Shown here piece by piece: positions 1 through 47,978 of a stretch of DNA of 47,978 bases. Both the position numbers and the translations under genes were made by a program. Every line of letters starts with the position of its first letter. The first letter of the stretch is position 1. The stretch is from a bacterium ADurb.Bin236. Its GTDB lineage: Bacteria; UBP15; UBA6099. The stretch is taken from NCBI GenBank assembly GCA_002069885.1, contig MWCD01000029.1:1-47978 (forward strand). Direction: 5' to 3'. The notes below the pieces were generated by a model. The model saw only the letters and a list, made by a program, of their open reading frames with translations, did not search any database and was not told the DNA's origin.

Positions 1-1962
1 GTGGTAATAATCCTCGTAATCGTTCCGCAGGAATTCCGTAATATACGGCGGGTCGCAGTAGATGACGTCAGCCTTTACATTGGGGAGAACCTTGAGGATG
101 TCGTCGTTGTGCGCCGCATTTTCCTGCCCGTTGTCGTAAACGAGCCCATTGATCTGCCGGACGTATTTCTTGAATGCCGTCACGAACTCTGAAACAGGAA
201 TGTTGCCGATGCTGGACGACCGGTATCCTTCGGCCAGATCGGATATCTTCCGGGTTCGGTTCATCTTGCTGCGGTTGAACATGCCGAACACGGCCTTGGC
301 CTTGCAGGTGTGGCCGAGCGCCGCGAGCGCGATATCCTTCTTGAATCCCTTCAACTTCTGAATGTTCGCCCAAACGTTATCGAGGAACTGGAGGATCGGT
401 TTTGTGTAGTAGTAGCCGTAAAAGGTATCGGTAATGAACGTACCGGCGTCGGGATTTTTCTCCAGAAGCGCGGCAAGTTCCTCGTCCGAGATGGTTTCGG
501 TGTTGTTTTCGATGACGGCCCGGGCGATGTGGTACGGGTAGGACATGATGTCGTTGGTCGTTACTCGTAGTCCCTTTCGTTTGTAGAAATAGGCGACGTT
601 CGCGCCACCGGAAAAAGCGTCAAAGAGGCTCTTTGCCTCCTTCGGGAAATGCTTATCTATCCAGTTCATGATGAAGTGTTTGTTTCCGATGAATCCGGTG
701 ACAAGAACGTTGTCCGTCTTTCCCGCAATGGCGCTCAGAACATCGGGGTCAAAATCAGCATCGACACACAGATCGGCGATGTCCTCCATGTTGGCGTTTG
801 CGGAAAGTTCTCCCGCGTCTTCCATATCTGCGGCGCACACAAAAAGGCGTTCCTTCGCATTAGAGGGATCTCCGCTTCGGTTCTTTCCGGCGAGCTGATA
901 TTTGTGATCTTTCGATTTCATGCGGGATTCTTTTCCGAGGTCGGCGACAATCTGCTTGATCTCGGACTCGGTGGGGTATGCATTATCGCGGTAGGAGATG
1001 AGCCAGTTCGGGATGTGCTTGGACGCGGTGAGGAAATCCGTGAAGAACTGTTTCGCGGTGGCGGGTGTTACGCCGGGGTCTTCGATCTTGTAATTGCGGA
1101 TTTTTTTCGCGTGGTCGATTTCCTTGTCCTTCCAGTAATCCATCAGACCTTCAACGAAGTGGTAATATTTCTCGTAATTAGTGGAACTGAACTGCGTGGC
1201 GTAAGGCGGGTCGAAGTAGACAAGATCGGCTTTTACCTTCGAAGCGGTATCAACGATGTCGCCGTTGAAAGCCTTGTTTCCCTTGCCGTTGTCGAAAACG
1301 AGAGCGTTGATGCGATAGAGGTTGTCGCGGTAGTGATCGAGAAAACTCTGCGTGGTGTAGTGCCGTTGTCCGCCCTTGGTCGTGGACGAGAAATGCCCAA
1401 AACCGCCGCCGGACATGCAGGTCTTGCCCATCGCGAAAAGCGCCATGCTTTTTTTGGTGCCGGTCAGTGCGTCGATGTTTGCGCGAAGCACGTCCAGGAG
1501 GGCGAGGACGTCGTTGTGAAAGAAAATGCCGTGGAACGTTTTCTGAATGAATGTTCCGGCATCGGAGTTGTGGTCTTTGAGCAGCCCCTCGATGTCTTTC
1601 TCGGAGAGGCGGGTGCTGTTGTTCTCGACGATGGCGCGGGCGGCGTGATAGCAGTAGGACAGCCGGTCGTTGGAAAAGACCTGCAGCCCCTTGGTTTTGT
1701 ACATGTAGCCGACGACGGACGAGCCAGAGAAAGCGTCGAGAACAGATTCCGCGTCTTCTGGCGTGTTGCCCCATATCCAGTCCACAAGTTTCTGTTTGGA
1801 ACCGATGAAGTTCGTGATGTATTTCGGGCGCTCATCAGCGGGCAGTTCCTCGGTGACAAGATCGATTTTGCCCTCTGCTGCGAGAAGGCCGAGACGCAGG
1901 TCTGCGTCCGCTTCGAGGAGAAAATTGATTTTCTCTATGTCGGTTTTGAATTCGACTTCCAT
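1..1962 (-). CDS. Tandem D12-class DNA adenine N6-methyltransferase (partial)
   Basis: The gene starts at the ATG at 1962 (GAGG seven bases upstream) and stays open to the window edge: 654 codons, C-terminus missing. The reading frame has two consecutive copies of the D12 (Dam/MjaIII-type) adenine methyltransferase fold. Copy 1 has the AdoMet-binding FIGSK motif at about residues 52-56 and the catalytic DPPY at 251-254. Copy 2 has FIGNK at about 424-428 and DPPY at 637-640. The copies are diverged but collinear, with 199 and 213 residues between the two motifs. Expected reaction: transfer of methyl from S-adenosylmethionine to adenine N6 in DNA. M.FokI is a known fusion of this kind, in which each half modifies one strand of an asymmetric site; a similar role is inferred here. 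No restriction gene is visible nearby, so protection of phage DNA from host restriction is the likely job. Confidence 0.88.
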   Translation of the reverse strand, partial: MEVEFKTDIEKINFLLEADADLRLGLLAAEGKIDLVTEELPADERPKYITNFIGSKQKLVDWIWGNTPEDAESVLDAFSGSSVVGYMYKTKGLQVFSNDRLSYCYHAARAIVENNSTRLSEKDIEGLLKDHNSDAGTFIQKTFHGIFFHNDVLALLDVLRANIDALTGTKKSMALFAMGKTCMSGGGFGHFSSTTKGGQRHYTTQSFLDHYRDNLYRINALVFDNGKGNKAFNGDIVDTASKVKADLVYFDPPYATQFSSTNYEKYYHFVEGLMDYWKDKEIDHAKKIRNYKIEDPGVTPATAKQFFTDFLTASKHIPNWLISYRDNAYPTESEIKQIVADLGKESRMKSKDHKYQLAGKNRSGDPSNAKERLFVCAADMEDAGELSANANMEDIADLCVDADFDPDVLSAIAGKTDNVLVTGFIGNKHFIMNWIDKHFPKEAKSLFDAFSGGANVAYFYKRKGLRVTTNDIMSYPYHIARAVIENNTETISDEELAALLEKNPDAGTFITDTFYGYYYTKPILQFLDNVWANIQKLKGFKKDIALAALGHTCKAKAVFGMFNRSKMNRTRKISDLAEGYRSSSIGNIPVSEFVTAFKKYVRQINGLVYDNGQENAAHNDDILKVLPNVKADVIYCDPPYITEFLRNDYEDYYH

Positions 1963-1986
1963 TTGCTCACCTCGCGGGAAATAAAA

Positions 1987-2026
1987 AAGCCCGGCAACAT
2001 GCGATCTCTCGCGTGTTACCGGGCTT
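1987..2026 (-). terminator. Rho-independent terminator upstream of the methyltransferase
   Basis: The arms AAGCCCGG and CCGGGCTT, extended by imperfectly paired AACA/TGTT and GCG/CGC segments, form a long hairpin. On the minus strand it is followed at once by TTTTTTATTT. It would stop transcripts of the AT-rich gene at 2125-3378 before the methyltransferase start at 1962. Confidence 0.7.
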
Positions 2027-2088
2027 GATGTCTCAGTGCTTTACGGGCTGGTTACCGGGCCTGAGTGTTCAATACTGCCGGGCTTTTA
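2015..2088. repeat. Short GTTACCGGGC direct repeats beside the terminator
   Basis: GTTACCGGGCTTGATGT (2015-2031) recurs as GTTACCGGGCCTGAGTGT (2051-2068), and a third partial copy, CTGCCGGGCTTTTA, lies at 2075-2088. The first copy is also the right arm of the terminator hairpin. The repeats lie between the methyltransferase and the AT-rich cargo gene and may be duplicated terminator remnants left by gene insertion. Confidence 0.5.
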
Positions 2089-2124
2089 CTGATATTGTTT
2101 GTCTTTCTAATTTACCCTCTATAA

Positions 2125-3378
2125 TTACTGCGATGCAATCGCTTTGCGAATGCAATAACCTGTATATTCTCTAAGATTTGATACTGAAACAGAATTAACT
2201 CTTTTACATCCAGAATCATCGTTTGGATCAAGCTGTGGCATTGATATGCCCATATATCCCACATCACTTACGATATTGCCAATATGAACAATTTTGGACC
2301 GCTTTTGATAATAATCGTTTATTATTCTGGGCAGATATTCAGACCCATAAATTCCTACAAAATCACGGACACGTTTTGAAATGGCATATATAGGCTGACC
2401 ACATTTAGTGCAATTCTTTTGTTCCGTAGCTATAACCAAAGATGCAACTTCCAATGCAGAAATGTATAAAACAGTAGCCAATTCATTTTGTGATTTTCCC
2501 ATAGTTGCTGCAATACTAAGCAAATCGTCTCGTTCACGCACTGGATACTCCCATGTATCTTCACTTAATCTTTTTGGATCATCTATTATTAATAGATCAT
2601 TTACCTGGGCTTCAATCTTTCTTGCAGTATGGAATAGATATCCAGCTCTTATAAAGCAACCTAATTGCTTATCCTTATCGATAAATGAGACTTTATCTAA
2701 AGTTTCAATGGTCTTTTGGCGAATCAAAAGAAATCCTGCTTGAACAGGATATCCATCTATCCAGGTCTCATTCTCCATATATTGAATTTCTGTATCTTTT
2801 TTATCGTATTTGCTTTCTTGGCTTTTTACCGACCAGAAGGGACAATTTGTTTCGATAGAAATTATGTCTATAAAATTGTCGAGTCGTCTTAAAAACTGTG
2901 ATTGTGCATCAGGGTCATCATATCCATATACAGACAAAACTATCTCTGAGACACCATTCTTAAAGGGTTTGCATGGCACAATCGAAAACGAAGCACCTTC
3001 ATATCGAGATAATAGGTAAAAGGATTTTACGTTAGTCTTAAAATGATAAATCCTTGGTTTGAGCATTGAAACCTTAGCACGATTTACAGAGTCCTCGATC
3101 TTTTTTTTGATTTTATCGTAATTTGCTGTTGTCTTTTTATCAATATTGAAACTTATGGTTTTTATTTGTCCTTTCATTTCATAATTAATGCTCACTTCAA
3201 TTGAAAAAGGAGGAACATTAATATCCATAAAACCAAAAACGACCTTGTTTTCCTTGCCTACCTTATATGGGGTGTATTGCCACGCACATTTCCCAAAGCT
3301 CTTTCTTAAATCAGCCCAAAGAGATCTTAGAAATTTATTTGATGTGTCCAAATCTTTCGTGCCAACTTTTACTATCAT
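2125..3378 (-). CDS. HEPN-type (ApeA-like C-terminus) protein, AT-rich cargo gene
   Basis: A 417-residue protein. Its C-terminal part contains a CTKC zinc-knuckle-like pair (323-326) followed by the segment KRSKIVH, with R360 and H365 in an Rx4H arrangement typical of HEPN ribonuclease domains and close to the RSKIVHGG-like motif of ApeA-type HEPN proteins. The N-terminal 300 residues match no family I can name. The gene is visibly AT-rich against GC-rich neighbours, has an AAAGG ribosome site just before its ATG, and is followed by its own terminator-like hairpin: the features of a phage cargo (moron) gene. HEPN proteins of this class often act in abortive-infection defence through RNA cleavage; that role is inferred. 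No signal peptide or membrane segment is seen. Confidence 0.6.
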   Translation of the reverse strand: MIVKVGTKDLDTSNKFLRSLWADLRKSFGKCAWQYTPYKVGKENKVVFGFMDINVPPFSIEVSINYEMKGQIKTISFNIDKKTTANYDKIKKKIEDSVNRAKVSMLKPRIYHFKTNVKSFYLLSRYEGASFSIVPCKPFKNGVSEIVLSVYGYDDPDAQSQFLRRLDNFIDIISIETNCPFWSVKSQESKYDKKDTEIQYMENETWIDGYPVQAGFLLIRQKTIETLDKVSFIDKDKQLGCFIRAGYLFHTARKIEAQVNDLLIIDDPKRLSEDTWEYPVRERDDLLSIAATMGKSQNELATVLYISALEVASLVIATEQKNCTKCGQPIYAISKRVRDFVGIYGSEYLPRIINDYYQKRSKIVHIGNIVSDVGYMGISMPQLDPNDDSGCKRVNSVSVSNLREYTGYCIRKAIASQ

Positions 3379-3397
3379 AAATTATCCTTTATTGTTT

Positions 3398-3538
3398 TTA
3401 CGGCAACTCCTTGTATTCCCACTTCTTTGTCGATGTCGTCTCGATATGCGTCGCCTTGCCGTTCTCGAACTTGATTATAACACATCCATAGAACTTGTCG
3501 GCAAATAGCTTTTGTAGAAATCGTATAAGTTTCTCCAT
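3398..3538 (-). CDS. Small DUF2292-like (YezD-like) protein
   Basis: A 46-residue ORF with ATG at 3538 and TAA at 3398-3400. Its core, FYGCVIIKFENGKATHIETT, has the pattern YGxVxIxxxNGxxxxIExT seen in the small DUF2292/YezD family, which is frequent in phages and anaerobes and has no known function. The ATG shares one base with the TGA of the upstream gene (TGATG), so translation is probably coupled. It lies between the conserved late genes and the AT-rich HEPN gene. Confidence 0.6.
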   Translation of the reverse strand: MEKLIRFLQKLFADKFYGCVIIKFENGKATHIETTSTKKWEYKELP

Positions 3539-3879
3539 CAGTCAATCTTTCCTTTCCTTATCTGTCCCAACACATCTTCTACCAGTTCCGTCACGCTTCC
3601 GTACTTGTCCGTCTCTTCAACCTTTGTGCGCGATCCGAGATATATTGAAATACCATCGCGGTGCTGCTCGAGGAAATCCCCAGGCAGTTCCCGAATACCC
3701 TGTTCTACAATTCGATTTACCACACACTGAGCATCCCAGTCCTCGGCATCGTTTCCCGACACATAACCGACCTCGAATGCCGAACGGTCGTCCACCCCGT
3801 GCGCCCATACACCGATGGGGATCATCTCCCACTTGTTCGGGTCGAGACGTTTGTATTCAATGAAATAGCGAATCTTCAT
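3538..3879 (-). CDS. Hypothetical protein, 113 aa
   Basis: Not recognised. The preferred start is the ATG at 3879, which forms TGATG with the stop of the upstream gene; an in-frame TTG lies one codon earlier. The protein is acidic and soluble, has no membrane segment, and begins MKIRYFIEYKRLDPNKWEM, which suggests a small beta-rich fold. It is the second of three short ORFs chained by one-base stop/start overlaps behind the giant head-protein gene, so it is probably made in fixed ratio with its neighbours. Virion accessory or immunity-like roles are possible but unproven. Confidence 0.6.
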   Translation of the reverse strand: MKIRYFIEYKRLDPNKWEMIPIGVWAHGVDDRSAFEVGYVSGNDAEDWDAQCVVNRIVEQGIRELPGDFLEQHRDGISIYLGSRTKVEETDKYGSVTELVEDVLGQIRKGKID

Positions 3880-4355
3880 CAAAGTGGTTTCTCCCAGTTC
3901 AGTGCCATTTCCATCGCCTCGGATGAGAAATTTGCGTACAGGCGCTCGAATGCATCCATCTTATAGTTTTTATACTGCCGCCACTGTTTGAAATCTGATC
4001 TCCCCATGGTATCGACCACATCGAGGGATTCTATGAAGCAGGAATACTCCCGATGGTCAGTGAAATGTACCAGATCGTCACGTTCCTCCCGGACATTATC
4101 CATCTTGAAAAGCCGGACATTCTGGGGCCCGCCCTGATCGAACCCGACCTCAAAGCACACAGCCCAGTAGTAGTGGCCGGAAACGGAACCGTCAGCGCCG
4201 ATGATTGGCCTGGCAAGCAGGATATCGAAACGGTCAACGAAAATGCGGACGGATTCGGGGATGCCAATGTCCACTACAACCACGGCACCGGGCTCAGTAA
4301 TCCGGTCGATCTTCTCCTGCATCTGTTGTTTTACGGCATCGAGTTCCTGCTGCAT
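3879..4355 (-). CDS. Hypothetical protein, 158 aa, coupled to the head-protein gene
   Basis: Not recognised. The ATG at 4355 overlaps the TGA of the giant head-protein gene by one base (TGATG). The N-terminal 20 residues are helical and polar; the middle is mixed alpha/beta, with a hydrophobic strand AVVVVDIG; the C-terminus is aromatic and charged (FKQWRQYKNYKMDAFERLY). There are no signal peptide, cysteine-motif or membrane features. Tight coupling to a protein with kinase- and ADP-ribosyltransferase-like domains makes an inhibitor, chaperone or co-packaged partner conceivable; this is context inference only. Confidence 0.6.
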   Translation of the reverse strand: MQQELDAVKQQMQEKIDRITEPGAVVVVDIGIPESVRIFVDRFDILLARPIIGADGSVSGHYYWAVCFEVGFDQGGPQNVRLFKMDNVREERDDLVHFTDHREYSCFIESLDVVDTMGRSDFKQWRQYKNYKMDAFERLYANFSSEAMEMALNWEKPL

Positions 4356-7300
4356 CAGAGCACCACTTCCTCTATCTTCCGGCCATCCGGCAGTTTTGAA
4401 AAGCCTTTCTTTTTGAACAGTTCGATGACCTTTGCGCGTTGCGACGCATTGCTGGTTTTGATTACATCGATTTCATCCACGAGCGACACCGTATATTTAA
4501 AGATCGTCTCGTCGCTGCGGCCACCTGAAGCCAGCCGCTTGTAATCGTCGATGCTCGTAAGTCGTCTGCGCCGAACGTAATCGCCGACAACTTTGCCGAA
4601 AGCGTCGTGATCATAAGTTATGGCATCCATCCGGCGCAGAAGCCGCTTTTTGAAATAGAGCCCCGTGCTCCCCCGGCCACTGGCCGGCAGCTTGCGCACG
4701 CGGGTAAAAAAATAAGAAGCGCCGCCGGTGCCCATGTCACTCGTCGGCGACATGCCCCCGGGTTTCACGCCGATGCGGATTTTCTCGACGGTCGAGACCA
4801 TGTTGCCGTTGTTCTCGAGCACAGTCTTTACGAGATCTTCCACGTCGCCGTTGTCCGTGACATTGTGATAAAGCCCGTATCCTTTGAGTTCCCGATCCAG
4901 CATCTCTTCCGTCAGATCAAACCGTAACTGGTGCCTGTATCCGGCGCGCCGGGTCGGGTCTTTGAATCCGAGTTCATATTTTCCGGTCGGGTCATAACCT
5001 GGTATCTTCGTTACATCGTCAACACCGAGTTCATCCGCCCAGAACTTCCGCATGACCTGAATGCGCTCGGCTTTGGTCGCATTCGATGAATCCAGCTTTT
5101 GCGACATCTTTTTCCACGCAGCAGAAGAGTCTTTCTTCAATAGATATGCCTGTTTCTGCAAATACATGATCTCGGCATCCTCTGCGCTGGCGGGAACTGA
5201 GTTGATTCCAAGTTGGTCGAGCCTGTCGAGAATGGCCTCGAACCGCTCCGGGTCCGCGATCTTGCCGGTCACGCGGATTTCCACCTGGCCCTGAACCGCA
5301 TAAGGATTTGCGGAATCCCACGGGCGGTAATCCATGACCACACCGTCGTCGAGTTCGATCCGGTACTGCACACCCCGTCCAAATCCTGAACTGCGGCCAA
5401 AGATGCTGTTCAGGTCCGTGTCGGATTTTACGACGTGGATGTCGCCACCCCGGCACTGGCGCTGATCCATTTTGATGTTTGTTCTCTGGAAGCGGAAACC
5501 AGCCTTTTTAGGCTCCGGCTTCGCCTCTTGCGCAATTAGATTCTTTTTCGCCGTGTACTGATCGAACTTGACTGCGATCTTTTTATTGTTTTTTGCGGCA
5601 TCCAGAACGGACTCGCATGTCTTTCTGTACTCCTCGGCCATATCGCGGATGGACTCTGTCTTGCCGGATTTCGCCAGCTTCTCAAGATCGGGAAGTATCT
5701 TTCTGATCTCGTCCAGCGTGTCCGCGTTGTATTTGAAGTCCCCGCTGTCGACATGATGATTTACCGTTTTCACGCCTGACAGGATTTTATCGTAGAAGGT
5801 GTCCTCGGGCAGCGTGTCCCCGGTGGCGAGTCCCTTTAGTGCCGTGCCTTTTTCACCGAGCGCATCGAGAAGTTTCCGTTCGGATTCCGGGCGAAGTTTG
5901 AATTGAACAACCGTTTCCTCTTTGCCCTGAAGATTCTTTTGTGTGAAAACGAGCGCATTCTGATCCTCGATATCGTCCACGTCGAGGCGCATGGCTTTTC
6001 CCTGACCCTTCATTATCTGTGCATCACGCAGAATGGCTTCGTCTTCACCGGAGAGCTTCTTTATTGTCTTTACATCGTCCTGGAACCGGAACTCGGATTT
6101 GAACCGCGCTTTATAAAGGTCGTTGTAGAATTTCTCGAAGTCCCGGCGAATGTTGTTTTTACGCTCCAGCGCGAGCCGGTAGAACTCATCTTTCGCCGCG
6201 CTCGCTTTCACGCCGAAGCGCCCCTCGACATAAGGCCGTATGATTTCAAGGTACTCGGAGTCAGGGATTTTCTCGATGCGCTGGATCACCCGAAGCGCAG
6301 CGTTCAGGTCGATGTCGATCTCGCCGTTCTGGTATGCCCGGAACAGCGTGTTGTAAATCGGCTCGGCCTCCATCGAGTTTGGATGATAGGAGATGGAAAG
6401 TCTATCTTTGCCGAGAAACTTGAACGTCTGTCCCTTGTCGATTCCGATAACCCGGTCATCTGCGACACGGACAAACTGTTTTGCATGCGCATCGTGGTTC
6501 GAGATAAGCCAGTCGAGAATGTGTTCGCGCTGGATAGCCTCGATCTCGGACGGAGACAGTTTGCCGATGGGGACGTCCCTGAACGACGCCTCTGATTTGA
6601 CGTTTTTTACCAGCCGTTGAATGGAACCGGAACGACCGTTCAGTTCCACATATCGAACCTCGACGGCGTCGGGATTTATGAGACGGGCAATCCGGTATCC
6701 CATCTCCTCGCCATGGGCGATGAATTTATCGGTGGGTTTGAAAAGCCACTCGTCGCCGTGCTCGTCCACGTAGATATATTTCTCGTGAGTGCCCCCGAGC
6801 GATTTCGCGTCCTTCGAATATTTGAAAGCATTTCCCTTGTCCAGCGCGTCCCAGTCAGAATCGACTTTTGCGAAACCCGACGACAGGTCCGCGTGTGGTT
6901 TTTCAAGAACGGGCGGCGCGACCGGTTCCGGGGGCGGCGTGTGTTTCGGCGGCGCTTTGGGCTGCGGCGCCTGAACTCCCGCGGCTGGCTTCTTTCCGTA
7001 TTTCTCGGCCCACTTCGCCCACTTGGTTTCGATGCTGTTTTTGGCGGCCTGGATCGCGGCATCGTCCGTCTCAGTGAAAAGAGCGATGAAATCGTCTTTC
7101 GAACCCCACTGCCAGTGTGTGATCTTGCTTTGCTTGGCGAGGTCTTTCAGGTCCTTCGACCCCATAACCTGAATCTTGGCCTTGAACTCGGCTTTCTTTT
7201 TTGCGATTTCCGCAGCTTTCTCTTTGAGATAGGCGTCATCGACCGAGAAGCCACCATTGCCGAGATAAGATTCGGCGTCCTTGATCGCGGAAAGAACTGT

Positions 7301-8899
7301 TTTGAAATCCTTCGGGTCTGTGGAAACTTTGACAGCATCCAGCAGGGAAATAATCTGATCTTTTTCCTTCTTGATCGTTTCCTCGGCAACCTGAACGACG
7401 GCTTCCTTGGTGACTTTCTTACCGATCTCTTCTTTGAAGTTTTTCTCCAGCGCTTTAACGAGGTGTTCCTTGGTTTTGAGAATCGGAAGATTGAATTTCT
7501 TTTTCGCCTCGATGAGCGCCTGCCCGGAAAGCCCGCTGTGGTCCACACCGGGTTCCAGCACATCGAGGATGTCGATCACTTCCTGTTTTGTGAGATTGAG
7601 GGAAATACCTTTTTCCTGCGCCAGTTCTTTGAGCTTCGACACCGGCATCGTCCCGAAATCCGGCATCGATTCCTGTTTTGCTTTTGCCTTCAACAGATCG
7701 ATCAGATCGTCTTTGCTGCGCAGAGCGGCGATTTTATGTTCTTTTATAAGAGCCTGCAGGTCCTTGCCCGACAGGTGCGAGAAGTCCGTTCCCGTTTTCT
7801 TTTTGAGGATATCGAGAAAATCGGTCTTAGTTCGGGCGATGGAGATGCCGTTCGCCTTGGCCTGATCCTGGAGCTGCTTTATTGTGAGCTTGTCCCATTC
7901 GCCTTTTGAAATGAATTGCCCGATCTTAATCGCATCGGACTGTTTTTCCTTTGCCATATCCTCGATTGTCTGCGGCGGCAGGATGCAGGCGGCTTCCGCC
8001 GGCGCGGCTACGACTCCGAGATTCTTTGCACCACATATCTCGGACGGATAGGCATTCAGTATTTGACACCTGCAGTGGGGATGTGCCGGGATGTTCGGCA
8101 CTTTATCAATCGGGAATATCTTTCCGTCCAGCTCGCGGCACACGGGACACTCGCGCTCGTCGCCCACGGCCATCCATTCGACTTTCGTCACGCCGACCGT
8201 GTTGTAAAACTTCATGCGCCCCTGATTGTGGGCGCGGAGCGTTTCCGTCCGGGCTATCATCTCCATCCGGTACTGCGCCGTCTTGAAAACGGTTTTTCCG
8301 GCCTTGCGGAACTCTTCGGGGTCTTTGACCACGCGCCCGATGTCTTTCGCGATCTCCGGGACACTGCGGCCGGAGGCGATGCCCGTCTGGATCGCGCGAT
8401 TGATCCCGTCAGTCAACTCGCGGGAAACATCCCCTGCGAGTTGCACGTTGTAGTTGGCCATGAAATCCAGCGCGTCTTTATCAATCAGCGTGAAGATGTT
8501 GCTGCCGGTTTGTTTGATGCCCTCTGGTGTGAGATCGCGGTAAAACGGCATCTGGGCCCGGACAAGATCGCCGATGCCGCTGTGGATGCCCGACCGGTAA
8601 CTCTCTTTGACAGCAGTTTTCATAATGAGCGAGTGCTCGTCCCGGACGGTTCGAATGTGTTCCCTGATTTGCTGTTGGAGCTTTTTAAGGGATGCCTGAT
8701 TGATTGCCTTTCCCTCGGGCAGTGAACCAAGGTTCGCGTAATAAAGCAGGCTCGCTTTGACGTCCTTTTCGGAACGCTGAAGCGATTCCAGGACGCGAGC
8801 GATCGTCTGCTCGGAATAAAGGTCGCGCTCATGCAGAGACACGAGCGTCGCCTCGACTATCCGGTCGCGGAGTGTTTTTTCAACAGCTACTGCCCGCAT
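4355..8899 (-). CDS. Giant head-morphogenesis protein with SAP-like repeats, HipA/PI-kinase-like and ART-like domains
   Basis: The start at 8899 is chosen because GGAAGG lies six bases upstream; the protein is 1514 residues. An upstream in-frame extension would run far into the portal gene. Residues 1-280 match the SPP1 gp7/Mu F-like minor head family, ending in the diagnostic ECPVCRELDG (C251, C254) and HPHCRC (from H273). Residues about 340-495, plus a fifth copy near 585, hold five SAP-like helix-extension-helix repeats of the form LxxLxxxAKxxGIxxxxTKxxLIxxL. A proline-rich linker lies near 641-661. Next comes a HipA/PI-kinase-like domain (665-890) with GDEWLFKP, the catalytic-loop-like SNHDAHAKQF (N801-H805) and GIDKGQTF (D821). 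The C-terminus (1340-1405) has LYHNVT (H1345) and GGASYFFTR, resembling an ADP-ribosyltransferase core. Usual family members have 250-550 residues. The protein is probably carried in the virion and possibly delivered with the DNA. Confidence 0.85.
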   Translation of the reverse strand: MRAVAVEKTLRDRIVEATLVSLHERDLYSEQTIARVLESLQRSEKDVKASLLYYANLGSLPEGKAINQASLKKLQQQIREHIRTVRDEHSLIMKTAVKESYRSGIHSGIGDLVRAQMPFYRDLTPEGIKQTGSNIFTLIDKDALDFMANYNVQLAGDVSRELTDGINRAIQTGIASGRSVPEIAKDIGRVVKDPEEFRKAGKTVFKTAQYRMEMIARTETLRAHNQGRMKFYNTVGVTKVEWMAVGDERECPVCRELDGKIFPIDKVPNIPAHPHCRCQILNAYPSEICGAKNLGVVAAPAEAACILPPQTIEDMAKEKQSDAIKIGQFISKGEWDKLTIKQLQDQAKANGISIARTKTDFLDILKKKTGTDFSHLSGKDLQALIKEHKIAALRSKDDLIDLLKAKAKQESMPDFGTMPVSKLKELAQEKGISLNLTKQEVIDILDVLEPGVDHSGLSGQALIEAKKKFNLPILKTKEHLVKALEKNFKEEIGKKVTKEAVVQVAEETIKKEKDQIISLLDAVKVSTDPKDFKTVLSAIKDAESYLGNGGFSVDDAYLKEKAAEIAKKKAEFKAKIQVMGSKDLKDLAKQSKITHWQWGSKDDFIALFTETDDAAIQAAKNSIETKWAKWAEKYGKKPAAGVQAPQPKAPPKHTPPPEPVAPPVLEKPHADLSSGFAKVDSDWDALDKGNAFKYSKDAKSLGGTHEKYIYVDEHGDEWLFKPTDKFIAHGEEMGYRIARLINPDAVEVRYVELNGRSGSIQRLVKNVKSEASFRDVPIGKLSPSEIEAIQREHILDWLISNHDAHAKQFVRVADDRVIGIDKGQTFKFLGKDRLSISYHPNSMEAEPIYNTLFRAYQNGEIDIDLNAALRVIQRIEKIPDSEYLEIIRPYVEGRFGVKASAAKDEFYRLALERKNNIRRDFEKFYNDLYKARFKSEFRFQDDVKTIKKLSGEDEAILRDAQIMKGQGKAMRLDVDDIEDQNALVFTQKNLQGKEETVVQFKLRPESERKLLDALGEKGTALKGLATGDTLPEDTFYDKILSGVKTVNHHVDSGDFKYNADTLDEIRKILPDLEKLAKSGKTESIRDMAEEYRKTCESVLDAAKNNKKIAVKFDQYTAKKNLIAQEAKPEPKKAGFRFQRTNIKMDQRQCRGGDIHVVKSDTDLNSIFGRSSGFGRGVQYRIELDDGVVMDYRPWDSANPYAVQGQVEIRVTGKIADPERFEAILDRLDQLGINSVPASAEDAEIMYLQKQAYLLKKDSSAAWKKMSQKLDSSNATKAERIQVMRKFWADELGVDDVTKIPGYDPTGKYELGFKDPTRRAGYRHQLRFDLTEEMLDRELKGYGLYHNVTDNGDVEDLVKTVLENNGNMVSTVEKIRIGVKPGGMSPTSDMGTGGASYFFTRVRKLPASGRGSTGLYFKKRLLRRMDAITYDHDAFGKVVGDYVRRRRLTSIDDYKRLASGGRSDETIFKYTVSLVDEIDVIKTSNASQRAKVIELFKKKGFSKLPDGRKIEEVVL

Positions 8900-10419
8900 C
8901 CGCATCCTTCCTTTGCGCGTTTTCTTTCGAACGAGGTGCATGCGCGGGAATCGAACCGAGTGTCCCGGTTGTTCGCGTCGCACCAGTTGTTTTCATCGTC
9001 GAAAAACTCACACTCGTCACAGATTGTGTCGAACTCCACCGAACCGGTGGCCATGGGCGGCCTGTAACTCCAGTCGGCGGTCGCCGGTTTGTTCTTTTCC
9101 TTATCCAGCCCGAGTTTCTCCTGCGCGACACCAACGGACATGATACCGGCGTTAACCATTTCGATGATGAGCTTCGGATCGGTGACCGATATGGATTGTT
9201 TCGACTCCGTTTCGGTTTGTGAAGCCTCCACTTCGGGATTGAGGTCCATCTTGATCTGAAGGCTGTTCTTCGAGATGAGTTTGCGGTCGTAAAGTTCAAT
9301 GTATAGTTTTTTGAGATCAACCTCGTTCGTCAGATCGAGATCGTTGAATATGTAATTGATGCTCTTTTCCTCGTATCCCTTGAGCTTCTGCCAGTCCGAA
9401 AATATCCAGTTCAGAATATCGCGGGCGACCTGTTTGATTTCCTTCAGCATGACAATCATTTTCTGCATGCCGATGGACGCAGTTGCGAAGTTCGGGCCGT
9501 CCCCGGTGATCAGGGACTTCGCAAGGCCGAGCGCGATTATGATGTCCTCTTTGATTTCCTTGATCTTCTTTTCCGTGTCCAGCACCTGTCCCTCGGTGCC
9601 GTATGTCTCTGCTTTCACATAGAACGGCACGACCAAACCGGCTTTCAAATCCATGCGATTCAACATGTCGCGCACGGTGTTGAGCGTTCTCTGATCCGGC
9701 ACGATGGTCTTCTGTCCGAATTGCCCGCCAACCTGAATGAACCGAAGCGGCGTGGTCCATCGTTTGGCAACGGCGCGTTCGGCACTCCGGTAATCCCTTA
9801 AGAGCTCAATGGATTCAAACGCCGTGACAACCATCGAATTCCCTCGAGGTGAGTAGGACGGCGCGTTCCATTTGATATGAAGTGTCTGTTCGAGTGGCAA
9901 ATCAATCGGCTCGCCGCTGCCCGGAGTCTCCGCCGTTTGCTTCGCCTCCACGAGTTTTCCGTTTTCGTATTTCACCTTCACGCTTATCGGATTTACACAA
10001 ACAATTTCCTCGATGTCTTTTCCGTCCTGTGTAGGGCGTTTGAAACACACGGTTTCACCTTTGACGAGACACTGAAGGACGCTATCTTTGATGAGCTTGT
10101 TCAATTGAACCCGTTCTGCGAATTCGCGGGCTTCCCATTTCACATCCTCGTCGTCACAGTTGAACTGGATTTCATCGCCGATTGCGAACGTTCGCCATGA
10201 ATTAATCGCGTTCTGGACAATGGGTTCCTCGACGTAGAACTGCCACGCCTTGGTCGCGCGCTCCTCAAAAGTTTTCGGAATAGCATCACTCACGTTCTGT
10301 GCGCTGAACGCGGACGCGCTCATTTCGGCTGCGGTCGCCATATTCGGGGTGATGATAGACAGCCCCGTGGTGCGATTGCCACCTCTGCGACGATTGTTGT
10401 TTCCGTTTTTCTTTTCCAA
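8887..10419 (-). CDS. Phage portal protein
   Basis: A 510-residue protein between the large terminase and the head-morphogenesis protein, the standard portal position. It has the portal-type layout: N-terminal FYVEEPIVQNAINSWRTFAIG, a beta-rich wing, then GNSMVVTAFESIELLRDY and an acidic helical stem region (DTEKKIKEIKEDIIIALGLA). The ring-forming portal is the DNA gateway and docking site for terminase. The start is a TTG at 10419, with GGGG about seven bases upstream; the next methionine lies 26 residues in. The last 45 residues are unusually Cys-rich (CDECEFF, a single C, then GCGCGQ), which suggests a metal-binding tail. The stop overlaps the start of the next gene by 13 bases. Confidence 0.85.
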   Translation of the reverse strand: MEKKNGNNNRRRGGNRTTGLSIITPNMATAAEMSASAFSAQNVSDAIPKTFEERATKAWQFYVEEPIVQNAINSWRTFAIGDEIQFNCDDEDVKWEAREFAERVQLNKLIKDSVLQCLVKGETVCFKRPTQDGKDIEEIVCVNPISVKVKYENGKLVEAKQTAETPGSGEPIDLPLEQTLHIKWNAPSYSPRGNSMVVTAFESIELLRDYRSAERAVAKRWTTPLRFIQVGGQFGQKTIVPDQRTLNTVRDMLNRMDLKAGLVVPFYVKAETYGTEGQVLDTEKKIKEIKEDIIIALGLAKSLITGDGPNFATASIGMQKMIVMLKEIKQVARDILNWIFSDWQKLKGYEEKSINYIFNDLDLTNEVDLKKLYIELYDRKLISKNSLQIKMDLNPEVEASQTETESKQSISVTDPKLIIEMVNAGIMSVGVAQEKLGLDKEKNKPATADWSYRPPMATGSVEFDTICDECEFFDDENNWCDANNRDTRFDSRACTSFERKRAKEGCGCGQ

Positions 10420-10440
10420 TCGGTTACCCCGACGCTTCGA

Positions 10441-11973
10441 TTAATTAAAAATCGCGTTGGTCATCACTGGCAGCGGCAGTTCCGACACCCCGCCGAGCCC
10501 ATCAAGACGTTCCTGCTCCCGAATCATCACAGCGCACCGGACGGCGTCCACGATATGGTCGTTGCCCTTTGAGTAAATGACCTGTCCGGTCTTCATCGAA
10601 TATGTGTGTGTCGTGAACTGACTTTCGATCTCCACATCTGATGCCGGAAGTATCAGTTGCCGCGACTGGAACCCCTTGTTGATCAGGCTCGTCATGTATT
10701 CCTTGCATTTCTTTTTGATTTCCTGCCCGTCGTTCTCGCCGATCACGACGGCGCTTCCGAAGTTGTATCCGCGAAGCCGGGGCGCGAGATTCAGTTCCTT
10801 GTATTTATTGAGTGCAGTCAACTCCTGAACCACGGAAAGGCCGTTGCCGCCTGCATCAACGCCGATGCCCGCGGGATTGAGATATCCATCCAACAGAGCG
10901 ATTGCCTGGGCAATATGAGGATAGGCCACGCGCTCCATGTGAATGCGGCGCACAAGACGCAGAACAGCTTTTTCATTTTCCGACGTCTCCCTGAAAATCA
11001 CGATTTCGGTCGGGTCGGCTGTGTAACCGAGGTCGCCGCCGATCCAGAACAATCCATCCAGCGGCGAGAGATCGAGGAGCATGTCGAGCCTCTCGGCCAG
11101 TTCTTCCTCTGTATCACAATCTTTCAACTCGTCACCGGTGATGTCGATACACATATACTCCGGCACTTCCTGCCGACAGATGGTGAGATGTTCGAGGTTG
11201 AACGCGCCGTAGCTCGGACGCCCGTGTTCTCCGGCCACCTCATGCTGCCACCCGGCAGTGTCCCGTCCGCCATAAAATTCAATGAGTTCATCCTCGCGCT
11301 CCGGCGTCCAGTTCGGGTTGAGCCATGACGGCCATCTGAAGACCTTCCATTTCTTCGAATGCGTGAGGCGGTAATATGTCGTGTCACGCAGACCGTTCGG
11401 TGTCGAGTAAATCCGCATCCTGCCGCCAGCCTTGAGACATTGTCTGAGCGCTTTCCATGCCTTTTCCGAAAGCCACGCGCCCTCGTCGACAAGAACCAAT
11501 TCAACATGGAGTGACCGGAACGGATCGCCGTAAGCGCCAGCGGGCCGAAAATAAATCACGGAGCCGTTCGTGAACTCTATCTTGAAGTAAGGCTTCCGGG
11601 TGATCTTCGGGCGTCCTTGCGCATTAATCGCGATGCTCGACTGGAGGTCGGCGTTGTTCTCGATCTGGAATTCCACTTCCTCGACGATGGTGTCGACCGG
11701 GCCCTGATGCGGTGCGGCCACCAGAACGGAACCGCCTCTTCTCACGAACGCATGATGAAGAGCCAGCGTTGCGATGTCGACCGTCTTGCCGGAGTCGCGC
11801 CCGTCGAGATGGATGATGTTTGTCGCCGGACATTCCAGGTCTTCATTCTGATGCGACCAATAGCGGCGCGCGCCGCCGTCGCGGTCTTTGAGGTAGTGTT
11901 CACCCCAGAGCCGCGGGTTCCTCAGAATGCGCCCGATGGCGCGATGGTCGTTCGGCATTTCTACTGTATTCAA
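10441..11973 (-). CDS. Terminase large subunit (TerL)
   Basis: A 510-residue packaging motor and headful or cos nuclease. The ATPase part has Walker A GRDSGKT (58-64) and Walker B ELVLVDEGAW (D163, E164) followed by the coupling motif YSTPNG. The C-terminal RNase H-like nuclease shows its acidic residues in GGDLGYTADPTEI, GIGVDAGGNG and NDHIVDAVR. The start is probably TTG at 11973 with AGGAGA four bases upstream; the ATG five codons later lacks a ribosome site. It leads the structural operon (terL, portal, head protein) and diverges from the plus-strand recombinase cassette, so a late promoter should lie in 11974-12171, though I cannot identify one. Confidence 0.95.
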   Translation of the reverse strand: MNTVEMPNDHRAIGRILRNPRLWGEHYLKDRDGGARRYWSHQNEDLECPATNIIHLDGRDSGKTVDIATLALHHAFVRRGGSVLVAAPHQGPVDTIVEEVEFQIENNADLQSSIAINAQGRPKITRKPYFKIEFTNGSVIYFRPAGAYGDPFRSLHVELVLVDEGAWLSEKAWKALRQCLKAGGRMRIYSTPNGLRDTTYYRLTHSKKWKVFRWPSWLNPNWTPEREDELIEFYGGRDTAGWQHEVAGEHGRPSYGAFNLEHLTICRQEVPEYMCIDITGDELKDCDTEEELAERLDMLLDLSPLDGLFWIGGDLGYTADPTEIVIFRETSENEKAVLRLVRRIHMERVAYPHIAQAIALLDGYLNPAGIGVDAGGNGLSVVQELTALNKYKELNLAPRLRGYNFGSAVVIGENDGQEIKKKCKEYMTSLINKGFQSRQLILPASDVEIESQFTTHTYSMKTGQVIYSKGNDHIVDAVRCAVMIREQERLDGLGGVSELPLPVMTNAIFN

Positions 11974-12171
11974 TGCGTCTCCTGAAGGTCTTTTTACCTA
12001 TGAAAAGCGCGTCCCCGGATTGCCCCAAATCTTTTTTTTGTAATTGGCTTGGCTTTCCGGCAACCGCACCGCTTAATGTGACCTGCGATTACAACGAAAG
12101 GAGGCGAAAAAGCGGTTTTACAAACGGGTCGAAACCCGGCGAATCAAAACAAACAAAGGAGGCCATTCAAC

Positions 12172-12570
12172 ATGGCAACGAAAGCGAAAGAGATCACATT
12201 TGAAAAAGCAATCCCCGCATTCCTCAAGCACTTGACGGACGAGGGCAAGAACGAGCGCACGGTCGAAGTTTACGGACGGTGCCTCGAGAACGTTTCCACC
12301 CACTTCGGCGCGGACAAGCAGCTCGGCAAACTCACCCCGGCGACCATCGGAACATTCTTCAAGTCCGACGCGCTCCTCAAAAAGCCTAACGGCAAGGCAA
12401 AGAGCGAAATCACGGTCACCCAGAACAAGCGCGTGTTCCGCATGATGCTCGTCTGGGCGCAGGACAAGGGATACCTCACGGAAGTCCCGCTCCCGAAATC
12501 CGAGATGAAGAAAGGACGCGCACAGGATGGAAACGACGCCGATGCCGCTGACGCTCCGCAGAGCGAGTGA
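12172..12570 (+). CDS. Stand-alone core-binding (SAM-like) domain of a tyrosine recombinase
   Basis: A 132-residue protein with GGAGG ten bases before the ATG. The pattern FEKAIPAFLKHLTDEGKNERTVEVYGRCLENVSTHFG and the later KRVFRMMLVWAQDKGYL are typical of the N-terminal four-helix core-binding domain of phage integrases, which clamps DNA. No catalytic domain follows: the ORF ends in an Asp/Ala-rich tail, and the next gene starts 44 bases before its stop in another frame. That gene already has its own core-binding domain, so this is not simply a frameshifted N-terminus. It may be a DNA-binding accessory factor, a decoy that modulates recombination, or a decayed second integrase. Confidence 0.75.
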   Translation: MATKAKEITFEKAIPAFLKHLTDEGKNERTVEVYGRCLENVSTHFGADKQLGKLTPATIGTFFKSDALLKKPNGKAKSEITVTQNKRVFRMMLVWAQDKGYLTEVPLPKSEMKKGRAQDGNDADAADAPQSE

Positions 12571-13441
12571 ACTCTTCGAGACTAAACTGCGAGCTGACGG
12601 GCGTTCACCACACACGGTGTCGTCATACCTCCGAGACCTCGGGCAATTGGAGCGGTTCATCACGAGCCGTCTCCAATGCCCGGAGGTCGCCGGAGTTACG
12701 CCGGATATATTGAACGAGTTCATCGTGTCCCCGGAGGTGACCCGCATGCCGGGCGGCGGTCTTAAGACTGAAGGTTCTGTAAACAAGGTGAAGACCTCGT
12801 TGAAATCCTTCTTTAACTGGCTCGCCGCTTCCGGCCACAACCCATCCAATCCAGCCTCCTCAATGCGCATCCGGCACATCGAACGACCCGCGCCGGATGT
12901 TCTCACGGATGTCGAGAAAAAGAAACTGCTCAAGGCTATTTCGAATACTCGCGGGAAGAAAGCCTTCCGGGACTTAGCCATCGTCAGTCTCTTCCTCAAC
13001 ACCGGCATCCGCGTCTCCGAACTGGTCCGTCTTGACGTCGATGACGTGAATCTTGCAGAGAAGAAAATCACTGTCTTTGCCAAGGGAGGACACAAGGGGA
13101 TTCGTTTTCTGAACGCCCACAGCCGGAGAAATATTGAAGTGTATCTGAAACAACGCCGGAAGATGCCGGTGGCAACCCGCGCGTTGTTCATAAGCAATCA
13201 GGGACGCCGCTTGTCCGTCCGTCAGGTGCAACGCTCTTTCAACGAGTGGCTTGCCGCCGCCGGAATCGAGAAGAATATTTCCGTCCACGGTCTGCGGCAT
13301 ACATTCGCCACCAGTCTGCTCGAGCGCACCGGAAACCTCGCGCTTGTCCAGCAGAGTCTCGGACACCGGCACATTTCGACGACAACCATCTACGCCCATG
13401 TGCCGTCCGAAGCCCTGCAAGAAGCGATGGAAACCATCTGA
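12527..13441 (+). CDS. Tyrosine recombinase/integrase (XerC/D-like)
   Basis: A 304-residue site-specific recombinase. The N-terminal core-binding domain (about 8-118) includes SPHTVSSYLRDL; the catalytic domain (122-304) carries the full active site: R162 in NTGIRVSEL, a lysine in FAKGGHKG (186-190), H254 and R257 in HGLRHTFA, H280 in LGHRH, and the nucleophile Y289 in TTTIYAHV. Length and layout are Xer-like with no long arm-binding domain. The ATG at 12527 lies inside the preceding gene, so the two are translated together. Likely functions are integration and excision of the element or resolution of multimers. A location between terL and the terS-like gene is unusual for a phage integrase. 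Confidence 0.92.
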   Translation: METTPMPLTLRRASELFETKLRADGRSPHTVSSYLRDLGQLERFITSRLQCPEVAGVTPDILNEFIVSPEVTRMPGGGLKTEGSVNKVKTSLKSFFNWLAASGHNPSNPASSMRIRHIERPAPDVLTDVEKKKLLKAISNTRGKKAFRDLAIVSLFLNTGIRVSELVRLDVDDVNLAEKKITVFAKGGHKGIRFLNAHSRRNIEVYLKQRRKMPVATRALFISNQGRRLSVRQVQRSFNEWLAAAGIEKNISVHGLRHTFATSLLERTGNLALVQQSLGHRHISTTTIYAHVPSEALQEAMETI

Positions 13442-13453
13442 AGGGAGCGCCGC

Positions 13454-13771
13454 ATGGAACCATCCATAACTTACGAAACGGAACAGGCGGCTCGGGAACT
13501 TGCAAAGCGGTTCATCCGACCCTACGTCACGCGAGGCGATTCGCTCGAAAACCTCAAGGCCTCTCACATGGGGATGGGTTGCACCGGGGAATCGGTTTGC
13601 ATCGGCGGCTGGATGAACGGGAAGTCCTACACAACGGACTTCATTCTCGTCTCTCATGTCGGCGGTAAGACTGCCAACGTCGCATACAAACTCCGCGACA
13701 TCTTCAATGAGATAATCGGAGAGATAAAGAGCGCCGAAGCCGTCGAAGATTTCAAATTGGAACCGGGGTAG
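13454..13771 (+). CDS. Hypothetical protein, 105 aa
   Basis: Not recognised. The ATG at 13454 follows the recombinase stop by 12 bases with AAGGGA in between, so it is the third gene of the plus-strand cassette. The N-terminus is helical (ETEQAARELAKRFI); the middle has a glycine- and cysteine-containing beta-rich segment (MGMGCTGESVCIGGWMNGK) with two cysteines; the C-terminus is helical and acidic. There is no HTH motif, so an excisionase role is not supported. A strong terminator-like hairpin follows. Confidence 0.6.
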   Translation: MEPSITYETEQAARELAKRFIRPYVTRGDSLENLKASHMGMGCTGESVCIGGWMNGKSYTTDFILVSHVGGKTANVAYKLRDIFNEIIGEIKSAEAVEDFKLEPG

Positions 13772-13801
13772 AACCGTGTCTCGCGCCGACAGGAAAGAAT
13801 T

Positions 13802-13827
13802 AAAGAGGCCGCTTGCCGGTCTCTTTT
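13802..13827 (+). terminator. Rho-independent terminator of the recombinase cassette
   Basis: AAAGAGGCCG (13802-13811) pairs with CGGTCTCTTT (13817-13826), with one G-T pair, around a five-base loop, and runs into TTTTCTCTC. It follows the 105-aa gene by 30 bases on the same strand. A 44-codon GTG ORF starting at 13776 reads through the hairpin and is judged unlikely to be real. Confidence 0.7.
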
Positions 13828-14171
13828 CTCTCTGGGGCGAAAATCGGAAATACCCGTCGCGGGAAAAGACCCCCGCGTTGTTTACCCCTGTAGGGGGTCG
13901 GTCGCTTTGAAATTTCGGTTTTGCCGCGATGCCGATCAATGCTTCGATGTCATCAACAAAACGCGACAGGCGCGAAACGGTGCGCGACCGTGCGCAAACG
14001 GTGCGGTTGCTTTGATTCGGTTATCAAGGTTCAATGTCCGCCGGGGCCGTCCGACCGGGGCGGACTGTTCGGTACTTCTCGTTATGTGTGTTTCTGTGAC
14101 GATGTCAGAGGCTCTGTACTGGATGGTCGGAGGTCTCCGGCACCGTCGTATTTTTCGTCAAATGCGACGCT
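13828..14171. other. Non-coding stretch with inverted repeats beside the recombinase cassette
   Basis: I see no convincing gene. It holds GACCCCC (13868-13874) paired with GGGGGTC (13893-13899), with an alternative inner hairpin ACCCC-TGTA-GGGGG; three tandem 10-bp near-copies of ACGGTGCGC (13978-14004); and GTCCGCC/GGCGGAC (14036-14042/14059-14065). Such symmetric elements next to a tyrosine recombinase could be an attachment or resolution site, or a terminator for the convergent minus-strand gene. There is no U-rich tail, so the latter is weak. Confidence 0.4.
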
Positions 14172-14867
14172 TTACTCCTCAAAGGGCTTGGGTTCATCGG
14201 ACTTTTTTCCATCATCGCCCTCATCAAATGCGACGCTCTTTTTCGATCCTTCGGAAAAGGCGCCGGCGGGGCCAGCCTGTTCCAGGGCCTCTTCCTCTTC
14301 GACCCTCTTCAGAATCGAAGCCGCCCATTCCGCGGGCGTGGTTTTCACGTTGATCGTATCCCCCTCGCGTGCGCTTTTCGTGGCCTTCAAATCCGAGAGA
14401 TGCATCCGAACCATCCGGTCGTAAGCCTCCGCCGCCTTCACGTCGCCGGTTTTAACGGCGCGCCGGAAAAGGATCAGGTTCGTGGCCACCAGTTCCGTGG
14501 CGTAAAAGTCCGAAGACTTATTCAGTTGGAAGTCCTCGTGCATCTGTTTAACCACGGAGAGAAAGTCCTGCCGCTCTTCCGGGGTGAGAATATCGAATGC
14601 CAGGAATCCGTGTTTGAGACCGACCGACAAATCGACACCGAGTTCCTCGGCGGTCTTGTTCAGTTTGTTTTTGTATTTCTGGATAACGTTGGAGTGCCGA
14701 CCGCTCTTGGTCTTTCTCGGCGGATCGTTCGGCGATCTCTTCTTATGAGCGCCGTGGAGCCTGCACACGTTATATCCGTTGACGGCGGGATTCTCACACC
14801 GGCGTCCTGTGCTCTTACTGGTCGCGGTGCACTGCTTTATGTTTTCATTTAACGGTTTGAATGCCAT
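14172..14867 (-). CDS. Zinc-finger protein, probable small terminase subunit
   Basis: A 231-residue protein. The N-terminus has the motif CTATSKSTGRRC followed by VCRLHG, i.e. C-x(n)-GxxC-x(n)-CxxHG, the zinc-binding signature found at the start of many phage small-terminase-like proteins. The rest is helical and charged, with EEEEALEQ and a low-complexity acidic tail. It would recognise phage DNA for TerL, although the recombinase cassette lies between it and terL. The ATG at 14867 has no strong ribosome site. Alternative: an unrelated DNA-binding protein using the same zinc motif. Confidence 0.55.
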   Translation of the reverse strand: MAFKPLNENIKQCTATSKSTGRRCENPAVNGYNVCRLHGAHKKRSPNDPPRKTKSGRHSNVIQKYKNKLNKTAEELGVDLSVGLKHGFLAFDILTPEERQDFLSVVKQMHEDFQLNKSSDFYATELVATNLILFRRAVKTGDVKAAEAYDRMVRMHLSDLKATKSAREGDTINVKTTPAEWAASILKRVEEEEALEQAGPAGAFSEGSKKSVAFDEGDDGKKSDEPKPFEE

Positions 14868-15018
14868 TGTCGTTTACCGATCTATCGTTTCGCTGTGGCG
14901 GGACACCGGAACTGCCGATGGATCGCCGAAAATGAAAATTTCGCTTTTTGTCCGAGTTCCGTCATGTCTGAAAATTTATCCCCCTACTTATATAGGGCCA
15001 CTTTTGGGCATTTTCGTA

Positions 15019-15048
15019 ACCCAAATTTTTATGTACTTAAATTTGGGT
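15019..15048. promoter_or_regulatory. Perfect 10-bp inverted repeat, possible operator
   Basis: ACCCAAATTT (15019-15028) and AAATTTGGGT (15039-15048) are separated by ten bases, so the symmetry centres lie two helical turns apart on one DNA face. It covers the stop of the HTH gene at 15037-15279. No T-run follows on the minus strand, so an operator is favoured over a terminator. Confidence 0.45.
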
Positions 15049-15279
15049 GCTCTGCGTCGTGATTATCTGACGGACACGTTCGTCAGTAAGATTCACCAAT
15101 TTTGCAATGTTTTTAGTGGTTTCACCGTTGGCCCGAAGTTCCAAGATAAGCCGGTTGCGATCTTCAAAGAACGTGGATTCAACTGGCACCCACAGCCGAC
15201 CGGTGTAGTGCTTCTGAATCTCTTTCACCAGATTCTCCGGGAGAACATCGTATGCGTTTTGATATGATTCTTTTTCCAT
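15037..15279 (-). CDS. HTH protein of the CD3324-like type
   Basis: An 80-residue protein. The segment YQNAYDVLPENLVKEIQKHY followed by LWVP matches the N-terminal signature of the small phage-associated CD3324-like family (NAxxVLPxxLxxEIQxY). The C-terminal half, NGETTKNIAKLVNLTDERVRQII, is a helix-turn-helix like sigma region 4. It is probably a DNA-binding regulator of the phage or element. It sits between the terS-like gene and a 155-aa unknown gene, and a perfect inverted repeat overlaps its 3' end. Confidence 0.7.
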   Translation of the reverse strand: MEKESYQNAYDVLPENLVKEIQKHYTGRLWVPVESTFFEDRNRLILELRANGETTKNIAKLVNLTDERVRQIITTQSTQI

Positions 15280-15288
15280 GTCGGTTTC

Positions 15289-15756
15289 TCAAAATACGAT
15301 TGCCGTTTGTGTCACGGCAGGAATGCGAGGCGCGGCAGCGGTATCGTATGAATTTGATATGAGTGGTTTTACCGGTATGGGCACCGGTTGTTTAACGGGA
15401 GCCTGTAGAGTCTTCTCCCATTCCTTTACGTCCGTGGTTCTTTCCGCTTCTTTCAAGATGTCACGGCTGTAGAGGGCAAGCGACTGATTGTACAGAGCCG
15501 ATATGCGGTTCAGGATATCCACGAATGCCTTTTCCGATATCTTTTTGTTTACGAGCGCCTTTTCCATGAGATGAAACTTGTGATTGAACCATGCCCAGCA
15601 TTCCGGCGTCAGATGATAGAACGTTTTTCCAAACTTCATGATGGACGTCGGCAGGCATTCCATGTTCGATGGGAAGTCCATCTCGATGAACGACGCGTCC
15701 GTGGCGACATAGACGGCGGATAATTTTCCATCAGCATCGAAACAAGAATCATTCAT
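15289..15756 (-). CDS. Hypothetical protein, 155 aa
   Basis: Not recognised. The ATG at 15756 is preferred because GGAGG lies nine bases upstream; a longer in-frame ORF begins at 15777 without a ribosome site. Residues about 40-110 are helical (YHLTPECWAWFNHKFHLMEKALVNKK and onward), and the C-terminus is proline-rich (APVKQPVPIPVKP). There is no signal peptide or membrane segment. It begins just downstream of the repeat-rich candidate origin and may be expressed from it. Confidence 0.6.
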   Translation of the reverse strand: MNDSCFDADGKLSAVYVATDASFIEMDFPSNMECLPTSIMKFGKTFYHLTPECWAWFNHKFHLMEKALVNKKISEKAFVDILNRISALYNQSLALYSRDILKEAERTTDVKEWEKTLQAPVKQPVPIPVKPLISNSYDTAAAPRIPAVTQTAIVF

Positions 15757-15785
15757 ATTACCGGACCTCCAGCACATGGAATCGC

Positions 15786-16080
15786 GGGTGTAACACCGCG
15801 TGGAATTGAGCCGTTACACGGCGAAGCAATAAAATTGGCTGTCGCAAAAGGAGTTTTTGAATGCGAGATGCGAGGGTGTAACACCGTAACGCCTGTGCCT
15901 TAATTACGTCTGGGTTTTTAGAAAAATAATATTTATTCCCATTTTTATTTTTTTCGCGCACGTACTTAGATAGGGAAAACGGTGTTACGGTGTTACACTT
16001 AACAAAAATGCCAGTCGAAATAAGGCATATTTTTGTAACACCGCATTTTTTCGCGCTGTTACACGGTGTTACGCTGTTAC
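15786..16080. repeat. GTGTTAC repeat cluster and AT-rich core, candidate replication origin
   Basis: About nine copies of GGTGTTAC or its variants lie in both orientations: 15786-15798, 15811-15821, 15874-15890, a tandem pair at 15980-15998, 16034-16044 and a triple at 16055-16080. Between the clusters is an AT-rich stretch (15910-15955) with runs of A and T. Iterons plus an AT-rich unwinding region directly behind a primase-helicase gene are the usual layout of a phage or plasmid origin. No gene is seen in 15757-16113. Whether an initiator binds here cannot be seen from sequence. Confidence 0.55.
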
Positions 16081-16113
16081 AGAAAATGAGCATCATTGAT
16101 GGTTTTCGCATAC

Positions 16114-18885
16114 TTACGCCAACATTATGTTCGTGCATACTCTCGTGACCTTTCCGTCCACTCTCTGCAGTTTGAATTCACATTTCGGCGGGACCACACG
16201 CCGCAACTCCTTGAAAAACACATCCGATGAGAACGGCTTCTTTCCGTTCTCCGCGCAGTAACGCTTGTATGCGTCGTACAGAGCCGGGTTCGACACGTAC
16301 TGTCCGCTGGTTCCGTCGAGCACCGTGCATTCATCCTCAACAAATGCGGCGACGGAACTCGAACTCCTGCGTATGTCCTGGATGATGTTCTGCATGGCCG
16401 GCGGCGTTTCGAATTCATCTCGATCCCGCAGCCGCCGATATCCCTCAAGCGCCCACTGGAATATGCCGGGCAACTCGGCCAGCAATTTCGTCTCGAGGTC
16501 TTTATCCTTGGACTGTGAAAAATCTTGTCCGAAATCCAGAGCCAGAATGCGGCGGTACAGACCACGCGACGTATCACTGAATCGCGGGAGATGGTTGGTG
16601 GCGTAGCAGAGACGCGCGAATACCGGAAAGCTGAACCTGTCGCGGTATTTGTAAGCGTCTTCCTGCGTTTCACCGGACACGATGGATTTGAATGCGGCAG
16701 TGTTTGCGAGTTCGCGCGCCTCGGTTTCAATGCAGAGATTGAGCAGCTTATTGAACAGGGAAACCGTGTGGAAATCCATATCCAATTTATCCAGCGGCAC
16801 GTGAGCGCAGTTCTGTTTTCCGACAAGGTTTTCGAGCACCGTCAGCGCCTTGGTTTTTCCATTGACGCCCTCGCCGAGACAGAACAATGCCTTCTCATGC
16901 CGTGTGTCCGGCGTAAGGCAATATCCGAACCATTCCTGGAGCACTCGCTGCGACACCGGGTCGTCCGGGAATACCTCTTCAACGAACTGAATCCAGCGCG
17001 GACACTTCGCCCGCGGATCGTGCGGATACGGCAACCGGATTGTGGAATACAACTTCATATCATGAGGGAGCAGCTTTCCGGTCTTGATGTCGTACATGCC
17101 GTTTTCAACATTGAGAAGATGTTTATACCCGTTCAGAACCGATTCCATCGGCAGCAGCACGCCGGTCGTGACCTCGATGCGGTGCCTGATTTCATCGCGC
17201 GTGTTCTTGGTCGTGTTGTTGTCTTTGAAATGAGCGTCGAGTCGTTCGAGAATGATATTGTTTATCCGATCTTCCTTGACCGACTCCCATACCCCGGAGC
17301 GATACAGAAACCAGCCGATGTCGGATGCATGAAGGATCGGCCCTGCAAAAGATATGATGTCGGCTGCCACATCCTTGAGCGTCGGCCCATCGTCGCCCCC
17401 AACGGACGAGGCTTTTCTCAGCTCTTTGATTGTCGCCTTGAGCGCCGTTTTACCGATCTTCGGATTCGTGAAGCGGTCCCAGATTATAGAGACATACCGC
17501 TCCTGATCCAATTGCGACAGGCGCGATATCCGTTTCAGTACGGCCTGTAGCCGTTCCGTGCGCTCATCTTCCGGCACATCGCAAGGGATCGTCTCAATGG
17601 CGAACTGTAGCGGTGTCTTTGCCGTTTTGAATAATTCCCGGAAATCGTCGGCGGTGTGGGTGAGGAAATATTCATTGACGTCTATCTTTGAATCCTGTTT
17701 CAGCGATTCGATTGTCTTTTTCGGAGTGTCGGGCGGTATCCCCGCGAGCTGGGCGCGCGCTTGGACCTGTTTGTCGCCGAGCGGGAGATTCAACACATAT
17801 ATCTTCAGTCCCCGTGATTCGAGATAATGCGCTGTTTTCATCGCGCCCTTTAATCCCGCCTCGCTGGGCTCGTTGTCCTGGCAGATGTATATGCGTCCGA
17901 ACCGGCGCGTGAGATTGTAGAGTTTCTCGATGTCGTTGTCCGAGAAATTATTCGTGACCGGCGAGAAAGCCGTGAACCCGCGCTCCATCAGAGAAATGCA
18001 GTCCGTGATGCCCTCTGTGATGACGACAAACTCGGACTGGGACAGAAGCGCGTCTTCATTGAAGAAATATCTGTTGTTGATGCATTGAGAGATGTATTTA
18101 CGCTGGTCGTTCGGTATCTGCAGTTTTTTGTATTTGTGATTCTCGAAGTCGCTGTCTTCAGACCATGGGGAACGACGCCCGATGAGATAAACGACACGGC
18201 CATGCTTCCAGTAGGGAAAGACGTATCTGTTTTTGAAGACCGGATGCATGTTCTCGTGGAAGTCAAAATTGAAGCAGCCGGTTTTTGCAATGTCGCGCGG
18301 TTTGTATTTCTTATCTTTCAGATGCTTCAGGAGTCCGTCATTGTCAGCATAACCGATCTGAAGCGTGTTGATAGTTTCATCAGAGATGCCATATTGAGAT
18401 TTGAACGCCTGCCGCGCTTCATCGTTTGCATTGAATTTGCGATGATAATATTCGGCGATTTCAGTGAGGATGCCGAATACCAGTTCCTCTTCCGAGCGGC
18501 GCTTTTCAATTTCGACTACCTGTTCCGGTGACAGGTTCCATTGCGACAGCGGCGGTAGACCGGCTTTATTAGCGAGAAAATCACGGGCGGCTCGATGGGA
18601 ATCCGGCATTCTGCCCGATGCGTTTTTTGTCACCGTCCCGGACTGGATGAATTCCACGAGATGGAGAACATCTCCACCCACGCCGCAGCCCCAGCAGTAC
18701 CAGCACTGTTTCTGCGTATCAACGGTGAATGAACGATGTGAAATACTGGCATGCCGCGGGCAGTCGATATAAATGACGCCGCCGGACTCATCTGTGATTC
18801 TTTCCCCGATGAGTTCCCTCGCGACGTCGCCGATATCGACATGAGTGATTGTCGAATAGTATTCCTTCGGGTTATTGGCTATCAA
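16114..18885 (-). CDS. Primase-helicase: DnaG-type zinc/Toprim primase fused to SF3 helicase
   Basis: A 923-residue replication protein. The N-terminal zinc ribbon has CPRH near residue 43 and CWYCWGCG near 61. A Toprim core follows, with VVITEGITDCISL near 290-302 and IYICQDNEPSEAG for metal binding. The C-terminal half is a D5/gp4-type superfamily 3 helicase with Walker A GEGVNGKT near 669 and YATNHLPRFSD near the sensor. It would make RNA primers and unwind DNA at the fork. The start is TTG at 18885, overlapping the stop of the RecD2-like gene by 14 bases, which implies coupling. It ends 34 bases before the repeat-rich candidate origin. Confidence 0.92.
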   Translation of the reverse strand: MIANNPKEYYSTITHVDIGDVARELIGERITDESGGVIYIDCPRHASISHRSFTVDTQKQCWYCWGCGVGGDVLHLVEFIQSGTVTKNASGRMPDSHRAARDFLANKAGLPPLSQWNLSPEQVVEIEKRRSEEELVFGILTEIAEYYHRKFNANDEARQAFKSQYGISDETINTLQIGYADNDGLLKHLKDKKYKPRDIAKTGCFNFDFHENMHPVFKNRYVFPYWKHGRVVYLIGRRSPWSEDSDFENHKYKKLQIPNDQRKYISQCINNRYFFNEDALLSQSEFVVITEGITDCISLMERGFTAFSPVTNNFSDNDIEKLYNLTRRFGRIYICQDNEPSEAGLKGAMKTAHYLESRGLKIYVLNLPLGDKQVQARAQLAGIPPDTPKKTIESLKQDSKIDVNEYFLTHTADDFRELFKTAKTPLQFAIETIPCDVPEDERTERLQAVLKRISRLSQLDQERYVSIIWDRFTNPKIGKTALKATIKELRKASSVGGDDGPTLKDVAADIISFAGPILHASDIGWFLYRSGVWESVKEDRINNIILERLDAHFKDNNTTKNTRDEIRHRIEVTTGVLLPMESVLNGYKHLLNVENGMYDIKTGKLLPHDMKLYSTIRLPYPHDPRAKCPRWIQFVEEVFPDDPVSQRVLQEWFGYCLTPDTRHEKALFCLGEGVNGKTKALTVLENLVGKQNCAHVPLDKLDMDFHTVSLFNKLLNLCIETEARELANTAAFKSIVSGETQEDAYKYRDRFSFPVFARLCYATNHLPRFSDTSRGLYRRILALDFGQDFSQSKDKDLETKLLAELPGIFQWALEGYRRLRDRDEFETPPAMQNIIQDIRRSSSSVAAFVEDECTVLDGTSGQYVSNPALYDAYKRYCAENGKKPFSSDVFFKELRRVVPPKCEFKLQRVDGKVTRVCTNIMLA

Positions 18886-21076
18886 CGGAATCTATGAACC
18901 CTTCAAGATTTTGAAATGTCTTCCTTTTGTCGGAGAATGCCCGTTCGGCGCACGTTTTTATGCCCCATCGGTCGCCGATAATGATCGCGGTCTTTTTGGC
19001 GCGGGTGACCGCCGTGTAGAGAAGGTTGCGGTGATGCATGAACGACTGTGATTTGTGAACAACCGTGACGACGCACTCGCATTCCGATCCCTGCATTTTG
19101 TGGATCGTCGACGCGTATGCGAGAGAGATATTCTTCATGGCCTCCTGCTCGAAGACGCGGACGCCGTCGTCGAATTCAATGTGGTATATGCCGTTGCCCG
19201 GCTCGATTCGTGTTATGTATCCGACCGCTCCATTCATGACGTCGAGGTCGTAGTTGTTCCGGTTCTGGATGACCTTGTCCGAGACATGCAGTTTCGGGCG
19301 TCTGTTGGGCGGCACGGGATCAATGGAATGCTCGAAGCATTTCTTCTGCAAAAGCCGCTGAAGCTCGATATTCAGATTGTCGACGCCGAGGACTCCCTTT
19401 TTCATGGGCGCCAGAAGCTGCACATCCCGAATAAGGTCAAAACCGAGTTTCTCGGAGAGCACATTTTCGTAAAGATATAGAATGAATCGGACGACATCCT
19501 TCGGGTCTTTGAATTTATCAATCACATACCATTCCTTGCGGGTGGCGGTGCCCTCAACATTCGGCGGCACCCGGCCGGAGAGGATGGTGATGCTGTTTTC
19601 CTTCAGGATGCCTGCCTGCCGCACGACCTCGGTGAGAATGGTCGCGGGAATGCTTTTCAGATGAATGAGATCTCTCAGTATGTTTCCCGGACCCACCGGG
19701 GGGAGCTGATTGTGGTCTCCGACGAGAACGAGATTTGTACGGCTGAAATCAATGGCCTGGAACAGATGCCAGCAGAGGGGAACATCCAGCATGGAAACTT
19801 CATCGAGAATCAGAATGTCCGCGTCGATGGGATTGTCCGGGCCCCGCTGGAATGATGAGCCATCATACCCCAGCAGACGATGAATCGTGGAAGCGCTCGC
19901 ACCCGTGGCCTGTTCCAGTCTTTTTGCCGCCTTGCCGGTCGGCGCGGCGAGCACCACACTCAGGTCTGAATCGCGGTAAAGGTCGACGATGCATGAAACC
20001 GTATATGTTTTTCCCGTGCCCGCGCCACCAGAGATTAAAGACACGGCATTTTTGATCGCGCTACGCACCGCTTCCTGCTGTCCATCATTCAGAGTGTCCG
20101 GGATGCAGGCGGATGCGCCATCCACATCAAGTTTTTTGTTTGGCCGGACATTGTCCCGAAAACGAGCGGCGATGAAGCGCTCCATCTCATAAATGGATTT
20201 GAGCGCTATGAAGAACTGGTTCTCTCGTGGGTGACAGATGATTTTGCCCGATTCCTTTAACAGACATTCCAGCTGCTCCTCAATCAACTCCCTGCTGTCG
20301 AGTGAATCGAGAATGAGGATTTTATCCGCCCGGGCGATCAATTCCCGGTACTCGACAAAACAATCGCCGTCGTTGAGAGCGTTTTCGATGACAAAGGTAA
20401 TTGCGGAGCGTATGCGATATGGCGACGACTTCGAAGTACCGGCTTTACGGGCTATCGTGTCCGCTTTTTTGAATCCGTACCCCCGCACATCTTCGATCAG
20501 GCGATATGGGTTTTCTTGAATGATGACTGCAGCGTTATTTCCATATTTATCAATCAACGCCATGATCTGTTTGTGCGTCAAATCAAACGCCGCGAGCTGC
20601 GTCATGCACCTGTTGTATTCCTTGTGCTTTACCCATTCGTTATGAAGCGCGTTTGCGATGGCCGACGTGACTCCGGGAATCGCCATTAATTTCTCCGGCT
20701 CCTCGGTCACGATCCGGTCGAAGTCGTCCCCGCAGAATCGGGCGATCTTAACAGCTCTTGCCATCCCGATTCCTTTCATTTCCGGGTTGGACGCGATGTA
20801 GTTCGCTATTCCCTCCACGTCGAATTCTGTGTTGTACTCGAACCGGAGCGCCTGGAACTGCTCCCCGTATTTCTCATGCACGCTGAACGCGCCGTGGAGA
20901 ATGACACGGCTGCTTTCTTTCAGCCCTCCGAATTTGCCAGCAAAGGAAGTCTCGGGTCCGGTTTCGGGCAAAATGCGTCCCGCCGTGAACCGGTCGGAGG
21001 TAAAATAAATGTGGGTGACCGTTCCCCGCAGCGCTTCTGAATCTTTCTGCTTTTTTCGTGCGTTTGACTTGTTCAC
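18872..21076 (-). CDS. RecD2-type ATP-dependent DNA helicase
   Basis: A 734-residue superfamily 1B (5'-to-3') helicase. The N-terminus is the OB/HhH part typical of RecD2 (TRLRGT-like strand, then MKGIGMARAVKIARFCGDDF). Walker A is SGGAGTGKTYT near 346-353, Walker B LILDEVSMLD, then LVGDHNQLPPVGPG, and the C-terminal UvrD-like motif YASTIHKMQGSE and LLYTAVTRAKK. The start chosen is GTG at 21076: GAGGG lies a few bases upstream and GTGA overlaps the stop of the ERCC4 gene by four bases. A longer ORF to 21133 would overlap that gene by 61 bases. Its role is likely in phage replication or recombination together with the primase. Confidence 0.9.
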   Translation of the reverse strand: MNKSNARKKQKDSEALRGTVTHIYFTSDRFTAGRILPETGPETSFAGKFGGLKESSRVILHGAFSVHEKYGEQFQALRFEYNTEFDVEGIANYIASNPEMKGIGMARAVKIARFCGDDFDRIVTEEPEKLMAIPGVTSAIANALHNEWVKHKEYNRCMTQLAAFDLTHKQIMALIDKYGNNAAVIIQENPYRLIEDVRGYGFKKADTIARKAGTSKSSPYRIRSAITFVIENALNDGDCFVEYRELIARADKILILDSLDSRELIEEQLECLLKESGKIICHPRENQFFIALKSIYEMERFIAARFRDNVRPNKKLDVDGASACIPDTLNDGQQEAVRSAIKNAVSLISGGAGTGKTYTVSCIVDLYRDSDLSVVLAAPTGKAAKRLEQATGASASTIHRLLGYDGSSFQRGPDNPIDADILILDEVSMLDVPLCWHLFQAIDFSRTNLVLVGDHNQLPPVGPGNILRDLIHLKSIPATILTEVVRQAGILKENSITILSGRVPPNVEGTATRKEWYVIDKFKDPKDVVRFILYLYENVLSEKLGFDLIRDVQLLAPMKKGVLGVDNLNIELQRLLQKKCFEHSIDPVPPNRRPKLHVSDKVIQNRNNYDLDVMNGAVGYITRIEPGNGIYHIEFDDGVRVFEQEAMKNISLAYASTIHKMQGSECECVVTVVHKSQSFMHHRNLLYTAVTRAKKTAIIIGDRWGIKTCAERAFSDKRKTFQNLEGFIDSVDSQ

Positions 21077-21498
21077 TGTTCCCTCAGATGTTTCGATGCG
21101 AATCGTTTTAGAATTTCGTGTGTCAAATGACATGCGAGTTGTCTGCTGCCTGCAAAGATGATGGGAATCCGGTACTCTACCATGATGGCCACCACCGCGC
21201 CGATGACGGAAATGGGATTAACGTCGCTTTTATAACGATGATCGAGAATGTCAGTCAGCGAGGCCTCGACTACAATCGCCGCGAAATCAAGTCGGGCAAG
21301 AACGATCAGTTCCTCATGGAAACGTTCTTTTTGATATATGACCGTCCCGACAAAGTCGTCGATGTTTTTACGCTCGATGGAGATGCGATCTTCCAGCCCT
21401 GCGACGGAATAGTCCCCGGCATCGAGCTTTTGTTTGATGGCGACTGTTCCGCTGAACTCGTATTCGTCTTTCTCTCGCGTGTCGATGATGAAGATCAT
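21073..21498 (-). CDS. ERCC4/XPF-type nuclease
   Basis: A 141-residue protein made almost entirely of one ERCC4 nuclease domain. The catalytic pattern is present: IIDTREK near the start, LDAGDYSV, and ISIERKNIDDFVGT, matching the GDxnERKx3D signature. Members cut branched or flapped DNA; stand-alone phage versions probably resolve replication or recombination intermediates. There is no helicase or HhH domain in the polypeptide, but the RecD2-like helicase gene starts within its stop codon, so the two may act as a pair. It has its own region behind a terminator-like hairpin that separates it from the DUF669 gene. Confidence 0.85.
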   Translation of the reverse strand: MIFIIDTREKDEYEFSGTVAIKQKLDAGDYSVAGLEDRISIERKNIDDFVGTVIYQKERFHEELIVLARLDFAAIVVEASLTDILDHRYKSDVNPISVIGAVVAIMVEYRIPIIFAGSRQLACHLTHEILKRFASKHLREQ

Positions 21499-21531
21499 GC
21501 GGAATACCGTTCCCCTGATGTTCTGTGATAG

Positions 21532-21572
21532 AAGAAAAAGGCCGGGGTGACAGTAATCGCCGCCCCGGCCTT
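21532..21572 (-). terminator. Internal terminator or attenuator in the replication operon
   Basis: AAGGCCGGGG (21538-21547) and CCCCGGCCTT (21563-21572) are perfectly complementary 10-bp arms around a 15-base loop. On the minus strand the hairpin is followed by TTTTTCTTC. It lies between the DUF669 gene (stop at 21586) and the ERCC4 gene (start 21498), so it would reduce helicase and primase transcription relative to upstream genes unless it is antiterminated. Confidence 0.75.
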
Positions 21573-21585
21573 ATAAAGGAGGAGG

Positions 21586-22083
21586 TCAGAACACCCGGGC
21601 GGCTTCCTCTTGGAGCTGCTTGTCGATGTCGCCACCCGCGGCGTCGTTGATGATGCGCCTGTTGAAATAGACGTTCTCATTGTCACCCTTGGTGCGCTTG
21701 GTGACTTCGAGCATTACGTTGAGAAGCTTTTCCAGATTGCTCCGCAGATCGGACAGCTTCTCCAGGTCGAGACCGCACACGTGAAGGTCGTTCTTCAACC
21801 ACTGCACATTGTTCTTGCTGGCGATGATGTTGTTGCGCCAGATGATGGCGCCCTCATGCTTCGGGCCGAGAACCTTGAGTTTCCATTTCAGCATCGGATT
21901 GCCGGACGTCTGCGATTTCGTCAGAGCCACTTTGTCCACAATCACCTGATACTTCCCGTCAGGCACCGAGTCGAAATCGCGTTCCTCGACCGGCGCATTG
22001 ACGTACTCCTCGTCCCACTGGGAAAGATCGATCAGTTCCCCTTGTCCTTCGTTTTCGAATTCCTCATCCATGTAATCAGCCAT
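21586..22083 (-). CDS. DUF669-family phage recombination/replication protein
   Basis: A 165-residue acidic protein. The core VPDGKYQVIVDKVALTKSQT, then NPMLKWKLKVLGP and IIWRNNII, follows the DUF669 pattern (PxGxYxVxVxxAxxxxTxxGxPMLKxxxxVL). DUF669 genes typically sit beside RecA-like or Sak4-type ATPases in phage recombination operons, as here, and a single-stranded-DNA-binding or accessory role is generally suspected. The gene lies 25 bases downstream of the ATPase gene. The stop codon region leads into a strong terminator hairpin, so this may be the last well-transcribed gene of the early part of the operon. Confidence 0.8.
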   Translation of the reverse strand: MADYMDEEFENEGQGELIDLSQWDEEYVNAPVEERDFDSVPDGKYQVIVDKVALTKSQTSGNPMLKWKLKVLGPKHEGAIIWRNNIIASKNNVQWLKNDLHVCGLDLEKLSDLRSNLEKLLNVMLEVTKRTKGDNENVYFNRRIINDAAGGDIDKQLQEEAARVF

Positions 22084-22108
22084 GGCTTATACCTCCATTC
22101 TTTTGAAT

Positions 22109-22864
22109 TCATTTTTTTGATGTTTCTGAATCTGTTGTGTTACCGGACGCGGATTCGTTTCCGGCAAGATACGCCGCGGCGAATTTCGGATAATCGAGAT
22201 CGATGACGCCGGGAAGAACGCCGCTCTTGTCCCCGGCTTCGAAATACTTTGACGGTTTGGTGTAAAGCACGTGACGGAATGTGGACTTGCCGTTCTCGCT
22301 ACGGTCTTCGTGCAGGGCGGCATAAAGAATCATGTCCGCCATTCCCAGTATCTGACCAGCCGCTTTGTCCGGCAGCTGCGGGACCGCCTTCCGGTATTTT
22401 TCCGTCCTCGTTTCGATCTCGTGTTCGACGGAATGCGCGATCATCCACAGGCCGTATGGGAGATTCGCGAGTTTGAGCAGCGTTTCGTAAAACATATTGT
22501 TTGCGAGCACGTGTCCCTTGCCGACAGCTTTGAAGTCACCGACGTATTCGACCTTGTATTTCTCGCACACCGCCCGGCAGCAGAAGCCGTACAGGTTGTT
22601 GAGCGTGTCGATGACGATTGTCTTGAACTCGTGTTTTTCCGTGACGAGCGCATTGCAGAAATCGAGAAAATCCTGCCAGCTCGTAATGGGCACCTGATGG
22701 ACTTCGAGATGCCCAAGGCCCGGTTCGGTGGCGGCGAATATCGCGCCCGGAAGATGCGAACAGAACGTGCTCTTGCCGAGCTTCTTTCCGCCGTGCAGAA
22801 GAACGGTCAGATTTCTGAGGTCGTTCTTCTTGGGTGTTGGCGCTTTGGGTAGTGTGATAGGCAT
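22109..22864 (-). CDS. RecA-like AAA ATPase (Sak4/AAA_24 type)
   Basis: A 251-residue protein starting at the ATG at 22864 with GGAG eight bases upstream (an upstream ORF extension lacks a ribosome site). Walker A is LLHGGKKLGKSTFC near residues 20-33; Walker B is TIVIDTLNNLYG; LWMIAHSVEHE follows as a sensor-like strand, then LGMADMILYAAL. This is the phage Sak4-like or AAA_24 family, single-strand annealing or strand-exchange ATPases working with an SSB-like partner. The neighbours fit: DUF669 downstream and a Cas4/RecB-like nuclease upstream, i.e. a two-component exonuclease plus recombinase system. Confidence 0.85.
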   Translation of the reverse strand: MPITLPKAPTPKKNDLRNLTVLLHGGKKLGKSTFCSHLPGAIFAATEPGLGHLEVHQVPITSWQDFLDFCNALVTEKHEFKTIVIDTLNNLYGFCCRAVCEKYKVEYVGDFKAVGKGHVLANNMFYETLLKLANLPYGLWMIAHSVEHEIETRTEKYRKAVPQLPDKAAGQILGMADMILYAALHEDRSENGKSTFRHVLYTKPSKYFEAGDKSGVLPGVIDLDYPKFAAAYLAGNESASGNTTDSETSKK

Positions 22865-22889
22865 ATCATTTCTCCTTCGTTTTTTTTGC

Positions 22890-23939
22890 TCACGTAAACA
22901 TCGGTTCCAGATTGTCACCCGCTCCATCCAGTTCGGAGTGGGGAGGAACGATCCGATAGCGGTTTTCAATCACGAGCGGATTGCCGCCGGAGCGGCAGAT
23001 CGGGAAATACATGCACGGGCGGTTGTAATGGAAACAGTAGTCGGTATTCATGTACCATTGCCCGGTGCGGCGGGCGAGGAGAAGCTGCTGTGTCAGCTCC
23101 CATATTTCCGAATGCAGGACATCGAAGTTCTCGCGGGAGATTATGAGCATCTCGCGGTGGAACATGTCGTTCTCGGAATACTTCTTGGCGAGCCGCTCCT
23201 GAAACTCTTCATCCGATTCCGGCACCCACTGTTTTGCGGATGTTTTTCCGGTTTTGGATTTTGCGATTAGTTCAGCGCGCCGTTTCTGAAATTCCTCGAC
23301 CGTTTCACCTTTGCCCTGTTTTATCTGGGCTTTTCCGACGACGTTGTAAAGAATGCCCGCGATGCGGATATTCATGAAACGCTCGATGTAGTCGGAATAG
23401 AGGATAATCTGAAAATCCATCGGCAAACGGTCAATGTAGTTGCCATCAATTGTTGCTGCGGATTTATGCTCGAGGAGGTAATGCTTTCCGTCTTTCACGA
23501 TGATCCCGTCCACTTTGCCGCGCATGATGAACGTCCGGCTTGAATGGTCGGTTTCCGGGTTTACGATCTCGCTTTCGAATGCCTTCTCAACAGCAACGAC
23601 ATCGAACGCATCGGATGGGTACTTTTTGATGTACCCAAGAAACATGGCGCGTGCGAGATGCCATATCTTCTTTTGCCGGTCGTCTGTGATTCTGTCCGGG
23701 CATGCGCCGTCGATGTATTCGAGGATGGCATTTATTGCCTGTCCCACTGGGATGGCCATATCACGCCTGTGCCATCGTTCCATGCTCCCGTGAAAGATGG
23801 TCCCAAGCGCCTGCGCCTCTGAATCTTCATCAATCGGCGCAAGATGCTGGTTGTACCTGAGGTCGTACATCTTACGGCAGTTGCGGAATGCCCTGATGCT
23901 CGAATACGTCAGGGTTTCCCGGTCTCTGTCATCGGCCAT
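22890..23939 (-). CDS. Cas4/RecB-like PD-(D/E)XK exonuclease with probable Fe-S cluster
   Basis: A 349-residue nuclease. The ATG at 23939 has GGAG eight bases upstream. The N-terminus has the Cas4/AddB opening LTYSSIRAFRNCRKMYDLRY; catalytic residues appear in GTIFH, MRGKVDGIIV and YLLEHKSA (D and E-x-K). One early Cys and three C-terminal Cys in YCFHYNRPCMYFPIC fit a four-Cys Fe-S staple as in Cas4/AddB proteins. No cas1/cas2 or CRISPR array is present, and the gene lies directly upstream of a Sak4-like ATPase, so it is read as the 5'-end-processing exonuclease of phage recombination, not a CRISPR gene. Confidence 0.85.
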   Translation of the reverse strand: MADDRDRETLTYSSIRAFRNCRKMYDLRYNQHLAPIDEDSEAQALGTIFHGSMERWHRRDMAIPVGQAINAILEYIDGACPDRITDDRQKKIWHLARAMFLGYIKKYPSDAFDVVAVEKAFESEIVNPETDHSSRTFIMRGKVDGIIVKDGKHYLLEHKSAATIDGNYIDRLPMDFQIILYSDYIERFMNIRIAGILYNVVGKAQIKQGKGETVEEFQKRRAELIAKSKTGKTSAKQWVPESDEEFQERLAKKYSENDMFHREMLIISRENFDVLHSEIWELTQQLLLARRTGQWYMNTDYCFHYNRPCMYFPICRSGGNPLVIENRYRIVPPHSELDGAGDNLEPMFT

Positions 23940-24249
23940 TGTTTTCACTCCTTCCGCCTGTGTTTGTGACGTAGTCGTCCAGATGAAACCGCCTGAAAAC
24001 CCTGCGGATGGTGGCGATTTCCTTGCTGATGACGGTTCGGCTGCATTTGAGAAATTGACTCGCCTCCGTCTGTGTCCGGCCGGCGGCGATGAATCTGCAG
24101 ATGTCCTGCTGCCGGGGGGTGAGGTTTCTCATTGCGCGTTCCACGTCGATTCGAATGAGGACAACGGATTCGATGGGAAGATAGATTTCCACACCCGGGG
24201 TACGTATCGCTTCGCCGGATACGGTTTCAATTTCAACATCGAGGTTCAT
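23929..24249 (-). CDS. HTH transcription regulator (sigma region 4/LuxR-like)
   Basis: A 106-residue protein, start ATG at 24249 with GGAG six bases upstream. The C-terminal half, LTPRQQDICRFIAAGRTQTEA followed by LKCSRTVISKEIATIRRVF, is a typical LuxR- or sigma-region-4-like helix-turn-helix. The N-terminus has a strand-rich segment (VVLIRIDVERAM). It overlaps the next gene by 11 bases and is one of the first genes of the replication operon, so it may control early expression. It is not a full sigma factor: regions 2 and 3 are missing. Confidence 0.7.
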   Translation of the reverse strand: MNLDVEIETVSGEAIRTPGVEIYLPIESVVLIRIDVERAMRNLTPRQQDICRFIAAGRTQTEASQFLKCSRTVISKEIATIRRVFRRFHLDDYVTNTGGRSENNGR

Positions 24250-24406
24250 TGCATTCTCCTTCGTTTGTTCGGGCAAGCCGCTCTTTCTCGAGGTCGCGCA
24301 TTATCCAGCTGGCAAGGATTTCAACCGGGAGCTTTTCCTCGTCCGGCGTCCGCTTGGTCGGCACGTACACGACTTCGATCTTCGGGTTTTCTGTCCGTCG
24401 TCCCAT
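24233..24406 (-). CDS. Small hypothetical protein, 57 aa, first gene of the operon
   Basis: An ATG at 24406 opens 57 codons ending in TGA at 24233-24235 and overlapping the HTH gene start by 17 bases. The protein has a strand (IEVVYVPTKR) followed by an amphipathic helix (VEILASWIMRDLEKERLAR). There is no strong ribosome site and no family recognised. Its position, frame continuity and overlap support a real leader gene; a non-functional ORF remains possible. Confidence 0.5.
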   Translation of the reverse strand: MGRRTENPKIEVVYVPTKRTPDEEKLPVEILASWIMRDLEKERLARTNEGECNEPRC

Positions 24407-24916
24407 GCAGGTCTATAAATGCAAAGGCGATGCCAGATGCGGCGGGAAGGGAGAAAACGGGGATTCCGCGATGGCGATAAAAGCTGATTGTTAAAGGATT
24501 ATTTAGTGTGCCAAAATTATTTTTCGCGGACTGAATCCGGGAAGGGGTGCGTGACGATTGCTGGGGTTATGAAGGAAAAACCAAGGGGCTTGTCATAAAA
24601 ACGGGGAGTGTTGCTATAAAAAATCGAGGGGGTGCCGGAAAAGTGAGTGGGGTTGTTATAAAAATGAAAGCAGGTAACAAAAAAGTGAGGTTATTAGAAA
24701 AGCACGTGCGAAACCGATACTGGGAATGAAAAACTATCGTCCCGGTGATTGCCGAAGCAACTATGTTCGAATTGAAAGAAACGTAACAATTCTGAACAGC
24801 AAAACTCACGCCCTGTCTAATGATTACGTGTATCCAAAAGACAGACTGCGCCCTGTTTTTTATTCCGATTTCATTGGGGCGGTGACGGGAATATAGACAT
24901 TCCAGCTGCTCCGCGT
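24407..24916. other. Intergenic region between phage operon and cellular genes
   Basis: A 510-base stretch with no convincing gene; two overlapping low-complexity ORFs here have no ribosome sites. It must hold the promoter of the minus-strand replication operon. A weak candidate on the minus strand is TTGGCA followed after about 16 bases by AACAAT, near 24500-24520. It also holds the phased A-tract array described separately. Confidence 0.5.
24544..24705. repeat. Phased G-tract/A-tract array, about 21-bp period
   Basis: G-runs begin at 24544, 24563, 24585, 24603, 24628 and 24649, with weaker AGG copies at 24671 and 24688. A-runs of four to six are centred near 24578, 24599, 24620, 24640, 24662 and 24681. 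The consensus is roughly GGGGTTGTTATAAAAATG. Spacings of 20-22 bp equal two helical turns, so the A-tracts face one side and should bend the DNA. A repeated operator or an origin-like bent region are the likely meanings. Confidence 0.55.
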
Positions 24917-25288
24917 TCAATTATTTAGCAGTTTCATGGCCGTGTCATATAAGGTTGTCAGCAGAGTTGGTTTATCGATGAATCCTACTTTCCGATCATT
25001 TTTGATCTTGTTCCTCATCGCCTTGTAATGCGGGGTGTGAAAAATGATTGGAACGGTTTTGTTGTTCTCCCTGATCATCTTGTACAACTCATACCCGTTC
25101 GTGTCCGGAAGTTCGTAATTCAGGAATATCAGGCTGAACTTCTTTTCGGCGAACAACTCCATTGCCCTTTTTCCGTTCTCGGCTCCCGAACACCTGAAAT
25201 CGTGGGTCATGAAGAATTCGCACAACATTTCCCTGATGTCGTTGACATCCTCAACGATGAGGATTTCAGATTTTCGACATGCCGCCAT
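24917..25288 (-). CDS. Response-regulator receiver domain lacking the phospho-acceptor Asp
   Basis: A 123-residue stand-alone receiver. The ATG at 25288 has GGAGG ten bases upstream. The fold is clear: ILIVEDVNDIRE with the acidic pair E13-D14, IIFHTPHYKAM with the conserved Thr, and FIDKPTL with the conserved Lys. At the phosphorylation position the protein reads SLIFLNYELPD: N57 replaces the usual Asp. Aspartyl phosphorylation at the usual site is therefore not possible; such pseudo-receivers usually work by constitutive conformation or protein binding. It lies 99 bases downstream of groEL on the same strand, beyond a terminator-like hairpin. Confidence 0.85.
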   Translation of the reverse strand: MAACRKSEILIVEDVNDIREMLCEFFMTHDFRCSGAENGKRAMELFAEKKFSLIFLNYELPDTNGYELYKMIRENNKTVPIIFHTPHYKAMRNKIKNDRKVGFIDKPTLLTTLYDTAMKLLNN

Positions 25289-25331
25289 TGGCAATCAACC
25301 TCCTTCAACCGAAAATCGTTTGCGATTAAAG

Positions 25332-25353
25332 ACGGGCCCCCTGTGAGGCCCGT
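25332..25353 (-). terminator. Terminator-like hairpin after groEL
   Basis: ACGGGCC (25332-25338) and GGCCCGT (25347-25353) form a 7-bp GC-rich stem with an eight-base loop. On the minus strand CTTTAAT follows, a weak T-run. It lies 34 bases beyond the groEL stop. Confidence 0.5.
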
Positions 25354-25386
25354 GGAATACTGCCCTGTCTCGAACGACATTGTGGT

Positions 25387-27033
<1,647 letters not shown>

Positions 27034-27327
27034 TTATTTCTCGATCTTGGCAAGAATCTCGTCTTCACCGATGATGGTGTATTCTTTGCCGTCTATCTTG
27101 ATTTCCGTGCCGCCCCATTTTGAGATGATGACCTTGTCGCCGACCTTTAACTCGAGCGGCGTGACTTCACCCTTTTCGTTTCTCTTGCCCGGTCCCACTT
27201 CCACGACCTTCGCCTCCATCGGTTTCTCCTTGGCGGTGTCGGGAAGATAAATTCCACCGGACGTCTTCTCCTCTTCCGGATCGACTCTTTCCAGAAGAAC
27301 CCTTTCCCCCAACGGCTTTACTTTCAT
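27034..27327 (-). CDS. groES: 10-kDa co-chaperonin GroES
   Basis: A 97-residue co-chaperonin that caps GroEL. Typical sequence: [16 protein letters not shown], a mobile loop with [19 protein letters not shown], then [11 protein letters not shown] and [19 protein letters not shown]. The start at 27327 has GGAGG seven bases upstream; an in-frame extension to 27399 has no ribosome site. It is the first gene of the groESL operon. No CIRCE inverted repeat (TTAGCACTC/GAGTGCTAA) or clear sigma32-type promoter was found in 27328-27593. Confidence 0.97.
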
Positions 27328-27593
27328 CGCATTTCCTCCTTTCAAACTAATCAGACATTGAAAAGTTGGTCTAAAAATGTAGTCATGCGCGTGTCGCATG
27401 AACCGTGTCGGCGCTTTTGTTCACACGACGGATCACCTCCTCTGAACCATCTACTGCCACCATTCAATATTTGAGAATTCATTCATTCCTTTTCGTATAT
27501 TCTCCTGCGCATCCGGACCGTCGTCTTTCCCCTCTTTGTTTTCGATGCGGACTCGTCGCTTTCGGGTGTGAGAACTGCTCTTTTCGCGCTGTA

Positions 27594-27884
27594 TCAGGCC
27601 GCCGGTTGATTTCTGCCTCCCGCAAAGTCTCTTCCCGCGACCGTTGCCATTCCGGCCGCCCTGCGGCGCTGTTCCATCTTTACTTGACATGTATGTTTGC
27701 CTCCCGGTTTTTCATCGCCCCTCGAATGCGTCCCGGTTCCCCTAAAACTGGAGAATCCAGGATAGGACACCTTCTGAAGTTTGCCATGGCATTCAGGGCA
27801 TCGTTTTTTAGGTTTCTCTCCGTAATAGTGTTTGAACTCAAATATTTCTCCACATCTTCTGCATTCATATTCGTGGTATGGCAT
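27594..27884 (-). CDS. FmdB-family zinc-ribbon protein (divergent tail)
   Basis: A 96-residue protein. The N-terminal FmdB zinc ribbon is clear: MPYHEYECRRCGEIFEF and KRCPECHGKLQKV give two CxxC pairs. FmdB proteins are small putative regulatory or assembly proteins of unknown mechanism. The C-terminal 45 residues are Gly/Arg-rich low-complexity sequence. GGGGGG lies seven bases before the ATG. A second FmdB-type gene lies at 30745-31008, so the locus carries two paralogues. Confidence 0.8.
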   Translation of the reverse strand: MPYHEYECRRCGEIFEFKHYYGEKPKKRCPECHGKLQKVSYPGFSSFRGTGTHSRGDEKPGGKHTCQVKMEQRRRAAGMATVAGRDFAGGRNQPAA

Positions 27885-27908
27885 AACAATCCCCCCTTAG
27901 GCAAATTT

Positions 27909-28757
27909 TTAGATATACGAATAAACATGCAGAAAATAAACAGCAAAATAAGTCACGGGAATCGAGAAGAACACGCTGTCGAATCTGTCCAGCACACCGC
28001 CATGAGCGCCGAGCATTGCGCCGGAATCCTTGACCATGCACCGCCTCTTGATGGCCGATTCGAACAGGTCGCCGCACAGGCTCACGGCGGGAATCAGAAC
28101 GGCGAGAAACAGCATGAGATGCCTCGGGAAACCCGCGAATTCCCCGAACGCCACAGTGGCCGTAAAACCGGCGAAAAGCGCGCCTATGACGCCCTCGACG
28201 GTTTTGTTCGGACTTACTTGCGAAAACCTGTCTTTCCCGATAAAGCGTCCCGTGAGATAAGCTCCCGTGTCGGATGCCCACGCGCCGACGAGTGGTACCA
28301 TGAAAAACATGCTGAAACCGGAGAATCCTCCGGGTATGTTGGCGTCGGAAAAATCGCGGAGGCTGATGAGACAGCCCATGGCTCCGCCGATGTACATCGC
28401 GCCGAAGCCTGTTATGAAAAGAGCGTTGTATTTTTCACGCCCCGTCTTTGAGTAAACCGAGTACAGCCCTGCGGTAATCAGCATGAATCCCGCGAAAATC
28501 GTGTTGAAAATTTGATGATTTCTGCCTGCGGCGACAGCCGTGCCCATCAGAGCGAGAAGCATCAGGAATGCCGCTGGAAAATTGGCTCTACTACCCGCGT
28601 CTCTTACCATCTTCAGGTATTCCTTCATGGCAAAGACGGCGAAAAACGACCAGACCAGAAAAAACGTCGTCCAGCTGTACCAACACAGAAAAAGACCGAT
28701 CAGACTGAGAGAAACACCGATTATAAGGCGCGATGTAAAATCCTTATTAATTGACAT
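27909..28757 (-). CDS. cdsA: Phosphatidate cytidylyltransferase CdsA
   Basis: A 282-residue integral membrane enzyme making CDP-diacylglycerol from phosphatidate and CTP, the entry to phospholipid synthesis. Several hydrophobic helices fill residues 12-130. The C-terminal signature is present: SPNKTVEGVIGALFAG, then GDLFESAIKRRCMVKDSG and AHGGVLDRFDS with the conserved Asp residues. Length matches the family. The ATG at 28757 lies within the last codons of a small membrane-protein gene, suggesting coupling. It sits alone among chaperone and regulator genes; no uppS or dxr neighbour is seen. Confidence 0.93.
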   Translation of the reverse strand: MSINKDFTSRLIIGVSLSLIGLFLCWYSWTTFFLVWSFFAVFAMKEYLKMVRDAGSRANFPAAFLMLLALMGTAVAAGRNHQIFNTIFAGFMLITAGLYSVYSKTGREKYNALFITGFGAMYIGGAMGCLISLRDFSDANIPGGFSGFSMFFMVPLVGAWASDTGAYLTGRFIGKDRFSQVSPNKTVEGVIGALFAGFTATVAFGEFAGFPRHLMLFLAVLIPAVSLCGDLFESAIKRRCMVKDSGAMLGAHGGVLDRFDSVFFSIPVTYFAVYFLHVYSYI

Positions 28758-28914
28758 GGCTCATCAACACCATTATGGATGTAATGACAAACCTGGCGGC
28801 CGCATAGAAGAAAAGACCGGACGCAATTCCTATACCGACGGCAACAGCGTATCTTCTGGTACGAACCGCGGAATCCGGCATGTTAATCGCTATCGCGTGA
28901 ATCAGATTCCACAT
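28747..28914 (-). CDS. Small membrane protein, 55 aa
   Basis: An ATG at 28914 with a GGGAG site opens 55 codons ending in TAA at 28747-28749 and overlapping the cdsA start by 11 bases. The sequence MWNLIHAIAINMPDSAVRTR is followed by one hydrophobic segment (YAVAVGIGIASGLFFYAAARFVITSIMVLM) that could form one or two membrane helices. Family unknown. The overlap with cdsA supports it as a real gene. Confidence 0.6.
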   Translation of the reverse strand: MWNLIHAIAINMPDSAVRTRRYAVAVGIGIASGLFFYAAARFVITSIMVLMSHVN

Positions 28915-28948
28915 GTTATTTGTCTCCCATCGTTCTCAAGACCGACGT

Positions 28949-29305
28949 TCAGCTCCCATCACCGGATAATCTGGTGTTAATGTCCGATGAGGAATCCGTA
29001 CTATCTGCCCGGTCATTGGAGGCGAGAATTGAAAGATTGTCATCATCCATGCCTATTTCAACATCGGTGTCGAGATACCCTAACAAGTACAGATAATCCA
29101 GCATGTCCAGATGGTAAACAACTGATATTTTTCTACGATCCGAAGTGTCCAAATATCCCAACATACCAAAACCGGGCATTGTATAATCCGTCTGGTCTGT
29201 CTGTTTTCCGGCAGTAACCGACAACAGCAGAAGGGCGATAATGAGGAGCGCCGTAAAAACAGAGACAAGCATTTTCCGGCGTTTTGTCAGCTTCAGAAAA
29301 TCCAT
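28949..29305 (-). CDS. Membrane-anchored hypothetical protein, 118 aa
   Basis: The start at the ATG at 29305 has GGAG nine bases upstream. The N-terminus MDFLKLTKRRK is positively charged, then MLVSVFTALLIIALLLLSV is a single membrane helix, so an N-in, C-out topology is expected. The outer part is acidic and Ser/Asp-rich at the end (DRADSTDSSSDINTRLSGDG) and contains the repeated motif MLGYLDT/LLGYLDT at about residues 47-54 and 74-81. Not recognised. It lies between cdsA and the sigma factor gene. Confidence 0.6.
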   Translation of the reverse strand: MDFLKLTKRRKMLVSVFTALLIIALLLLSVTAGKQTDQTDYTMPGFGMLGYLDTSDRRKISVVYHLDMLDYLYLLGYLDTDVEIGMDDDNLSILASNDRADSTDSSSDINTRLSGDGS

Positions 29306-29373
29306 TTTCGCCGCTCCTTTCCTTACGTTGTGAGATATATGTTGAACCCGCCGCCCCGCCCACGATTTGACTT

Positions 29374-30183
29374 TCAGTTCAGACAACTCCGAATTCTTCT
29401 GATCTTTTTCAACGAACGAAGTTTACCGAAAGCAGCATTTTCAAGTTGTCTGACCCTTTCGGCGGAAATCCCCATGAGACGCGCTATTTCACGCAGGGTT
29501 TTCTCTTTCCCGCCGTCGAGTCCATAACGCATTTTGAGAACCATCTGTTCGCGCTCGGAGAGTCCGCTCAGTGCATCGTCCACAATTTCTTTTATTTCTT
29601 CGTCCTTACAACGCTCAATAACATCCTCTTCAACGCTATCCGGCCCCTCGATGTTGTAATAAAGGTTGTTTCTGTTATCGGGGGTCAACGGCGCATCGAG
29701 AGACAATGTGCCCGCGTAGAGAGCCTGGAGATTTTTGATGCGGTCTTCATCCAGCCCGGTGTAGTGGGAAAGTTCCTTCAAAGTCGGCATGCGACCCGCC
29801 TCTGACCTGAAATCCTGTTCCCCACACGATATTCTGTTGATATGCGAGCCGAATTGGGACGGTCTCTTAATAGTATCGACGCAGGTGTATAAATAACGTT
29901 CGATGGCCTGTCTGATCCACCAGGTGGCGTATGTGCTGAACTGGTATCCGAGCGAATGGTCGTACTTTTCAAGCGCGCGAATCAGCCCAATGATGCCTTC
30001 CTGGACGATGTCTTCGAAGTCATCCCCGTCAGCCGCGTATTTTCCGGCGATGGAATATACAAGAGGAAGATTGGCTTCGATGAAATCCCTGCGAGCCGAA
30101 TCATCACCACACATCAATCGTGAAAGTAGGATGTCTCTCGTTTTTTTGTCCGATTTGAGCTGTGTAGTCTGCGCGTTTGACAT
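29374..30183 (-). CDS. RNA polymerase sigma factor, sigma70 family (group 2/3-like)
   Basis: A 269-residue sigma factor. Region 2: DFIEANLPLVYSIAGKYAADG, DIVQEGIIGLIRALEKYD and the -10-binding YQFSTYATWWIRQAIERYL; region 3 with RMPTLKELSHYTGLDEDRI; region 4 with LSEREQMVLKMRYGLDGG and the HTH REIARLMGISAERVRQLE. Region 1.1 is missing and the protein is shorter than primary RpoD, so an alternative factor is favoured. The RpoH-specific box between regions 2 and 3 is not seen, despite the nearby groESL and dnaJ. GGAGGG precedes the ATG at 30183. A response regulator gene lies immediately upstream. Confidence 0.9.
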   Translation of the reverse strand: MSNAQTTQLKSDKKTRDILLSRLMCGDDSARRDFIEANLPLVYSIAGKYAADGDDFEDIVQEGIIGLIRALEKYDHSLGYQFSTYATWWIRQAIERYLYTCVDTIKRPSQFGSHINRISCGEQDFRSEAGRMPTLKELSHYTGLDEDRIKNLQALYAGTLSLDAPLTPDNRNNLYYNIEGPDSVEEDVIERCKDEEIKEIVDDALSGLSEREQMVLKMRYGLDGGKEKTLREIARLMGISAERVRQLENAAFGKLRSLKKIRRIRSCLN

Positions 30184-30207
30184 CTTGCACCCTCCAGCCT
30201 CCGGCTC

Positions 30208-30663
30208 TCAGGCGTGTCTCAACAAACCATCCGTTAAAAGCGAATCATCGGAAAGCGTCCAGTTATTATGGTTGGTTTGTTTCTTTTTAGTTATAAGAAG
30301 GTTGGTCACATCGAGAAAATCTTCGATGCTGAACGGTTTGCAGATATATTTATTGGCCCCGGCAAGAAAACCCCGCAGGCGATCCTGAAGGGATGTGCGG
30401 TCGGACACCAGAACCAAAGGAATGTCCTTATAAGGTGAATCCTCGTTTTTAATCCACTTGCATACATCGTATCCATTTACGTCTTCCAGTTCGGTGTCGG
30501 AGACAATAAGATCAGGTAGTCTCTCTTCAACGATCCTCAAGGCGTCCCTTCCACTATCGGCGCAGATCACCTCACAATCGTACTTCTTCAGAGAAGAAAC
30601 GATGAATTTTCTCGTGTCGCTTTCCCTCTCCGCCACAAGGATATTCTTCTCCGTGTCCATCAT
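30208..30663 (-). CDS. Response-regulator receiver protein
   Basis: A 151-residue single-domain receiver with a 25-residue polar tail and no output domain. Phospho-acceptor D56 lies in PDLIVSDTELEDVNG; Ser in LVLVSDRTS and K in YICKPFS complete the switch. The acidic pocket is unusual: ILVAERESD has E12 next to Arg instead of the canonical pair, so metal binding may be altered. GGAGG lies ten bases before the ATG. It sits 24 bases upstream of the sigma factor gene, which suggests a shared transcript and a regulatory link. Confidence 0.85.
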   Translation of the reverse strand: MMDTEKNILVAERESDTRKFIVSSLKKYDCEVICADSGRDALRIVEERLPDLIVSDTELEDVNGYDVCKWIKNEDSPYKDIPLVLVSDRTSLQDRLRGFLAGANKYICKPFSIEDFLDVTNLLITKKKQTNHNNWTLSDDSLLTDGLLRHA

Positions 30664-30744
30664 TGTAAAACGACCTCCTTTCAGTGATAAAAACCATTAT
30701 TATTTGGTTCATCCGTCCGCAGTTTCAGCCCCCGCATGAATACT

Positions 30745-31008
30745 TCAATTGTCCGAAGGATCAGCGCAGGTGGAACACGACGCGGATTTGTCTCCGTTTC
30801 CACCCGCGGATTTGCATGCGCCGACCGCTTTCTTTTTCGCGTCGGTGCAATAGAATCCGCTCCCCTTGAACAGGATGCTCACCGGGGTGAATACTTTTCT
30901 CGCGGCGCTCCTGCACACGGGACACCGCCTGTTCCCATTTTCATTTACACCGTGCGTCACCTCGAATTGGTGCCCGCATTTTTCACATTGATAGGCATAA
31001 ATCGGCAT
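30745..31008 (-). CDS. FmdB-family zinc-ribbon protein
   Basis: An 87-residue FmdB protein: MPIYAYQCEKCGHQFEV and NRRCPVCRSAARKVFTPVSI give the two CxxC pairs, and FKGSGFYCTD matches the family C-terminal motif. A Cys/Ser/Gly tail with more cysteines (GACKSAGG, SCSTCADPS) follows. The biochemical function is unknown. It lies 18 bases downstream of dnaJ on the same strand, probably in the same operon. Confidence 0.88.
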   Translation of the reverse strand: MPIYAYQCEKCGHQFEVTHGVNENGNRRCPVCRSAARKVFTPVSILFKGSGFYCTDAKKKAVGACKSAGGNGDKSASCSTCADPSDN

Positions 31009-31026
31009 GACTCACAACCTCCGGCA

Positions 31027-32226
31027 TTAATGTTTCTTGCGAAAATCCATGAAATCGGCCTTGATGTCGAGATCGACGTCAAGCATATCCGCGAGTTTGT
31101 CGAACAGCTTTTTCTGCGGCCGCCGGGCGGATTCCCCGCACTCTCGCGCGAATTCCCGCAGCAGTTTTTCCTGCTTTGACGAAAGGTGCTTTGGAGTCAC
31201 AATTCTGACTTCCACAAACTGGTCGCCCCTGCGCGAACCTCTCAAATCCGGCATTCCCATCCCCGCGAGCCGAAACACCGTCGCCGTCTGCGTTCCGGAC
31301 GGTATGGTCAGCTTTTCTTTCCCCCAGAGCGTCGGGATTTCCACCTGATCGCCGAGAGCTGCTTGTGTAATGCTGATGGGAATCTCACAATGGATGTCCG
31401 GCCCGTTTCTTTTGAAGAACTCGTGTTCCTTCACATGAACAAAAACGTAGAGGTCACCGCGCGGTCCGCCGTGGAGTCCCGGCTCTCCCTCGCCTGAAAC
31501 ACGCACCCTCTGGCCATTGTCTATCCCGGCGGGCACGCCCACGGTTATCCGTTTTGTTTTCTCAACCGTTCCAGCGCCCCGGCATTCGCGGCAGAGGTTC
31601 ACGTGCGCCTTTCCCAGACCCCGGCACCGGGGGCATGTCTGGACATTCACGAACTGCCCGAAACTCGTCCGGTGCTCATGCCGCAACTCACCCGTTCCCC
31701 GGCAGTCCGGGCAGGTTTCAGGCGGACGCCCGTCGGTGGAGCCGCTCCCGCCGCATTTGCCGCATTCCGTTTTTCCAGGAATTTCCACCTCGATCTTTTT
31801 CCCGGACGCGGCCTCGAACAGGGATATCTCAATATCGTATCTCAGGTCGCTTCCGCGCTCGGCCTGCGGCCCCCGGGGGCGGGCGCGCGTTCTACCCCCG
31901 AAAAACGAGTCGCCGAAGAAGGAATCAAAAATGTCGCCGAAGGAACCGAAACCGAAGTCTCCGAAGCCTCCGAAATGTTCGCCGCTCAACCCGTCATGGC
32001 CGTACCTGTCATAGACGGCTCTTTTTTCCGGATCGCTCAGCACCTGGTACGCTTCTGAAAGCTCCTTGAACTTTGCCTCGGCGTCCGGGTCGGTCTTGTT
32101 AACATCGGGATGAAGCTGCCTGGCCAGCAGGCGATACGCTTTTTTGATTTCATCTTGGGATGCGTTTCTGTCAACGCCCAATACTTCGTAATAGTCGCGT
32201 TTGTTTGTTGCGTTCATCGTTGCCAT
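31027..32226 (-). CDS. dnaJ: Chaperone protein DnaJ (type I Hsp40)
   Basis: A roughly 400-residue full-length DnaJ. The J domain has [20 protein letters not shown] and the HPD triad; then a G/F-rich linker ([16 protein letters not shown]); the zinc centre with four CxxCxGxG repeats ([32 protein letters not shown]); and a C-terminal substrate-binding part. It stimulates DnaK ATPase. No dnaK or grpE lies in the window. The exact start is uncertain among [10 protein letters not shown] (32226), the inner ATG at 32217 and a TTG at 32235. A near-consensus minus-strand promoter (32318-32346) lies about 90 bases upstream, opposite the XRE regulator promoter. Confidence 0.95.
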
Positions 32227-32317
32227 TTCTTGCAATTATCCCTGTTTTCGTTGAACACCGCCGTTTTCGGTATTGTCAGGTCCGGTTTCCGCTCATCGCG
32301 CTTCCGAACGATGTCGA

Positions 32318-32346
32318 ATTATAACATAATTGACACGGCTCGTCAA
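32318..32346 (-). promoter_or_regulatory. Near-consensus sigma70 promoter of dnaJ
   Basis: On the minus strand TTGACG (32346-32341), a 17-base spacer, then TATAAT (32323-32318). It points toward dnaJ and overlaps the -35 box of the opposite promoter, so both cannot be bound by polymerase together. Confidence 0.8.
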
Positions 32347-32358
32347 TACTGTTATAAT
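32330..32358 (+). promoter_or_regulatory. Consensus sigma70 promoter of the XRE-ImmA-like gene
   Basis: TTGACA (32330-32335), a 17-base spacer, then TATAAT (32353-32358): both hexamers match the consensus exactly. The start of transcription would be near 32365, leaving a 5' leader of about 50 bases before the ATG at 32418. Confidence 0.85.
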
Positions 32359-32417
32359 TCGTAACAATCGTCGCGTCAATCGCGGCCTCAAAATTTCAAC
32401 CGGAAAGGCGGAAAATA

Positions 32418-33713
32418 ATGCCCATAAAAGCGCAGATTCTCGGAAAGCAGCTGAAGCAGGTGCGCATGTCCAGAGGAAAAAGTCAGGAAGAAGTGGCAAA
32501 GGAACTGAAGGTGTCGCGTTCGACCCTGGCGCAGATGGAACTCGGTAACAGAATGGTGCGGGCGGAGGACATCGAGCGGCTCGCGCGCATTTATGAGTGC
32601 AGCCCCTCCAGTCTCATGACTCCGGGGGGCGCCGACGACGATTCCAATCCTGAAAGAATCTGCAATGAAATCGCCGTTACCGCTCCAATTATTAAAAGTA
32701 ATGAAAAGACGTTGCTGGAACTGCGCAATGCCCTAACGCTGTCAATCACGCTCACCGAACTTGAGGAAAAACTCGGGTTGAGAATCTGCTCGCTCAATCC
32801 GCCGGACTATGACGCGAGGCAGCCGACATCGCAATGGGAGGCGATACATCAGGGGCAAGTTGCCGCGGAACATGAGAGACTCAGACTGAATCTCGGCGAT
32901 GGCCCCATCAGGGACGTGCCGGAAACCCTCGCAATAAGCGGTGTCAGAACGACCGCAATTTCCATGCCCAAGGAAATTGCATCCGTCTTTCTCATGAGCG
33001 AAGAGTCGGGCGCACTGGTAGTCGTGAACAAGAAACTATCCCATGAACGGAGGCGCTTCCTTTGCGCCCACGGATTTGCGCATTGCATTTTCGACAGGCG
33101 GCAAAAATGGGTTGTTTGCCGCTCGGATGACAGCGGTTCCCTCACCGAATTGCGGGCGAACGCCTTCGCAGGAAGGTTTCTCATCCCGGAAACCGGCCTG
33201 AGACGATACCTCCAGAGCCTCGGCAAGGACACTATGAGCCAGTCCTCCGGCAGCACTCTGACAATCTTTTCTGAGAGCGGGGATGACAAAAACGCAGCGG
33301 GACAAACGCAAGTGGACGGTCGCGGCAGGCGCGGCATGAACCCCGTCAGCGTCTGCGATCTGGCGCAGATATCAAGTTATTTCGGAGTAGATATTTCGTT
33401 GGCGGCCCATATCATGGCGAACCTCAGATATTTGGACGCCAGAGAACTTGAACGGATGAAATCGTCGAGTACGGACGGCGCTTCCGGGCGGACGATAGAG
33501 GCTCTCGCTCTGTACAGCGCGGGAACGGCGCATCAGCGCGACGCATTCCAGACACGGCTTCTCGCACTCGCCCTCGAAGGCCTGGTAAGAGAGGAAATAA
33601 ACATGGAGGACTTCGACAATATCACCTCAATGGTGGGGGTGAAAAAATCCGAAAGGGAAATTCTTCTCAATAGTTACGGGCTTTCGCGCAAGCGGGACAA
33701 CCCGGCGTCTTGA
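32418..33713 (+). CDS. XRE-family regulator with degenerate ImmA/IrrE-like domain
   Basis: A 431-residue protein. Residues 6-60 form a classical XRE helix-turn-helix (QLKQVRMSRGKSQEEVAKEL, then KVSRSTLAQMELGNR). The centre resembles ImmA/IrrE: ERRRFLCAHGFAHCIFDRR and TELRANAFAGRFLIPETGL, as in COG2856 proteins. The zinc-protease motif should read HExxH but here is H218-G-F-A-H222, so the catalytic Glu is missing and proteolysis is doubtful. A 100-residue C-terminal extension follows. ImmA-type proteins relieve repression in phages and stress regulons; here the domain may act as a sensor. It is transcribed divergently from dnaJ from a palindromic promoter region that is a plausible binding site for it. 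Confidence 0.8.
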   Translation: MPIKAQILGKQLKQVRMSRGKSQEEVAKELKVSRSTLAQMELGNRMVRAEDIERLARIYECSPSSLMTPGGADDDSNPERICNEIAVTAPIIKSNEKTLLELRNALTLSITLTELEEKLGLRICSLNPPDYDARQPTSQWEAIHQGQVAAEHERLRLNLGDGPIRDVPETLAISGVRTTAISMPKEIASVFLMSEESGALVVVNKKLSHERRRFLCAHGFAHCIFDRRQKWVVCRSDDSGSLTELRANAFAGRFLIPETGLRRYLQSLGKDTMSQSSGSTLTIFSESGDDKNAAGQTQVDGRGRRGMNPVSVCDLAQISSYFGVDISLAAHIMANLRYLDARELERMKSSSTDGASGRTIEALALYSAGTAHQRDAFQTRLLALALEGLVREEINMEDFDNITSMVGVKKSEREILLNSYGLSRKRDNPAS

Positions 33714-33754
33714 GCGCTCGAACGCCCGGAAAATGAATTAAAGGGGGAATGATT

Positions 33755-36112
33755 ATGAATCCATCGGGTGAATCCGGACTTTTTCCGAACAGAATCGCAT
33801 TCATAGGGAACTTCCTTCCGCGCCGCTGCGGCATTGCCACGTTCACAACCGACCTTCTGCGTGCCGTGTCCGAAGCGGCCCCGGGGAACAACTGCTTCGC
33901 GGTCGTCATGAACGACACGCCAAAAGGATACCGCTATCCGTCCGAAGTGCGCTTCGAGGTGAATCAAAAAAACATCAACGATTATCATCTCGCGGCGGAT
34001 TTTCTCAACATGAGCCAGCTCGATTTCGTATGTCTTCAACATGAGTATGGCATTTTCGGCGGCAACGATGGCGGCTACATCGTCGAATTGCTGCGAAATC
34101 TCAGGATGCCCGTTGTCACAACGCTTCACACCGTGCTGAGGGAACCGACGCCTGGACAGAAGGATGTTCTTGAAAAAATCGCCGAATACTCGGATCGGCT
34201 TGTCGTAATGAGCCGCACGGCGGAAAAAATACTCGGAGAAACCTACTCTGTGCCCCCGGAAAAAATCGTGATGATTCCGCACGGAATTCCGGACATGCCG
34301 TTTGTGGACCCAAACTATTACAAAGATCAGTTCGGAGTCGAGGGGAAAACCGTTCTCCTGACCTTCGGCCTGATTTCACCGGGCAAGGGGGTCGAGTACA
34401 TGATCGAGGCGCTTCCCCGGATCGTGAAGGAGCGCCCGGATATCGTGTATATCCTGCTCGGCGCGACGCACCCGCACATTCTGCGGGAACAGGGCGAATC
34501 CTACAGACATTCCCTCCAGCGCCTCGCGGTGGACAGGGGCGTGGACAAACACATCATTTTCCACAACCGATTCGTGGAACTCGAGGAACTGTGTGAGTTT
34601 CTCGGGGCCGCCGATATCTATGTAACACCGTACCTCGGAAGGGAACAGATCGTGTCGGGAACTCTCGCCTATTCCCTGGGTGTGGGCAAAGCGCTGGTCT
34701 CGACCCCCTACTGGTACGCCGAGGAACTTCTCGACGAGGGACGCGGAAGGATTGTCCCATTCCGGGATTCAGACGCCATAGCAGAACAGGTTCTCGATCT
34801 TCTCGGCAACGATATCGAGCGCCACGCCATGCGGAAACGGGCTTATACCTTCTGCCGCGGCATGATATGGAAGGAAGTGGCACGAAAATACATGGAAGTT
34901 TTCGCCGAAGTGAGGGAGGAGAGGGAAACGCGGCCCAGATTCGGAATTTCCCTCATGACCCTTGAAAAAACATCTCCCGAACTTCCCCAAATCAAGTTGG
35001 ATCACTTGTTCCGTATGACGGATGACACGGGCATGCTTCAACATGCCAAGTACGTCGTGCCGGACAGGGTGCACGGCTATTGCACTGACGACAACGCGAG
35101 AGCGCTCATAGCATCTCTGATGGGCATGAACCTTGCGTCCGACAACGGAGAGGTGTTCGATCTCGCCTGCCGGTATATGAGCTTCCTTTATCAGGCGTTC
35201 AATGAGGAAACCGAACGGTTCCGGAATTTCATGAGCTACGACCGGCGGTGGGCGGAGGACACCGGCTCGGAGGACAGCCACGCACGCGCCGTGTGGGGAC
35301 TTGGCATGACCGTCGGCCTTTCGGAAAACAAGGAACTGACAAGAGTGGCGCTCGGCCTCTTCGAGAAGGCGCTTCCCGCGCTTCTTTCCATGACATCGCC
35401 CCGCGCGTGGGCGTTCGGGCTTGTTGGCATACACGCCTACCTGCGGCGCTTCGGCGGCGACAGCGAAGTGCGGAGAATCCGTGAGGAACTGGCCAGCCGC
35501 CTGTTCACGGCATACAGGGAGAATGCCTCTGAAGACTGGCCGTGGATTGAAAATATCGTCACTTATGCGAACGCGAAAATCCCCCACGCGCTTCTGCTCT
35601 CCGGCCAGTGGCTCGGGCGGGACGAAATGGTGGACGCGGGACTCCGCTCTCTCGAATGGCTCGTAAAAACACAAACGTGCCGGGACAACGGCCACTTCGC
35701 CCCCATCGGCAACCGCGGGTGGCTCACAAGAGAAGGATGCGTCAAGGCGAGATTCGACCAGCAGCCCATCGAGGCGATGAACATGATCGAGGCATCCATC
35801 GAGGCGTGGAATATGACAGGGGACGGTAAATGGCTCGATACCGCGGGAATGTGCTTCAACTGGTTCCTGGGAAGAAACGATCTGAACACACCGATTTACG
35901 ATTACACAACCGGGGGTTGCCGGGATGGACTGACGCCCGATGGTGCAAACGACAATCAGGGCGCGGAGTCCACTCTTGCGTGGCTACTGTCGCTGATGTT
36001 CATGCATTCACTTCAGCAACCCGTGGTGCAACGTGGGAAACAACACAGCGAAACACCCGCCGCCGATATGTCACCGGATGAAAAGGAGGAGGAGGTTCTC
36101 TGCATTGCTTGA
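33755..36112 (+). CDS. GT4 glycosyltransferase fused to an alpha/alpha-barrel domain
   Basis: A 785-residue protein; the second ATG (33755) is preferred because GGGGGA lies six bases upstream. Residues about 10-395 are a GT-B glycosyltransferase of family GT4: RIAFIGNFLPRRCGIATFT, HEYGIFGGNDGG, VMIPHGIPD, TFGLISPGKGVEYMI and the C-terminal donor site VSGTLAYSLGVGKALV (the usual E-x7-E first Glu is not obvious). Residues 415-765 look like an (alpha/alpha)6 toroid as in glycoside hydrolases or mannosidase-like proteins (YCTDDNARALIA, SEDSHARAVWGLG, ARFDQQPIEAMNMIEA). It heads a cluster with another GT4 and a GH130 gene, so making or trimming of a mannose-containing glycan is likely. Confidence 0.85.
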   Translation: MNPSGESGLFPNRIAFIGNFLPRRCGIATFTTDLLRAVSEAAPGNNCFAVVMNDTPKGYRYPSEVRFEVNQKNINDYHLAADFLNMSQLDFVCLQHEYGIFGGNDGGYIVELLRNLRMPVVTTLHTVLREPTPGQKDVLEKIAEYSDRLVVMSRTAEKILGETYSVPPEKIVMIPHGIPDMPFVDPNYYKDQFGVEGKTVLLTFGLISPGKGVEYMIEALPRIVKERPDIVYILLGATHPHILREQGESYRHSLQRLAVDRGVDKHIIFHNRFVELEELCEFLGAADIYVTPYLGREQIVSGTLAYSLGVGKALVSTPYWYAEELLDEGRGRIVPFRDSDAIAEQVLDLLGNDIERHAMRKRAYTFCRGMIWKEVARKYMEVFAEVREERETRPRFGISLMTLEKTSPELPQIKLDHLFRMTDDTGMLQHAKYVVPDRVHGYCTDDNARALIASLMGMNLASDNGEVFDLACRYMSFLYQAFNEETERFRNFMSYDRRWAEDTGSEDSHARAVWGLGMTVGLSENKELTRVALGLFEKALPALLSMTSPRAWAFGLVGIHAYLRRFGGDSEVRRIREELASRLFTAYRENASEDWPWIENIVTYANAKIPHALLLSGQWLGRDEMVDAGLRSLEWLVKTQTCRDNGHFAPIGNRGWLTREGCVKARFDQQPIEAMNMIEASIEAWNMTGDGKWLDTAGMCFNWFLGRNDLNTPIYDYTTGGCRDGLTPDGANDNQGAESTLAWLLSLMFMHSLQQPVVQRGKQHSETPAADMSPDEKEEEVLCIA

Positions 36113-37331
36113 AAAACCGGTTGTAATGATTAGTTCCTGGCCGCCCCGGCTGTGCGGCATTGCAGTCTTCGCGGAGGAGGCTGCGGAATTCATCCGGAGG
36201 GCGAATTCCGGAAGAGACGTGCTGATAATCAGTCACACCGACGGCGCGGGAGAAAGCGTTTTCCCCGTTATAAACATGTCCAGGCGGGATTGGTGGAAAG
36301 CAGTCGCGGAGAAGATCAGGGAACTCGATCCATACGCGATTCATATCGAGCACGAGTACGGGCTGTATGAATTCAAAGATGACAGGGGAATCGGAGACGG
36401 CAACGAGGGATTCCTCGATTTGCTGGACGCGATCAACCAGTGGCCGGTCATTGTTGAGCCTCATACGATTCACGGACGCCTGAGGGATGCGGAAGCCGAA
36501 TTCATCTACCAGTTGTGTCGCAGAAGCGATCTCGTGCTCTTTAAATGCCATTATCAGAAGTGGCGGCTGGACTGGACGTTTCAGGGGCGCGGCTGGCGGA
36601 CGCCGCGCAACATTATGATAGTCCCGCACGGCGCGCGACCGGACAAACGCTGGAAGCTCGAGGAAGTGCCTCCTCTCAAAAAAGAACTCGGTCTGGACCG
36701 GTTCGGACTGTCCGATCATCTCGTCGGCATGATCGGCTGGATTCAGTCCAATAAGCGATGGGACATCCTTCTCTCGATATGGGAGGAAATCCATGAGGAG
36801 ATACTGATGCGTTGCGGACAGGACTGGGACCTGCTCGCCGCTGGCGCGATGCGCGATCCGGATCACCGGGGAGATTATGAAAAATGGAAATCCGACACCA
36901 TCGCGCTCGAAAAGAAAGGCATTGCTCACTACTACGAGTTCGTACCGAGGGGGGATATTTACTACAAATTGATGGCGGTCTGCGATTTCATCGTGCTGCC
37001 GTCAGTGGATGAAACCCAGTCCGGTACACTCGCTCGAATCATCGCTCTTAACAAGCCTTACGTCACCACCGCTCCGATGGAGGGGCTGACGGCGCAGACG
37101 CTCGAGAGCGGCGGCGGTCTTCTTTTCACCACCAAGGAGATGCTCCGGGAAAAAGTGATTCAACTCGCCTGCGATGAGGATCTCAGGCTGCAACTCGGAT
37201 GGAACCTGAAAAAGTATCTCGACGAGGTCGTTTCGTGGGAAATAGTCGCGCGACAATATACAACCGCTTATGAGCTTGCGCGGGAAGCCAAAAAAACGGG
37301 CCGTCCGGTCGTACTTGAAATGGAATTCTGA
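36105..37331 (+). CDS. Glycosyltransferase, GT4-like
   Basis: A 408-residue protein. The start is taken as TTG at 36105, nine bases after GGAGGAGGAGG and overlapping the previous stop (TTGCTTGA); an upstream in-frame ORF has no ribosome site. The N-terminus VVMISSWPPRLCGIAVFAEE parallels the start of the preceding gene, indicating related GT-B folds. HEYGLYEFKDD, MIVPHGARPD, MIGWIQSNKRWDILL and the donor-side VLPSVDETQSGTLARIIALNK follow. It lacks the barrel domain of its neighbour. It probably adds a sugar in the same glycan pathway; substrate unknown. Confidence 0.82.
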   Translation: MLEKPVVMISSWPPRLCGIAVFAEEAAEFIRRANSGRDVLIISHTDGAGESVFPVINMSRRDWWKAVAEKIRELDPYAIHIEHEYGLYEFKDDRGIGDGNEGFLDLLDAINQWPVIVEPHTIHGRLRDAEAEFIYQLCRRSDLVLFKCHYQKWRLDWTFQGRGWRTPRNIMIVPHGARPDKRWKLEEVPPLKKELGLDRFGLSDHLVGMIGWIQSNKRWDILLSIWEEIHEEILMRCGQDWDLLAAGAMRDPDHRGDYEKWKSDTIALEKKGIAHYYEFVPRGDIYYKLMAVCDFIVLPSVDETQSGTLARIIALNKPYVTTAPMEGLTAQTLESGGGLLFTTKEMLREKVIQLACDEDLRLQLGWNLKKYLDEVVSWEIVARQYTTAYELAREAKKTGRPVVLEMEF

Positions 37332-37346
37332 CGGAGAAGGATTCAC

Positions 37347-38306
37347 ATGGGCAAATCTCAGTTTACAGAGTTGTTTCACCGCCATCATGGTAATCCCATC
37401 CTGACGGCGAACGATCTGACGTATCCCGCGAACACGGTTTTCAACGCGGGCGCCGCGAAAGTAGATGGCGACATTCTGCTTCTCATCCGCGTAGAAGACA
37501 AACGGGGGATTTCCCATCTGACCGCGGCGAGGAGCTGCGACGGAATCCACAACTGGCGCATCGATCCGGAACCTACGCTGCCGCCGAGTCCCGACACCCA
37601 CCCCGAGGAAATCTGGGGCATAGAAGACCCGCGGTTGACATATCTCGAAGAAAAAGATGTCTGGGCGGTCACCTATACGGCCTATTCAAAAGGTGGGCCG
37701 CTCGTGTCACTGGCGCTTACGAAGGATTTTCGGACATTCGAGCGGCAAGGCCCCGTCATGCCGCCGGAGGACAAGGACGCCGCTCTTTTTCCCCGCCGGT
37801 TTGACGGACGCTGGGCCATGATTCACAGGCCGGTTCCACACATCACCGGTGCGGGAGCGCACATCTGGATTTCTTATTCACCCGATCTAAAACACTGGGG
37901 CGACCATCGGATGCTTATTCCCGCGAGAAGAGGCGGCTGGTGGGACGCGAATAAAATTGGGCTTTCTCCGCCGCCTATTGAGACACAAGACGGTTGGCTC
38001 ATTCTTTACCACGGCGTCCGGGTCACGGGAAGTGGTGTCATTTACAGACTTGGCTTGGCGCTGCTCGATTTAAATAATCCCGGCCGCCTGATCGCAAGAT
38101 CGGATGAATGGGTGTTCGGCCCTTCCGAGGGATACGAACTGTTCGGCGACGTGGACAAGGTTGTGTTCCCCTGCGGATGGATACGGGACAGTGACAAAAT
38201 CCTGCTTTATTACGGCGGCGCGGATTCCTGCATCGCCCTCGCCACCGCGAGCCTGTCGGAAATGCTAAGCTGGCTCAGGGAACACAACAACATGGCGGAG
38301 GAATGA
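37347..38306 (+). CDS. GH130-family beta-mannoside phosphorylase or hydrolase
   Basis: A 319-residue five-bladed beta-propeller enzyme. Family marks: HHGNPILTANDLTYPANTVFNAGA, LLLIRVEDKRGISHLTAARS, GIEDPRLTYLE with the catalytic Asp region, YTAYSKGGPLVSLALT, KDAALFPRRFDGRW, WDANKIGLSPPPI and YHGVR. GH130 enzymes mostly phosphorolyse beta-mannosides to mannose-1-phosphate, while some are hydrolases lacking the phosphate-binding Arg/His pair. Here mannose-1-phosphate would feed the guanylyltransferase encoded two genes downstream. Start codon preceded by GGAGAAGG. Confidence 0.88.
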   Translation: MGKSQFTELFHRHHGNPILTANDLTYPANTVFNAGAAKVDGDILLLIRVEDKRGISHLTAARSCDGIHNWRIDPEPTLPPSPDTHPEEIWGIEDPRLTYLEEKDVWAVTYTAYSKGGPLVSLALTKDFRTFERQGPVMPPEDKDAALFPRRFDGRWAMIHRPVPHITGAGAHIWISYSPDLKHWGDHRMLIPARRGGWWDANKIGLSPPPIETQDGWLILYHGVRVTGSGVIYRLGLALLDLNNPGRLIARSDEWVFGPSEGYELFGDVDKVVFPCGWIRDSDKILLYYGGADSCIALATASLSEMLSWLREHNNMAEE

Positions 38307-38309
38307 ACA

Positions 38310-39320
38310 ATGCGTATCGCGATGCTTTCACCGATTGCATGGCGTACCCCGCCGCGACACTATGGTCCCTGGGAATACGTCGTCTCGATTCTCACGGAGG
38401 GACTTGTTGAGAGAGGGATTGATGTCACGCTGTTCGCCACAGGTGATTCAATTACAAAGGGAAAACTCGTTAGCAAATGCCCGCGCGGATACGAGGAAGA
38501 CGAAGAGATTATTCCGAAAGTCTGGGAATGCCTCCACATTTCTGAATGCTTCGAGCGCGGCGACGAGTTCGACATCATACACAATCACTTCGATTACCTT
38601 CCCCTGACGTACACGGCGATGACAAACACACCGGTTCTGACAACGATTCATGGATTCTCATCGCCGAAAATACTACCTGTTTACAAAAAATATAATGGCA
38701 ATACCTTCTATGTCTCCATAAGCGACACCGACCGCAGTCCGGAACTCGATTATATCGCCACCGTTCATCACGGCATTGATTTGAACCGGTTCACATTCCG
38801 CGAGGAGGAAGGAGAATATCTCCTTTTTTTCGGACGTATCCACCACGACAAAGGTGCCAGGGAAGCAATAGAAATCGCCCGGCGCGTGTATATGAAACTT
38901 GTTATCGCCGGGATAATTCAGGACAGGGAATATTTCGAGAGGAACATCCAACCGTTTCTTGACAAAGAAAAAATAGAATACGTGGGACCGGCGGGCCCGG
39001 AAAAAAGAAATGTACTTCTCGGCGGCGCTTATGCGCTTCTTCACCCGATAAATTTTGACGAGCCTTTCGGCCTTTCCGTCATCGAGGCTATGGCGTGCGG
39101 TACGCCGGTCGTTGCGTTCAAGAGAGGTAGCATGTCAGAAGTTATACGCGACGGTCGCACAGGTTTCATCGTTTCGTCAATTGAGGAAGCCGTCGAAAAA
39201 TTATTCAAGGTGAAAGAACTCGACAGATACGAATGCAGAAAATGGGTTGAGGAAAAATTCAGCGCCGATAGGATGGTTGATGATTACATCCGGATTTATG
39301 AAGAAATTCTAAACAGATGA
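38310..39320 (+). CDS. GT4 family glycosyltransferase
   Basis: A 336-residue GT-B enzyme. MRIAMLSPIAWRTPPRHYGP is the usual GT4 N-terminus with YGPWE acceptor contact; then FDIIHNHFDYLPLT, TTIHGFSSP, VHHGIDLNRF, LLFFGRIHHDKGAREAIEIA and the donor signature NFDEPFGLSVIEAMACGTPVV with both conserved Glu. It starts three bases after the GH130 stop with GGAGG upstream, so it is operonic. It probably uses a nucleotide-mannose or related donor made with the downstream guanylyltransferase. Confidence 0.9.
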   Translation: MRIAMLSPIAWRTPPRHYGPWEYVVSILTEGLVERGIDVTLFATGDSITKGKLVSKCPRGYEEDEEIIPKVWECLHISECFERGDEFDIIHNHFDYLPLTYTAMTNTPVLTTIHGFSSPKILPVYKKYNGNTFYVSISDTDRSPELDYIATVHHGIDLNRFTFREEEGEYLLFFGRIHHDKGAREAIEIARRVYMKLVIAGIIQDREYFERNIQPFLDKEKIEYVGPAGPEKRNVLLGGAYALLHPINFDEPFGLSVIEAMACGTPVVAFKRGSMSEVIRDGRTGFIVSSIEEAVEKLFKVKELDRYECRKWVEEKFSADRMVDDYIRIYEEILNR

Positions 39321-39417
39321 AAGACAATCAACGCAGGGAGAATGAAGAAAAAAAACGGAATCAGTCATCGTTTGATGACTTTGCCTGCCTGAAACATTTT
39401 CATGGGGAGGTATCGAC

Positions 39418-40524
39418 ATGAACGATAATGATCTGAACATGGTTGCCGTTATCATGGCTGGAGGGTCCGGAACTAGGTTCTGGCCCCTTAGCACCGAAAG
39501 AAGGCCGAAACAGTTCATTGCTCTTTTGGATGATCGGACGCTCCTCCAAAAAAGCTGCGACCGCTTGAGAGGGATCCTTCCACCCGAAAGAATCCTCGTA
39601 ATCACAAACGACGCGTATGTGAATCTCGCCAAAGAGCAATTGCCCGAAATCCCCGCAGTAAACATCATCGGCGAGCCAGCGCGGCGCGACACCGCCGCCG
39701 CAGTCTGTCTTAGCGCGGCCATTGCAAAAAAAAGGTTTGGCAACCCGGTAGTGATCACGGTTACGGCGGATCATATTATTGAACCGGTCGAGCAGTTCAG
39801 GAAGACGGTTCTTTCAGCCGCGAAAAAAGCCCGAGAGAGCAACGCTCTTTACACTTTCGCCATCAAACCGACGTTCCCAGCCACGGGGTATGGATACCTT
39901 GAAATGAGCGAAAGCCTGGGCGCCGATTCGGGAATCGCGCATTTCCGGGTGGCGAGATTCAAAGAGAAACCAAACCGTGAAATGGCACAGATCTATTTTA
40001 CATCAGGCAGGCATTTCTGGAACTCCGGCATGTTCGCATGGAACTCGGATGCAATCCTTGAGGAGATGCGGACGCATCTTTTCGATCATTATCATAAAAT
40101 CGTAAGCGCCGTCGAGTATGAATCAACCGCCGCATGGCCGGAAAAACTGCGGGAGGCTTTTCAAGACCTTGAGTCCATTTCCATTGACTACGCCGTGATG
40201 GAGAAAGCGACGGACGTGCGTTGCGTGGCTGCTGAATTCATGTGGAGCGATGTCGGCGGATGGATCGCCCTGAAGGATTTCCTCCAGTGCGACGACGAGG
40301 GCAATCATTTCAAGGGAAAAGTACATACGTATGACGCGTCCGGCAATATTGTCTTCAGCGACGATCCGAACGAAACGCTGATGCTAATCGGAGTTGACGA
40401 CATCGTGGCTGTCAGGGCGGGCGGAAAGACTCTCATCGCTGATAAAAACCGGATTGAAGATATCAAGAAAGTCGTGAATATGATCGAGCGCTTCGAGCCT
40501 CGATCAATGTCCACGAGCGCGTAA
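39418..40524 (+). CDS. manC: Mannose-1-phosphate guanylyltransferase
   Basis: A 368-residue enzyme making GDP-mannose from mannose-1-phosphate and GTP. Signature VIMAGGSGTRFWPLSTERRPKQF near the start; VTADHIIEPVEQF, GYGYLEM, RFKEKPN, FWNSGMFAWNSD and MWSDVGGWIAL follow. Only the nucleotidyltransferase part with a short left-handed helix tail is present; the phosphomannose-isomerase domain of bifunctional ManC is absent. GGGAGG lies eight bases before the ATG. It closes the glycan cluster and supplies its likely donor. Confidence 0.92.
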   Translation: MNDNDLNMVAVIMAGGSGTRFWPLSTERRPKQFIALLDDRTLLQKSCDRLRGILPPERILVITNDAYVNLAKEQLPEIPAVNIIGEPARRDTAAAVCLSAAIAKKRFGNPVVITVTADHIIEPVEQFRKTVLSAAKKARESNALYTFAIKPTFPATGYGYLEMSESLGADSGIAHFRVARFKEKPNREMAQIYFTSGRHFWNSGMFAWNSDAILEEMRTHLFDHYHKIVSAVEYESTAAWPEKLREAFQDLESISIDYAVMEKATDVRCVAAEFMWSDVGGWIALKDFLQCDDEGNHFKGKVHTYDASGNIVFSDDPNETLMLIGVDDIVAVRAGGKTLIADKNRIEDIKKVVNMIERFEPRSMSTSA

Positions 40525-40531
40525 AGCCGGG

Positions 40532-40981
40532 ATGAAGAACGTATCGGGTTCGAGCAATAATCCGTGCCTTTCATGCGGTGCCTGCTGCGCCTATTTCCGC
40601 ACGGCTTTTTATTGGCGCGAGGCAGGTGATGGAACCGCGGCATCCGTGCCGGAGGATATGACGGAAGATGTGAATCAGTTCCTCCGCGCGATGAAGGGAA
40701 CGACGGGAAAGAATCCGCGTTGCGTAGCGCTACAAGGCAAAATCGGCGAAAGTGTTTTCTGTTCCATATACGACATCAGACCATCGGTCTGTAGGAATTT
40801 CCCGCCATCTTTTCTTGACGGGAAACAGAATCTAAATTGTGATAGGGCAAGAATCGCATACAGCCTTTCTCCGCTGCCTGCCCACATCTGGGACGAGAAA
40901 GACAGAGAGAAACAACGATTGACATTACCCCCACATTCCGATACTGCACACGAACAAATCGACTATGCCGCTTTTCGCTGA
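40532..40981 (+). CDS. YkgJ-family cysteine-cluster protein
   Basis: A 149-residue protein with the YkgJ/CxxCGxCC pattern: PCLSCGACCAYF, RCVALQGKIGESVFCSIYDI, RPSVCRNFPPSF and NCDRAR, which would bind a metal or Fe-S cluster; function unknown. It starts seven bases after the guanylyltransferase stop. Its last residues (DYAAFR) overlap the 3' end of the transposase gene on the other strand by 19 bases, so the C-terminal tail may have been replaced by insertion-sequence DNA. Confidence 0.85.
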   Translation: MKNVSGSSNNPCLSCGACCAYFRTAFYWREAGDGTAASVPEDMTEDVNQFLRAMKGTTGKNPRCVALQGKIGESVFCSIYDIRPSVCRNFPPSFLDGKQNLNCDRARIAYSLSPLPAHIWDEKDREKQRLTLPPHSDTAHEQIDYAAFR

Positions 40982-42012
40982 TAATGGTGGAACATCCCAC
41001 CGAGAATACTAACGCTCTCGATCACTCCATCCGTCGGGCATTCCGGCAATCCGCTTATCGGGACATTTCCCAGACTTCGATGAGGGCGGAAGCGATTATA
41101 GTAATCGACGTAGCTCTCGATGATGTATCTCAGGTGGTGTTTTCCGAACACAGAAAAGTAATTCAGACACTCGTGCTTCACGCTCCAGACCCAGCGCTCC
41201 GCATAAATGTTGCAGGACGGGTTCTGCGCCGGCGTCTTTACCACCTTGATGCCGTTCCTCTCAAAAATAGAATCAAACTCCTCTGAGAACTTCCCGTCCC
41301 GGTCCCGTATCAAATATTTCGGCTCGAAACCTGAGTCGTGCATCGTTTTGACCACTTCGGCAGCTCGTCTTTCCACCCATCGGCGTTTTGGGTATCGAGT
41401 CATACCCGCCAGATGTACCCGACGCGTTCTGAGTTCGATAAAGAAGAAGACATAGACCGTCACGCGGCCGCGGAGCGTCCATATTTCCTTTGTGAAGAAG
41501 TCACAAGCGATCAACGTCTCCATGTGGGTGAGGATGAAATCAGTCCATTTGGAATCTCTCCTGAGCGGGCTGGGCTCAATCCCAAGGCTCTTAATAATCG
41601 TCTGGATGGACGTTCGCCCGACCTTAACACCCAGTTTCTTCAGCTCGCCGAGAATCTTGTAATACCCCAGATGCGCGTTTTCTCGTGCAATGCGGATAAT
41701 GAGATCCCTCGTTTCTTTCGGGATCGCTGGACGCCCGACATTGCTTTTCTTGCCTTTGTAAACGCGCCCGTTGACCCAGCGCCGGAAAGTCGCGTATGTT
41801 ACAATAGAGATGAGATCTTTGAGGCGTGGGCCGAGCGGGGTGCCGAAACGCAGCAGCCGGGTTCTTTCTTCTGCTGTCACGATGACACGCCCCTTGATTT
41901 TTGACCGGAGGATTTTATTCTCGACTTTGAGGTACTGAATCTCTTCAATGAGGTGGGAATTGACCCAGTGCGCGAGCATCAGGAAAAAAGGATGAAACAT
42001 CATCTTCGACAT
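40963..42012 (-). CDS. Transposase with integrase catalytic core (IS3/IS481-like)
   Basis: A 349-residue DDE transposase; the ATG at 42012 has GGAGG eight bases upstream. An HTH-like region (RWVNGRVYKGKKSNVGRP, then HLGYYKILGELKKLG) precedes the rve core with D in LIACDFFTKE, D in LIRDRDGKF and E in YAERWVWSVKHECL. RFRPHRSLGN and a C-terminal segment follow. This family is abundant as solitary transposases in anaerobes and planctomycete-type genomes. I could not find matching terminal inverted repeats around it, so the element limits are unknown. Confidence 0.88.
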   Translation of the reverse strand: MSKMMFHPFFLMLAHWVNSHLIEEIQYLKVENKILRSKIKGRVIVTAEERTRLLRFGTPLGPRLKDLISIVTYATFRRWVNGRVYKGKKSNVGRPAIPKETRDLIIRIARENAHLGYYKILGELKKLGVKVGRTSIQTIIKSLGIEPSPLRRDSKWTDFILTHMETLIACDFFTKEIWTLRGRVTVYVFFFIELRTRRVHLAGMTRYPKRRWVERRAAEVVKTMHDSGFEPKYLIRDRDGKFSEEFDSIFERNGIKVVKTPAQNPSCNIYAERWVWSVKHECLNYFSVFGKHHLRYIIESYVDYYNRFRPHRSLGNVPISGLPECPTDGVIESVSILGGMFHHYQRKAA

Positions 42013-42189
42013 CACTCTTACCTCCAGCCGATTCGTTTTCAATATGCGTCTGAAACGGATATTTTTGCCCCAGAGGAGAATCTCAAAAAAGCCTGCAATG
42101 AAGCCAAGTTTGAATTTTCGGCCCCCAAGAAAGCGGGGGATTCTGTTAGAAGATATCTGGCGGGGAATTTTGGAGCTGGATGGAGTTCC

Positions 42190-42258
42190 CGTTACCTCGT
42201 GTTATTTCCATGTTACCCCATGTTATACATTATATATAACGCCGTTACCCCGCCGTTA
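42190..42258. repeat. GTTACC/GTTAT repeats with TATATA core
   Basis: Copies of GTTAC or GTTAT appear at 42191, 42200, 42212, 42222 and 42244, around TACATTATATATAAC with the short inverted repeat GTTATA/TATAAC. The repeat unit resembles the GTGTTAC units at 15.8-16.1 kb. It lies between the transposase start and the small HTH gene and may be a regulatory or end region of the mobile element. Confidence 0.3.
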
Positions 42259-42263
42259 GGTGG

Positions 42264-42452
42264 TCATGAATCGGATTCCAGTCGCCGTAAAACTTGGGTG
42301 ACCCGGGCGCGGGAAACTTTTAGCCGCCGGGCGAGATCTGCGCGAGTTTGTATTTGTTCGGACTCCATTATCAGGAGATATCTTTTCGCCGTCTCAATGC
42401 CCTGATTCCGTTTTTCCTCTTTATTCAGCTTTAATCCACCGTTTTCAGACAT
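42264..42452 (-). CDS. Small HTH protein, 62 aa
   Basis: The sequence ends in IQTRADLARRLKVSRARVTQVL followed by RRLES, a compact helix-turn-helix, after a charged helical N-terminus. GGAG lies nine bases before the ATG at 42452. Short HTH ORFs of this type occur beside transposases and recombinases, as here (transposase gene start 252 bases downstream). It is probably a DNA-binding regulator of the mobile element. Confidence 0.6.
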   Translation of the reverse strand: MSENGGLKLNKEEKRNQGIETAKRYLLIMESEQIQTRADLARRLKVSRARVTQVLRRLESDS

Positions 42453-42599
42453 AGAAACATCTCCGCCATCGCCAGAGCGACTGTTTTCTTTCTTTATCTT
42501 ATATTTTTTACCGTTTTTCTGATATTGGGGTAGAGGGAACTCGACGATTTTCCGGGAATTTGGTTTATCTACAGCGCCCGGCTCGGGGAGCTTGAATAC

Positions 42600-42627
42600 A
42601 AAAAGCCCTGAATTACAGGGCTTTTTT
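42600..42627. terminator. Bidirectional rho-independent terminator
   Basis: AAAAAGCCCTG (42600-42610), loop AATTA, then CAGGGCTTTTTT (42616-42627): a perfect stem with A-run and T-run, functional in either direction. It sits upstream of the minus-strand HTH gene and far upstream of the lipoprotein gene, so it isolates both sides. Confidence 0.85.
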
Positions 42628-43043
42628 CGTTTAACAGCGCCGTTCCGAACGATTCAAACTGCTGACTCTAAAAATCCCGCCCCAGCACAGACTTTTTCAC
42701 CCCTCCGCGCCCCGTCTCTTCACTTTGTTCCTCTCCCATTCACGAAACCGCGCTCTCGCAACCCCGCAAACATCCCTCTTCGTCATACCCTTTCTCCCGC
42801 CCATTCCGCTCTCTGACTCTCTCATTCTCTCTTTAACATCTTTCGCTGTTTTACAGGCGCGGTTAACAGAAAGGAGAATACATCAGAATCAGCAAGGGTT
42901 GCTTGATGGGTACGCTGTGCGTGAATGGTTGCTAATTTACCCTCTTTACAAGCCTAATCATGTCATATATGATCCTTTTTGAACATAGACAAGAAGTTCT
43001 CAATCGGATCGTTAGGACACAATGTAGAGTGAGTATTCAAAGG

Positions 43044-43063
43044 ATTTCGATTTTTATCGAAAT
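43044..43063. promoter_or_regulatory. Perfect 8-bp inverted repeat in the lipoprotein leader
   Basis: ATTTCGAT (43044-43051) and ATCGAAAT (43056-43063) flank a TTTT loop, 14 bases before the GGGAGG ribosome site of the next gene. It is either an operator or a leader hairpin. Confidence 0.5.
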
Positions 43064-43089
43064 GTAACAATTAACTCGGGAGGATGCAT

Positions 43090-45594
43090 ATGAATAGCCG
43101 ATCAAAGTTGTTTATAAAGGCAATTTTTGTTTCCATTATGGTAATTGCGCTTTCGGGTTGTGGCGGAGGAGGTGGGGGCACTGTTAGTAATACTCCACAA
43201 CAAAATCAGAAAACAGAAGTTGAATCAGTTAGCGCTGCTATTCAGGACTCAGGTGCTCAATGGGTCGCGGCTGAAAACCCCATCACAAGTCTTTCTTATG
43301 AACAACGAAAATCCCTTCTCGGAGCTCTTCCCGAACCTGCAACAGGAACTCCCAGAGTGGCTATGAGAAATGCATTACAAGCAAGCCAATTACCTTCATC
43401 GTTTGATTGGCGTAACAAAGATGGTAAGAACTGGATTACCACACCACCGAGAGATCAGCAAAAATGTGGTAGCTGTGTAGCATTTGCAAGTTTGGGAGTA
43501 CTGGAAGCTGTAATCGGTATTTCAAACGGTACGCCAAATCCAAGTTTTGATTTATCTGAAGCTGATTTATATACAAGTGGTGGTCGAGACTGCAAAGCAA
43601 ATCCGGGTTGGACTTTGGCCTCTGCTTTCGATCATCTTAAAAATGTAGGTGTAGTTGATGAGGCGTGTTTGCCGTATGCTCTTTCTAACTGTGTGTGGGA
43701 CTCCGATACCAAAAGATATTGGTGTGATATCGCTACTAATAAATGCTCGAATTGGCAATCAAGAATAACAAAAACTATTTCGACGACACTTGTGCCACAA
43801 ACTGCAACAGAAATAAAAAATCGACTTCTTAAAGGACCTGTTGCCGCAGGATCAATTTTAATTTACGATGACTTTTATTCATATTCGAGTGGCATATATA
43901 AATTCGTACAATGTATTCCTGATGATATCAAAAATAGCAAGCCGGTTTCTGAATGGACAAAATATTTTCAAAATGACAGGACAAAATGCACTCCTGGATT
44001 GCATGCCATGGCTATAGTGGGATATGACGACGCTGGTGGATATTGGATTGTTAAAAACAGTTGGGGCGATTCATGGGGTGCGAAAGGATATATATATATT
44101 AAATATGGTGAAATTGGGATAGAACAATACGTATATGCTTTGGATGTTTCAGTAACCCAACCTAGTGTTACGGCTTGGGCTTCACCAGCAAATGTTACCT
44201 TGTCTGGAGGACAAGCTCAAGTATCACTAACATGTACAACACAAGGAAATGTCAGTTCAATAGAAGGGCGATGTTTTTCCTCAGATAATTGGAGTGCGAT
44301 CACGTCAGGGACTACGAAATATTGCACATACACAAGTGCGGGGAATTATACACCCGGATGCCGTATTAATGGCACAATAACCGACAATGTTGATACAGCA
44401 ATATCTGTACAAGCAGAATCGAGTGTTACAGCTACCATTTCCCCATCTTCAGGTTCAACTTCTACATCATTTACTTTAACCTGTCTTTTGGCAGGAGCAT
44501 ATCCAACTTTGCTTGAAGGAAAGTGCAAACCTGCAGATTCATGGTCAGCTATTGCACCGGGTTATTCAAAAATATGCACGTATTCTTCAGCGGGGTCATA
44601 TTCACCTGCTTGTAGGGTGAATGGTACGACAAGTGACGTTGTCGATTCTCCAGTTATCGTTTCTCAGACCGATTCTTGCGCAGGGATAAATTGCGGATCA
44701 AATGGGTATTGTTCCTCTGGAAGTTGTTATTGTTCTCCCAATTATGGCAATTGCGACAATTCTTGGAATAACGGATGTGAAATTAATCTTAACACGAACA
44801 CATCATATTGCGGGTCATGTACATATTCATGCAACCTTGGCCAAACTTGTTCATCTGGAACCTGTGTTGGAGGAAACACAACTGACAACCCATGGATTAC
44901 TGTTGCAGCTGGGTCTTTTGTTATGGGGTGTGCTGACGCAGATACTGACTGTTTCGCCAAAGAAAAACCCAAACACAATGTTTATCTTTCAGAATATAAA
45001 ATTCAAAAATATGCGGTGACAAATTCACAGTATAAGAAATGCGTTGATGCAGGAGTCTGTACTACACCTAAAGTATCATCTTCTTATACACGTTCAAATT
45101 ATTATGACAATGCGAGTTTTGATAATTATCCAGTGATTAATGTTGACTGGTATCAAGCAAGGTCATTTTGCCAATGGATAGGGGGACGGTTGCCTTCTGA
45201 GGCAGAATGGGAAAAAGCTGCACGTGGGCCAAGCCCAAGAGAAGTCATTTATCCTTGGGGCAATACTAATATGACTTGTAATATAGCTAATGGCTATGTA
45301 GATGTATATTGCGTTGGCGATACTTCGGATGTCAAAAATTATTCATCGGGGGCAAGCTATTATGGACTAATGGATATGGGAGGTAACGTATGGAATTGGG
45401 TTAATGATTGGTACAGTGATAGTTACTATTCATCAAGCCCAACCTCTAATCCGACAGGTCCATCATCAGGCATTCAGAACGTCATCAGGGGGGGCTCGTG
45501 GCGCAATTATTATGGATGGCATCGAGTATCGTACCGCGATGGTAATCGCCCAGAATATTATGTTGATAATATAGGTTTTAGATGCAGCCAATAA
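43090..45594 (+). CDS. Lipoprotein with papain-like peptidase, Ig-like repeats, Cys-rich repeats and FGE-fold domain
   Basis: An 834-residue protein; the second ATG (43090) is preferred, with GGGAGG six bases upstream. The signal peptide ends in the lipobox LSGC (C24), so the protein is lipid-anchored outside the inner membrane. Residues about 100-350 form a C1 papain-like peptidase: QQKCGSCVAFAS with nucleophile C129, GLHAMAIVGYD with H305 and IVKNSWGDSWG with N323. Two Ig-like repeats (355-530) share the segment WSAI and TCTYTSAG-like ends. A Cys-rich part (CGSNGYCSSGSCYC and onward) follows, then an FGE-sulfatase-fold domain (595-834) with PWITVAAGSFVMGC, SEAEWEKAARG, GGNVWNWV and IRGGSW. 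Markedly AT-rich, unlike its neighbours, suggesting recent transfer. Confidence 0.88.
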   Translation: MNSRSKLFIKAIFVSIMVIALSGCGGGGGGTVSNTPQQNQKTEVESVSAAIQDSGAQWVAAENPITSLSYEQRKSLLGALPEPATGTPRVAMRNALQASQLPSSFDWRNKDGKNWITTPPRDQQKCGSCVAFASLGVLEAVIGISNGTPNPSFDLSEADLYTSGGRDCKANPGWTLASAFDHLKNVGVVDEACLPYALSNCVWDSDTKRYWCDIATNKCSNWQSRITKTISTTLVPQTATEIKNRLLKGPVAAGSILIYDDFYSYSSGIYKFVQCIPDDIKNSKPVSEWTKYFQNDRTKCTPGLHAMAIVGYDDAGGYWIVKNSWGDSWGAKGYIYIKYGEIGIEQYVYALDVSVTQPSVTAWASPANVTLSGGQAQVSLTCTTQGNVSSIEGRCFSSDNWSAITSGTTKYCTYTSAGNYTPGCRINGTITDNVDTAISVQAESSVTATISPSSGSTSTSFTLTCLLAGAYPTLLEGKCKPADSWSAIAPGYSKICTYSSAGSYSPACRVNGTTSDVVDSPVIVSQTDSCAGINCGSNGYCSSGSCYCSPNYGNCDNSWNNGCEINLNTNTSYCGSCTYSCNLGQTCSSGTCVGGNTTDNPWITVAAGSFVMGCADADTDCFAKEKPKHNVYLSEYKIQKYAVTNSQYKKCVDAGVCTTPKVSSSYTRSNYYDNASFDNYPVINVDWYQARSFCQWIGGRLPSEAEWEKAARGPSPREVIYPWGNTNMTCNIANGYVDVYCVGDTSDVKNYSSGASYYGLMDMGGNVWNWVNDWYSDSYYSSSPTSNPTGPSSGIQNVIRGGSWRNYYGWHRVSYRDGNRPEYYVDNIGFRCSQ

Positions 45595-45710
45595 TTATTC
45601 TTAATGGCGTCTGAATGTAGCAGAATAATACAAATCTCTCTTTGTGAGAAGCCGTAAACATGCTGAGTATTAATTTTGATGAACAGCTTTATCTTGAAAT
45701 ATAGGATATT

Positions 45711-46109
45711 TCAAAAAGATAGATTCCAACAGCCATGTGGAACTGGAGTGAATTCCGAGCGCAGTTTACTTATTAAATAAGTATAGGTCCAAGCATGGAC
45801 TACTCTTTCAATACCGACAATTCTTACACTTTTCTCAATCCTTAAGTAGTGGCTCCTGCTGTCGCCGGGACGATATCCTTCCAACTTGTCGAGGCGTTCG
45901 AGCGTTTTTTCGATGTCTGGGAATGTCATGACCTCCCCAAAGACTTGGCCGTCCGGTGCGTCGAACATGGCGGGGAAACCGTATGGTGTTTGGTAGAGAC
46001 GTCCGGTTGTGACGGCAGACTCGATGGTGAGCGCGTCGCCGCAGAAGCGGTCATGGTTTCGCTGCCCCCTTTTCAAAGTTCCGTAAACAAAGACATGTTT
46101 GATAGCCAA
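45711..46109 (-). CDS. Gamma-glutamylcyclotransferase-like (AIG2/BtrG-type) protein
   Basis: A 132-residue protein; start taken as TTG at 46109, nine bases after GGAG and inside the end of the amidotransferase gene (37-base overlap). The opening KHVFVYGTLKRGQRNH is the family hallmark; GRLYQTPYGFPAMFDAPDG, VFGEVMTF and LERLDKLEGYRPGD, with the expected catalytic Glu in that region, and HAWTYTYL complete the fold. Members remove gamma-glutamyl groups as 5-oxoproline. The overlap with a class II glutamine amidotransferase suggests a joint role with glutamine-derived groups, perhaps in modification of a small molecule or DNA. The 3' end is AT-rich. Confidence 0.82.
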   Translation of the reverse strand: MAIKHVFVYGTLKRGQRNHDRFCGDALTIESAVTTGRLYQTPYGFPAMFDAPDGQVFGEVMTFPDIEKTLERLDKLEGYRPGDSRSHYLRIEKSVRIVGIERVVHAWTYTYLISKLRSEFTPVPHGCWNLSF

Positions 46110-46870
46110 GACATGGTGCTCCTTCCGTTTGAACTGAAATACAAATCCATCTGCCGAAAGTCCATCAGGTCGGAGACGTTGAACATCGACAGCGTGAAAA
46201 GCTCGACGTCCAGCCGCACGATGCTTCGGCTCATTCCGATGACCCGCATGAGCGGCCATTCCTCGGATGAATAGAACACAGTCCGGAATCCCTTGTGATA
46301 CCACAGAGTTAGCGGCTTGTTGCCCTTTATGATCAGAACCGTATTAGGCGCCGATGTGCGCGTAAAAACGGCGGACATGCCGCCACGGACGTCTCTGGCG
46401 CAAACCGTGAAGTCCTCGATGCTTTCCTTCTTGTCCGCAAGCCGGAAAATGAACTCGCTGTCGGTCTCGGCGGTGCGGCGCAATCGATATCTTTTGAAAA
46501 GTCGGTCCGCGTTGAGAATCGTCCCGTTGTGTGTCCCGATGACCGCGCCGGCGCGGATCGGCTGGTTGTTCAGGCTGTTCGCCTCTGTGCCTCGCGTTTT
46601 CCACCGAGTGTGCCCGAGAATGCAGGTCGTCCCATTATCGAGCCGCCCGATGACTTCCGCGTATTTGTCTTCCAAAACCAACTTTGCCGCTGGGCCCGGA
46701 CGCTTGCACAGCGAGTACGTGCCGTCGCGCCGGACCATGGCGAGTCCAGCGGCGTCCTTTCCGCGAGACTGATTCAGTAAAAGAAGCTCGGTGAAAATGC
46801 GTCCGATTTCTTCTTGTTCAGTCTTCCGCCGTCTTTTCGTCTGGAGGATTACTCCCGTCAAACCACACAT
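46073..46870 (-). CDS. Class II (Ntn-type) glutamine amidotransferase
   Basis: A 265-residue stand-alone GATase. After Met removal the N-terminal Cys (MCGLTGVI) is the nucleophile; HTRWKTRG, NNQP, IGTHNGTILNADRLF and ETDSEFIFRL are the substrate and oxyanion-hole motifs shared with GlmS, PurF and AsnB. The acceptor domains of those enzymes (SIS, PRTase, synthetase) are missing, so the ammonia acceptor must be another protein or it acts as a glutaminase. It heads a phage-like minus-strand gene group and overlaps the cyclotransferase-like gene. A GGGAG site precedes the ATG at 46870. Confidence 0.88.
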   Translation of the reverse strand: MCGLTGVILQTKRRRKTEQEEIGRIFTELLLLNQSRGKDAAGLAMVRRDGTYSLCKRPGPAAKLVLEDKYAEVIGRLDNGTTCILGHTRWKTRGTEANSLNNQPIRAGAVIGTHNGTILNADRLFKRYRLRRTAETDSEFIFRLADKKESIEDFTVCARDVRGGMSAVFTRTSAPNTVLIIKGNKPLTLWYHKGFRTVFYSSEEWPLMRVIGMSRSIVRLDVELFTLSMFNVSDLMDFRQMDLYFSSNGRSTMSWLSNMSLFTEL

Positions 46871-46883
46871 CGTTCCATCTCCC

Positions 46884-47327
46884 TCATAGATTTATCCGGT
46901 CGCATTCGGAACCTTCCCACACAAGCGCGTGGTTGAATCGCTTCATCATCGCGGCGGCTTCCTGCATTGTCTTGCCGTCGTAATTGCGAAGTTCGACAGT
47001 GCCTCCCGCGGCTCGATAAAGCAATTCAAGAGCCTTGTATGCCTCCCAGAATTTCGCTTCCGGCGCGTCGCGCATCTCAAGGATGTTTATCTTGTTGACG
47101 ATGGTTCTGTCCGGCCCCGGCGTTCCGGCGTAAATTACCGATGTGATATTCCGGTTCGCCAGCCGTTTCGATATGATGCGACGGACGTGATTCCATTTTG
47201 GAAGCGAGAAATCCACAATCATGAAAAGCGACTCGCCGCTGGACTCGTCAATCGTGATTAACGGATTCAAATCGCGTTTCAGATTCTGAATGTTGCGCGC
47301 CGCCTTCCGCTTCTTCTTATTCGACAT
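46884..47327 (-). CDS. Hypothetical protein, 147 aa
   Basis: Not recognised. The N-terminus is very basic (MSNKKKRKAARNIQNLKRDL), followed by an alternating alpha/beta pattern (LFMIVDFSLPKWNHVRRIIS, ITSVIYAGTPGPDRTIVNKI) that could be a Rossmann-like or nucleic-acid-binding fold, and a helical C-terminus. The start overlaps the stop of the upstream gene by 11 bases, and the gene ends 13 bases before the amidotransferase gene, so all are in one operon. Confidence 0.6.
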   Translation of the reverse strand: MSNKKKRKAARNIQNLKRDLNPLITIDESSGESLFMIVDFSLPKWNHVRRIISKRLANRNITSVIYAGTPGPDRTIVNKINILEMRDAPEAKFWEAYKALELLYRAAGGTVELRNYDGKTMQEAAAMMKRFNHALVWEGSECDRINL

Positions 47328-47532
47328 TCCGTTCTCCTTCCGTTTTAATGCCCGGTCCGGCGATTCCGGCTTTCTCCTTCATGAAACTGATCCACTCGGC
47401 GCGTTTCATTCCCATGGCCCTGTGGACATCCGCTTTCGTCAGAACCCGGAGCCGCCGAAACTGTCCCATCACTACATAGCAATTCTCTTCAGTAATGAAA
47501 CGCTCGATCTTCCCGATGGGGTCGTCATCCAT
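47317..47532 (-). CDS. Hypothetical protein, 71 aa
   Basis: Not recognised. The ATG at 47532 has GGGAGG seven bases upstream; an ATG two codons earlier (47538) overlaps the previous stop as ATGA but lies only one base after that site. The segment MGQFRRLRVLTKADVHRAMG is basic and could form a helix-turn-helix-like element. It lies in the phage-like minus-strand operon. Confidence 0.5.
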   Translation of the reverse strand: MDDDPIGKIERFITEENCYVVMGQFRRLRVLTKADVHRAMGMKRAEWISFMKEKAGIAGPGIKTEGERNVE

Positions 47533-47534
47533 CC

Positions 47535-47777
47535 TCATACCTCCCGTGCGAGACCGCGCTCGATCAACTCGGAAACGAGCGACCGCGCGAGTTCCTCGTC
47601 CGTGTTTCCCTTCACCGTCAGTTCGAAGTTCTCCACCATCTTCGCGTTGCGAAGCACCATGTCCACGTACTCGCGGACGCTTCGCACGTCCGAGAACATG
47701 GTCGAGCCTTTCATCTGGGTGACGATTTTCAACGGCGAACCGTTGAATTTCTCGCCGCCCCGCAGTTCGATACGCAT
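47535..47777 (-). CDS. Hypothetical protein, 80 aa
   Basis: Not recognised. The ATG at 47777 has GGAGG eight bases upstream and is preferred over an upstream in-frame start at 47828 without a ribosome site. The protein has a strand-rich N-terminus (MRIELRGGEKFNGSPLKIVT) and a helical charged C-terminus (NTDEELARSLVSELIERGL). Operon member between the zinc-ribbon gene and the 71-aa gene. Confidence 0.55.
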   Translation of the reverse strand: MRIELRGGEKFNGSPLKIVTQMKGSTMFSDVRSVREYVDMVLRNAKMVENFELTVKGNTDEELARSLVSELIERGLAREV

Positions 47778-47799
47778 TGCAACCGCCTCCTTTCGCAAT

Positions 47800-47978
47800 T
47801 TACGCCAACCCAATCGGATGTGACGCATGATGTCCGCTCAGGTCGATCATTCCTTCGAGGAGATCGCCCGAATCAAAGCATCGCGGACAGACCGGTATGT
47901 CAACGATATGTCCGCCATGCTCGAGTCGAATAAAGAAACCGCCGCGCTCGAACGGCTCGCGGCAATGGCCGCACGTGA
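47800..47978 (-). CDS. Zinc-ribbon protein (partial)
   Basis: The frame is open at the window edge and ends with TAA at 47800-47802; 58 C-terminal residues are visible. CGHCREPFERGGFFIR and PVCPRCFDSGDLLEGM give two CxxC pairs of a zinc ribbon or rubredoxin-like knuckle. The N-terminus lies outside the window. It is the most upstream visible gene of the minus-strand operon. Confidence 0.65.
   Translation of the reverse strand, partial: TCGHCREPFERGGFFIRLEHGGHIVDIPVCPRCFDSGDLLEGMIDLSGHHASHPIGLA

Follow-up and report, generated by a model that had tools for sequence, protein, structure and literature searches.

The locus analysed here raises the question of why a phage head protein should end in two enzyme-like domains, and what these domains would do. 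The window, meaning the whole stretch of DNA that was analysed (47,978 nucleotides; contig MWCD01000029.1 of assembly GCA_002069885.1, from the bacterium ADurb.Bin236), encodes such a protein in a single chain of 1514 residues. We examined its gene neighbourhood, domain folds, catalytic residues and relatives in other phages, and weighed the mechanisms by which such a chain might act (Table 1).

A multidomain head protein gene and its setting

The gene lies in a minus-strand ORF (4355-8983), and the plus strand across the same stretch is interrupted by many stops. The initial annotation of the locus gave no strand, nor did it include E1464 as the third catalytic residue, the downstream gene with its conservation, or the fixed kinase-ADP-ribosyltransferase (ART) pairing described below. 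The gene order is terminase, portal and fusion gene, a late-gene position, and phage replication and recombination genes are found at about 16-24 kb of the same contig. The contig also carries a repressor-like gene and chromosomal-looking genes for GroEL (25387-27012) and a DnaJ-like protein (31027-32235), alongside which no integrase was identified; it probably contains one end of a prophage. The fusion gene is present four times in the genome, on four contigs (100, 93, 92 and 78% identity), and all four copies adjoin a portal gene, a terminase gene and the 158-aa neighbour gene. In PHROGs, the protein corresponds to phrog_6577 (E 2.2e-133), a family labelled 'unknown function'.

Table 1. Positions in the window of the fusion gene, its domains and catalytic residues, and the adjoining genes.
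Feature	Position	Strand	Basis
158-aa partner gene	3879..4355	-	ATG overlaps the fusion-gene stop codon; conserved
1514-aa MuF / SAP-repeat / kinase / ADP-ribosyltransferase gene	4355..8899	-	ATG 8899, stop 4355-4357
DarT-like ADP-ribosyltransferase domain (predicted), residues 1336-1514	4358..4894	-	AlphaFold and VIA fold matches
E1464 of H-Y-E triad	4508..4510	-	148/148 relatives
Y1396 of H-Y-E triad	4712..4714	-	147/148 relatives
H1345 of H-Y-E triad	4865..4867	-	151/151 relatives
Two conserved segments between kinase and ART, residues 955-1330	4910..6037	-	Well folded in AlphaFold model; conserved
PI4K/HipA/Fam20C-type kinase domain (predicted), residues 670-930	6110..6892	-	AlphaFold and VIA fold matches
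Kinase catalytic loop N801-x-D803-x-H805 ... Q808 and metal-binding D821 (GIDKGQ)	6437..6499	-	Conservation in relatives
ATP lysine K721	6737-6739	-	Conservation in relatives
Five SAP-like helix-extension-helix repeats, residues 338-610	7070..7888	-	Leave-one-out profiles
MuF (SPP1 gp7 / Mu F) head domain, residues 165-280	8060..8407	-	Pfam PF04233 E 1.6e-17; phrog_115 minor head protein 8.8e-36
Portal protein	8887..10419	-	phrog_2739 1.2e-54; 13-base overlap with fusion-gene start
Terminase large subunit	10441..11973	-	Pfam Terminase_6N/6C; phrog_2 2.4e-28

The SPP1 gp7/Mu F head domain that had been read from the sequence is certain by profile, PF04233 scoring 64.7 bits against a cut-off of 29.6. 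The five SAP-like segments, also proposed at the outset, are real internal repeats, which start at residues 338, 376, 418, 457 and 579, the fifth being set apart. In a one-protein search, a profile of the remaining four recovered each of repeats 1, 2, 3 and 5 (E 1.3e-7 to 0.0018); such a profile did not recover repeat 4 when that one was left out, but it is plain by eye and can be aligned to the others. The Pfam families SAP and Rho_N both stayed under their cut-offs on the fusion protein.

Homologues with the identical domain order, MuF-SAP-kinase-middle-ART, are abundant (101 of the first 180 loci), and complete ORFs with this order number 36 when made non-redundant at 95% identity. One clade encodes MuF in a short gene of its own immediately upstream, and the rest of the chain begins at or near the MuF stop, so a covalent link between the enzymes and the head is not a necessity. 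We rejected a programmed frameshift joining these split ORFs; the overlaps have almost no slippery sites and start codons are present where the ORFs meet, which argues for two genes. An intron or intein was likewise rejected for one relative with a broken kinase (locus L071), where a copy of an insertion sequence, bearing IS3-like transposase ORFs, forms the interruption. In cyanophage Pan1, the MuF domain and the ART occur with some of the middle region but with neither kinase nor SAP repeats, showing that the ART can do without the kinase.

When the gene of the window was compared with seven close relatives, dN/dS was 0.02-0.14 in every domain, including kinase, ART and MuF; selection is strongly purifying on all of them. 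The C-terminus is unexchanged within about 50 non-redundant family members and evolves with the rest of the chain.

Two predicted enzymes and their pairing in other phages

The kinase-like call was originally made from the motifs SNHDAHAKQF (residues 800-809) and GIDKGQ (residues 819-824), and it is borne out by an AlphaFold model of residues 670-960 (mean pLDDT 92, pTM 0.87; 54 relatives as input), which has a kinase fold near N801-D821. The best structural match of the model is PI4KIIalpha (VIA Z 15.5 over 231 residues), followed by CtkA (14.2), Fam20C (13.0), actin-fragmin kinase (11.2) and HipA (10.6), and the region is predicted to be a kinase of PI4K/HipA/Fam20C type. K721, N801, D803, H805 and D821 have no exception among 170-171 aligned relatives, although the relatives counted here and in Table 1 come from overlapping scans in which loci were counted repeatedly, so the sequences are not independent. 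The same five residues are found in 28-29 of 29 more distant relatives, where aligned, and the position of E732 holds Glu in 164 relatives and Asp in 6. With the atypical kinases PI4KIIalpha, CtkA, HipA and Fam20C the domain shares fold and catalytic residues, but it differs from them in its fusion to a phage head protein and an ART, in having no HipB-like partner that we could see and at the catalytic-loop Asn position, where 166 of 170 relatives have Gln (Q808) and 4 have Asn, so that metal binding may differ. Pfam HipA_C gave 17-20 bits and did not reach its cut-off of 30.5; judged by its modelled fold, the kinase is a divergent relative of HipA and not a HipA.

The C-terminal half was modelled as residues 955-1514 (pLDDT 89.5, pTM 0.77; 48 relatives as input). 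Its two middle segments, considered only as part of this 560-residue model, matched no known family and gave no convincing fold match. The last 179 residues contain GLYHNVT (1342-1348) and GGASYFFTR (1392-1400), motifs that had earlier been taken to recall ADP-ribosyltransferases, and the model does have an ART fold near H1345. DarT occupies the six best VIA rows (Z 7.7-8.9, 141-150 residues, 9-13% identity); the rows after these are mostly helical bundles matching another part of the model. The top match, PDB 7OMW (Z 8.9, 146 residues, rmsd 3.5), has the fold of residues 1336-1514 in common with the fusion protein, whereas identity is 12%, the DarT HMM (PF14487) does not match, no adjacent DarG or NADAR was recognised and the ART sits in a head protein.

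Other comparisons with DarT were weaker. Foldseek gave E 0.06-0.16 for the C-terminal model, hhalign of the ART profile against a DarT alignment was not significant, and Pfam as a whole had no match to the ART domain. BFVD, a set of predicted viral structures, returned nothing significant for the C-terminal half, and sequence searches of solved structures (whole protein, A1, ART-only and kinase-only profiles) found no real match. H1345, Y1396 and E1464 each lie within a predicted strand of the model, as the ART fold demands, and R1400 is present in 149 of 149 aligned relatives; the catalytic R51 of DarT has no clearly invariant counterpart in the ART alignment. Fold, motif and conservation together underlie the ART call; for the proposed kinship with DarT, the basis is fold and motif only. 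The domain is predicted to belong to the H-Y-E, DarT/PARP-like (ARTD) class and not to the R-S-E class. In this the domain differs from phage T4 Alt, the precedent cited in the initial annotation: T4 Alt is an R-S-E enzyme and has neither a kinase nor a MuF domain.

Across about 150-170 relatives (36-94% identity), the catalytic positions show little or no variation; with the strongly purifying selection on all domains, this places the motif set far beyond chance. A C-terminus that is merely structural in the homologues, which would have undercut the reading of the tail as an enzyme, is unlikely, as the full H-Y-E triad is kept.

How often the two enzymes occur together was assessed with a profile to which the kinases of mycobacteriophages contributed; the scan relied on kinase motifs only and picked up proteins with the kinase in other phages. 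ORFs were counted as non-redundant at 90% identity over the kinase, and an intact C-terminus was required. Among the best 80 loci per search, a range beyond which more distant kinases lacking an ART may exist, there were at least 71 non-redundant kinase-bearing phage ORFs, and 70 of the 71 also carry an ART. Among the matches listed, 53 have a DarT-like H-Y-E domain, 17 an exoenzyme-type R-S-E domain and one neither; the sole kinase ORF without an ART among these matches (L235) encodes 469 aa and lies near tail genes. Pfam ADPrib_exo_Tox (PF03496) matches the C-termini of 13 of 15 proteins examined, one of these 13 (L245) under the cut-off; L280 carries a DarT-like ART instead of the exoenzyme type and L235 none, and the R, STS and ExE motifs are visible in the exoenzyme-type ARTs. 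Members of the latter class include gp53 of the M. abscessus prophage prophiFSAT01-1 and gp16 of mycobacteriophage Onyinye.

Because part of the 53 DarT-like ORFs came from an ART-based scan and form one family, independent support for the pairing comes chiefly from the kinase-only scans and from the existence of two ART classes. That one kinase occurs with both classes argues for selection of the two as a pair. From these sequence patterns, kinase and ART probably work as a pair carried by the virus into the infected cell.

A proposed packaged effector and its alternatives

We consider it somewhat probable that the fusion protein, a portal-associated minor head (MuF) protein, is packaged and acts as an effector with two enzymes. 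The injection of MuF toxins has been put forward as a hypothesis in the literature, and the packaging of T4 Alt in the head and its injection are established (PMC5576092, PMC9503650, PMC5512222). In the proposed sequence of events, the MuF domain would anchor the protein at the portal in the head interior, with the SAP repeats keeping it bound to the packaged DNA; when a cell is infected, either the whole protein or the C-terminal part would pass with the DNA into the host cytoplasm, by analogy with T4 Alt and the published MuF models. The DarT-like H-Y-E domain would then transfer ADP-ribose from NAD+ to a host macromolecule, while the PI4K/HipA-type kinase, presumably active and acting in an order relative to the ART that is likewise presumed, would phosphorylate the same target or the chain itself. 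Kinase and ART would in this way act as one unit in cell takeover.

The downstream gene bears on a different possibility, that the protein is a MuF polymorphic toxin with which prophage-armed virions stop the growth of infected non-lysogens, the 158-aa neighbour serving as immunity for the lysogen. MuF-toxin fusions are a published temperate-phage family with small downstream ORFs (PMC5576092), the contig probably carries a prophage, and the 158-aa ORF begins at the fusion-gene stop codon: a homologue is the next ORF in 109 of the 122 loci with enough sequence, mostly starting -3 to 0 from the stop, and some of the 13 misses reflect a longer overlapping ORF picked by the script (L011 has the homologue by tblastn). 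Yet the C-terminus is not swapped within the family and co-evolves with the rest, two enzymes on one chain are atypical of such toxins, and the 158-aa partner is conserved, not variable, and did not turn up next to relatives of the R-S-E type. This possibility appears unlikely.

Searches of Pfam, PHROGs and the PDB gave no counterpart of the 158-aa protein, which also showed no homology to a known immunity family; in the adjacent gene, the one position considered, neither a DarG macrodomain nor a NADAR antitoxin was recognised. The protein is a candidate immunity protein, chaperone or head partner, of which a fast-changing immunity protein is somewhat disfavoured because the 158-aa protein is conserved. 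Our tentative suggestion is that the neighbour is probably a co-made partner keeping the chain inactive or soluble before packaging.

The identity of the ART substrate leads to a second alternative, in which the ART modifies DNA, either that of the phage inside the head, as protection from host nucleases, or that of the host; depending on the target, this is a sub-case or a rival of the effector model. Nucleic acid is a reasonable candidate substrate in view of the DarT-like modelled fold and the SAP-like repeats: all six best fold matches are DarT, and DNA-binding-like repeats lie on the same chain. Against this, likeness of fold does not fix the substrate, sequence profiles give no link to DarT, and DarT R51 is without a clearly invariant counterpart, and we are doubtful that DNA modification is the function.

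Less promising still, and in our judgement quite unlikely, is an action confined to the producing cell, where kinase and ART would modify the chain or head proteins such as portal and scaffold and so time assembly or packaging, with no injection. The head-cluster position of the gene and the separate MuF gene of some phages are compatible with such a role, but most such head proteins manage without these enzymes, and relatives with the other ART class or without the kinase fit better with swappable effectors. Finally, it is very improbable that the two domains are dead and retained purely for structure, for although the catalytic Asn is Gln in most of the kinases, the five kinase residues are invariant and the H-Y-E triad nearly so down to 36% identity, the R-S-E motif is kept in the other ART class and dN/dS is low.

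Relation to known systems and meaning for phage biology

The two-enzyme effector reading builds on known parts. MuF-ART fusions have already been published (PMC5576092; Alt/VIP2-MuF fusions in PMC9503650), and the MuF-ART and MuF toxins (Jamet 2017, PMC5576092; EFV of Enterococcus faecalis V583; PMC9503650) share with the fusion protein an N-terminal MuF domain, a C-terminal ART, a late-gene position and a small downstream ORF. Unlike these, the fusion protein has a predicted PI4K/HipA-type kinase and SAP-like repeats in between, its ART appears to be H-Y-E/DarT-like and not Alt/VIP2, and its C-terminus is not polymorphic within the family; the H-Y-E triad sets it apart from the R-S-E Alt/VIP2 ARTs usual on MuF. 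With T4 Alt, it would share the concept of a head-packaged, injected ART, by analogy, and no sequence match of the fusion protein to Alt families was found.

A named counterpart is prophiFSAT01-1 gp53 (BK061308), which is encoded after terminase and portal and shares the head domain, the kinase family (E 8e-44) and a C-terminal ART. Its ART, however, is of exoenzyme type (phrog_3895 / R-S-E), and its kinase is unannotated in the record, the depositors having named it 'minor capsid and ADP-ribosyltransferase domain fusion protein'. Polyvalent proteins (Iyer 2017, PMC5512222) also have several effector domains, including kinases and ARTs, on one virion-linked chain; in the parts of that account available to us, the kinases are described as truncated Ser/Thr/Tyr-type and no MuF-kinase-ART architecture is described. 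A literature search of main texts, few subscription papers among them, found neither that architecture nor a kinase-ART pairing nor a DarT-like class on MuF. The fusion protein therefore combines known kinds (MuF-ART fusions, polyvalent proteins, HipA/PI4K-like kinases) with features not found in the papers searched, namely the interposed kinase, its near-constant pairing with an ART and the putative DarT-like class on MuF.

Among the loci found, the kinase almost never occurs without an ART, and ARTs of two classes accompany it, which points to a two-enzyme mechanism missed by annotation; in mycobacteriophage records, the ART is named but the kinase is not. We put forward, tentatively and with less confidence than the effector reading of this one protein, a wider phage effector principle: an obligate pair of PI4K/HipA-type kinase and ART on a head-associated chain, in which the kinase would gate or complement the ART, the ART class (H-Y-E or R-S-E) could be swapped, and the pair would be delivered with the genome and modify the host before phage gene expression. 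Since mycobacteriophage relatives infect M. smegmatis mc2 155, a standard laboratory host, the idea is directly testable with existing phages. The occurrence of a predicted DarT-like fold together with DNA-binding-like repeats in a head protein bears, moreover, on whether phages themselves ADP-ribosylate DNA.

Variant forms of the fusion gene among relatives

The fusion gene is interrupted or altered in several related loci. In one of them (L071), an IS3-like insertion sequence with two transposase-like ORFs splits the kinase part (L071:3411-5013). Another relative (L175) lacks the GGASYFF stretch, including the Tyr of the H-Y-E triad (equivalent to about residues 1385-1398 of the window protein), and is additionally split by a break that falls between the SAP repeats and the kinase; decay of the copy, or an error in assembly, is the probable cause. 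Among the matches listed, every complete kinase ORF has a recognisable ART except L235:3392-4798, which sits amid tail genes with a tape-measure-like ORF downstream. The N-terminus also varies: a 2129-aa open frame in a further relative (L106:673-7059) carries ~600 additional residues ahead of MuF and is possibly a portal-MuF fusion.

Two of the related loci, L012 and L013, lie on a single 133,335-bp IMG/VR contig (IMGVR_UViG_3300001567_000262), where the fusion gene occurs twice on the same strand. The two copies stand ~88 kb apart, an arrangement that suggests two neighbouring related prophages, or a viral contig with wrong bounds.

Other genes of the window

Further coding features of the window
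Feature	Window position	Strand	Remark
836-aa protein	43084-45594	+	C-terminal match to a kinase PHROG
459-aa ORF	649-2028	+	
417-aa gene	2125-3378	-	flanked by 158-aa partner gene and truncated DNA methyltransferase gene

In the 836-aa protein, the C-terminal 230 residues match a PHROG named kinase (phrog_18508, 1.5e-34) and the N-terminal match is peptidase-like. The contig end cuts off what is probably a large minus-strand gene, of which the 459-aa ORF would be the antisense shadow. The counterpart of this stretch in L012 is a 1189-aa protein that matches PHROG DNA methyltransferases (phrog_27806) and is followed by the major head protein. For the 417-aa gene, tblastn found no counterpart in the three other genomic copies or the other related loci compared; it is possibly an insertion specific to the window prophage.
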